Shown piece after piece: positions 1 through 39,434 of a DNA stretch of 39,434 bases. Every line of letters begins with the position of its first letter. Within the stretch, counting starts at the first letter, position 1. A program made the position numbers and the translations under genes. Source of the DNA: Candidatus Eiseniibacteriota bacterium (lineage in GTDB: Bacteria; Eisenbacteria; RBG-16-71-46; CAIMUX01); the NCBI GenBank assembly GCA_903844735.1, contig CAIMUX010000095.1, positions 1 to 39,434 on the forward strand, in the 5' to 3' direction. Under the pieces are notes generated by a model that ran no database searches, was not told the origin of the DNA, and saw nothing but the letters and a program-made list of their open reading frames with translations.

Positions 1-252
1 AGGGTCGGTCAGCGTGCTGTACTGGCAGGCGCCGTCGTGCGGAGGGTCGGTCAGCATGCTGTACTGGCGGGCTTCGTCGTGAGAAGGGTCGGTCAGCATG
101 CTGACCGTGCGGGCGCCGTCGTGCGAAGGGTCGGTCAGCACGCTGACCGTGCGGGCGCCGTCGTGCGAAGGGTCGGTCAGCACGCTGACCGTGCGGGCGC
201 CGCCGTGCGAAGGGTCGGTCAGCACGCTGAACTCGTGTCGGAACGATTGCTC
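1..252. repeat. 42-bp tandem repeat array with a 16-bp palindromic core
   Basis: Six units begin with AGGGTCGGTCAGC at 1, 43, 85, 127, 169 and 211, exactly 42 bp apart. The array probably continues off the left edge. Each unit contains a perfect or near-perfect palindrome; the best is GGTCAGCATGCTGACC in the third unit. Units four and five are almost identical, units one and two differ to the right of the core, and unit six diverges after its core. A seventh isolated core, GTTCAGCATGCTGACC, lies near 265. There are no unique spacers, so this is not CRISPR. The period is a multiple of three, so a frame stays open through the array, but nothing suggests that it is translated. An iterated protein-binding site or a minisatellite are both possible. 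Confidence 0.85.
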
Positions 253-736
253 ACGGCAGTTCAGCATGCTGACCGGGCTGTGGACGGCAAAAACTCGGGG
301 TGGGGACTTCGGACCGGGTGTTCTTACGATTGCTTTTCACTTTTCAGCACTGCGACCGAGCCGGCGCACAAAATAACACGGCTCTTGGGCGATCTTGCTT
401 ATGACCGGCGCGGCGCCGCCGCTTAGGGAGAGCGGTCGGCCGGCGGGAAGCACGGTGAGAGACAGAGTCGGGGAGACGGACCGGTGGGGCGCACGGGGGC
501 AGCGGGGAGGGCAGCATGTGGCCGACCGTTGGTCACGGGGGCGGCGGGGGGTGTCGCGGGAGATCCTGGGGCGAAGCCTAGGATCCAGAGAATTCGAAAC
601 TTCAGTCGATTCGATGAGGCCGGTTCCGGCCGATCACCGGGGCTCTTGAGCCAAGGGTCAGGGAATTCGGCAGCTCGAGGACGTAGCTGTCCGACGGAGT
701 CGCGGAGCAAGTTCCGAACCTCACCAGCCGAGGTTT
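253..736. other. non-coding stretch
   Basis: No convincing gene is visible. Open frames on both strands here have no recognisable domain and no ribosome-binding site. The only notable content is the isolated palindrome near 265 and a GC-rich inverted GGCCGGTTCCGGCC near 620. Confidence 0.5.
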
Positions 737-1012
737 CTATGCAGCTTCCCGATGGTACCGCAGCATGCCGCCGAGCCGTTCCCGGCATTGAACCTGGCCA
801 GTCGAACGACCGACTTCCTCGCCGCCCTCGATCAATCGGTTGCCCAGCCCCTGGTGATTCCTCTCCGTGTGAAAGTGAGCGAGAAAGTCGGTGGTGGCCT
901 TCCGCAAAGACGCTTCGCCGAAGAAGATCTTGCGATCCAAGCATTCCTCTTTCAGGCTGCGCATGAAGCGTTCCAGATGGGAATTCAGATTGGGCGAACG
1001 CGCCGGCGATCC
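737..1012 (-). pseudogene. IS transposase remnant, C-terminal part of the integrase core
   Basis: The minus-strand frame reads from RSPNLNSHLERF through MRSLKEECLDR, FFGEASL and FHTERNHQGLGNRLI to the terminal LGGMLRYHREAA and a stop at 737. This matches the last ~90 residues of DDE (rve-type) transposases of the IS3/IS481-like group, including the catalytic-region glutamate context and the usual end of the protein. Everything upstream is missing: beyond about position 1012 the frame no longer resembles a transposase, and a lipoprotein gene ends at 1081. No terminal inverted repeats were found, so I read this as a decayed insertion-sequence fragment. Confidence 0.8.
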
Positions 1013-1080
1013 GGACGTGCGTCGTGCGGCAGGCTGATCCCCGGGGTCTTCTCGTAAGCCGGGCACGGCGTGCCTTCGGG

Positions 1081-2838
1081 CTAGGGCAGCGTCGTCACGA
1101 CAAAGCTGCTTTCGCAGGCAGCACCCAGGAGATCCGCCGCCGCTGCCCTGATCGTGTACTCGCCGCGCTGCAGTGGGCCCGCGATGACGCCGGTGAAGCG
1201 ATCGTTGATGAAAGTCGGGCTGTCGATCCGGGCCTGGTTTCCCGACGGGTCAAGAACGGTCACCGACGCCGACCGCGGGTCCACACCCACCCCGGCGTCA
1301 GCGAAGGACACCTCGATCTGCATGTCCTCCGCAGCATCGACCGTGGGGGCCATCGGCTGCAGGATGTTGACCACCGGACAGCTCATGTCCACGACGAACC
1401 GCTGCGCAACATACTTAGCGCTGCTGTTGAATGCCCAGTCCCGGACGCCCTCGTTGTAGACGCGCCTCTCCAGGGACTCGGAGTCATATGCGCACCCGGT
1501 ATCCCAGAAGATTCGCGGCGATCCGTTCACCCCGACGGTGTCGAGGACACAATCCCATCCCGGGCCGTCGCTGTTCTGTTCGATCGACGCCTCCGAGTAC
1601 CAGGTGATCTCCACGATGTCGTTGTCTTCGATCACACCGCCGCCTACCACCGGTATCAAGACGGCCAGAGTGTCAGTTGGGTCGTACTCGTCCAGCGAGA
1701 TGGGCATGCCATTCTGCGTCATCCAGGGCTCGAGTTCGTCGAGCGTGCCCATGTGCAGCAGCGTCCGAACCTCGATGTTGTCGTTGTCGTCCGGGTGATC
1801 GCCCGGCGGCGGCGGGTCCGGACGACGGATTCGCCAGACGTCATACTTCAGGGCCGGGCTCGTCTGGATCCAGCAGTTCACATAAGGTGTCGCCGGATCG
1901 AGCCAGGTGCTGTCCGGTCCGGACACGGGGTAGCCTCGTCGCTCGTCTGGATCCAGAATGCCGTCGCAGTCCAGGTCCGGGTAGTACCACGGTCGATCCG
2001 GCTGGAACAGAATGCCGCCGCCGTCGTCATACAGCTTGGCTAACAGCCGCCTGTGCTGAGGGTTTATGTAACCCAAGACACTAACAAGATACGGACTGCT
2101 CACGAATCCGCCGGCCTCGACGATCGGGGATGTGCGGTCCACACTGAACGGGTAGTCGTTCAATTCGATCCAGTCGTCGGTGCCATCCAGCACCTTGAAC
2201 CGAACGGTCAGCCTGTGCGCGCCGTGGGCCAGCCCGTCCCGCGGGTAGGTGGAGTGGTGGTAGACCAGCTCCAGTACCGACTGATCCTGGCTCGTGTACT
2301 CGAGTGAGGCCGCGCCGTTGCCGCGAACGTAATCCGCAGAGTCATCATCGTCGATCCAGGTGGCCCAGTAGTCGCCGTCGATCATGAGCTCCAAGTTGTG
2401 CGGGTCCACAACCTGGCCGCCCGGGGCACGCAGTTCGACCACGATGATGGGATCAGCGTCGGTCCACCAGCCGGTGCCGTACGGGCTGTGGGGCCAGATA
2501 TTCGAGACGAGCACCAAAGGCGGCGGGGTGCAGGTGTTCGTCCCGCAGACGCCGGCCTCGGTCCAGGTGCTGGTCCCGGTGCAATTCGCCCGTGTCGTAA
2601 CCGTGCAGGTGCCGGCGAGCGCACAGCAGGCGCCGTCCGGCTGGGGGCACGAATTCGGATCGCAGACGCCGGCCGAGGTCCAGGTGCCAGTCCCGGTACA
2701 GTTCGCCTGCGTCGTCACAGAGCATGTACCGGTCGTGAGGCAACACGACCCGACCGTCGGCGCCGTCAGCGTTTCGTCCCGCCCGCAACCGGCCAGAACC
2801 ATCGACAGCAGCACCACCAGGATCAGCAGCCTGTGCAT
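1081..2838 (-). CDS. large surface lipoprotein with two GxCC cysteine repeats and Ig-like C-terminus
   Basis: A 585-residue protein with a lipoprotein signal peptide: a hydrophobic stretch ends in LAGC with Cys18 as the lipidation site, so it should be anchored in an outer membrane. Residues 32-105 hold two copies of a cysteine-rich repeat (GSCC/GACC ... GTC ... ANCTGT.TW ... GVC), a module common in secreted proteins of uncultured FCB bacteria. The middle is rich in Asp and includes a calcium-loop-like DLDCDGILDPDE. The last ~100 residues look like an Ig-like fold. The start is set by AAGGAG about 9 nt upstream of the ATG at 2838. No enzymatic motif is seen; a structural or adhesive role is inferred. 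Confidence 0.85.
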   Translation of the reverse strand: MHRLLILVVLLSMVLAGCGRDETLTAPTVGSCCLTTGTCSVTTQANCTGTGTWTSAGVCDPNSCPQPDGACCALAGTCTVTTRANCTGTSTWTEAGVCGTNTCTPPPLVLVSNIWPHSPYGTGWWTDADPIIVVELRAPGGQVVDPHNLELMIDGDYWATWIDDDDSADYVRGNGAASLEYTSQDQSVLELVYHHSTYPRDGLAHGAHRLTVRFKVLDGTDDWIELNDYPFSVDRTSPIVEAGGFVSSPYLVSVLGYINPQHRRLLAKLYDDGGGILFQPDRPWYYPDLDCDGILDPDERRGYPVSGPDSTWLDPATPYVNCWIQTSPALKYDVWRIRRPDPPPPGDHPDDNDNIEVRTLLHMGTLDELEPWMTQNGMPISLDEYDPTDTLAVLIPVVGGGVIEDNDIVEITWYSEASIEQNSDGPGWDCVLDTVGVNGSPRIFWDTGCAYDSESLERRVYNEGVRDWAFNSSAKYVAQRFVVDMSCPVVNILQPMAPTVDAAEDMQIEVSFADAGVGVDPRSASVTVLDPSGNQARIDSPTFINDRFTGVIAGPLQRGEYTIRAAAADLLGAACESSFVVTTLP

Positions 2839-3549
2839 GGCCCGTTCTCCTTGTGTCTACGTTCCTCGTACCCGAGCGTTCGTCGCCGACGAGAGTACTT
2901 CTCGGCGGCAAGGAGCGAAAGGGACTGCTTGTGCCGGTGGCGATCCGGTCTCCGGGCGTCCACGGGGCGCCGATTCCTCCGATCCGCCGTGCGACTGCGT
3001 GGGGCCGCCTGTTCATCGAACGCCGGCGATCAAACTGTGGCGCTCTTGCCACAGGTGTGCCGAAAAGCGTGCCGATTCGGCACACGCGCTCCCCGCCGTC
3101 GTGATGGCGACGACTCGCGCAACGCCCATGCGCTGATGGACCAATCCGATAACATCACGCACAACCGCAAATTACCGGTCTCTTCCCCGTTCATGCGTCC
3201 GGCCCTCCGTGTGGCACCGATCTTTGGTGTGCCCGGGCATGACGCTCACACCGACAAGCAGGCCGCACGGACGGCCGCATCGACCGCCATGCGCGGTGGG
3301 AGTCGCAGGAGCAGTGCGGGACGGAGCTACCCCGATCGCGAGCACGGCCCCCAGCGGGCGGACGCCCCCAACACGAGGCACGCCGGGGCAGGCCGGCGCG
3401 CCCGAGTCTACGGCGGGGAAAGCGGCAACCGGACCTCGCGCGAAACACTCATGACCGATCCATCAAGCGCTTCAGCTCGGCAACTCGGGTATTCGGGACG
3501 GACAGCCTATCGGTCCGGAGGACCGCGGCGGCGCTGACGTCGGGCACGT
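2839..3549. other. gene-free stretch
   Basis: About 700 bp between two minus-strand genes. Frames are open because of the high GC content, but none has a domain or a ribosome-binding site. It should contain the lipoprotein promoter, which I could not place with confidence. An inverted repeat at 3055-3085 is listed separately. Confidence 0.55.
3055..3085. repeat. perfect 10-bp inverted repeat
   Basis: GTGTGCCGAA at 3055-3064 is followed after 11 bases by TTCGGCACAC at 3076-3085. The site lies about 220 bp upstream of the lipoprotein start and has no T-tract, so an operator or structured leader is more likely than a terminator. Confidence 0.6.
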
Positions 3550-4836
3550 CTAGCGAAAGATCAACCGGCTCGCCCCCGTCATCGCATAGGTCGTAGCCTC
3601 CGCCCCGCACCGAGGCAGCGGCCCCGCGTATCCTGCGCCGCCGAGATCCTGCAACGCCTGGGAGACGGACGGTTGGCTCAGCTTCCAAAGACGCCTTAGT
3701 TCCTCCTGGGTCGGGGTCGCTTCAGACCCGAGTTCCTGGGCCCACGCCGTGAGCTGCCGTTGTCGGGTCGGCGAGAGCGTTTGCGCCAGGAGTTCGGCAT
3801 AGCGCCGCTGCAGCGCCGGGCGAAGACTATCGACCGAGAGGGATGCCCCGGGAGCGTCTCCCACCAACCCCACCAAGAGCGTCACCCCCTCTTCGAGCGC
3901 CTTGAACAGACCGCGCAGGTCACCCCGAAAGAGCGGGTACAGCGCAGCCACCGCCTCCGGAGCCACCGGCGGCGTCGCCGGCCGCCGGGGGTCGCGAACG
4001 ACATGCCGATAGCGCGCTTCGAGCAGGGTTTGCACGTCGGGCTCGGGCATCGCTTCGAGCGCCAGCAAGGAGAACACCGAGCGAAGCTGGGGGTGCGCCG
4101 CGGTTGCGCCTGTCACCGCCTCGGTGGTTCCGACGAGGAGTACGTGCAAGCCGTCCTGCAAGAGGACGGGGTCGCGGAGCGAGCGCAGAATGTCGGCCGC
4201 GTTTGCCACGTCGCGATCACTCAGGTTCTCAAGATTGTTGAGGTGGAGCACGATTCCTTTCGCGTGCTCGGAGGTGATGGCCAGCAACTCGCGGATGACG
4301 CGCGGTCCGTCCAGCAGAAGCCCCGCCGTGGGAGTCACCGCCGCCGAGCTCTGTGACGCACTAGCCCCGAAGCCGGCGAGCGACACACCACCGCCACCAC
4401 CGACCAGCCGGAAGGCTCGCACGTACTGCTGCGCCCGCTGCATGACCGGGTGGTCAGCCGTCTCTGGCCGAGTCGTCAGGATCGCCTCGTAGACCCCTTC
4501 CAAGACCCGGCCCATGACCCGCTCGGCGGTGTCATCGGGGTAGAACGGGATGACTCCCTGCGTAGCCCAGTAGCCATGGGCAAGCGCGGCGGCCTTGACC
4601 GACTGGACCAAGGTGGTCTTGCCGACACCGGGCGCACCACCCACGGCCTGGCGCGATGAACCCGCACCGCCGATCCCGGCCAGGAGACGTTTGAGCTCGG
4701 CTCCGCGGCCGACGAAGAGGCTCATCGGATAGCGCCGACCCGACTCTCCCAGGGTCGTCTGGAAGTAGGGGTTCTCCTGTAAATTGAATAGGTTCCAGTA
4801 GTTAGGTAGGCCATCGGCCACGAGGTTGCGAGCCAT
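3550..4836 (-). CDS. AAA+ (Orc/Cdc6- or STAND-like) ATPase with winged-helix C-terminus
   Basis: A 428-residue protein. After an ENPYF segment and a VGR box (residues 42-44) comes a Walker A, GAPGVGKT (67-74). A Walker-B-like strand, IVLHLNN, lies near residue 220, and a sensor-1-like HVLLVGTTE follows. A glycine-rich loop near 150 separates two parts of the ATPase core. The last ~70 residues (LSPTRQRQLTAWAQ ... TQEELRRLWKLSQPSVSQALQDL) form a winged helix like those of Orc1/Cdc6 or MarR proteins, so DNA binding is likely. It stands alone with ~700 bp of non-coding DNA on each side, and nested inverted repeats lie 19-54 bp before its start. It could be a replication or segregation factor, a transposon-type ATPase or a self-regulated NTPase switch. 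It is too long for IstB and lacks that family's layout. Confidence 0.8.
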   Translation of the reverse strand: MARNLVADGLPNYWNLFNLQENPYFQTTLGESGRRYPMSLFVGRGAELKRLLAGIGGAGSSRQAVGGAPGVGKTTLVQSVKAAALAHGYWATQGVIPFYPDDTAERVMGRVLEGVYEAILTTRPETADHPVMQRAQQYVRAFRLVGGGGGVSLAGFGASASQSSAAVTPTAGLLLDGPRVIRELLAITSEHAKGIVLHLNNLENLSDRDVANAADILRSLRDPVLLQDGLHVLLVGTTEAVTGATAAHPQLRSVFSLLALEAMPEPDVQTLLEARYRHVVRDPRRPATPPVAPEAVAALYPLFRGDLRGLFKALEEGVTLLVGLVGDAPGASLSVDSLRPALQRRYAELLAQTLSPTRQRQLTAWAQELGSEATPTQEELRRLWKLSQPSVSQALQDLGGAGYAGPLPRCGAEATTYAMTGASRLIFR

Positions 4837-4854
4837 TGCCTTGCCCCCATTTCA

Positions 4855-4890
4855 GGCCAATTGAAGCGTCTATAGGCACATTGGCCTATA
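4855..4890 (-). promoter_or_regulatory. nested inverted repeats, probable operator of the AAA+ gene
   Basis: TATAGGC (4871-4877) and GCCTATA (4884-4890) form a perfect 7-bp inverted repeat with a 6-base spacer. Overlapping it, GGCCAAT (4855-4861) and ATTGGCC (4880-4886) form a second perfect 7-bp pair. The region is AT-rich compared with its surroundings and lies just upstream of the ATG at 4836, as expected for a promoter overlapped by an operator. Which protein binds is unknown; the ATPase's own winged helix is one candidate. Confidence 0.5.
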
Positions 4891-5065
4891 CACTACAGTA
4901 TTCGCCATGTCAAGGGCCGGGCCGATACAGAGCCTCCGAGGCCGCGCCGAGCACGTGACCCGGATCTCCTGGTGTCCCCCACCGCCCGCATGCGCGAAGA
5001 CCCGAACTCTCTTGTGCCCCCCATATCCGGCGCGCACACAAGGTCGGACACCGACGGGCGACCAA

Positions 5066-5109
5066 GCAAAGCCGGACCCTGGGGAGATGTCTCCGGGGTC
5101 CGGCTTTGC
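5066..5109. repeat. strong hairpin with perfect 14-bp arms
   Basis: GCAAAGCCGGACCC at 5066-5079 is exactly complementary to GGGTCCGGCTTTGC at 5096-5109, and the 16-base interior pairs further through GGGGA/TCTCC. The ends read AAAG and CTTT, as in bidirectional terminators. However, no gene ends nearby on either strand, because the flanking genes diverge from it. An insulating terminator, a small-RNA terminator or a mobile-element end would all fit. Confidence 0.7.
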
Positions 5110-5137
5110 GTCGCGGCCGGGTGTCACAGCCGGGCGT

Positions 5138-5218
5138 GTCACGATTTGTATCGCCTCTTGGACCTAAGTGTCACGATTTGTGTCGCTTTTCGTCGCTAAG
5201 CGTCACGATTTGTGTCGC
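5138..5218 (+). repeat. three 17-bp direct repeats in exact 32-bp phase
   Basis: GTCACGATTTGTGTCGC occurs at 5170-5186 and 5202-5218, and as GTCACGATTTGTATCGC at 5138-5154. Start-to-start spacing is exactly 32 bp (about three helical turns). The spacers differ: CTCTTGGACCTAA in the first and TTTTCGTCGCTAA in the second. Such iterated ends are typical of transposase-binding sites in elements such as IS21-family ends, or of iteron-like operator arrays. No transposase gene is adjacent. Confidence 0.75.
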
Positions 5219-5500
5219 CACTCCGGCAAAGCCGCCCTGACTTGTCGCGCCGTACGGCTCGATGGCACCGAACGGTCCCATCGCGCGCCATCCTGCGGCC
5301 CGACGCGGGTCGACACGGACCAGCGCACCACCGCACACGCCGCTGCACGACATTGATTTCGCTCTCCGAGCAATCCCCGTCGCCTCTTCGCTCCGTCAAC
5401 ACGCAAGAATCGCGATGGCATTCTGCTCCCGCGGTGATGCCGGGGCCGGACTGTCGCGGCCAGCGGAGTTTCTCTCTTTCACAAATAACGGCGGTTCCGT

Positions 5501-5517
5501 TTGGCCCGAGTCTTGCA
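5501..5517 (+). promoter_or_regulatory. sigma-54 (RpoN) -24/-12 promoter
   Basis: TTGGCCCG-AGTC-TTGCA matches the consensus YTGGCACG-N4-TTGCW at every position but one. The invariant GG (5503-5504) and GC (5515-5516) are exactly 10 bases apart. Transcription would start near 5528, about 54 nt before the ATG at 5582. An AT-rich stretch (TTTCACAAATAA) lies just upstream. No enhancer-binding activator gene is in the window. Confidence 0.7.
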
Positions 5518-5581
5518 AAACGTACCATCGGAATCGCAGCCGCCGCGGCGAGTCCAGGACACGCAATCGACCAACGTTCGA

Positions 5582-6198
5582 ATGTCGGCGCCATCGGCGC
5601 CGGCGAAAGGAGACCGAGCGGTAGTCCGAGCACTGAGCGCCGCATCCGCGGAGCACCAGCAAGACCTGTCCTATCTGTTGGCGAGCCTCAAGGCGGATCC
5701 GCGCGCAACGGCGATCGCGCCTGACCTGGAGACGACCTCCGGGGCGCTCAAGACGAAGACCGAGGACTGGACCACCAAACACTTCGCCGTACGGGAAACG
5801 CAGAGCGGGCTGGGCATCGCCGACGAGCCGTCCGCTCCCTGGCGCAGCGGTGCGCGCAGGATCCGAGCCCGCAGGTCCAGGCACAGGCTGACCTCTTGGA
5901 GGCAGCCGCTGATCAGATGGACGCCGCGTTCGCGCACCGGGCCGAGGCCCTGGTCGCCGAATCGTCGTCCTTCGGCGAGCTCCAGGTGCAGAAGCTCCAG
6001 GCGATCGACACCTGCCGCCGGGTGGGGTACCGCCTGGCGGAGCTCTACCCCGAGGAGCTCTCCCCGGGGCCTGCTCGAAACCCGCCATTCAGGTCACGCC
6101 GACGTACACGTCACACCGCACACCACAAACCACCCCATCATCTCGCGGCATCCGCCGTCCGAGTATGGGAAGGAGACGAGCCACGACTCCATGGATGA
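5582..6198 (+). pseudogene. helical protein of unknown function, disrupted by a frameshift
   Basis: The first part, from ATG 5582, reads MSAPSAPAKGDRAVVRAL ... LSYLLASLKADPRA ... KHFAVRETQSGLGIAD. Near 5826 the coding signal moves to another frame and continues AVRSLAQRCAQDPSPQVQAQ ... LLEAAADQMDAAF ... LQAIDTCRRVGYRLAELYPEEL. Restoring one G after GACGAG at about 5822-5827 would join the halves as ...IADEAVRSLAQRC..., giving a mostly helical protein of roughly 170-200 residues. I do not recognise a family. No good ribosome-binding site precedes ATG 5582; AAAGGAG occurs inside the frame at 5606-5612. It sits directly behind the sigma-54 promoter. A sequencing error is as likely as true decay, and the region after about 6065 may be non-coding. 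Confidence 0.5.
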
Positions 6199-6360
6199 CG
6201 ACCATTGTCACTGTTGCCTTCGTGGGACCCATCGGACTTTCCGTGCGCGCCTCGTTTCTCCCTCTTTGTAGTCTCATCCTCGCTTCCCGACCGCCCGTGC
6301 GAGAGGTACATTCGCCGCTGTGGATGCAGCGCCGCGCGCCCATGACCAGGGGAGAACCGG

Positions 6361-8274
6361 ATGCCCGACCCAGATTCCCGACCTGCCCTGAAGCTGCTCC
6401 AGACCGTCTACGGCTACGAGACCTTCCGGGGTGACCAGGAAGCGATCATCGAGCACGTGGTTGGTGGCGGCGATGCCTTTGTCCTCATGCCCACCGGTTC
6501 CGGCAAGTCGATCTGCTACCAGATTCCGGCCCTGATCCGCAACGGGCCGGGGGTCGTCATCTCTCCCTTGATTGCCTTGATGCATGATCAGGTCAGCGCC
6601 CTGCGACAGCTCGGGATCAAGGCCGCGTGCCTGAACTCCAGTTTGTCTATGGACGAGGCACGGCGGACCGAGGGAGCGTATGTGCGCGGTGAGATCGACC
6701 TGCTCTACGCGGCTCCGGAACGGCTGGTGACCCCACGCTTCCTCGAGCTCTTGGACCGGGTTCGACCCGGCCTCTTCGCCATTGACGAGGCGCACTGCGT
6801 CTCGCAGTGGGGACATGATTTTCGCCCCGAGTACCTGCAGCTTGCATTCCTGCGGGAACGCTTCCCCGGGGTTCCCCGCCTCGCCCTGACGGCCACCGCG
6901 GATGAAGCGACGCGGCGGGACATCTTGGTGCGGCTCCGGCTGGACGACGCCCGGCTCTTCATCGCCGGATTCGACCGCCCGAACATCAGCTACACCGTCA
7001 CCCCCAAACTGGACACGAAGAGTCAGCTCCTTCGGTTTCTGCGCCGGGGTCATGCAGACGACAGCGGCATCGTCTACTGCCTGACGCGACGCCGCGTCGA
7101 GCAGGTGGCGGGTCTTCTCGTCACGCATGGCTTCCCGGCCCTGCCCTACCACGCGGGGTTGGAGGCGCCCCAGCGGCGGGAGCACCAGGACCGCTTTCTG
7201 CGGGACGAGCGGACTGTCATGGTGGCGACCATCGCGTTCGGCATGGGGATCGACAAGCCGGACGTGCGCTTTGTCGCTCACCTGGATCTGCCCAAGAGTC
7301 TCGAAGCTTACTATCAGGAGACTGGCCGGGCCGGCCGCGACGGCCTTCCAGCCGAGGCCTGGATGACCTACGGCCTCTCTGACGTTGTAACTCTGCGCTC
7401 CTTTACCGCCCAATCCGAAGCGGACGAGGACCACAAGCGGATCGAGCGGCACAAGCTGGATGCGCTCCTCGGCTTCTGTGAAACCACTCGGTGCCGCCGC
7501 CAGGTCATGCTGGAGTACTTCGGTCAACAACTGCCCGTTCCGTGCGGCAACTGCGATACTTGCCTGAACCCGATCGAGACTTGGGAGGGAACGGTGGCGG
7601 CCCAGATGGCCCTCTCCGCGGTCGCCCGCACCGGGCAGCGCTTCGGCGCGGCGTATCTGGTCGCCCTACTCCGGGGTGAGCCGACCGAGCGCATGCAGCA
7701 GTTCGGCCACGACCGGTTGAGCACCTTCGGTGTCGGCAAAGATCTGACCAAACCACAGTGGCACTCGGTCTTTCGACAGTTGGTGGCGGCCGGGCTTCTG
7801 AACGTCGACATCGAGGGGTACGGGGGCCTACACCTCGATGGGCGGAGCGGCCCTGTACTGCGCGGCCAAGAGGCGATTCACTTCCGGCGCGATCCTCTTC
7901 TCAGTGAAACGCAGACAAGGAAAGGGCGGGCGGAGCCCGCGGGAGGAAAGCGCACCCGGGTCGGCAGGAAGGGTGAGTCTGGCGAGGAGGCTGACCTGGG
8001 GCGGAAGCGCGCCCGAGCCGCCGGGAAGACCGAGTTCGACGACGAGGCCGACCAGGTACTGTTTGACGCGTTGCGGCAAACTCGGCGGGAGCTGGCCCAG
8101 CAGCAGGGCGTCCCGCCCTATGTGATCTTCCACGACACGACGCTGCGGGAGATGGTGCAGTACCGCCCGGCCGACGCGAGCGCGCTGACTGCGCTGAGTG
8201 GGGTGGGTTCGGTCAAGCTGGGTAGGTATGGCGAGGCGTTCCTGGCCGTGATTCGGCGAAACACCCCGGAATAG
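6361..8274 (+). CDS. recQ: ATP-dependent DNA helicase RecQ
   Basis: A 637-residue superfamily-2 helicase that unwinds DNA 3'-5' in recombination and fork repair. The RecQ-specific motif 0 (FRGDQEAI) starts near residue 22. Walker A, PTGSGKS, is at 44-50 and DEAH at 142-145, followed by the aromatic-rich loop CVSQWGHDFRPEY. Helicase motifs V/VI include TIAFGMGIDKPDVR and YQETGRAGRDG. The RecQ zinc site follows (CETTRCRR ... PCGNCDTC, about 376-400), then the RQC winged helix. A charged linker (about 515-560) leads to a C-terminal HRDC domain (about 562-632). The start is supported by AGGGGAGAA before the ATG. It converges with the small lipoprotein gene 20 bp away. Length is normal for the family. 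Confidence 0.97.
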   Translation: MPDPDSRPALKLLQTVYGYETFRGDQEAIIEHVVGGGDAFVLMPTGSGKSICYQIPALIRNGPGVVISPLIALMHDQVSALRQLGIKAACLNSSLSMDEARRTEGAYVRGEIDLLYAAPERLVTPRFLELLDRVRPGLFAIDEAHCVSQWGHDFRPEYLQLAFLRERFPGVPRLALTATADEATRRDILVRLRLDDARLFIAGFDRPNISYTVTPKLDTKSQLLRFLRRGHADDSGIVYCLTRRRVEQVAGLLVTHGFPALPYHAGLEAPQRREHQDRFLRDERTVMVATIAFGMGIDKPDVRFVAHLDLPKSLEAYYQETGRAGRDGLPAEAWMTYGLSDVVTLRSFTAQSEADEDHKRIERHKLDALLGFCETTRCRRQVMLEYFGQQLPVPCGNCDTCLNPIETWEGTVAAQMALSAVARTGQRFGAAYLVALLRGEPTERMQQFGHDRLSTFGVGKDLTKPQWHSVFRQLVAAGLLNVDIEGYGGLHLDGRSGPVLRGQEAIHFRRDPLLSETQTRKGRAEPAGGKRTRVGRKGESGEEADLGRKRARAAGKTEFDDEADQVLFDALRQTRRELAQQQGVPPYVIFHDTTLREMVQYRPADASALTALSGVGSVKLGRYGEAFLAVIRRNTPE

Positions 8275-8294
8275 CCGGTCCAGCGCCTCTCTCT

Positions 8295-8456
8295 TCATCT
8301 CCACACGGGTGCGGGAGGGAGTGTCAGCCCGAAGGTCTCGTTCCGCGCCACCGGGGCCGCGAGAGGCGCACGGTTCTTCTCGTACGCACACCCGCCGATA
8401 AGGAGCACGACAGCCAGCAAGAGCTTGGCGGGAAAGCCGGTCAGGTGCTGTCTCAT
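8295..8456 (-). CDS. small lipoprotein (53 aa)
   Basis: The translation MRQHLTGFPAKLLLAVVLL is followed by the lipobox IGGC, then AYEKNRAPLAAPVARNE and a stop. A clear GGGAGG sits 6-7 nt before the ATG at 8456. The mature peptide would have only about 30 residues after the lipidated cysteine and has no recognisable domain. It lies 235 bp downstream of the last gene of the hydrogenase-like operon on the same strand, so it may be co-transcribed or have its own promoter. The signal peptide plus Shine-Dalgarno makes it credible despite its size. Confidence 0.7.
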   Translation of the reverse strand: MRQHLTGFPAKLLLAVVLLIGGCAYEKNRAPLAAPVARNETFGLTLPPAPVWR

Positions 8457-8691
8457 GTCGTGCCTCCCGGGCTCGGCAACCGTGGGCAAGGAAGGGATCG
8501 CACTGGGGACTGAGCAAGACGGATGCCACCCGGCCTTTCTCCTGTAACTCGTTGACCGTGCTCGACCGACCCGACCAGCTTCAGAACACCGGAGGCGCGA
8601 GGCGGGGCGGCACCCCCAACACCGCCAGGTCGGAATCACGATCCGGGAGCGAGAAGTGCCCGGTGCTCGCTTCCGGCAATCACTTGTGGGC

Positions 8692-9546
8692 TCATGGTTC
8701 GCATGAGCCGGACCCTGCGGTTTCCCGCACTCCGCCGATCCTCCCGAGCAAGCGCAGGAACCCATCAAGGATCGTCAGCGGGTGGGGCGGGCACCCGGGA
8801 ATGTATAAGTCCACCGGCACCTCGGCGCCTGCTCCTCCCATCTGCTCCGGCTGCTCCCGATATAGACCACCGCTGATGGCGCAGGCCCCGACTGCGATGA
8901 CGAGCTTGGGGGACGGGACGGCGTCGTACGTCTTCCGCAAGGCCAGGCGCATGTTCGTCGTGACCGGTCCGGTGATGAGCAGGCCATCGGCATGGCGGGG
9001 CGCGGCGACATACTGGATGCCGAAGCGACCGATGTCCCAGCCGATGGTGGTCAGCACGTTGGTGTCGGCCTCGCAGGCGTTGCAGCCGCCGGCGCTCACG
9101 ACGCGCAACTTCAGCGACCGGCCGAAGAGCCGGCGGGTCTTGTCCTCGAGGGCCACGGCCAAGCGCGGCCCCTCGGCGCCGAGAAGCAGGTCCTCGCGCG
9201 TCCGCGTGGCGAGTCGGTAGTCGCCTCCGCAGGCGAGGGCGTCTGCGGGACAGGCCGCCCGGCATTCGTCACAGAAGAGACACCGACCCAGGTCGATCTG
9301 CATGCGACTCTTCTTCGGCCGACCCCCTTCGTTCCCCCGTGTGCTTTCTTTGCTCTCCGCGCCCCCCACGATCCGGATCGCATCCGCAGGGCAGACCTCG
9401 GCGCAGGCGCGGCAGCCATCCACGCATCTCTCGGCCTCCAGCTCCGGTCGCCCACGGAATCGCTCCGGCAGCGGCGGCGGCGGTCCATCGGGAAACGCCG
9501 GCGTGCGAAAGCCCTGATGACGGCGTGCTCGAAGGATTCTCAGCAT
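8692..9546 (-). CDS. fused HyfH-HyfI subunit: 2x[4Fe-4S] ferredoxin plus NuoB-like small subunit
   Basis: A 284-residue electron-transfer subunit. The ferredoxin half has cysteines 41, 45, 48 and 52 (first spacing is three residues, not the usual two), then 89, 92, 95 and 99, each set ending in CP. A charged 25-residue linker separates the two motifs. The NuoB/PSST-like half carries the N2-type cluster ligands Cys155 and Cys158 (GGCNACE), Cys222 (VGACA) and Cys252 (PGCPP). In hydrogenase 4 and complex I these are two separate proteins. The chosen ATG at 9546 lies 16 bp after the large-subunit stop, and upstream in-frame codons fall inside that gene. It should carry electrons from a soluble donor to the site between small and large subunit. 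Confidence 0.9.
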   Translation of the reverse strand: MLRILRARRHQGFRTPAFPDGPPPPLPERFRGRPELEAERCVDGCRACAEVCPADAIRIVGGAESKESTRGNEGGRPKKSRMQIDLGRCLFCDECRAACPADALACGGDYRLATRTREDLLLGAEGPRLAVALEDKTRRLFGRSLKLRVVSAGGCNACEADTNVLTTIGWDIGRFGIQYVAAPRHADGLLITGPVTTNMRLALRKTYDAVPSPKLVIAVGACAISGGLYREQPEQMGGAGAEVPVDLYIPGCPPHPLTILDGFLRLLGRIGGVRETAGSGSCEP

Positions 9547-9562
9547 GGGGTCACCCGATTCT

Positions 9563-11086
9563 TCATAGATCGTGTCCGCAGTAGGACAGGTTGAAACTCT
9601 TGTTACACAGCGGGAAGTCGGAGATCGGCTCGCCACGCATCGCCAGGGCGAGTCCGAACCAGTTGTGAAACGAAGGATCGACGATCTTGTATCGCGCGAA
9701 ACGCCCCGCGCCGTCGGTCAGGACTGCGTGGCAGATCTCGCCGCGCCATCCTTCGACCAGCGATACGACCAGGCTCTCCGGCGCCGGCGGCGCGACGGCG
9801 GCCAGGGTTCCACCCCGCGGCAGGTTCGTCAACTGCTCCTGGATGAACGCGACCGAGCGCAGGATCTCGATCTCGCGAACGTGGGCGCGGCCGAACACAT
9901 CGCCGGTGTCCCAGGTCACCGTCGGGATATGGGTGAACCGGTAGATTCCGAAGGGGGCATCCTGGCGAACGTCCCGGTCGACGCCGCACGCCCGGGCCGC
10001 GGGTCCCACCAGACCGATCTCCATGCAAGTCTCGCGGCTGACCGTGCCGGTGTCCTCAAAGCGCTCGGTGACCGACGGCGTATCCCACATCAAGCCGATC
10101 GCCTCCGCGGCGTCCCGAGCGGCTTCGGCCAGGCGATCCTGCAATTCGGCGATCATCCCGGCGGTGACGTCGTACCCGACGCCTCCGGGTCGGATGAAGC
10201 CGCGGCCGAAACGGCTGCCGCAAAGAAGCGCCGACAGATTGAGGACGTCGCCGCGGATTCGCCCGCAGTACGACGCCGTGGGCAGAAAACCGACATCCCC
10301 GGCGAGTGCCCCGAGATCGCCCACGTGGTTGGCGATGCGCTCCAACTCCAGGGCGACCCCGCGCAGAGCCATGGCGCGCGGAGGGACGGTGCTGTGGGCG
10401 AGAGCTTCCCGGGCTTGGCAGTAGGCCGTGGCGTGGCCGATGCTCGTGTCGCCAGCCGCGGTTTCCATGAACGGCATCGTGCGTTTGTCGGGCCCCCCGA
10501 CGAGGGCGCGCTCAATCCCGCGGTGCTGGTAGCCGAGGGCGATCTCCAGATGGAGGACCACCTCGCCGTGGCATTGGAAGCGAAAGTGGCCCGGTTCGAT
10601 AACCCCCGCGTGTACGGGCCCGACAGCGACCTCGTGGATCTCCTCTCCTTCGACGGAGTAGAAATCTGTGACGCCGGGACGTGGATCTTGCTCGGGATCG
10701 CGGCCCCAGGCGTCTCGGCCGGGCTGCCACGAGCGATGAAACCTCATCGGCTTCAGCCACGGATGTCCCTCGGGAACGACACCCCATTGCTCCGCAAGCT
10801 CCCGTTCGAACAGGTGCGCCTGCGGGCACGCTCCGGTCAGTGCCGGGTAGCGACCGTCGACCGCCATCGCCAGCACTCCCAAGGGGCCTGCGTCCGGCAT
10901 GGCCAGGACGGCAAACACGAGGAGGCGTCGGTCCTCTTGCGGCCGGCCGAAGAACGCAACCAATCGGGCGCCGTCGCGGACCGAGTCGATCACCGTCTCT
11001 CGGAACGTCACGACCGGAACCACCGGCACGTCTCCCACGGGCAGAACCTCCGCGTTCTCCGTGTGGACCAGGCGACGGCCGGACAT
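9563..11086 (-). CDS. HyfG/HycE-like large subunit (NuoC-NuoD fusion) lacking all NiFe cysteines
   Basis: A 507-residue protein. The N-terminal ~150 residues are NuoC-like (30 kDa domain, with HLFERELAEQWGV), and the rest is NuoD/HycE-like (from GPVHAGVIEPGHFRF). In true group-4 hydrogenases the first metal motif is CGxC before an H. Here it reads AGDTSIGH near residue 212, so both cysteines are replaced (Ala, Thr). The C-terminal DPCxxC is DPSFHN near residue 470 (Ser, Asn). A [NiFe] centre therefore cannot be ligated in the usual way. The protein is not truncated: it continues to FNLSYCGHDL. This is the mark of Ehr-type complexes. ATG 11086 lies 2 bp after the preceding stop; the much longer open frame upstream overlaps the previous gene and is rejected. 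Confidence 0.92.
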   Translation of the reverse strand: MSGRRLVHTENAEVLPVGDVPVVPVVTFRETVIDSVRDGARLVAFFGRPQEDRRLLVFAVLAMPDAGPLGVLAMAVDGRYPALTGACPQAHLFERELAEQWGVVPEGHPWLKPMRFHRSWQPGRDAWGRDPEQDPRPGVTDFYSVEGEEIHEVAVGPVHAGVIEPGHFRFQCHGEVVLHLEIALGYQHRGIERALVGGPDKRTMPFMETAAGDTSIGHATAYCQAREALAHSTVPPRAMALRGVALELERIANHVGDLGALAGDVGFLPTASYCGRIRGDVLNLSALLCGSRFGRGFIRPGGVGYDVTAGMIAELQDRLAEAARDAAEAIGLMWDTPSVTERFEDTGTVSRETCMEIGLVGPAARACGVDRDVRQDAPFGIYRFTHIPTVTWDTGDVFGRAHVREIEILRSVAFIQEQLTNLPRGGTLAAVAPPAPESLVVSLVEGWRGEICHAVLTDGAGRFARYKIVDPSFHNWFGLALAMRGEPISDFPLCNKSFNLSYCGHDL

Positions 11087-11088
11087 CG

Positions 11089-12651
11089 CTACTGCACTCC
11101 CAGGGCCCGCAGGGCTGTGTTGATCGTCTCGCGTAGGGGTAGAGGGATCCAAAGCCCAAGAACCAGCACGCCCATCCCCAGAACAAGCGGCGGGAGCCAG
11201 GCAAGGATCGACTCCTTCGACGGAACCATCGCCGCCCCGGTCTGCTCTTTCCGCGTCTTCGGTCCTTCCTGTGTCCCTGCCTCTTCCGGCGCCCCCAACC
11301 GTCCCTGCGCCCCCGCTCCCTCCCGCTCCCCGAACGACATGCGCAGGAAAACGCCGGCCATCCCGACAAAGATCACCGTCAGGAACACCAGGTACAGAAC
11401 CGCCACCAGCCAGTGACGCCCGTCGAGCGCGCCCTTCAGGATGGTGAACTCGCTGACGAAAAGGCCGAACGGCGGCGTTCCGGTGATGGCGAAGAAACCG
11501 GCCACCCAGAGAACCCCCGTGATGGGCAGCACACGGAGCATGCCGTTGACCCGCGTGGTCGACTTGTCCTGGTAGGCGGCCAGAATGTTGCCCGAGAGGA
11601 GAAACAACATCGCCTTGGTCAGCGAATGGTTCACCGTGTGCAACAGCGCCCCGAAGCCGGCCGCGCCGCCGAGCCCCACGCCGAGTGCTGCAATCCCCAT
11701 GTGCTCGACGCTTGAGTAGGCCAGCATTCGCTTGTAGTCGGCCTGCCCCACAATGAATGCCGCCGCGAAGCCCATCGAAACGAGGCCGAGAAGAACGAGC
11801 AGGCCACCGCTGAACGCCCCCAGACCGGCCGCCACGCAGACCGCATGCACGCGCAGGATCGCCAGGAAAGCGCAGTTCAGCAGAGCGCCGGAGAGCAGCG
11901 CGGACACCACGGAAGGCGCCTCGCTGTGCGCATCGGGCAGCCATGTGTGCAACGGCGCCAACCCCATCTTGGTCCCGTACCCGACCAGCAGGAGCAGAAA
12001 CGCTGCTTTCAGCCAGACCGGATCAAGCAGACTTGCCTGCCGCACCAGGCCGGCCACCGTGAGAGGCCCACTTCCGGACGACGACGCCACCACGAGGAAG
12101 AAGTTGCCGAGCAGAGCGATGGCGATCCCCACCGAGCAAATGAGCAGATATTTCCAGGCAGCCTCGAGTGAGCCCGAATTCCTGTGGAAGTGGATCAAGG
12201 GCGCGCTGGCCAGGGTCGTCGCCTCCACCGCCACCCACATCAGGCCAAAGTGCTGCGACGCGATCACCAGCGTCATGGTCCCCAGGAAAAGCAGGAAGCA
12301 GCCGGTGAAAGTCGCCTCGGGTGCGTTGGAAAAGAGGAACCCGTCTTCGGCGGGGGGCCGCGGGTGCTTCTCGCGAGCGAGGTAGCCGACCGCATAGATC
12401 GCCGCCGCCAAGGTGAGGACACTGGTGATGCCGAGAAACAGCAACTCCAGCGACCCCAGCGCCAGCCAGCCGCCAAGGGCCGTGAGCGGTCGTGCAAACC
12501 ATGCGCGTGCCAGCAGGCCGGCGTGAGCGATGGGAACGGCGACGAGCAGCGCCCGGCGCACGCGATCCCCCCGGAGGAAGAAGGCCAGTGTCCCCGCAAG
12601 CAGCGGGAGCATGATCAGCGCAGGAATCACCGGAACCATCCCGCGGTGCAC
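11089..12651 (-). CDS. HyfF-like proton-pumping membrane subunit (NuoN/Mrp antiporter family)
   Basis: About 516-520 residues with 13 or more hydrophobic segments. Conserved charges of the antiporter-like fold are visible: Glu in the TM5-like GLMWVAVEATT, Lys in GYGTKMGLAPLHTWLPDAHSEAPS, and Lys in the TM12-like NHSLTKAMLFLLSG. The discontinuous-helix motif HTWLPDAHSEAPSVVSALLSG is well preserved. A hydrophilic, low-complexity insert of roughly 30 residues (about 438-468) interrupts the C-terminal membrane region. Two starts are possible, GTG 12651 or ATG 12639; neither has a strong Shine-Dalgarno. The next gene begins 2 bp downstream. It should form one of two ion channels of the complex. 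Confidence 0.93.
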   Translation of the reverse strand: MHRGMVPVIPALIMLPLLAGTLAFFLRGDRVRRALLVAVPIAHAGLLARAWFARPLTALGGWLALGSLELLFLGITSVLTLAAAIYAVGYLAREKHPRPPAEDGFLFSNAPEATFTGCFLLFLGTMTLVIASQHFGLMWVAVEATTLASAPLIHFHRNSGSLEAAWKYLLICSVGIAIALLGNFFLVVASSSGSGPLTVAGLVRQASLLDPVWLKAAFLLLLVGYGTKMGLAPLHTWLPDAHSEAPSVVSALLSGALLNCAFLAILRVHAVCVAAGLGAFSGGLLVLLGLVSMGFAAAFIVGQADYKRMLAYSSVEHMGIAALGVGLGGAAGFGALLHTVNHSLTKAMLFLLSGNILAAYQDKSTTRVNGMLRVLPITGVLWVAGFFAITGTPPFGLFVSEFTILKGALDGRHWLVAVLYLVFLTVIFVGMAGVFLRMSFGEREGAGAQGRLGAPEEAGTQEGPKTRKEQTGAAMVPSKESILAWLPPLVLGMGVLVLGLWIPLPLRETINTALRALGVQ

Positions 12652-12702
12652 GCGTGCCGGGTCGGAACCTGTCGGTGTGGCCGCCGTGCCGCGTTCATCG
12701 CC

Positions 12703-13368
12703 TCAATCCTTCAACGCCGACAGACGGTCGGCGTCGATGTGATCGAACTCGCGGTTGATCTGGTAGACCATGATGCCCATCACGAAGACCGCCATGAAGG
12801 CGTCGAGAAGGATCCCCATCTCCACCAGAAACGGTTCCTTCTCCGCGAAGGCGAGGCCGAAAGCGAAAATCCCGTTCTCCATCGCGAGATAACCGAGAAC
12901 CTGCGTGATCGCCTTGCGCCGGGCCACGATCATGAAGAGGCCCACCATGATGGTGAACAGCGCCACCGGGACCAGGAGGGAGGAAGTCGCCGTCGGAGGA
13001 AGCGGAAGCCGCCCGCCCAGCCAGAGGGCGAGAGCCAGAAGCCCGCCTCCGGTGAGGAGCGAAGGTGTATAACCGACAATCGGCGCGAGCTCTCGGCGGG
13101 ATCCCGACTCGCGCACGGCGCGAATCAGAAGCGCCGGAAAGACGATCCCCTTCAATACGGTACTTACAGCGGCCTGCAGCACGACCCGCAACCCCAGGTG
13201 CCCCCCTTGGGAGACAAGGGGAATCAACCCGAGCAGTATGCCCTGCAACGCCACGACGCGGATGCACGAACCGAGCCGGCTGGCGCCCAGGAGACGCATG
13301 TTGGCCAGAACCACGAATACGATCAGCGTATCGACCAGGCCCTTCAGGGCTGTTTCCCAACCGTTCAC
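12703..13368 (-). CDS. HyfE-like membrane subunit (NuoK-related)
   Basis: A 221-residue protein with about seven hydrophobic helices. Motifs match HyfE: QAAVSTVLKGIVFPALL in the middle, ARRKAITQVLGYLAMENGIFAFG, and VEMGILLDAFMAVFVMGIMVYQINREFDHID. The acidic residues inside the last helices (LVEMGILLDAF) correspond to NuoK positions involved in proton transfer. Its GTG start overlaps the TGA of the preceding HyfC-like gene by 4 bp (GTGA), a sign of translational coupling. Confidence 0.92.
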   Translation of the reverse strand: MNGWETALKGLVDTLIVFVVLANMRLLGASRLGSCIRVVALQGILLGLIPLVSQGGHLGLRVVLQAAVSTVLKGIVFPALLIRAVRESGSRRELAPIVGYTPSLLTGGGLLALALWLGGRLPLPPTATSSLLVPVALFTIMVGLFMIVARRKAITQVLGYLAMENGIFAFGLAFAEKEPFLVEMGILLDAFMAVFVMGIMVYQINREFDHIDADRLSALKD

Positions 13369-14279
13369 GCCAGCACCATGAGAAGAGCCAACAGGGAAAG
13401 AAGCGTCGCTCCTACCAGCAACTGCGGCACGCGAACAAGCCGCAGACGCGCCATTGTCGACTCGATCACGCCGGTGACCACCGCCAGCAGGAACATCCCG
13501 GCCAGACCGCCGAGCATCGCCGGCACCGGCGGCGCCCCGTGTAGAGGAATGAGGATCCCGACCGCCAGCGACCCAAGGAGCCAGAGCTTCAGCGCCGCGC
13601 CGTATTGCAGAAACGCCAGGTCGGGACCGCTGTGGTCGAGGATCAGGACCTCGTGGATCATCGTCAGTTCCAGGTGCGTGTTCGGATCGTCAAATGGGAT
13701 CCGCGCGTTCTCCGCTAGGTAGACAACCCCGAACGCCGCGGCCACGAGCAACAGCACAGGCCCGCCGCCTTCCACGAGCGATACCGGGGCCAGGCGCGTA
13801 TATACATCCGACAGCGAGACGCTCCCGGCCTCGCGGGCCATCGCCACCAGACCCAGAAGCAGCGCCGGTTCGGCCAGGGCCGAAAACGTGACCTCACGGC
13901 TTGCGCCCATCCCTTCGAAACTGGAGCCGGTGTCGAGCGCCGCGGTCACAAGACTGAAGCGCGCGAGCCCCAGCAGATAGGCAAAGAGCAACAGGTCCCC
14001 GGGAAACGCCAGCAGCGCGCGCGCATTCGCGAACGGCACGATCGCGAGCGCCACCAGCAGGGCCGCCAGCGCCGCGCTGGGTCCGGCGCGGAACACCCAG
14101 GTGGTGGTCGTGCTGTAGACCACGTCCTTGCGGAGGAGCTTGCCGAGATCGAAGTAGGCCTGAAGCAACGGCTGTCCCCGGCGTCCCGCCAGCGCCGCCT
14201 TGGTCCGGTTGATCACCCCGGGGAGCAGCGGCGCCAACAGCAACGCCAGCAGAACATGGACGACGGCTACGACGATCAC
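13365..14279 (-). CDS. HyfC/HycD-like membrane anchor (NuoH family)
   Basis: A 304-residue integral membrane protein with eight predicted helices. It corresponds to NuoH, which links the peripheral arm to the membrane arm. Diagnostic NuoH/HycD stretches are GQPLLQAYFDLGKLLRKD near residues 35-52, GSSFEGMGASRE near 118-129, and ENARIPFDDPNTHLELTMIHE near 192-212. The glutamates and aspartates of the first two loops, which form the entry channel in complex I, are retained. GTG start 14279 follows the HyfB-like stop by 4 bp. Confidence 0.94.
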   Translation of the reverse strand: MIVVAVVHVLLALLLAPLLPGVINRTKAALAGRRGQPLLQAYFDLGKLLRKDVVYSTTTTWVFRAGPSAALAALLVALAIVPFANARALLAFPGDLLLFAYLLGLARFSLVTAALDTGSSFEGMGASREVTFSALAEPALLLGLVAMAREAGSVSLSDVYTRLAPVSLVEGGGPVLLLVAAAFGVVYLAENARIPFDDPNTHLELTMIHEVLILDHSGPDLAFLQYGAALKLWLLGSLAVGILIPLHGAPPVPAMLGGLAGMFLLAVVTGVIESTMARLRLVRVPQLLVGATLLSLLALLMVLA

Positions 14280-14283
14280 CAGG

Positions 14284-16269
14284 TCACCCCAGCTTCCAGG
14301 CGAGGAGAATGAGCAACGTCAGAGCGATGTAGAGAACGTACAACTGAATCATGCCTCCTTGTAGCGGGCGGAACCTCAGCAAGAAGCGGCCGATGGCTGC
14401 GAAGACGGGTGCGTAGATCCCGTCCTGGACCGGATCCGGCGTGGTCGTCCGCAGGTGAGCCTCCTTCGGAAACAGCCCAACAGGTGTTGTGATCTCGCGG
14501 CGCGTCCACCCGGATAGACCCAAGAGACTCGTCAACGGGTGAGCGTAACTCGACGCCGTGTACTGCATCCGTGTCGTGGGAGCGGCATATCCGCAGTCCC
14601 AGGTCGGGGCCGATACCACACGCCGGCGGGCGAGCAGCCTCCGGCGCGCCAATGCCATCCCGAGAAACGTGACGAGCAGAGCCCCGGCCCCCAGCACGAC
14701 GAGTCGCAGGGAGCCCGCGACCCAGGTGACCGACGTCTGCATCTCGGCGGGGGATGCACCGGACGCGACCCGAATCGCCTCTGCCGCGGCGCCGGGCAAG
14801 AGCGGGGCACACAATCCGACAACCCCGCACCCGGCCGCAAGAATCACCATCGCCACGCGCATGGCGGGAGCGACTTCGCCGGCATCGGCCGCAGCGGCGC
14901 TCCGCGGTTCCCCGAGGAACACGATGCCGAACGCCTTCGTGAAGCAGGCCGCCGCCAGGCCGCCGATGAGCGCCAGCGCGGTGATGACCACGACTCCCGA
15001 GACGGCGAACGATCCGGTGGCTGAGGTGGCCGCGCAGAAGGCGGCCAGATAGACCATGGCCTCGCTGACGAAGCCGTTCAGTGGCGGAAGTCCGCAGATT
15101 GCGACGGCCCCAACCAGAAATGAGGCGCCCGTCACCGGCATGTGTCGCAGCAGCCCGCCAAGAGAATCGATCTCCCGCGTGTGGGCGGCATGCGCAACGG
15201 CCCCGGCGGCAAGGAAGAGGAGCCCCTTGAAAAGCGCATGATTGAACACGTGGAGCAGTGCGCCTCCGAACCCGAGGACCGCGACGACCGGGAGATGGTG
15301 GCTGCGGCCGAGCAAGCCGACCCCGATCCCCAGAGCAATGATCCCGATGTTCTCCACGCTGTGGTAGGCCAGGAGCCGCTTGAGATCATGCTGCGCCAGA
15401 GCAAAGAGCACGCCGTAGACACCCGAAACCGCACCGATGCCCACCAGCACCCAGCCGAACCACGGCGGCGGCGGCCCGAGAAACGTCAGCACGCGCAGAA
15501 GTCCGTAGATCCCCGTCTTGATCATCACGCCCGACATCACCGCGGACACATGGCTGGGCGCTGCCGGGTGCGCCTCCGGCAGCCAGCCATGAAGAGGAAC
15601 AAAGCCGGCCTTCGTGCCGAACCCGACGATCGCCAGGAGGAAGATGATCCCCGACAGCCGCGGCCCGCCCTCCCCGATCCGGAAGGCGTTGAAGTCGAGG
15701 GTGTCGCAGCCCCGCCCCAGGAGCAGAAACATCACGAGAAGACCGGCCGTGCCGATGTGCGTGGCGATCAAGTAGGTCCGCCCGGCCCGACGGACTTCGG
15801 GCCTTCCGTCTTCGAACATGACTAAAAAGAACGAGGCCACCGACATCAGTTCCCAGGCGAGGAGCAGGAGCATGCCGTTCCTCGCGACCACCACGAGAAG
15901 CATGCCGGCGATCAACACGTTGTACATCAGCCAGGAAGTAGCCACCGTCCGACGAGGTCCGCCGTCGCGCAAGCCGGCTGCCCCGTAGAGGGCGGCGATC
16001 GCGCCGAGGAGCAGGATCGGGATGATAAAAAAAGCCGAAAGACCGTCGAGGCCGATGGAGAGGGAGCCGAGGGGCATCTCCCAGGGCAGGTCCAGGGTCA
16101 TGACGTTCCCGCCCGCGAGGACGCGGATCGCGGGAATGATCCCCAGGACTGCCGCGGCGAAGACCGAACCGGCCGCGACCCGCCCGGAGCCCCGGCCATG
16201 ACCAGGCCAGGCCAAAGCCACCAGCCCACCGAGCAGCAATACGCCGAGAGAGGCGAGCAGGAGCGGCAT
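14284..16269 (-). CDS. HyfB/HycC-like proton-pumping membrane subunit (NuoL family)
   Basis: A 661-residue protein with ~16 membrane segments. Pump residues of the antiporter fold are present: Glu in LLLAWELMSVASFF, Lys in GFGTKAGFVPLHGWLPEAHPAAPSH (TM7), Lys in GVMIKTGIYGLLR (TM8) and Lys in NHALFKGLLFLAAGA (TM12). The C-terminal HyfB region with WDCGYAAPTTRMQYTASSY is intact. The ATG at 16269 starts 2 bp after the regulator's TAG. An open frame continues upstream to 16530, but that part lies entirely inside the regulator gene in another frame. Confidence 0.95.
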   Translation of the reverse strand: MPLLLASLGVLLLGGLVALAWPGHGRGSGRVAAGSVFAAAVLGIIPAIRVLAGGNVMTLDLPWEMPLGSLSIGLDGLSAFFIIPILLLGAIAALYGAAGLRDGGPRRTVATSWLMYNVLIAGMLLVVVARNGMLLLLAWELMSVASFFLVMFEDGRPEVRRAGRTYLIATHIGTAGLLVMFLLLGRGCDTLDFNAFRIGEGGPRLSGIIFLLAIVGFGTKAGFVPLHGWLPEAHPAAPSHVSAVMSGVMIKTGIYGLLRVLTFLGPPPPWFGWVLVGIGAVSGVYGVLFALAQHDLKRLLAYHSVENIGIIALGIGVGLLGRSHHLPVVAVLGFGGALLHVFNHALFKGLLFLAAGAVAHAAHTREIDSLGGLLRHMPVTGASFLVGAVAICGLPPLNGFVSEAMVYLAAFCAATSATGSFAVSGVVVITALALIGGLAAACFTKAFGIVFLGEPRSAAAADAGEVAPAMRVAMVILAAGCGVVGLCAPLLPGAAAEAIRVASGASPAEMQTSVTWVAGSLRLVVLGAGALLVTFLGMALARRRLLARRRVVSAPTWDCGYAAPTTRMQYTASSYAHPLTSLLGLSGWTRREITTPVGLFPKEAHLRTTTPDPVQDGIYAPVFAAIGRFLLRFRPLQGGMIQLYVLYIALTLLILLAWKLG

Positions 16270-16271
16270 GA

Positions 16272-16988
16272 CTATGCGGTGCTCCCCGGCGGGATGTTCC
16301 CCGACGGACTCCCCGGCGCCTCCGCCTCCGTCCGACGCAGTCCCGCGACGATCTCCTCGCGGGAGCCCGGGCGGGCGAGCACCGACTTGAACGACTCGTC
16401 CCGCAGAACAAACGCCAGACGGGAAAGCACGTGCAGGTGGGCCCGAATGGTTGGGCTCACGATGGTGAAGAGCGTCTGCACCGGAAGTCCGTCGATGGCG
16501 TCGAAATCGATCGGGTACTCGAGGAAACACAGAGTGATCGTGGGGCGAGGGATGTGCATCACGATCGGGTTACGGACATGCGGGATGGCGATGCCCTCGC
16601 CGATGCCGGTCGATCCCAGCGACTCGCGCGCCATCAACACCTGAAACAGAAATGAGCGGTCGACCTCCTCCGGCAGGGGCATCACATCGACAACCGCCTG
16701 AAGCACCGAGGGCTTGTCCCGCCCGCCGACGCGGTAGTGGATCCCGCCGATGGAGAGCGCCTCGACCAGGGTCGGGAGCAACCCCTGCAGCGGATCCTCC
16801 GGCTCGCGAAAAAGATCCGGGGAGACATTGATCCGTTGGGCCGTGGCCAACTCGAGCAGCTCCGCACGATTGAACCGGTACTGCTCGTTCACCCGGTAGG
16901 CCGGGAGCCGCCCTTCCTTGATCCAGCGGTAGATGGTCTTTTCCGAGACCGCCAGGAGACGGGCCGCCTCCCGGACACCAAGCTGCAT
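16272..16988 (-). CDS. transcription regulator: excisionase/MerR-type HTH fused to PTS EIIA(Ntr/Fru) domain
   Basis: A 238-residue protein. Residues 1-55 are a helix-turn-helix of the excisionase type (VREAARLLAVSEKTIYRWIKEGRLPAYRV). Residues ~68-225 are a PTS EIIA type-2 domain. The phospho-accepting histidine is His137 in GIAIPHVR, and the rest of the fold (ITLCFLEYPIDFDAIDG, LFTIVSP, HLHVLSRLA) is intact. ATG 16988 is preferred over GTG 17018 because AAGGGG lies just before it. It is the first gene of the hydrogenase-like operon, 2 bp before the HyfB-like gene, so it most likely controls that operon in response to phosphorylation state. No EI or HPr gene is in the window. Confidence 0.9.
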   Translation of the reverse strand: MQLGVREAARLLAVSEKTIYRWIKEGRLPAYRVNEQYRFNRAELLELATAQRINVSPDLFREPEDPLQGLLPTLVEALSIGGIHYRVGGRDKPSVLQAVVDVMPLPEEVDRSFLFQVLMARESLGSTGIGEGIAIPHVRNPIVMHIPRPTITLCFLEYPIDFDAIDGLPVQTLFTIVSPTIRAHLHVLSRLAFVLRDESFKSVLARPGSREEIVAGLRRTEAEAPGSPSGNIPPGSTA

Positions 16989-17001
16989 CGCACCCCTTCC
17001 C

Positions 17002-17039
17002 GTGTCAACGGTGGACACGACCGGACGCGTTCGGACACG
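17002..17039 (-). promoter_or_regulatory. repeated GGACACG boxes, possible operator of the Ehr operon
   Basis: GGACACG occurs at 17013-17019 and 17033-17039, 20 bp apart. GTGTC (17002-17006) faces GACAC (17014-17018) as an inverted repeat. The boxes lie between the predicted transcription start and the regulator's ATG, where a repressor or auto-regulator would act. Confidence 0.4.
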
Positions 17040-17045
17040 GGCTGC

Positions 17046-17074
17046 AGTATGCTCGCGTGTGTGCCGGATGTCAA
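17046..17074 (-). promoter_or_regulatory. sigma-70-type promoter of the Ehr operon
   Basis: On the minus strand, TTGACA (17074-17069) is followed after exactly 17 bases by CATACT (17051-17046). The site lies just after the stop of the upstream secreted-protein gene and about 60 bp before ATG 16988. The operon can therefore be expressed independently of the genes upstream. Confidence 0.6.
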
Positions 17075-17104
17075 ACGGCTGGGCTGCACATCGAGCGCCA
17101 CCAC

Positions 17105-18022
17105 CTACGGATCAAGAAGCATCCGGCGCGCCACCCCATCGAGGCGGGCCCCCCCCGCATCCCAGATTCTCCCCAACCGCTCCGCACGAGCCCGCATCTG
17201 CCGGCCCACTCCGCGAAGTCCGTCGGGCGTAGGGAAGAGGATCTTGTCCTGTCGCAGGCTGAGAATGCCGGAACGGCCGCTATGATCGTGTCCGTAACCC
17301 ATGGCAACCCCGTACCACTCCCCCTGCCACCGGCCGAGCATGAGTGCCGTGATGTCGGTGTCGTCGATGGCCCCGCCGAGCAGGGCGTCGATCCAAGCAT
17401 CAATATCGATCTTCACCTCACCCTCGACCGAGGCAAAGAGATGGACATCTTCGAGGTCAATGGTACGGGTCTCCGTGTGATCGCCCTTCTGCTCCGACTC
17501 CGAGAGGCGGATCTTGCCGACTTCCCACTCGCGGAACACGCACTGCTGCGAGGCTGTAAAGCTTCCCGGGTGGTATCCCAGGATGCTGTAGGGAACCGGC
17601 AGGTCGATCGGCTCTTGGAACTCGAGACGAATGAGCGCAGTCCAGCCCGGCTTCACCGGCTCACGCGTGATCGAGACCACGCTCTCGTACGGCAGTCGGC
17701 TCTTGCCCCCGATGCGGGCAACCTCTTGTCGCAAACGTTCCTGCGTGATGGTGCCGTATGTTCCCGAGGTCACGAGCCGTGTGAGGATGGAGAAGATCGG
17801 GTCATTCACTCCGGGTTGTCGTTCAAGAACAGCGGGGAGGCCGATGTGCACAGAATCCGAAGCAAGCGCGTCCGGGACGGCAGGGAGCGTGTCAGCGGGT
17901 GTCGTCGCGACAGGTCGGGCGATAGCGTCGGCGCAGGCTGGCGGTCCAGCCAACCCGAGGCCGGCGAAGAGAATAGTGCCTGACAAAGCGAGTGGGGCGA
18001 GTGCGAGGCGATGTGTCTTCAT
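17105..18022 (-). CDS. secreted protein of unknown function
   Basis: A 305-residue protein with an N-terminal signal peptide (MKTHRLALAPLALSG ... hydrophobic to about residue 27, likely cut near ACADA). I do not recognise a family. The central part is beta-rich (YESVVSITREPVKPGW, TALIRLEFQEPIDLPVPY, SILGYHPGSF). It is followed by an acidic stretch (TIDLEDVHLFASVEGEVKIDIDAWIDALLGG) and a basic C-terminus (RQMRARAERLGRIW). It begins 7 bp after the stop of the glycosyltransferase gene, so the two are probably one transcript and could act on the same envelope glycan. This last point is inference. Confidence 0.8.
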   Translation of the reverse strand: MKTHRLALAPLALSGTILFAGLGLAGPPACADAIARPVATTPADTLPAVPDALASDSVHIGLPAVLERQPGVNDPIFSILTRLVTSGTYGTITQERLRQEVARIGGKSRLPYESVVSITREPVKPGWTALIRLEFQEPIDLPVPYSILGYHPGSFTASQQCVFREWEVGKIRLSESEQKGDHTETRTIDLEDVHLFASVEGEVKIDIDAWIDALLGGAIDDTDITALMLGRWQGEWYGVAMGYGHDHSGRSGILSLRQDKILFPTPDGLRGVGRQMRARAERLGRIWDAGGARLDGVARRMLLDP

Positions 18023-18029
18023 TCGCTGA

Positions 18030-20054
18030 TTATCGCACGCCGTCTAGTTTTCGCAGCGCCGCGCGCACGTCCGGGTTGGCCGGGTCCAAGCGTCCGGCCA
18101 GGCGATAGGCATCCCGGGCGCTCTCCGGATCGCGCACGGATTCGAGAACCGCCCCGAGCCGGACCTGGAACTGCGCGAGGTTGGCGGCCAGCCCGCCGCG
18201 CTGCGCCAGCGCCACCAGTCGCTCCCCATCACCCTCCATCGCCGGCCGGAGGGTTCGGAACCCGTTGAGATATTCGCGGCCATGGAACACCAGCACACCG
18301 AGCTTCCAGCGGACGATGAGCTCGCCGCCGAGAGTCAGCGCCCGGCCGTAATCCGGGTGCTCGCGCAGGCACTCGCGGAGTTCCTCGAACGCGATGTCGT
18401 ACGCCCCGAATCCGGCGAATCCCTGTGCCAACAACGACCGGAATTCCGGGCCCGGAATCAGTCGAGCGGCCTCGCGAACGCGAAAGAGGTGTGCTAGGCA
18501 CTGCTGACGCGCCTCCTCGTCCTCTCGCGGCTCCACAAAGGTTCCCGGCGGCACGTCGTACTCGAACCAGGTCCAGGCCACGCGGCCCACCGGCTGGAGA
18601 CGCTGCAGCCACGCATACGCCTTGGGCCCACCGTTCAACACGCCATACAATGCGTTGGCATTGACGAGGATCGGTCCGTTCACGGGCCAGAACGCGTAGG
18701 GGTCGATTCTGTACGGCAGTCCTCGCTTCTCCACGTAGTTTCGCAGAGAGCGATCGTTCTGCCCCCAATCGTAGTTGCTGTCGATGAGGACCCGGTGCCC
18801 GTTCTTGGCGCCACCCACGAGGAGATTGAAATACGACAGATGATGTGGCGTGATGGCCGCGGCATGACCGATGACCGTGAGGAGCAGGACGCCGAGGGCC
18901 AGTCGGGGCCAGAAGAGTCGCACAGAAGCTGGATCCGGCGACCGCGACGCACCGCTTTCGCGAAGATCCCGCACCCTCCCCATCTCCCACACCCGCACGG
19001 CCCCCCGCCCCGCCGCCACCGCAAGAAACGGGTAGATCATCAGCACATGCCGCAGCCCGATATCGATGCTTCCCACCATGGCCGGCACGAGGAACAACAC
19101 AATCGGCGCGGTTGCGAGGAGCAGCTCCCGCCGAGGCTGCCGCCGCACGAGACCGAACCCGGCGAGCAGGAGCTGCGCGATCGGCGTCTTCACCAAGATC
19201 GCCACGGGGAAGTAATACCACCAGCCGGTGTTCGAGTACTTCCCCAGCAGGTAGGCGAAATGCCCCTGTTCGGCATGCACAAGGACACCGCGCAACGCTT
19301 CGAGAAGTTGCGGCGGAAGGAAAGCGCCCCCTGTCCCGGGGGCATGCCGGTAGACAATCCACGCCACCACGGCCCAGACCGCCGGGAGCAGGAGCCAGCT
19401 TGCGAAGTACTTCCCACGCTGCGTCCGTGGAGCCGTAACTCCAAGTATCACAAGTGCGTACGGATAGAGCAACAGTGCTTGCACCTTCACGAGTCCCGCC
19501 ACGGCCAGTGCGATCGCCAGCATCGCCACACGTCGCCACCCCGGCTTGTCCACACACCGGTCGAGCAGAAAGACCGCCAGGAAGATGAAGAACGCCACCG
19601 GCAGATCGAGGGTCGCCACCGTCGAGTGGGCGAGCAGGTTGGGGCAAAGGGCGGCGAAAAACAGCGCCACCAGCCCGGCGCCGGATCCGTGTCTCCGCCT
19701 GGCAAAGTGCCAGACGAGGAAGCAGAGACCCCATCCCAGCAAGATCCCCGGCAAACGGAAGAGAAACAGGTGCTGCTCGGTCCAGAGCGAGTAGTCGTGG
19801 GTGAGCAGCGCGGCAGGCGCGGTGAGCAGCAATTGGCCGAGCGGAAAATTGCCCACCCCGCCGGCGAACACACCGGACTTCCAGTAGAGCCATCCCGATG
19901 GAATGTGCGCCGCCAGCTCGTCGCAGGTTCCCGAGTTGAGGAGAGCGGCAACCACGGCGTTACCGAGAAAGAGGGCCAGAAGAAGCGGCGCTGGCCAGCG
20001 GCGCGCGGGAAGGCGCCACCGATCCGCCGCAGCGAGCCAACGGGAGAGATGCAT
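18030..20054 (-). CDS. PMT/ArnT-type (GT39/GT83-like) membrane glycosyltransferase with TPR-like tail
   Basis: About 674 residues. The first periplasmic loop carries the acidic catalytic motif of the C-type glycosyltransferases (CDELAAHIPSGWLYW, near residue 44). Some ten membrane helices follow, including LLGWGLCFLVW and LDLPVAFFIFLAVFLLDR. A periplasmic segment contains VLIDSNYDWGQND. The last ~130 residues are helical repeats ending in ESARDAYRLAGRLDPANPDVR, like TPR units. It should transfer sugars from a lipid carrier to protein or glycan at the outer face. ATG 20054 is used; an upstream in-frame TTG (20090) is possible, and neither has a clear ribosome-binding site. Confidence 0.82.
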   Translation of the reverse strand: MHLSRWLAAADRWRLPARRWPAPLLLALFLGNAVVAALLNSGTCDELAAHIPSGWLYWKSGVFAGGVGNFPLGQLLLTAPAALLTHDYSLWTEQHLFLFRLPGILLGWGLCFLVWHFARRRHGSGAGLVALFFAALCPNLLAHSTVATLDLPVAFFIFLAVFLLDRCVDKPGWRRVAMLAIALAVAGLVKVQALLLYPYALVILGVTAPRTQRGKYFASWLLLPAVWAVVAWIVYRHAPGTGGAFLPPQLLEALRGVLVHAEQGHFAYLLGKYSNTGWWYYFPVAILVKTPIAQLLLAGFGLVRRQPRRELLLATAPIVLFLVPAMVGSIDIGLRHVLMIYPFLAVAAGRGAVRVWEMGRVRDLRESGASRSPDPASVRLFWPRLALGVLLLTVIGHAAAITPHHLSYFNLLVGGAKNGHRVLIDSNYDWGQNDRSLRNYVEKRGLPYRIDPYAFWPVNGPILVNANALYGVLNGGPKAYAWLQRLQPVGRVAWTWFEYDVPPGTFVEPREDEEARQQCLAHLFRVREAARLIPGPEFRSLLAQGFAGFGAYDIAFEELRECLREHPDYGRALTLGGELIVRWKLGVLVFHGREYLNGFRTLRPAMEGDGERLVALAQRGGLAANLAQFQVRLGAVLESVRDPESARDAYRLAGRLDPANPDVRAALRKLDGVR

Positions 20055-20277
20055 AGGAGCGAGTTTCCACAGTAGTGTTGTGGGTGTCAACGGAATGGAC
20101 GCACCCGTGGTTCATTGGTGGCGAGGAAAACCGATGGGCGCACAAGAAGGCGCGCCCGCGCCGTGTCCGCGGACGGCATAGGCCAAGTGACCGCCTTCCC
20201 TGATCCGGAAGACGGCCACCTGCATACTGGACCCACGACGAGTTCAGCTCATCCTGAACGACCCTAGAGCGCGGAGT

Positions 20278-21060
20278 CTACCTTGAGCGCTTCCGCCAAG
20301 AGAGCCCGGCACCAGTGAGGAGAACGAAACCGAGCAACGCAAGACCGGTCGGCTCGGGAACGTCAGTGAAATTAGTCGGTTCGGCATCCCCGACAAACCC
20401 CTGCATCCCCACGTAGTCCCGCTTCAAGTCCGCCCCCTGAGGGTTGTAGTAGGTAAGACGCTGCCCGGCTGTGAAGTGGGAATAGACGTCACTGAGAATT
20501 GTGGTAGCATATTGTCCCATTCCGGAGCCCAAGGCCACGCTGGCGGCGAAGTCCGAGTAGCCCGCGCCGCTTCCGGTCTTGGCCGCGTTCCAGCCGGCAC
20601 TCGAGTAGTTCGCGCGCCAGGACAGCTCGTGGCTGATCTCCCACAGCGCGAGCTGGACCCCGGCGGCCTTCACACCATCGGTTCCAACGTCGCCGTACTT
20701 GTCATAAGCCCACGCGGCCTCGCTGGTGTTCCACGGTGGAGGATTGGCCGGATCAGGGGGGATGATCTGTGGAGTTATATTGTTCCAGACCTGCCCGATG
20801 GTACTGAAGGTGTGGAAGACATCCAGGCAGTAGAGCGGGCTGGAAACAACGACTCCGTCATACTTTGCGGCGAAATTGCCAACCCCATACGTGCCGGACT
20901 GAGATCTAATGGTGGTGCCATCCCAGTACTTCGCGCTCACGCTGGCACCGCCGCCATAGGCAAGCCAGTTCGTGAGTTGCAGGGTGCCGGCGTTGGCCGT
21001 CCCAAACGACAGGACCACCAATATGGCGATGGCCATTGGGATTCGAGAGCCTCTTGTCAT
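20278..21060 (-). CDS. PEP-CTERM sorted surface protein, thioester-domain-like
   Basis: A 260-residue exported protein. The signal peptide (MTRGSRIPMAIAILVVL ... TANA) is cut near residue 24. The C-terminus is a textbook PEP-CTERM signal: VPEP, a hydrophobic stretch (LALLGFVLLTGAGL) and the basic end RKRSR. Exosortase would cleave there. The body contains SPLYCLDVF and, about 75 residues later, GVQLALWEISHE. This Cys/Gln pairing resembles the Cys-Gln thioester domains of adhesins, but that is only a motif-level resemblance. ATG 21060 is preferred over an upstream in-frame codon because GAGGAAG lies about 9 nt before it. No exosortase gene is in the window. Confidence 0.88.
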   Translation of the reverse strand: MTRGSRIPMAIAILVVLSFGTANAGTLQLTNWLAYGGGASVSAKYWDGTTIRSQSGTYGVGNFAAKYDGVVVSSPLYCLDVFHTFSTIGQVWNNITPQIIPPDPANPPPWNTSEAAWAYDKYGDVGTDGVKAAGVQLALWEISHELSWRANYSSAGWNAAKTGSGAGYSDFAASVALGSGMGQYATTILSDVYSHFTAGQRLTYYNPQGADLKRDYVGMQGFVGDAEPTNFTDVPEPTGLALLGFVLLTGAGLSWRKRSR

Positions 21061-21125
21061 GTCCGTGTCTTCCTCTCGCCGATGTGTGCTAATCAAGTCA
21101 AGTCCGCGTATCTCGCGCATGATTC

Positions 21126-21154
21126 ACTATAGCACATCTTTAGCGCCACGTGGC
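21126..21154 (-). promoter_or_regulatory. extended -10 promoter with palindromic GCCACGTGGC
   Basis: On the minus strand TGC-TATAGT forms an extended -10 element (TATAGT at 21131-21126), about 65 bp before ATG 21060. A perfect 10-bp palindrome, GCCACGTGGC (21145-21154), sits where the -35 box would be, and no good -35 is seen. This arrangement suggests an activator- or repressor-controlled promoter. Confidence 0.45.
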
Positions 21155-21448
21155 TCACAATTTTTTCTTGGCTCCCAACTCATTGTCTTGAAATGAAATA
21201 TGCCCATGCGTGCATGCCGGTGGCCGCTGGCACTTTTCCATCAGCAAAGTTCGCCGATTTTTCCGACCCCACTGTCGATGCGAGTCGGACCTGCAGTCGG
21301 CGATGCTGTTCGTGGGGGAGCACCCCTCGCTGTCTTGACCCTTATCCTCCCGGCCCTTAGTCTCCACTCGTCCGAACGCGCAAGCCATCCGGGTGTTCGG
21401 CTCTAAAGGGGATTCTGTCGCATCACAACCACCAGAGGAACGTCAGCC
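21155..21448. other. divergent intergenic region, remainder
   Basis: Together with the promoter at 21126-21154 this separates the PEP-CTERM gene from the divergently transcribed small conserved gene. Apart from an AT-rich patch (about 21160-21200) nothing specific is visible. The promoter of the plus-strand gene was not identified. Confidence 0.4.
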
Positions 21449-21850
21449 ATGAGCATGCAGGAGGATCTTGACCGCACCGACTTCGACGCCCTGGTCCACA
21501 CCGTCCGCCAGGCTGTGCGAGAGGAGTTCAACCGCGTAGGCCACACACCCCCAGCCGATTACGAGATGGCGTCCCGCTGGGAGGGAGGCGAGGTCGTGAT
21601 CAAGCCCAGCCGCCCCGGACTGGCCGAGAAGGTCATCCCCGTCGACGGGTTCTTCCACAAGATCGTGATGGTGCGCGAGCGGCTCCGCGTCCTCGAACAG
21701 AAGATCAATAACCATCCGAAGCTCGCCGACGCCGACCGGATCGAGTTGGAGGACTACATCACAAGGATCTACGGGAGCCTCACCACTTTCAACTTCCTCT
21801 TCGAGAACCGAACCGATGGATTCGTTGGTCAGAGCGGGGAGCGTCCGTAG
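21449..21850 (+). CDS. conserved protein of unknown function (133 aa)
   Basis: A soluble, charged protein without a signal peptide. The segment YEMASRWEGGEVVIKPSRPG is followed by VPVDGFFHKI-like PVDGFFHKIVMVRERLRVLEQKINNHPKL, then LEDYITRIYGSLTTFNFLF. The middle looks like a helical hairpin with regular heptads. I have a general impression of a conserved family found in several phyla, but no function. AGAGGAACG before the ATG gives a good ribosome-binding site. Confidence 0.8.
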   Translation: MSMQEDLDRTDFDALVHTVRQAVREEFNRVGHTPPADYEMASRWEGGEVVIKPSRPGLAEKVIPVDGFFHKIVMVRERLRVLEQKINNHPKLADADRIELEDYITRIYGSLTTFNFLFENRTDGFVGQSGERP

Positions 21851-21978
21851 ACCGCACGACACGAGAAACCGTTCGGGTCGACTTCTGTAGTATACTGGTA
21901 TTCTTATGGAATGCGAGGCGCCCCTCTGCGGGGCCCTGGAGTGGCCCGAAGGCAAACAATTGATTGGTGGAGGCATGG

Positions 21979-22521
21979 ATGAACCGCAACTGGGTATCGG
22001 CGCAGATCCTCGTCTTGGCACTTCTGATCGTTCCCGTTCTTGCGGCCGCGCAGAGCCCGGGCACGTCGGGGGCGACCCCGCCGGGCACCCCCACGCCGCG
22101 CCCGGCGCCGGACTCGAAGTTCCTCACCATGGACGGCAAGACCGTCTCTCTCTCCGACTACAAGGGGAAGGTCGTCCTTCTGGACTTCTGGGCTACCTGG
22201 TGTGGTCCCTGTCGGATGGCAATGCCGGGACTGCAGAAAATGCATGAAACGCTGAAGTCCAAAGGGCTGGTGGTCCTCGGTGTCTCGCTCGACAAAAACC
22301 CACATGTCCAGGTTCCACCGTTTCTCAAGAAGATGGAGATCACCTACACCAACTTTGCGGATAACCCGAAAGATCCGTGCAGCCTGAAGTGGAATGTGCA
22401 GGCGATCCCATCGCTGTATCTGATCGATCGGAAGGGGAACGTCGTGCGCTGGTGGCGCGGGATGGCGCCGGAAACTGTTCTCTTGCCGGCGGTTGAGGAA
22501 GCTCTCTCGGGCAAGAAGTAG
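21979..22521 (+). CDS. TlpA/ResA-like exported thioredoxin
   Basis: A 180-residue protein. A signal peptide (to about residue 25) and a Pro/Thr-rich spacer (28-45) precede a TlpA-type thioredoxin fold. The active site WCGPC is at 74-78, and the cis-proline strand is in QAIPSLYLIDRKG. It should reduce disulfides in the periplasm, as in cytochrome c maturation or surface-protein folding. Interestingly, several surface proteins in the window are cysteine-rich. ATG 21979 is chosen because of GGAGG 5-6 nt upstream; an in-frame TTG lies 15 bp earlier. It converges with the release-factor-like gene only 3 bp away. Confidence 0.92.
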   Translation: MNRNWVSAQILVLALLIVPVLAAAQSPGTSGATPPGTPTPRPAPDSKFLTMDGKTVSLSDYKGKVVLLDFWATWCGPCRMAMPGLQKMHETLKSKGLVVLGVSLDKNPHVQVPPFLKKMEITYTNFADNPKDPCSLKWNVQAIPSLYLIDRKGNVVRWWRGMAPETVLLPAVEEALSGKK

Positions 22522-22524
22522 GTT

Positions 22525-22872
22525 TCAGTCGTCCACCGGCCGCCTGCGCGTACACTTCAACCGCGACCGCCGCACCTTCTCGTCCAGACGTTCCGCGCGC
22601 GAGGCCGCGGTGGGTTTCGTCGCCCGACGCGGTTTGGGCTTGTGGCGCCGGGCCTCCAGCGCCTCGCGGATCCGTTCCAGCGCGTGGAGCCGATTCGCCG
22701 ACTGGCTGCGGCTCTCCGTGGCGATGCGGGTCAGGCCGGTGGGTGGGTGGACCACGCGCACCGACGACTCTGTCTTGTTTTTCTTCTGACCGCCCGGTCC
22801 CGATGACTTGTACGGGGTGACCTCGCATGCCTTCCCGAGGTCGAGCAGCTCTTTCGTCCAACGCAACGCCAC
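22525..22872 (-). CDS. peptide-chain-release-factor-like protein (GGQ domain only)
   Basis: A 115-residue protein with only the peptidyl-tRNA hydrolysing domain of class I release factors. The catalytic GGQ is at residues 27-29 in SSGPGGQKKNKTESSVRVVH. A long basic helical tail (RREAL ... RRATKPTAASRAERLDEKVRR) resembles the ribosome-inserted tail of ArfB/C12orf65-type rescue factors. The codon-recognition domains are absent, so it should act in rescue of stalled ribosomes rather than normal termination. Start GTG 22872 has GGAGG 6-7 nt upstream. Confidence 0.88.
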   Translation of the reverse strand: MALRWTKELLDLGKACEVTPYKSSGPGGQKKNKTESSVRVVHPPTGLTRIATESRSQSANRLHALERIREALEARRHKPKPRRATKPTAASRAERLDEKVRRSRLKCTRRRPVDD

Positions 22873-22983
22873 CGCGTGCCTCCGGGGAAAAAGGAAGGGG
22901 GAGGACCAGGATCGCAGGAGGAGGACTGCGCCCCGGCCCTCCCCCAGTGTGATCGGCGGGGGGCTACCGATCGAGAAACAGTT

Positions 22984-24069
22984 TTACATCCGGGGAGATT
23001 CCGGGCTACCCGAGGTCTCAGCCTCCTCCATCGCCCAGGCGGCGCCTGGCTGCACGAGGGGGCCGTCCTCGATCTGGATCCACGGGCCGTTACGGTCCCC
23101 GCACCAACCGCACTGGTCCAGACCGTCTGCGTTGCCCTGGCGCGTGACCGCGGCTGGGACTGCCATCGTGGCCGCGTCGCCGATCCCGGTCGGCGCCGAG
23201 GGGGCGGGCGCCAGCGCCGGCTCCGGGGCCGACGCCGGCGTGCTCTCCGCCTGCTCCATCCAATCACCGTGTACCGGCACCTGTCCGTTGCCGTGAAAGA
23301 GCTCCTCGACTTCGAGGATGAGGACGATCTCGTCGTCGCGCGTGCGGCGGCCGACCATCTTCGTGAGGCTGCTTTTCATGCCTTGGAGGTTCGCCGGCAG
23401 TTCTTCGATTGATCCGTTCTTCAGCCGCTCGATCGACTCGACCTCATCGACAGCGGCTCCCAGAGACTGGCCGTTGAGGGTGAGCACCACCACGATCTGG
23501 CGGTGCGCGTGAATCAGCCGCTCCCGGATCTGGGGCAGAAGGCGCGTGAAGGCGGCCAGCTCCTTCTCCTGGAAACGACGGAAAGCGGTGCTTGCTTCGA
23601 GGGGATTCGTCTCGACGGTCTGCATCACGCGCACGGCGGCGGCGTGAAGACGGGCATGGGGCTCTTCGAGCTTCGTCAGGTGCAGACGAACGAGCGGATT
23701 CTTGGTCTTCAGTGTGCCGAGCCACTCTTGGAACACGCAGGCGTGAGCATCGATGCCCGCGGCGTGGCCATCTCGAATGGCCGACTCGAGGGTCTCGGCC
23801 AGGTGATAGTGCTCCGCTTCAGCACGCCCCAGCCCGTCGGTAAGCAGCTTGATGTCAGCCTCGGCGGTAGCGACCCCGAGTCGCTGGCGCATGTTGATCG
23901 TCGGCGTCACCTGGCCGCGCAGCGAGACCAGCCCCATCACGAACTCGGGCATGTTGGGAACATGCGTGACCGCGGGCATCTCCGCCATCTCGCGGATATG
24001 CGAGGCAGGCACCCCGAACAACTGGTCTCGGACGCGCAGCAGAACCCAGGGGACGGTCAGGTCGATCAT
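22984..24069 (-). CDS. CheW-like chemotaxis scaffold interrupted by a CZB zinc-binding domain
   Basis: A 361-residue protein. Residues 5-66 are the first half of a CheW fold (FGVPASHIREMAEMP ... FVMGLVSLRGQVTPTINMRQRLG), and residues 187-260 are the second half (IVVVLTLNGQSLGAAVDEVESIERL ... EIVLILEVEELF). Between them is a CZB-type four-helix domain. Candidate zinc ligands are His87 or His89, Cys111 (CVFQEWL), His138 and His142 (LEEPHARLH). A Pro/Ala-rich linker leads to a C-terminal CGWCG motif near 318. CZB domains usually sit on receptors or diguanylate cyclases and sense zinc or oxidants. No CheA or MCP is adjacent. ATG 24069 has GAGGAGGAG upstream. Confidence 0.88.
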   Translation of the reverse strand: MIDLTVPWVLLRVRDQLFGVPASHIREMAEMPAVTHVPNMPEFVMGLVSLRGQVTPTINMRQRLGVATAEADIKLLTDGLGRAEAEHYHLAETLESAIRDGHAAGIDAHACVFQEWLGTLKTKNPLVRLHLTKLEEPHARLHAAAVRVMQTVETNPLEASTAFRRFQEKELAAFTRLLPQIRERLIHAHRQIVVVLTLNGQSLGAAVDEVESIERLKNGSIEELPANLQGMKSSLTKMVGRRTRDDEIVLILEVEELFHGNGQVPVHGDWMEQAESTPASAPEPALAPAPSAPTGIGDAATMAVPAAVTRQGNADGLDQCGWCGDRNGPWIQIEDGPLVQPGAAWAMEEAETSGSPESPRM

Positions 24070-24558
24070 GGCAGCTCCTCCTCGACGACACGCGGGCGGG
24101 CCGGCATTGCGCGACCCACCCGGTGCCTGGGGGAGAGTGAATCAAGAGCGGTGCCAGGGCGGTTTAGAGACCCCGAGGGGTGGGGGTCTTGATCGGTTTT
24201 GCGCGGTCTCCCAGATGGACTAGAACGTCTAGCTCCTTACGACATGGGAGGATGGGCTGGGCTCCGGAGATCCTTCTTGCGAGCCATGGCGAGAAACAGA
24301 CCTGGGAGCGTCCGCACGCCAATCGGGCTCGATGGGTCCACGCGGGTGTCCTTGTGCAATCTCGATCGGGCAAGCCGCACGGTGGAACATCGGGAGAGGG
24401 CAGGAGGCAATGAGATGAGCGGAAGAAAGGTAGATCGGTCAGAAAGCGGGTCGCCGGTGGATGCCCGGCGGGTCTAACATCCAAAAATTGCGCGGGTTAC
24501 CTTACATTTTCAGGAGCTACTCAGGTAGCCGGAAGTCAGGGGGCAGCAGCCAGAGTGA
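24070..24558. other. gene-free stretch upstream of the CheW-CZB gene
   Basis: No gene is seen. It should hold the promoter of the minus-strand CheW-CZB gene. A sigma-54-like TGGCACC-GCTC-TTGAT at about 24142-24157 (minus) lacks the essential GC of the -12 box and is not called. Confidence 0.4.
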
Positions 24559-24561
24559 GGA

Positions 24562-24885
24562 CGCTCCTCAACGAGATTTGAGGAGTTGCCGGTGTGGCGA
24601 GCGGCTCATCAGCTTGTGCTTGAGGCCTACCGTTTGTCTCGGACATTCCCCCCGAGACTCCGAGGCCCGCGTAAGCTGGACCCTTTGCTTCCAAAGGCAG
24701 GCCCCGGGGTGCGCCCCAGTGCCAGGCGTCACTACGGCATCGCCCGGTTCATGCTCGACGACCTGCTCCGAAATTTCGTCGTCCCATTCGCACATCACAA
24801 GATCAGACTCGCGGACCGGGGATCGCCAACCTGTCGGCTACGCGAACACCCGCAACTGTGCGGGATTTCACGCCTAACTCATTGA
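24562..24885 (+). pseudogene. decayed four-helix-bundle (23S rRNA intervening-sequence type) protein
   Basis: The frame RSSTRFEELPVWRAAHQLVLEAYRLSRTFP (24562-24651) matches the N-terminal helix of the 'four helix bundle' IVP family, which typically begins F.EL.VW..A..LV...Y..T..FP. Immediately afterwards the resemblance is lost. A shifted frame gives RDSEARVSWTL, which only vaguely recalls the next segment, and the usual RRAA..VPANI.EG signature is absent. I read it as a degraded copy. It has no convincing start codon or ribosome-binding site. Confidence 0.5.
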
Positions 24886-25126
24886 AAATCAATTCGGTAG
24901 GGACACGTGTGGGCGAACCCGCCAGCAGAACTGTCGGCGATCCTTACAGGACTCCCGCGTCTGCCCCTGTTTCCTGTCATCAGGCAGCGGCCTAATCCCA
25001 AATACAGAATGGCGTTACGGGATTCGCTCGCCTTCCGGCACGACATTTGTGGATGGGCACTGGGATTTGGCAGGTGAATGGGTACGGCCGACGACGCTGC
25101 CGATTGGTTTGGAATGGGAGGTTCAC

Positions 25127-25849
25127 ATGACAGCATCGAGAGTTCGCTCTGTTGCGCTCTGTTTCGTGATGTTGCTATTCACGGGGACTGCGGTCGTTTC
25201 GACGGCCCGGGCCCTTACATTGATCGAGCACCCGACCTACGGTGAGCCTTGGCTGGATCGCGACAAGGGTACCAATGCCGCCGACTGGTCGATCCTTCGG
25301 ACCCTCTATGGCGCGGGCAACTTCGAGCGTGTGGACGACAGCATGGATCAGATCTGGTGGGAATACGATGGGACCGCGGACGCAATGGCGAAGTACGCTG
25401 GGCACAAACACGAAATCGGCTACACCAAGGGCACGGCTGGCGGGGTCACTGAAATGTCTGACACCTCTGGCGACGGATACTATGTCACCGGCGGTTTCAC
25501 TTTCAATTTCGATCCCAACGACGCGTTGCGCTTCAATTTTAGAGACATCAATACAGGCAACCTTTGGAGTTCCCTGCAGTCAGAGAACACCCTCGACGCT
25601 TCGAACGACCACATGGTGGCTTTTGCCATCACTGGTGGCCCCTCGAAGGGGCACTTCGCTCTCGCTTGGGAAGACTTGGCGCTAGGTGCATCGGATCGGG
25701 ACTACAATGACATGGTCATCGAAGTGGCGCAGACTCAGCCGTTGAGTTACCCCCGGTCTGAAGACGTCCCCGAGCCTGGCTCGTTACTCCTTCTGGGACT
25801 GGTACTTCTGGGTGCCGGCGGGGGCATCGTCAGCAGTCGGCGGCGTTAG
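25127..25849 (+). CDS. PEP-CTERM sorted protein with DUF4114-like domain
   Basis: A 240-residue exported protein. A signal peptide (MTASRVRSVALCFVMLLF ... ARA) precedes a beta-rich body. The segment HMVAFAITGG ... FALAWEDLALGASDRDYNDMVIEV (about 165-204) matches the DUF4114 signature, in which the acidic DxDYND part is thought to bind calcium. The C-terminus VPEPGSLLLLGLVLLG ... SSRRR is a PEP-CTERM signal. ATG 25127 has GGGAGG 5-6 nt before it; an upstream in-frame codon at 25049 would bury the signal peptide. A strong intrinsic terminator follows. Confidence 0.9.
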   Translation: MTASRVRSVALCFVMLLFTGTAVVSTARALTLIEHPTYGEPWLDRDKGTNAADWSILRTLYGAGNFERVDDSMDQIWWEYDGTADAMAKYAGHKHEIGYTKGTAGGVTEMSDTSGDGYYVTGGFTFNFDPNDALRFNFRDINTGNLWSSLQSENTLDASNDHMVAFAITGGPSKGHFALAWEDLALGASDRDYNDMVIEVAQTQPLSYPRSEDVPEPGSLLLLGLVLLGAGGGIVSSRRR

Positions 25850-25885
25850 GCAGGCCTCGGACCCATTCTGAAGGCAGTCTGTCGG

Positions 25886-25926
25886 TCCCCCGGGCAGTCC
25901 GTGCCCCCGGGGGATCGGTCTTTTTT
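25886..25926 (+). terminator. intrinsic terminator of the DUF4114 PEP-CTERM gene
   Basis: A GC stem is formed by TCCCCCGGGCA and the facing TGCCCCCGGGGGA (two extra C bulged). It is followed by TCGGTC and six T's at 25921-25926, 37 bp or more downstream of the stop codon. Confidence 0.8.
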
Positions 25927-26094
25927 GTCACCGGCTGTCGCATCCGGTGCACTTCTGCCGCTCTCTTGAACTTCCCGTTCGGGAAGCCTCCCGGCCTACG
26001 CCGTCATCTCCCCGAGTTGCCCCGGTGGAGCCCTCGCCCTGTGTAGGAATCACCTCGTCCGGAACCGCGCACGGGAGAATACATTGCGCCATTC
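25927..26094. other. intergenic stretch with two short hairpins
   Basis: CACCGG/CCGGTG (25929-25949) and CTTCCC-GTTC-GGGAAG (25971-25986) can fold into two small hairpins. I could not match the stretch to any riboswitch class I know. Confidence 0.3.
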
Positions 26095-26124
26095 TTGACA
26101 TGCCCGCTCCTTGTCGCGTATCAT
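26095..26124 (+). promoter_or_regulatory. sigma-70-type promoter of the giant surface protein
   Basis: TTGACA (26095-26100), an 18-base spacer and TATCAT (26119-26124). Transcription would start near 26132 and leave a leader of about 140 nt before the ATG at 26271. Confidence 0.6.
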
Positions 26125-26270
26125 TGTACCGAGGGAGTTGATGATCGGTTCGACCGTGCCCGACCGCCGTTTGGGTAGAACGGGCACGGACCAGCCCAGC
26201 CAGGTGGTCTCTCGGAAGGATCCGTAGGTCGCCGGACTCTCATCCGTCGGTGGTCTGAGGAGGCGTTGTC

Positions 26271-29200
26271 ATGAGAAGGGTCAGCGTGATCCTGTCGGTC
26301 CTCAGTCTTGTTGGATTCCTAAGCGCCACGGCCAACGCTCAGAGTGTCGGCAACTACGCTCCAGTGACCCGAACGACCGGCATCACCTACACTTCGATCG
26401 CCTCCACAGGGGCGAGCATGTCCGGCTGGCGTAATGCCACGGTCACGGACGACAACCGGAGTGCGCTGCAGCCCATCGGGTTCACCTTCTACTATGACGG
26501 ACAGGCGTACACGAACTTCAGTATCTCGACCAATGGCTACATGGATCTCTCCTCCTCGGTTGCTGTCGGGACCGGCGGCGGTGCGTACGGCTTCCTGAAC
26601 CAAGCGTTCAGTATCACGGCCGGGACTCTGCTTTCCCTGGCCCCCTTCTATGACGATCTCGTGCCTTCCGGTATCCCAAATACCCAGGAATCGCTTGACG
26701 CCGGCTTCAAGCACCAGGTCGACGGTTCGCCGGGGAACCGGGTCCTGACCGTTGAATGGAAGGGGCTCGAGGTCTACCTCAACTCCACACCGGATTTGAA
26801 CTTCCAGGTTAAACTCTACGAGGCCACAGGGGTCATTGCGTACGTCTACGGAACGATGACCCCCGGCGCAGCTACCTACACCTACAGCGTAGGCATCAAC
26901 GGTCCCACGATGTCGGCATCACCGACGGCATCCGAGCTTCTCACCCAGCAGACCCCTAACGGCACGACTTTCAACTCTACGCCGTCGAACGCCCTAGCCA
27001 CGATCCCCGAGGCGAATAGCAGACTCACCTTCACGCCCGCTCAGAACGTGTCGCCCGTGGCCCCGACGAACCTGACCTTTTCCTCGGTGACCCAGACGGG
27101 ACTGACCGTCGGCTGGACGGACAATTCCGCGACGGAAACCTATTTCGCGGTGTTCCGCTCTGCCGACGGCAGCAGCTACTCGCCAGTCGGTTCTGTGGCA
27201 TCGACCACGGCGGGGGAAACCGGCGCCACGTACTCCATCGAGCAGACCGGCCTTGCTCCGGGCACGACCTACTACTTCCGCGTTACAGCCAACAATGAGG
27301 CCAGCGCCCCGTCCGGCTATCTCAGCGGCAGCCGAGCGACCACCCCGGCCGGAGAGATCACCAGCGTCCAGGCCGGAAATTGGAGCGCCACATCGACATG
27401 GGGCGGCGCTGTTCCAACCTCGCTGGACAACGTCACCATTGCGGACGGCCACACAGTCACGATCGATGTCGCGGCGGTCTGCAACAATCTAAAGGTCGGT
27501 CAAGGGACTTCCGGGATCCTCCAGTACGAAACCGTAACCGCCCGTACCCTCACTGCGGGCGATAGCGTTACGATCACGAACGGCGGAACCTTGCGAACGG
27601 GAGCCTCCGGCACCGTGATCACCCACGTGCTTTCCGTCGGTGGCAATCTGACGAACAACGGGATCCTCGACTTCAGCACCAACAGCAACACCGCCGGCGC
27701 CGACATCACCTTCACCGGCGCATCGCGTGCCGCTTTCGGCGGCACGGGGGCCACGACCGACATCCGGACGATGACGATCAACAAGGGGACGTCGGCGTCG
27801 TCGATTCTCGAGCTGAACCCGAGCAGCTTCACGGTGCGGGGAACGACCACCGATGGGCCGCCATCGGCCTTCCTGACCCTCACCAACGGTACGCTCAAGA
27901 TCTCCGGGATCTTCACGGCGAGCCACCGGACCTTCACGAGCGTCAACTACACGATCGCCGCGACGGCCGGATTCTGGCTTAATAACCCGAACTACACCGT
28001 GACCGGCCAGACCGGCTCCCCTGTCATTAGCGGACTCTTCCGACTGACACAGGGAACTTTCAACGTCGGAACGGGTGTTGGCAACTCGATGCCGCTGGGA
28101 ATCGGGAGCACGACGACGATTGAGGGTGGAGCATTGAACATCACCGGCAGGCTCTGCGTTTCAGCCGCCGCGAACACGATCACATACGTTCAGACCGGTG
28201 GAACGATCACCGTAAATATGGGCGGGACCGGAACCGGGCAACACTCGCCGATTCTGGCCAGCTTCGACCTGGGAACCTCGGCCGCGAGCTCGGCCACGCT
28301 CACCGGCGGTCTGATCATCCTGGAGCTTGCCGGAACCGAAACACAGGGACCGCGCGATTACCGTAACAACGCCGGCATCCAGACCGTGGACGCCGCGGCA
28401 ACCCTCCAGCTTGGCGACGGATCCTCCGGGGCGGCCAAGAACTACCAGATCCAGGGGTACGCACCCAGCCTTGTCATCACCAACACGTCGGCGAACCACT
28501 CGGCCACGCTGCTGGGAACGACCTATGTCGGAAACACGACCATGAACACGGGCACGACACTAAACCTGGGCACAGCTACCCCCCTTACGGGCTTCCGTTG
28601 CGTCACCTATGGCGCGTCATTCACCAACAACGGAACGCTGAACGGGACGACGGCGAGCAGCGCCCTTTACTTTCTCGGCACGGGCTCGGCGCTGCGGACC
28701 AGCGGGCCCGAGGATCCGGCATCCGAAACCGACACACCCATGGGGATAACCCAACCCGTCACCGGCTATGTGAGCGACGGATCGTCCACCCGTGTCACGC
28801 AGACCTACGAGGGCTCGGGGACGGTCACTGCACCCCTCACCGCCCTGGAGATCGACAACACAGCCGGAGTGACGATGGGCGCCGGTCTCGCCACCGCCAG
28901 GGTGAACCTCCTTCGCGGGACGCTCACCAACAGCAACCTGATCACCATCGACAATGGCGGCGAGACCGCCGGGGTCACACAGATCGGGTTTGCCGGCAAC
29001 ACGAGCCCTGGCGGATCCTACGATGTTGCTCCGACCTTCAGCTACGGCAGTGGTGGCTATTCGGTTATCTATGCCCAGGAGAGTGCTGCCAGGACCTCCG
29101 GCTACGAGATTCCTGATGATCGCAGCATTGCCTCGATGACGATCAACAACACGAATGGGGTGACACTCTCGGGTGGCGACCTGACCCTGACCTCGGGGCT

Positions 29201-31142
29201 GACGCTCACGGTCGGGAACGTCACCACGGATGCGAACATCCTTGCTATCTCCTCCTCGGGTTCAGTGACCCACACGAGCGGGCATGTCGTGGGAAACCTC
29301 CGGAAGCATGCCGCGATGGGCCGCTCGGTCGCCTGCAACTTCGAGGTGGGGGACGGGAGCGACTACGCCCCCGTATCCGTTGTCTTCGACTCTGTGACGA
29401 CGGCCGGACATCTGACCGCCACCACCACACCCGGAGATCATCCACAGATCGCTACGTCCGGCTTGAATGCGGCCAAGACAGCAAATCGGACATGGAACCT
29501 CGCCAACGGCGGTGTAGAGTTCAACTCCAGCCCGGGCTACGAAGTGACTCTTACTTTCGTCCCGAACGACCTGGATGCGGGCGCGAATCCTGACAGTTTC
29601 TCTGTGAAGCGGTACGAGCCCTCAGCGTGGTCCACGCCGACCACCGGCACGCGGACCTCCACGAGCACGCAAGCGATAGGGCTCAGTTCCTTCGGGGACT
29701 TCGCGCTCGGCGAGAGGGTCAGCTACACCATAGCGGCATCGGCGGGGGACAACGGTACGATCAGCCCGTCGGGCGCAGTGACGGCGGCGCACGGAGCGAG
29801 TCAGGCGTTCACGATCACGCCGGACTCGTGCTACGTGGTGGCGGACGTCTTGGTCGACGGGTCGTCGGTTGGCGCAGTGACAAGCTACACGTTCAGCGAT
29901 GTCCAGGCGAACCACACGATCGCTGCCTCGTTCGCGGCCGCAACCTACACGATCACGGCCTCGACCGGAACGGGCGGCTCGATCAGTCCCGCCGACTCGG
30001 TGACGGTCAACCGCGGTGCGGACTCGACGTTCACGATCTCGCCGGACTCCTGCTACGTGGTGGCGGACGTGCTGATCGACGGCACCTCGGTGGGCCCGGT
30101 GACGAGCTATACATTCACCAATGTCCAGACGAGCCACACAATTGCGGCCTCGTTCGCGGGGGCGACGTACGCGATCACGGCGAGCGCCGGGGCAGGTGGC
30201 TCAATCATTCCCGTCGGTTCGGTGACGGTCAACTGCGGAGCGGACACGACGTTTACGATCGCGCCGGATTCGTGCCATGTGCTGGCGGATGTGCTGGTGG
30301 ATGGGTCATCCGTCGGCCCGCTGACGAACTACACGTTCCGTGATGTCCAGGCGACCCACACCATCACGGCCTCGTTCGTGCCGGCGACGTTCACCATCAT
30401 GGCATCGGCGGGGCCGGGCGGCTCGATCAGCCCCACCGACTCGGTGAAGGTCAACTGCGGCGCGGACACGACATTCACGATGGCGCCGGATCCCTGTTAC
30501 ACGGTCGCGGACGTGCTGGTCGACGGCGCCTCCGTCGGCCCGCTGATGAGCTACACGTTCAGCAGTGTCCAGGCGCCGCACACGATCGCCGTCTCGTTCG
30601 TTCCGGCAACGTATACGCTCACCGCCTCGGCCGGGACAGGAGGGTCGATCACGCCGAGCGGTGCGGTAGCGATCAACTGCGACGGTGAAACGACGTTCAC
30701 CATTGCGTCGGATACCAGCTACGTGGTGGCGGACGTGCTGGTGGATGGGTCGTCCGTCGGCCCGGTGACGAGTTACACGTTCAGCAATGTCCAGGCGAAC
30801 CACACGATCGCAGCTACGTTCGTGACCGAGACGTCGGCGATTGCGGAGAACCTCCTGGGCGCCGATGGCGTTATCGTGGTCTACCCGAACCCGGCACTCG
30901 ACGGCAAGGCCTCGGTACTTTGCCGGATCAAGACGCCGGGAACGGTGCAAGTCAACATCTACGAGGTCTCCGGTCGTTTGGTGCGCAGGCTCGCGACGGG
31001 GCTGGACGCGCGCGGTCTCCTCAACATGAAGTGGGACGGTGCTGATGAGAGCGGGCAGCCGGTCGCGACGGGGATCTATCTCGTTCGTCTGGACTCGAAC
31101 TCGGGGCTCCGCGCTACGCGACGCTTGGTAGTCTGCAGATGA
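26271..31142 (+). CDS. giant surface protein: beta-helix-like body, FN3, five InlB-like repeats, FlgD/T9SS-like tail
   Basis: A 1623-residue secreted protein. The signal peptide ends near SATANAQ (about residue 24). Residues ~25-255 form an N-terminal beta domain. Residues ~262-358 are a fibronectin type III domain (VAPTNLTFSSVTQTGLTVGW ... TYYFRVTA). From ~360 a long Gly/Thr/Asn-rich region begins with the head GNWSATSTWGGAVPTSLDNVTI, typical of beta-helix proteins. Residues 1152-1521 are five 74-residue InlB B-like repeats. The last ~85 residues (VVYPNPALDGKA ... SGRLVRRL ... GIYLVRLDS) are a FlgD-Ig/T9SS type-A-like sorting tail. GAGGAGG before the ATG supports the start. It probably serves as an adhesin or surface-layer component. 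Confidence 0.93.
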   Translation: MRRVSVILSVLSLVGFLSATANAQSVGNYAPVTRTTGITYTSIASTGASMSGWRNATVTDDNRSALQPIGFTFYYDGQAYTNFSISTNGYMDLSSSVAVGTGGGAYGFLNQAFSITAGTLLSLAPFYDDLVPSGIPNTQESLDAGFKHQVDGSPGNRVLTVEWKGLEVYLNSTPDLNFQVKLYEATGVIAYVYGTMTPGAATYTYSVGINGPTMSASPTASELLTQQTPNGTTFNSTPSNALATIPEANSRLTFTPAQNVSPVAPTNLTFSSVTQTGLTVGWTDNSATETYFAVFRSADGSSYSPVGSVASTTAGETGATYSIEQTGLAPGTTYYFRVTANNEASAPSGYLSGSRATTPAGEITSVQAGNWSATSTWGGAVPTSLDNVTIADGHTVTIDVAAVCNNLKVGQGTSGILQYETVTARTLTAGDSVTITNGGTLRTGASGTVITHVLSVGGNLTNNGILDFSTNSNTAGADITFTGASRAAFGGTGATTDIRTMTINKGTSASSILELNPSSFTVRGTTTDGPPSAFLTLTNGTLKISGIFTASHRTFTSVNYTIAATAGFWLNNPNYTVTGQTGSPVISGLFRLTQGTFNVGTGVGNSMPLGIGSTTTIEGGALNITGRLCVSAAANTITYVQTGGTITVNMGGTGTGQHSPILASFDLGTSAASSATLTGGLIILELAGTETQGPRDYRNNAGIQTVDAAATLQLGDGSSGAAKNYQIQGYAPSLVITNTSANHSATLLGTTYVGNTTMNTGTTLNLGTATPLTGFRCVTYGASFTNNGTLNGTTASSALYFLGTGSALRTSGPEDPASETDTPMGITQPVTGYVSDGSSTRVTQTYEGSGTVTAPLTALEIDNTAGVTMGAGLATARVNLLRGTLTNSNLITIDNGGETAGVTQIGFAGNTSPGGSYDVAPTFSYGSGGYSVIYAQESAARTSGYEIPDDRSIASMTINNTNGVTLSGGDLTLTSGLTLTVGNVTTDANILAISSSGSVTHTSGHVVGNLRKHAAMGRSVACNFEVGDGSDYAPVSVVFDSVTTAGHLTATTTPGDHPQIATSGLNAAKTANRTWNLANGGVEFNSSPGYEVTLTFVPNDLDAGANPDSFSVKRYEPSAWSTPTTGTRTSTSTQAIGLSSFGDFALGERVSYTIAASAGDNGTISPSGAVTAAHGASQAFTITPDSCYVVADVLVDGSSVGAVTSYTFSDVQANHTIAASFAAATYTITASTGTGGSISPADSVTVNRGADSTFTISPDSCYVVADVLIDGTSVGPVTSYTFTNVQTSHTIAASFAGATYAITASAGAGGSIIPVGSVTVNCGADTTFTIAPDSCHVLADVLVDGSSVGPLTNYTFRDVQATHTITASFVPATFTIMASAGPGGSISPTDSVKVNCGADTTFTMAPDPCYTVADVLVDGASVGPLMSYTFSSVQAPHTIAVSFVPATYTLTASAGTGGSITPSGAVAINCDGETTFTIASDTSYVVADVLVDGSSVGPVTSYTFSNVQANHTIAATFVTETSAIAENLLGADGVIVVYPNPALDGKASVLCRIKTPGTVQVNIYEVSGRLVRRLATGLDARGLLNMKWDGADESGQPVATGIYLVRLDSNSGLRATRRLVVCR
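29724..30833 (+). repeat. five 222-bp tandem repeats coding for 74-residue InlB-like units
   Basis: Units begin at 29724, 29946, 30168, 30390 and 30612. Each encodes [YF]T[IL].AS.G..G.I.P ... ADVLVDG.SVG ... YTF..VQ..HTI. Length is constant at 74 codons with no indels. Units differ in their cysteines: the first two have one (PDSCYVV), the third and fourth have two (VNCGAD and PD.C), and the fifth keeps only the first. Confidence 0.9.
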
Positions 31143-31599
31143 TCCGGTTGGTGTAGTCTCGGATTGCTCGGGGGGGCACACAAGATCGGCAGGTCCTCGA
31201 TCCATCATGCCCACGAGTCGCAGGACGAAACCGTTCCCAAGGAGCCCGTCCCGGTCCCGCGTTCCGCATCTCGCTGTCGCGTCCCATGGGAGCGCTTGCC
31301 CAATCCGTTGCCTAGTTCAGACTGTGCTCGGCGTCGCCGTCACCCCGGCGGCCATGGCTACGATCACCAGGGTCTTCGGGGATGCGGCGGCCGGTTTCGT
31401 CCCCTGGCGGCCGGAAAAAGCATTCTGCAGAGTCGCTGCGGTCGAGCAAAGCGTCGAACAAAGAGGCTTCTCCCGCAACACCATGGCGGGTTACGATCCG
31501 ACACGCGGTCGCGGGTGCGTCCGTCGGGGATCGGGGTAGAAGTCCCCCGGTTTCAGTGTTCAGTATTTTGGCCGTTGGCGTGGAGACTGGGATCGATCT
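31143..31599. other. gene-free stretch before the asnB cluster
   Basis: Open frames exist, but none resembles a protein family or has a ribosome-binding site. It should contain the promoter of the asnB-led cluster, which I could not place. Confidence 0.5.
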
Positions 31600-33588
31600 A
31601 TGTGCGGCATAGCCGGCGTGCTGAACCTCAACGGTCCAGGGGATGTCTCGGAAGATCTTCTCCGGCGGATGATCGGCGCCTTCCGCTACCGCGGTCCCGA
31701 TCAGTCCGGCACGTACTTGGACGACCAGGCCGGTCTGGCCCACGCGCGGCTCAGCATCATCGGGCTGGATGACGGCTGTCAGCCCATCGGCAATGAGGCC
31801 GGCTCCCTCTGGATCGTCTTCAACGGTGAGGCCTACAACTACCTGGAGCTGAGGCAGGAGCTGGAGAACCGCGGGCGCCGCTTTTCCACCACCACCGACA
31901 CGGAGGTGCTCCTGCAGCTCTTCGAGGAGTTCGGTCCCCACTGCTTGGAGATGATTAATGGCCAGTTCGCCATCGCCATCTGGGACAACGTGAAGCATGA
32001 GCTGTTCTTGGCCCGTGACCGGATCGGGGTACGCCCCCTGTTTTACACCCTGGTCGGTGGGCGCCTGCTGTTCGCGTCGGAGGTCAAGGCCCTCTTCCAG
32101 GACCCCGCCGTGCCCAGGGAGATCGACCCCCGATCCCTCTGTCAGGTCTTCACCTGCTGGTCCACCGTCAGTCCGAGAAACGTGTTTCGGGGTGTCCAAG
32201 AGCTCCCTCCCGGCCATTTTCTGTCGGTGAAGGCCGGCAAGATCAGCACGGAACGATTCTGGGAGATCCCGTTCTATCCTCGCGGCGGTGAATGGCAGGG
32301 CTCGATGGCCGAAGCCGAGGAAGAGCTTCGCCTGCTGATGAAGGACGCAGTGCGCCTCAGGCTACGGGCAGATGTCCCGGTAGGAGCCTATCTGAGCGGT
32401 GGACTCGACTCGTCCGTTCTGACGACGTTGATTTCCAGCCATTTCAACAACCGCCTGCGGACCTTCTCCCTCGGATTCGAGGAGAGCGGCCTGGATGAGA
32501 CATCCTTTCAAGATGAACTGGTCCAGTCGCTTGGGACCGACCACAGCCACATCATGGTCAGTAACGAGGCGATCCGGGATCTGTTCCCCACCGTCATCTG
32601 GCACTGTGAAACGCCGCTCCTGCGGACTGCGCCGGTGCCTCTTTGCCTCCTGTCGGGCTTGGTGCAGGAACACGGGTTCAAGGTGGTTCTGACCGGCGAG
32701 GGGGGCGACGAGGTTTTCGGCGGGTACAATATCTTCAAGGAAGCGAAGGTCCGCGCCTTTTGGGGGCGGGTGCCCGAGTCAAAGCTGCGTCCCCTTTTAG
32801 TCCAGCGCCTCTACCCCTATGTTTTTGAGAACCCCGCGCGAGGGCGGCTCTTCCTGCAGCAGTTCTTTGCCGTGCAACCGGGCGACCTGCAGGATCCGCT
32901 GTTCTCGCACCGGATTCGCTGGGAGAACGGTCGGAAGAACACGGCATTCTTCTCTCAGCAGACGCAGGCGGAGCTCGCCGGCTATCACCCCATCGATGAG
33001 GTCACGGCTCGGCTCCCGGGCGACTTTCCAGACCGGGATGTCTTGGCGAAGGCTCAGTTTCTTGAGACGGCGATCTTTCTGCCCAGCTACCTGTTGTCCT
33101 CGCAGGGAGACCGAGTGGCCATGACCCATTCCGTGGAGCAGCGCCACCCGTTCCTGGACTACCGGGTCGTTGACTTCGCCGCCCAGCTTCCTCCACATTG
33201 GAAGCTCAGCGGGCTGAACGAGAAGTACCTGCTCAAACGTGCCTTCAAAGGCTTGATCCCGGAGCGGATCAGGATTAGGCCGAAGCAGCCGTATCGGGCG
33301 CCCATCCGCGACGTGTTCTTCCGCGAGGGCGGGGACGGGTATGCGGAGGAGTTTCTCTCGGAGGGGTCCCTCCGCCGGACCGGCTATTTCGACCCCGGCC
33401 GAGTGGGGCACCTGGTGGCAAAGCAGAAGAGAACCGACGGGACAATCCCCAACGAATCGCAGAACATGGCCCTGGCGGGGATTCTCTCGACGCAGATCCT
33501 GCATCAGCAGTTCGTCGAAGCCTTCTCCCGGTCCGAGCCGCTGGTGCCGGACCTGGTGGTGGACAAACGCGCGAGACGGGAGAGGTGA
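31600..33588 (+). CDS. asnB: asparagine synthase (glutamine-hydrolysing) family amidotransferase
   Basis: A 662-residue two-domain enzyme. Cys2 (MCGIAGV) is the N-terminal nucleophile of the class II glutaminase domain. FRYRGPDQSG, LAHARLSIIG and VFNGEAYNYLELR complete that active site. The synthase half has the PP-loop YLSGGLDSS (about 264-272), the LTGEGGDEVFGGY box and EQRHPFLDYRVV. The residues expected for ATP-dependent amidation of a carboxylate are present. It leads a cluster with an NAD-synthetase-like enzyme, an ACP and an acyl-AMP ligase, overlapping the next gene (TGATG). The substrate may be something other than aspartate, as for amidotransferases in exosortase/EPS loci. No strong ribosome-binding site precedes the ATG; GGAG is 14-16 nt away. 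Confidence 0.93.
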   Translation: MCGIAGVLNLNGPGDVSEDLLRRMIGAFRYRGPDQSGTYLDDQAGLAHARLSIIGLDDGCQPIGNEAGSLWIVFNGEAYNYLELRQELENRGRRFSTTTDTEVLLQLFEEFGPHCLEMINGQFAIAIWDNVKHELFLARDRIGVRPLFYTLVGGRLLFASEVKALFQDPAVPREIDPRSLCQVFTCWSTVSPRNVFRGVQELPPGHFLSVKAGKISTERFWEIPFYPRGGEWQGSMAEAEEELRLLMKDAVRLRLRADVPVGAYLSGGLDSSVLTTLISSHFNNRLRTFSLGFEESGLDETSFQDELVQSLGTDHSHIMVSNEAIRDLFPTVIWHCETPLLRTAPVPLCLLSGLVQEHGFKVVLTGEGGDEVFGGYNIFKEAKVRAFWGRVPESKLRPLLVQRLYPYVFENPARGRLFLQQFFAVQPGDLQDPLFSHRIRWENGRKNTAFFSQQTQAELAGYHPIDEVTARLPGDFPDRDVLAKAQFLETAIFLPSYLLSSQGDRVAMTHSVEQRHPFLDYRVVDFAAQLPPHWKLSGLNEKYLLKRAFKGLIPERIRIRPKQPYRAPIRDVFFREGGDGYAEEFLSEGSLRRTGYFDPGRVGHLVAKQKRTDGTIPNESQNMALAGILSTQILHQQFVEAFSRSEPLVPDLVVDKRARRER

Positions 33589-34577
33589 TGGAACAGCGAC
33601 CATTCTCCAGGGATGTCCTGCGACTGGATCCTGCGCAGGAAGTTGAGAAGATCTGCGGCCGCCTGCGCGACCTGTTGGCTCACCAGCTCAAGCGTCGCGG
33701 CCTGGTTGTCGGCCTCTCCGGCGGGATCGACAGCAGTGTCACCGCGGCCCTGTCGGTCAGGGCTCTGGGACCCAAGCGCGTCTTTGGGCTGCACATGCCG
33801 GAGCGTCACTCAGCGGAAGAGACCCTCATGCTGAGCGGGTCCGTGGCTACGCACCTGGGGATCGACTCTGTCCACGAAGACATCACCGGCATGCTCGAGG
33901 CGGCCGGCTGTTACCGCCGCTATCAAGATGCCGTCCGCAGGGTTCTCCCGGAATACGGTGACGGGTGGCGCTCCAAGATCGTCATCTCCAGCGCCATGGA
34001 GAACCGCGGCTTTGCGCTCTTCTACATTGTCGCTCAGGGCCCGGACGGGGTCGAGCACAAGCTGCGGCTGCCCGCCGATGCCTACCTGGAGATCGTGGCC
34101 GCCACGAATTTCAAGCAGCGTACCCGCAAGATGCTGGAGTACTATCACGCGGACCGTCTCCACTTCGCCGTAACGGGCACACCCAATCGCCTGGAATACG
34201 ACCAGGGATTCTTCGTGAAGCTGGGGGACGGCGCCGCGGACGTGAAACCGATCGCTCACTTGTACAAAAGCCAAGTGTATCAGCTTGCGGAGCATCTGGG
34301 GCTTCCCGAGGACATTCGGAGTCGGCCTCCCACGACCGACACCTACTCGCTTCCCCAGGGACAGGACGAGTTCTACTTCTCTCTCCCGTATGGTCTGATG
34401 GATCTGTGTCTGTATGGGAAGAATCATGGGGTTGCCGCCACCGAGGTGGCCGCCGCGGCCGGACTGACCGGCACGCAGGTGGAGCATGTCTACGCCGACA
34501 TCGACGTTAAGAGGTCGACCACTCGGTATCTCCATCTGCCTCCGCTGCTGATCGAGAAGGTGGGGGAGATCGAATAG
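33588..34577 (+). CDS. nadE: NAD(+) synthetase-like, ammonia-dependent amide ligase
   Basis: A 329-residue protein of the NadE fold without a glutaminase domain. The PP-loop VVGLSGGIDSSVTAAL lies near 45-60. The later NadE segments TGTPNRLEYDQGFFVKLGDGAADVKPIAHLYKSQVYQLAEHL are well conserved. It is about 50 residues longer than typical small NadE; the extra part lies around residues 115-165. ATG 33588 overlaps the asnB stop by one base and has GGGAGAGG upstream, so the two are translationally coupled. It may make NAD in the normal way. In this company it may instead amidate another adenylated carboxylate. Confidence 0.88.
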   Translation: MEQRPFSRDVLRLDPAQEVEKICGRLRDLLAHQLKRRGLVVGLSGGIDSSVTAALSVRALGPKRVFGLHMPERHSAEETLMLSGSVATHLGIDSVHEDITGMLEAAGCYRRYQDAVRRVLPEYGDGWRSKIVISSAMENRGFALFYIVAQGPDGVEHKLRLPADAYLEIVAATNFKQRTRKMLEYYHADRLHFAVTGTPNRLEYDQGFFVKLGDGAADVKPIAHLYKSQVYQLAEHLGLPEDIRSRPPTTDTYSLPQGQDEFYFSLPYGLMDLCLYGKNHGVAATEVAAAAGLTGTQVEHVYADIDVKRSTTRYLHLPPLLIEKVGEIE

Positions 34578-34618
34578 AGCGGGCAGAGAGTGCTCCGCCG
34601 ATTCGGCGCACCGGATTG

Positions 34619-34670
34619 GATGGGCACACGGTGGCACCGGAGCGGGTGGGCACACGACGGCACTGGATCG
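34619..34670 (+). repeat. 26-bp imperfect tandem duplication
   Basis: The unit GATGGGCACACGGTGGCACC... (34619-34644) is repeated at 34645-34670 with 21 of 26 bases identical. It lies between the NadE-like gene and the ACP start and has no known role. Confidence 0.55.
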
Positions 34671-34694
34671 TTCAGTGATAGACGGGGTAGCAGA

Positions 34695-34949
34695 ATGGAA
34701 CAACTGAAACAGTCGATTCGGACGTATATCACCGAGAACTTCCTATTTGGAGATGACAGTGGACTCGATGACGCCGCGTCGTTGCTGGACAACGGCGTCA
34801 TCGACTCCACCGGGGTTCTTGAACTGGTTGCGTTTCTGGAAAAGCAGTTCGCCGTCAAGATCAACGATGAAGAGCTGTTGCCGGAGAATCTTGATTCCAT
34901 TACCAATGTTGCGGCATTTCTCTCGCGAAAGGGTGTGGGCGGGGCCTGA
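34695..34949 (+). CDS. acyl carrier protein
   Basis: An 84-residue acidic helical protein. The phosphopantetheine attachment site is Ser38 in DNGVIDSTGVLELV, the expected D-S-[LT] context. The helices around it (SIRTYITENFLF, LVAFLEKQFAVKINDEELLPENLDSI) match the ACP/PCP fold. It sits just before an acyl-AMP ligase, which would load it, and lies within a same-strand cluster. The ATG is preceded only by a weak GGGG, and the long upstream in-frame extension is rejected. Confidence 0.9.
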   Translation: MEQLKQSIRTYITENFLFGDDSGLDDAASLLDNGVIDSTGVLELVAFLEKQFAVKINDEELLPENLDSITNVAAFLSRKGVGGA

Positions 34950-34997
34950 GGGGCTGAACGTCAGGCCTGTCGACACAGGGAAGACAGTGCACCGGTT

Positions 34998-36605
34998 GTG
35001 AGGATGGGGTATGCGGACGAGACATCTCGAGACCCGGCCATGCTGATTCACCATCTCCTGGAGGAGAGTGCGGCGCGATATCCGGACAAGATAGCGGTGA
35101 TTTGCGACGATGTTCGTGAGACATATGCCGGCTTGAATGCGCAGTCCAACCGGCTGGCGGGGTGGCTCATCGGCCAGGGTGTGCTGCCGGGGGATCGGGT
35201 CGCGATCCTTCTGGAGAACAGCCTGGAGTACGTGGTCAGTTACTATGGTGTGCTGAAGGCCGGCGGCGTGGCGGCGCCCCTTGGGGGCGACCTGAAGTCG
35301 GATGGGCTGTTGCGGCTCCTGCACAAGCTGGACGGCAAGGCCCTGATTACCTCGGCGCGCTTTGAGACGTTGGTGCAGAGCGTTGTTCCCGACGCTACGT
35401 CGCTCACGTCGCTGTTGCTGGTCCGACCGACGCGGTCATGGAGCGGCCTATCACCTGCCGCGCATGCCTGGCATGATGCGGTGGGTAGCGGCACCATCGG
35501 CAGTTCTACCGCGAATCCGGCTCTCTCCCTGGACGAAGGGAGCATCGGCAGCATCATTTTCACGTCCGGCTCAACGGGTCAACCCAAGGGTGTGATGCTC
35601 TCCCACCGAAACGTCGTCACCAATACCTCGTCCATCTGCAGTTATCTTGAGCTTTCGTCGACGGATCGTCAGATGGTTGTTCTGCCGTTTCATTACGTGA
35701 TGGGAAAGTCGCTGCTCAATACCCACGTAGCGGTGGGTGGAAGTGTCGTCATCAACAACCGGTTTGCCTTCCCGGCAGACGTGCTCCAGCAGATGGTCCA
35801 AGAAGACGTGACCGGTTTCTCCGGCGTGCCCTCGACCTACGCCTATCTGCTGCACCGGTCGCCGCTGCGCTCGTATCGGGACCGGCTCGACTCCCTCCGC
35901 TATTGCTCTCAGGCTGGAGGGCACCTGGCCTGGCAGATCAAGGAGGAGCTGCTCGGTGCGTTGCCGACTCACACTCGCTTCTTCGTCATGTACGGTGCCA
36001 CTGAAGCGGCCGCGCGGTTGAGTTACGTGGAGCCTGAGCGGCTTCGGGAGAAGCGGGATTCCATCGGCATCCCGATCCAAGGAGTGCTCATGCGTGTGGT
36101 CGATGAGCAAGGGCAGGAGCTCCCCGTCGGCGAGGTCGGCGAGCTGGTTGCCGAGGGGGCGAACATCATGCCCGGGTACTGGCGGGACGCCGAGGCCACG
36201 GCGGTCGCGCTGGATGCCTGCGGTTACCACACCGGGGATCTGGGGTACCGGGACGAGGACGGATACTTCTTTGTCGTCGGGAGGAAGGACAACCAGCTCA
36301 AAGTGGGTGGTCACCGGCTCAATCCTCAGGAGATCGAGGATGCCTTGATCGAGACGGGACTGCTGATGGAAGTCGCGGTGCTCGGCCTGCCGGATCCCCT
36401 GCTGGGACAGCGACTGGCCGCGCTGGCGGTGCCTGCCGGGGATGATGTGGTAGCGGCGGAAATTCTCAGGCGCTGTGCCGAACGGCTCCCCCGTCACAAG
36501 CTGCCGGGACAGATCATGCTGGTGAGGGGTCTTCCGAAGAACACCAATGGTAAGGTTGATCGCGGTCGGTGTCGGGAACTACTGGAGAAGACGCTGGGAG
36601 AGTAG
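34998..36605 (+). CDS. AMP-dependent acyl/aryl-acid ligase (ACS/A-domain family)
   Basis: A protein of about 520-535 residues. It activates a carboxylic acid with ATP and passes it to CoA or, here more likely, to the neighbouring ACP. ANL-family core motifs are all present: SIIFTSGSTGQPKGVMLSH (A3), YGATEAA (A5), TGDLGYRDEDGY (A7), GRKDNQLKVGGHRLNP (A8 hinge) and the catalytic lysine in NTNGKVDR (A10). Family members of the exosortase-associated acyl-CoA ligase type are similar, but I cannot separate subfamilies by eye. Possible starts are GTG 34998, ATG 35004 and ATG 35040; all have weak ribosome-binding sites. Confidence 0.92.
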   Translation: MRMGYADETSRDPAMLIHHLLEESAARYPDKIAVICDDVRETYAGLNAQSNRLAGWLIGQGVLPGDRVAILLENSLEYVVSYYGVLKAGGVAAPLGGDLKSDGLLRLLHKLDGKALITSARFETLVQSVVPDATSLTSLLLVRPTRSWSGLSPAAHAWHDAVGSGTIGSSTANPALSLDEGSIGSIIFTSGSTGQPKGVMLSHRNVVTNTSSICSYLELSSTDRQMVVLPFHYVMGKSLLNTHVAVGGSVVINNRFAFPADVLQQMVQEDVTGFSGVPSTYAYLLHRSPLRSYRDRLDSLRYCSQAGGHLAWQIKEELLGALPTHTRFFVMYGATEAAARLSYVEPERLREKRDSIGIPIQGVLMRVVDEQGQELPVGEVGELVAEGANIMPGYWRDAEATAVALDACGYHTGDLGYRDEDGYFFVVGRKDNQLKVGGHRLNPQEIEDALIETGLLMEVAVLGLPDPLLGQRLAALAVPAGDDVVAAEILRRCAERLPRHKLPGQIMLVRGLPKNTNGKVDRGRCRELLEKTLGE

Positions 36606-36660
36606 CGGACGCAAAGCGCCCACCTCCCGACCACTGGGGAGGCAGGGAAGGAGACGGGGA

Positions 36661-37500
36661 GTGATCAGACTCGGTGCGATTCTGCTGGTGGTTCTGGTGT
36701 TCAGTCAGGTTTCCTGCGAGGGGGGCAGTATGCAGCGGCAGGGCGGTGAGCGTCTGGATTTGAGGAGTCTGCCGGAGGCTACCTGGGAGCGCCTGGCGGC
36801 CAAGAGGATCTACTTTGGCCACCAGTCGGTAGGCCGGAACATTCTCGCCGGGATGGCGGATCTTCTTACCGAGAACCCGCAGATCCGACTGCAGGTGAAG
36901 GATGTCGCCGACTCGGCCGCCACTGGTGGCTCACTGTATCACTGGCAGGTCGGACGGAATGGCGACCCCGCATCGAAGCTTGCCGGTTTTGCCGGATTCA
37001 TGGATGGGGGCGGTGGAGAGAAGGCCGACATCGCGTTCTTCAAGTTCTGCTATGTGGACATCAGTCCAAGGACCAACATTGAGACGCAATTCGCGGCCTA
37101 CCGGGAAGAGATGACGCGGCTACAGCAGCGCTATCCCCGGGTCCATTTTGTCCACGTCACGGTACCTCTGACGGTGTGCCAAGCCGGACTCAAGGCCTGG
37201 GCGAAGGGGCTCCTCGGCAAGTCGCCGGACGGTGCAGAGGCAAACATCAATCGGAACCGCTTTAACGATCTCCTCCTGCAGGAGTTCGGAAAAAGCGGCA
37301 CGGTCTTCGATCTGGCGCGCAGCGAGTCGCTCCGTCCCGACGGCAGCCAGGAGGTGTTCACGAGCAACGGGAAGAGATACCTGGCTCTGTTTCCTGGTTA
37401 CTCGTCTGACGGAGGACATCTGAACGAGATGGGGCGTCGATTGGTGGCGGCGGATCTGCTGCGGTTCTTGGCGAACCTAGAACGGGCGGCTGGCCGCTGA
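36661..37500 (+). CDS. SGNH/GDSL-like hydrolase lipoprotein
   Basis: A 279-residue lipoprotein: a short hydrophobic leader ends in the lipobox QVSC (Cys19). The motif RIYFGHQSVGRNI near residue 50 is the block I region of an atypical SGNH family. Near residue 250, SSDGGHLNEMGRRLVA provides the catalytic Asp-x-x-His. It probably (de)acylates a surface glycan, fitting with an upstream ACP and acyl ligase. GTG 36661 is chosen because AAGGAGACGGGGA lies directly before it; the longer open frame from 36547 overlaps the ligase. It lies 55 bp after the ligase and ends 39 bp before a convergent gene. Confidence 0.8.
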   Translation: MIRLGAILLVVLVFSQVSCEGGSMQRQGGERLDLRSLPEATWERLAAKRIYFGHQSVGRNILAGMADLLTENPQIRLQVKDVADSAATGGSLYHWQVGRNGDPASKLAGFAGFMDGGGGEKADIAFFKFCYVDISPRTNIETQFAAYREEMTRLQQRYPRVHFVHVTVPLTVCQAGLKAWAKGLLGKSPDGAEANINRNRFNDLLLQEFGKSGTVFDLARSESLRPDGSQEVFTSNGKRYLALFPGYSSDGGHLNEMGRRLVAADLLRFLANLERAAGR

Positions 37501-37539
37501 TCTTCCGAGCCTACCCGCGAGTCTGGGTGCGAGGACCTG

Positions 37540-39434
37540 TCACTTCAGCAGCGTCAATCGGCCCGTCGCGACGCCCGTGTTCGTTGTGAGCCGGTAGAGG
37601 TAAACGCCGGACGCTGTCGCAGCACCTTCGTCGTCCCGACCGGTCCACGTCACGGCATGTGCGCCCGCGGCGACTTCACCGTTCACCAGAGTGGCGATCC
37701 GACGCCCTCGCAGGTCAAAGATTGTCAGTTGTGCGCGGCTGGCGTCCGGCAGCGAGAAACGGATCGTGGTGCTGGGATAGAAGGGATTCGGGTAGTTCCG
37801 GCCCAGCGCAAAGACCGGTGCATGGTTGTCGGTTTCGACGGCGTCGGAGACGTCATCGAGGATCGTGCATGGCAGAGGCGAATTGTCGATGGCCCGGGCC
37901 GTGATCTCAGCTCCTCGGGGATCTCCTTCTGCGGACAGGACAAGACGAAGCAGTTCGCCCTGCCCGGCGAGTCCCCGTCCACCGCCGAGTAGAGCTAGCG
38001 CGATATCCAGGCTGTCCGGCGCATTGTTTCGCAAGAACACGGGGGCGACCTGATCGGCGAGCAACGCTCCCGGCAGGACATCGGCGGTGATCTCCGCCGG
38101 TAGGGCGAGGCGCACGCGCAGGCCCTTGCACGATGGGTTGGGCTGGCTCAGCCACAAGGACCAGGTTGCCGGCCCTTCGTGGTGCCAGGTCAGTTCCACC
38201 CCACCGGAGGGATTTGGTGACGAGACGGACTCGCCGTAGTTGATCGCGATGACCATGACATCCTCGAAGTCGGTCCGACCATCGGTCATAGGAATGCCGT
38301 CGGCGGTCCCGTCGTCGGTAGGGCCGATGTCGGTCTCCGGGCCAAAGGTCGGTTCGCCGAGCGCCGCGCCATAGGAAGCGGCCAACGCCGCGACGTCGTC
38401 GTCATCGACAAGCCCGCCGCCGGGTGCCACGCAGTCCCCGAGTCGATAGTCCGTGGCGCGCAACTCGGTCTCCGCGCGCGGACTCCAGTTGCTCGCCAAA
38501 TCGCGGGCAAAGACCTCGTAGTGGTAGACGCCTCGCACCTCCGGGGAGTCGACAAAGCTGCTGTCCGCTGCCGCAAGTGTTGCCACCAGCGACCAGAGCG
38601 TGTCGGCAACGGTGGCCGATCGACTCGCGGGCCGTTGCGGTGGCAGGTTGCCCGGCGCGTCGTCGTAAAGCGGATAGGCTGAATTGCCGTCGGCATCACG
38701 CCAGAGAGCGCGCCAGAGTTCGACCGCGACGACGTCACCCGCAACCCCGTTCCAAGACAGGATGACGGAACTGGCGCCGTGTCTCCTTGTGAAATTGGCT
38801 ACCGGTGCCGGAGCCATCCCGTCGAGCACTGTGATCCGCACGAACGCGGTGTCCGACATGCTGACCGCGTCATGCGCGACATAAGCGAAGCTGTCGATGC
38901 CAGCGAAACCGGGAGCCGGGGCATAGAGGAAACCGCCGTCAAGTTCGAGGGTGAGAGTGCCGTGCCACGGGCCTGCCGTGACCTCGGCGGTCAACAGATC
39001 GCCGTCAAGATCGGTGTCATTGCCCAGGACGCCCGGGGCCGCGACGAGCAGAGGTACATCCTCGTCGGTCGACAGGGTGTCGGCGACGGCGAACGGCGGA
39101 TCGTTGATCGGCAGGACGTGGATCCGCACGAAGGCCGTGTCCGACGAGCTGACGGCGTCACGGGCGATGTACGCAAAGCTGTCGACACCGGCGAAGTTGG
39201 GCGCGGGCGTGTAGAGGAAACCGCCGTCAAGTTCGAGGGTGAGAGTGCCGTGCCACGGGCCTGCCGTGGCCTCGGCGGTCAACGGATCGCCGTCAAGATC
39301 GGTGTCATTGCCCAGGACGCCCGGGGCCGCGACGAGCAGAGGTACATCCTCGTCGGTCGACAGGGTGTCGGCGACGGCGAACGGCGGATCGTTGACCGGT
39401 AGGACGTGGATCCGCACGAACGCGGTGTCCGACA
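37540..39434 (-). CDS. large secreted protein with cadherin-like repeats, cohesin/dockerin-like parts and FlgD/T9SS-like tail (5' end off window)
   Basis: The visible 631 codons are the C-terminal part of a longer protein. They contain at least two tandem cadherin-like (VCBS-like) domains (NDPPFAVADTLSTDEDVPLL ... GNDTDLDGDPLTAE ... DSFAY.A.DAVS.SDTAFVRI). A FN3-like domain follows, then a dockerin-like calcium region (GLVDDDDVAALAASYG ... GRTDFEDVMVIAINYG) and a cohesin-like beta domain (LRVRLALPAEITADVLPGALL). The tail NYPNPFYPSTTIRF ... DLRGRRIATL ... GVYLYRL is FlgD-Ig/T9SS-like. It likely serves adhesion or matrix binding at the cell surface. The gene continues beyond the right edge. Confidence 0.9.
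   Translation of the reverse strand, partial: SDTAFVRIHVLPVNDPPFAVADTLSTDEDVPLLVAAPGVLGNDTDLDGDPLTAEATAGPWHGTLTLELDGGFLYTPAPNFAGVDSFAYIARDAVSSSDTAFVRIHVLPINDPPFAVADTLSTDEDVPLLVAAPGVLGNDTDLDGDLLTAEVTAGPWHGTLTLELDGGFLYAPAPGFAGIDSFAYVAHDAVSMSDTAFVRITVLDGMAPAPVANFTRRHGASSVILSWNGVAGDVVAVELWRALWRDADGNSAYPLYDDAPGNLPPQRPASRSATVADTLWSLVATLAAADSSFVDSPEVRGVYHYEVFARDLASNWSPRAETELRATDYRLGDCVAPGGGLVDDDDVAALAASYGAALGEPTFGPETDIGPTDDGTADGIPMTDGRTDFEDVMVIAINYGESVSSPNPSGGVELTWHHEGPATWSLWLSQPNPSCKGLRVRLALPAEITADVLPGALLADQVAPVFLRNNAPDSLDIALALLGGGRGLAGQGELLRLVLSAEGDPRGAEITARAIDNSPLPCTILDDVSDAVETDNHAPVFALGRNYPNPFYPSTTIRFSLPDASRAQLTIFDLRGRRIATLVNGEVAAGAHAVTWTGRDDEGAATASGVYLYRLTTNTGVATGRLTLLK
38833..39434 (-). repeat. 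288-bp near-identical tandem repeats (cadherin-like units)
   Basis: The junction GATCCGCACGAA recurs at 38833, 39121 and 39409, exactly 288 bp (96 codons) apart. The two complete units differ at about nine of 96 residues. Long stretches are identical at DNA level, which indicates recent duplication. The array continues past the window edge. Confidence 0.9.

What the first reader, a model, noticed from the sequence alone, without database searches (positions are those of the whole stretch)
8692..16988. Complete hydrogenase-4-like operon whose catalytic subunit has no NiFe ligands (Ehr-type complex)
Seen: six subunits (HyfB-, C-, E-, F-, G-like and a fused H-I) in one overlapping operon, with pump residues of both antiporter-like subunits and all N2-type cysteines kept. 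The large subunit has AGDT instead of CGxC near residue 212 and DPSFHN instead of DPCxxC near residue 470. No hypABCDEF or endopeptidase gene is present, and the C-terminus has no cleavage-type extension. Known: complexes of this sort have been called Ehr and placed between group-4 hydrogenases and complex I. Inference: it is an ion-pumping oxidoreductase with an unidentified electron acceptor or donor at the old NiFe site.
Basis: partly seen in the sequence, partly recalled or inferred. Interest (0 to 1): 0.75.

Follow-up and report, generated by a model that had tools for sequence, protein, structure and literature searches.

The report
Metal-free hydrogenase-like ion pump operon
This is a bacterial membrane machine built like a hydrogen-making ion pump whose catalytic subunit has lost all four metal-holding cysteines; it belongs to the little-understood, already named Ehr family, and its relatives suggest that even the iron-sulfur wiring can be lost while the ion-pumping parts are kept.

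Summary
The operon is real and is a member of the known but functionally unsolved Ehr (energy-converting hydrogenase-related) family. Seven genes, not six, form the unit: an HTH-PTS-EIIA regulator plus HyfB, C, E, F, G and a fused HyfH-I. This order recurs in most of 80 loci from many phyla, and no other neighbour does. The large subunit has lost all four NiFe cysteines (now A211, T214, S501, G504). The lack of a C-terminal extension is not diagnostic. In the host's phylum 8 of 11 module-bearing genomes, one of them 100% complete, lack HypB, HypD and HypF, so no NiFe(CN)2CO cofactor is needed. The window complex keeps all 12 cluster cysteines and its pump residues. My best reading is a redox-driven ion pump with a metal-free acceptor pocket. 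New here: the conserved regulator with a candidate TGTCC-N5-TGTCC operator; a four-cysteine sister complex in Hyp-less genomes; and relatives that lost N2-cluster ligands under purifying selection while keeping pump residues. The last point leaves open redox-independent ion transport in part of the family.

The parts
17046..17074 (-). sigma-70-like promoter TTGACA-N17-CATACT before the regulator gene
   Evidence: 10 of 12 consensus bases; shuffles mean 0.1; position
17013..17037 (-). candidate operator: three head-to-tail copies TGTCC-GAACG-CGTCC-GGTCG-TGTCC
   Evidence: same repeat at N5 spacing upstream of the same gene in 13 of 59 loci (shuffled mean 0.07). In the window alone two matches are not significant
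16272..16988 (-). regulator: HTH_17 (excisionase/MerR-like) + PTS EIIA (PtsN-like) domain; phospho-acceptor His conserved
   Evidence: PF12728, PF00359; syntenic in most loci; His 60/60; H147 counted from GTG 17018 = H137 from ATG 16988
14284..16269 (-). HyfB-like antiporter-type membrane subunit
   Evidence: hydrogenase 4 subunit B, 613 bits; pump residues kept
13365..14279 (-). HyfC/NuoH-like membrane subunit
   Evidence: PF00146, 1.2e-31
12703..13368 (-). HyfE-like membrane subunit
   Evidence: PF00420; hydrogenase 4 membrane subunit, 3.4e-27
11089..12639 (-). HyfF-like antiporter-type membrane subunit (an alternative GTG start lies at 12651)
   Evidence: hydrogenase 4 subunit F, 363 bits
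9563..11086 (-). HyfG-like large subunit (30 kDa + 49 kDa domains, 507 aa) without NiFe cysteines
   Evidence: AlphaFold2 model: Z 42.3 to E. coli HycE 7z0s_E over 480 residues
10445..10456 (-). L1 site: A211-G212-D213-T214 in place of CGxC
   Evidence: G212 and D213 in 81 of 81 module sequences
9575..9586 (-). true L2 site: S501-Y-C503-G504 in place of CxxC
   Evidence: S501 and G504 in 81 of 81
9659..9679 (-).
   Evidence: aligns with HycE ATYANW, not DPCYSC
8692..9546 (-). fused HyfH-HyfI subunit: two [4Fe-4S] ferredoxin-type sites (9391-9426 and 9250-9282) and N2-type site (8791-9084)
   Evidence: (Cys conserved in 72-78 of 78)

Best explanation
This is an Ehr-type complex: a hydrogenase-4/complex-I-like membrane ion pump that has lost the NiFe active site. 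Shown by sequence: the whole HyfBCEFG-HI set, an intact row of three [4Fe-4S] sites, intact pump residues, loss of all four NiFe ligands, and relatives that live without the Hyp machinery. Inferred: low-potential electrons (probably ferredoxin) enter at the two ferredoxin-type clusters, pass N2, and reduce (or are taken from) a small organic two-electron partner in the metal-free pocket where NiFe used to sit. The conformational change runs through HyfC/HyfE into the antiporter-like HyfF and HyfB, which move H+ or Na+. The operon is probably autoregulated by its own HTH-EIIA protein, so that the phosphorylation state of the PTS decides when it is made.
For: Subunit identities and fold. All 12 cluster cysteines and pump Glu/Lys residues invariant or nearly so in about 75 module loci. 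Four NiFe cysteines replaced, with G212, D213, S501 and G504 in 81 of 81. 8 of 11 module genomes of the phylum lack HypB, HypD and HypF, including G074 (100% complete) and G087 (97%). Tree: cysteine-less proteins group together (87/75), sister to a four-cysteine HyfG-like clade (100/99). Conserved gene order with the EIIA regulator, phospho-His 60/60, operator-like repeats.
Against: No partner molecule is identified and no recurrent oxidoreductase gene flanks the operon. The Nqo4 residues that bind the quinone head (H38, Y87; own knowledge) align with I163 and G212. Some relatives have lost N2 or ferredoxin-cluster ligands but kept pump residues under purifying selection, so redox drive is not universal in the family. 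The AlphaFold2 model is unsure exactly at the pocket (154-165 and 494-507).
Confidence: 0.55

Rival explanations
1. It is a ferredoxin:quinone oxidoreductase: the emptied NiFe pocket binds menaquinone, as in complex I.
For: The large subunit is nearly as close in fold to the 49 kDa subunit of complex I (Z about 39) as to HycE (42.3). The host genome has futalosine-pathway menaquinone genes and two further complex-I-type NuoD proteins. Relatives occur in aerobes.
Against: H38 and Y87 equivalents are absent. The HyfC motif DDPNTHLELTMIHE is nearly invariant here and recalls hydrogenase-type rather than NuoH-type subunits (own knowledge). In G016, G018, G022 and G027 the module is the only complex-I-49kDa protein and neither MqnA/D nor MenB is found; this is weak, because UbiA-type prenyltransferases are present in all 15 genomes tested and MAGs are incomplete.
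Confidence: 0.25
2. In this family the machine has become, or is becoming, an ion transporter that no longer needs electron flow (for example a gated antiporter in which Fe-S sites are structural or sensory).
For: N2 ligands are S-C-A-H in two genera and all four are lost in Allomeiothermus silvanus. Ferredoxin-type ligands are partly lost in several other genomes; proteobacterial, Rhodococcus and four-Cys relatives have N2 only and no ferredoxin domain. Yet pump Glu/Lys residues stay. The N2-less HI pair has dN/dS about 0.15.
Against: The window's own complex and nearly all close module members keep all 12 cysteines, which is hard to explain without a redox role.
Confidence: 0.15
3. It is a group-4 [NiFe] hydrogenase with altered ligands.
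For: Closest solved structure is E. coli formate hydrogenlyase subunit 5. A cysteine (C503) sits beside the old L2 position. HypD is present in 41 of 50 module genomes, nearly all from other phyla.
Against: None of the four ligands remains. C503 is A or S in other members (L069, L101, L102, L106, L107). Hyp proteins are missing from 8 of 11 module genomes of the phylum, the same rate as in genomes without the module (Fisher p = 1). The host's hyp genes lie beside another hydrogenase on C129.
Confidence: 0.02
4. It is a sulfane (polysulfide) reductase like MBS of Pyrococcus, with sulfur chemistry in the pocket.
For: MBS is also a hydrogenase-derived complex and is a (weak) sequence match (6u8y_L, 7.8e-17).
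Against: MBS is a far weaker match than HycE, MBH or complex I. MBS keeps one cysteine pair of the site (own knowledge) and this protein keeps none. Relatives occur in aerobes.
Confidence: 0.03

Closest known systems
Ehr complexes (energy-converting hydrogenase-related; Marreiros et al. 2013, cited in PMC4378227 and PMC6349859; reported in Sulfobacillus, Nitrospira, Margulisbacteria, Saganbacteria, Melainabacteria)
   Same: Hyf/Nuo-like subunit set with antiporter-type subunits; large subunit without the CxxC motifs; function unknown.
   Different: The dedicated HTH-PTS-EIIA regulator with operator-like repeats, the fused HyfH-I subunit, and the Fe-S ligand losses in relatives were not found in the open papers searched.
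Formate hydrogenlyase-2 / hydrogenase-4 of E. coli (HyfABCDEFGHI)
   Same: Homologous B, C, E, F, G, H and I subunits in the same order.
   Different: No HyfA, no HyfD, H and I fused; no NiFe ligands, no C-terminal extension, no HyfR/FhlA-type regulator.
Respiratory complex I, subunits NuoBCDHIKLMN
   Same: Fold of the large subunit; PF00346, PF01058 and PF00146 families.
   Different: No NuoEFG in the operon; quinone-head residues H38/Y87 not present.
Four-cysteine HyfG-like sister clade (L110-L114)
   Same: Nearest four-cysteine relatives: same FPLxNKSFNLxY C-terminus, same BCEFG-I order.
   Different: All four cysteines present; no ferredoxin domain in HI; all five genomes lack HypB, HypD and HypF.

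Membership tests
Ehr complex | group-4 hydrogenase / complex-I-like subunit set including antiporter-type subunits | tested here: met
Ehr complex | large subunit lacks the NiFe-binding CxxC motifs | tested here: met
   A211, T214, S501, G504
Ehr complex | large subunit clusters with published Ehr sequences | not testable with these tools
   no published Ehr reference sequences were at hand (Marreiros 2013 is not open); it clusters with other cysteine-less HyfG-like proteins
group-4 [NiFe] hydrogenase | four cysteine ligands in L1 and L2 | tested here: not met
group-4 [NiFe] hydrogenase | dependence on Hyp maturation | tested here: not met
   8 of 11 module genomes of the phylum lack HypB, HypD and HypF; host genome itself has them for another hydrogenase
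group-4 [NiFe] hydrogenase | C-terminal extension cleaved by a HycI-type peptidase | tested here: inconclusive
   no extension, but four-cysteine relatives also lack one
respiratory complex I | quinone-head ligands His38/Tyr87 (Thermus Nqo4 numbering) in the 49 kDa subunit | tested here: not met
   aligned to I163 and G212
respiratory complex I | NADH module NuoEFG encoded with the complex | tested here: not met
   not in the operon or as a recurrent neighbour
formate hydrogenlyase-2 | HyfA/HyfD and a formate dehydrogenase encoded with the complex | tested here: not met
membrane-bound sulfane reductase | one retained cysteine pair at the former NiFe site | tested here: not met
   no cysteine at any of the four positions; the definition is from own knowledge

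The most novel reading that the evidence does not exclude
The HyfBCEFG-HI family has repeatedly been cut loose from electron transfer: first the NiFe site, then (in separate lineages) the N2 ligands or the ferredoxin-type ligands, while the antiporter residues stay under selection. At least some members would then be complex-I-derived ion transporters driven or gated by something other than electron flow, under PTS control.
Probability: 0.25. Interest if true: 0.85.

Novelty: new variant of a known kind. Interest (0 to 1): 0.6.

Why it matters
Ehr complexes have been named for years without a function. This locus gives a sharply defined seven-gene version spread over many phyla, with a regulator, a candidate operator and a corrected active-site alignment, all of which can be tested. 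The relatives that lack Hyp proteins, N2 ligands or ferredoxin ligands form a natural series that asks directly what redox chemistry contributes to ion pumping in the complex I superfamily.

Tried and rejected
Recurrent oxidoreductase, ferredoxin or hydrogenase-maturation neighbours: none among flanking ORFs of 80 loci. Sigma-54 control, as for FhlA/HyfR: 2 strict matches in 60 upstream regions, and TGGCAC below shuffled. HypD as a requirement: 41 of 50 module genomes, nearly all from other phyla, have it, but there is no association within the phylum (Fisher p = 1), so it is read as lifestyle. Quinone absence by UbiA family: present in all 15 genomes tested, so uninformative. C503 as a new metal ligand: A or S in several members. 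Foldseek 'viral' and a second structure job were not used. Open literature searches found Ehr mentions but nothing on the HTH-EIIA gene.
Full report
What is there. Window 8692-16988 (minus strand) holds seven tightly packed genes in the order HTH-EIIA regulator, HyfB, HyfC, HyfE, HyfF, HyfG, fused HyfH-I. There are no internal stops. Most genes touch or overlap: the regulator stop is 2 nt from the HyfB start, and HyfC and HyfE overlap by 4 nt. A sigma-70-like promoter (TTGACA-N17-CATACT, 17046-17074) lies before the regulator.

The active site. phmmer against PDB chains ranks E. coli HycE (7z0s_E, 8e-44) first, then Thermus Nqo4, an NADH-quinone oxidoreductase C/D chain and Pyrococcus MBH. An AlphaFold2 model (mean pLDDT 87) matches 7z0s_E over 480 residues at Z 42.3 and complex I 49 kDa subunits at Z about 38-39. 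In the alignments the HycE motif CGIC falls on A211-G212-D213-T214, and DPCYSC falls on the last residues, N-L-S501-Y-C503-G504. All four ligands are therefore gone (A, T, S, G). In 81 module sequences G212, D213, S501 and G504 never vary; part of that set was fished with conserved peptides, so the DPSFHNWF stretch is somewhat favoured. C503 is not a fixed new ligand: it is A or S in L069, L101, L102, L106 and L107. The Nqo4 quinone residues H38 and Y87 (named from own knowledge) align with I163 and G212, so neither classical site is present.

Relatives. 80 loci from one scan, in Planctomycetota, Acidobacteriota, Deltaproteobacteria, Lentisphaerae, Verrucomicrobia, Elusimicrobia, Krumholzibacteriota and others, carry the same order TF-B-C-E-F-G-HI wherever the contig reaches far enough, with few exceptions. 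No other flanking family recurs apart from common histidine kinases, ABC proteins and a four-locus membrane protein. Some loci have a second HyfB gene (L040, L050, L066, L074). More distant cysteine-less complexes occur on plasmids of Variovorax, Allomeiothermus, Rhodococcus, Cupriavidus, Paraburkholderia, Rhizobium and Azospirillum. In a tree built without the L1/L2 columns, module plus these form one group (87/75), sister to a four-cysteine clade from the host's phylum (L110-L114), and the whole is separated (100/99) from HycE/HyfG, MBH and NuoD. With an outgroup of four-cysteine enzymes, cysteine loss is the simpler direction, but the root was not fixed.

Maturation test. The host genome does have HypB, HypD and HypF (contig C129, beside a NiFe hydrogenase and a HycI peptidase) and a second NiFe hydrogenase on C79, so hyp absence cannot be argued from this genome. 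It can be argued from its phylum. Of 47 genomes, 11 carry the module; 8 of the 11 lack HypD, HypF above cut-off and HypB above cut-off, among them G074 (100% complete) and G087 (97%). The frequency of Hyp genes is the same with and without the module (3/11 versus 11/36, Fisher p = 1). A NiFe(CN)2CO cofactor is therefore not needed by this family. In a wider set, nearly all from other phyla, 41 of 50 module genomes have HypD, which I read as anaerobic lifestyle.

An unexpected sister. L110-L114 keep the full RxCGxC...CxxC signature and end right after it with no extension, but their five genomes (completeness 80-99%) lack HypB, HypD and HypF altogether. These four cysteines should bind something other than the standard cofactor, if anything. 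This also shows that a missing C-terminal extension is no evidence for loss of the metal site.

The electron wire. The window's HI subunit and nearly all close relatives keep both ferredoxin-type sites and N2 (72-78 of 78 per cysteine). In the same phylum this breaks in two ways. L101 and L133 (G094, G087) keep the ferredoxin sites but have S-C-A-H at the N2 positions. L132, L134, L106, L100 and L109 keep N2 but have lost several ferredoxin-site cysteines. Allomeiothermus silvanus has lost all four N2 ligands and most of the first ferredoxin site. Proteobacterial and Rhodococcus relatives and L110-L114 have N2 only. The pump glutamates and lysines of HyfB and HyfF stay in nearly all of these (HyfF of L097 is an exception in the alignment, a few HyfB cells are partial, and the HyfF histidine is lost in L132 and L134). 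The two N2-less HI genes differ by dN 0.12 and dS 0.84, so they are under purifying selection. Redox drive is thus likely for this locus, but cannot be assumed for all kin.

Regulation. The regulator joins an excisionase/MerR-like HTH to a PtsN-like EIIA domain whose phospho-histidine is conserved in 60 of 60 sequences. Upstream of it a direct repeat [TC]GTCC-N5-[TC]GTCC occurs in 13 of 59 loci against 0.07 in dinucleotide shuffles, with a sharp peak at spacing 5; the window has three copies in a row at 17013-17037. Within the window alone two matches are not significant; the cross-locus recurrence is the evidence. The pattern was found by inspecting these same regions, so an independent set should confirm it. 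Binding and autoregulation are inferred.

Quinone test. The host has futalosine-pathway menaquinone genes. Of 50 module genomes 29 have MqnA/D, and 4 of the other 21 have MenB above cut-off. In G016, G018, G022 and G027 the module is the only complex-I-49kDa protein and neither route is seen, but UbiA-type prenyltransferases are present everywhere tested. The result leans against an obligatory quinone but is inconclusive.

Comparison with the known. Ehr complexes are already described as Hyf/Nuo-like sets without NiFe motifs and without known function (PMC6349859; PMC10284858; PMC4378227). The window complex fits that description, so the kind is known; the exact clade could not be compared with the original reference sequences.

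Noticed in passing
L110-L114 (L127-L131 with flanks): Four-cysteine (RxCGxC...CxxC) HyfG-like complexes without C-terminal extension, in five genomes that lack HypB, HypD and HypF: a NiFe-type cysteine site without the known cofactor machinery.
   Followed up: partly
L101, L133 (10623-11942), L096 (11137-12174): HI subunits that have lost three or all four N2-cluster ligands; the L101/L133 pair is under purifying selection and pump residues are kept.
   Followed up: partly
window 17013-17037 (-): Head-to-tail TGTCC-N5 repeats upstream of the HTH-EIIA gene, shared across phyla: candidate operator.
   Followed up: partly
L040, L050, L066, L074: Module variants with a second, tandem HyfB gene (three antiporter-type subunits in all).
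   Followed up: no
L095 4857-21380: Variovorax sp. PBL-E5 plasmid carries two different Ehr-like operons a few kb apart.
   Followed up: no
L120 3437-3733, L121 3349-3738: Rhizobial Ehr operons are also preceded by a small HTH protein overlapping hyfB; it did not match the HTH-EIIA profile in hmmsearch.
   Followed up: partly
window 31600-36605 (+): Asparagine-synthase, NAD-synthase-like and AMP-binding ligase genes in a row; possibly a biosynthetic cluster.
   Followed up: no
host phylum: The module is patchy: no other genome of the host's own order examined carries it, which suggests horizontal transfer.
   Followed up: no
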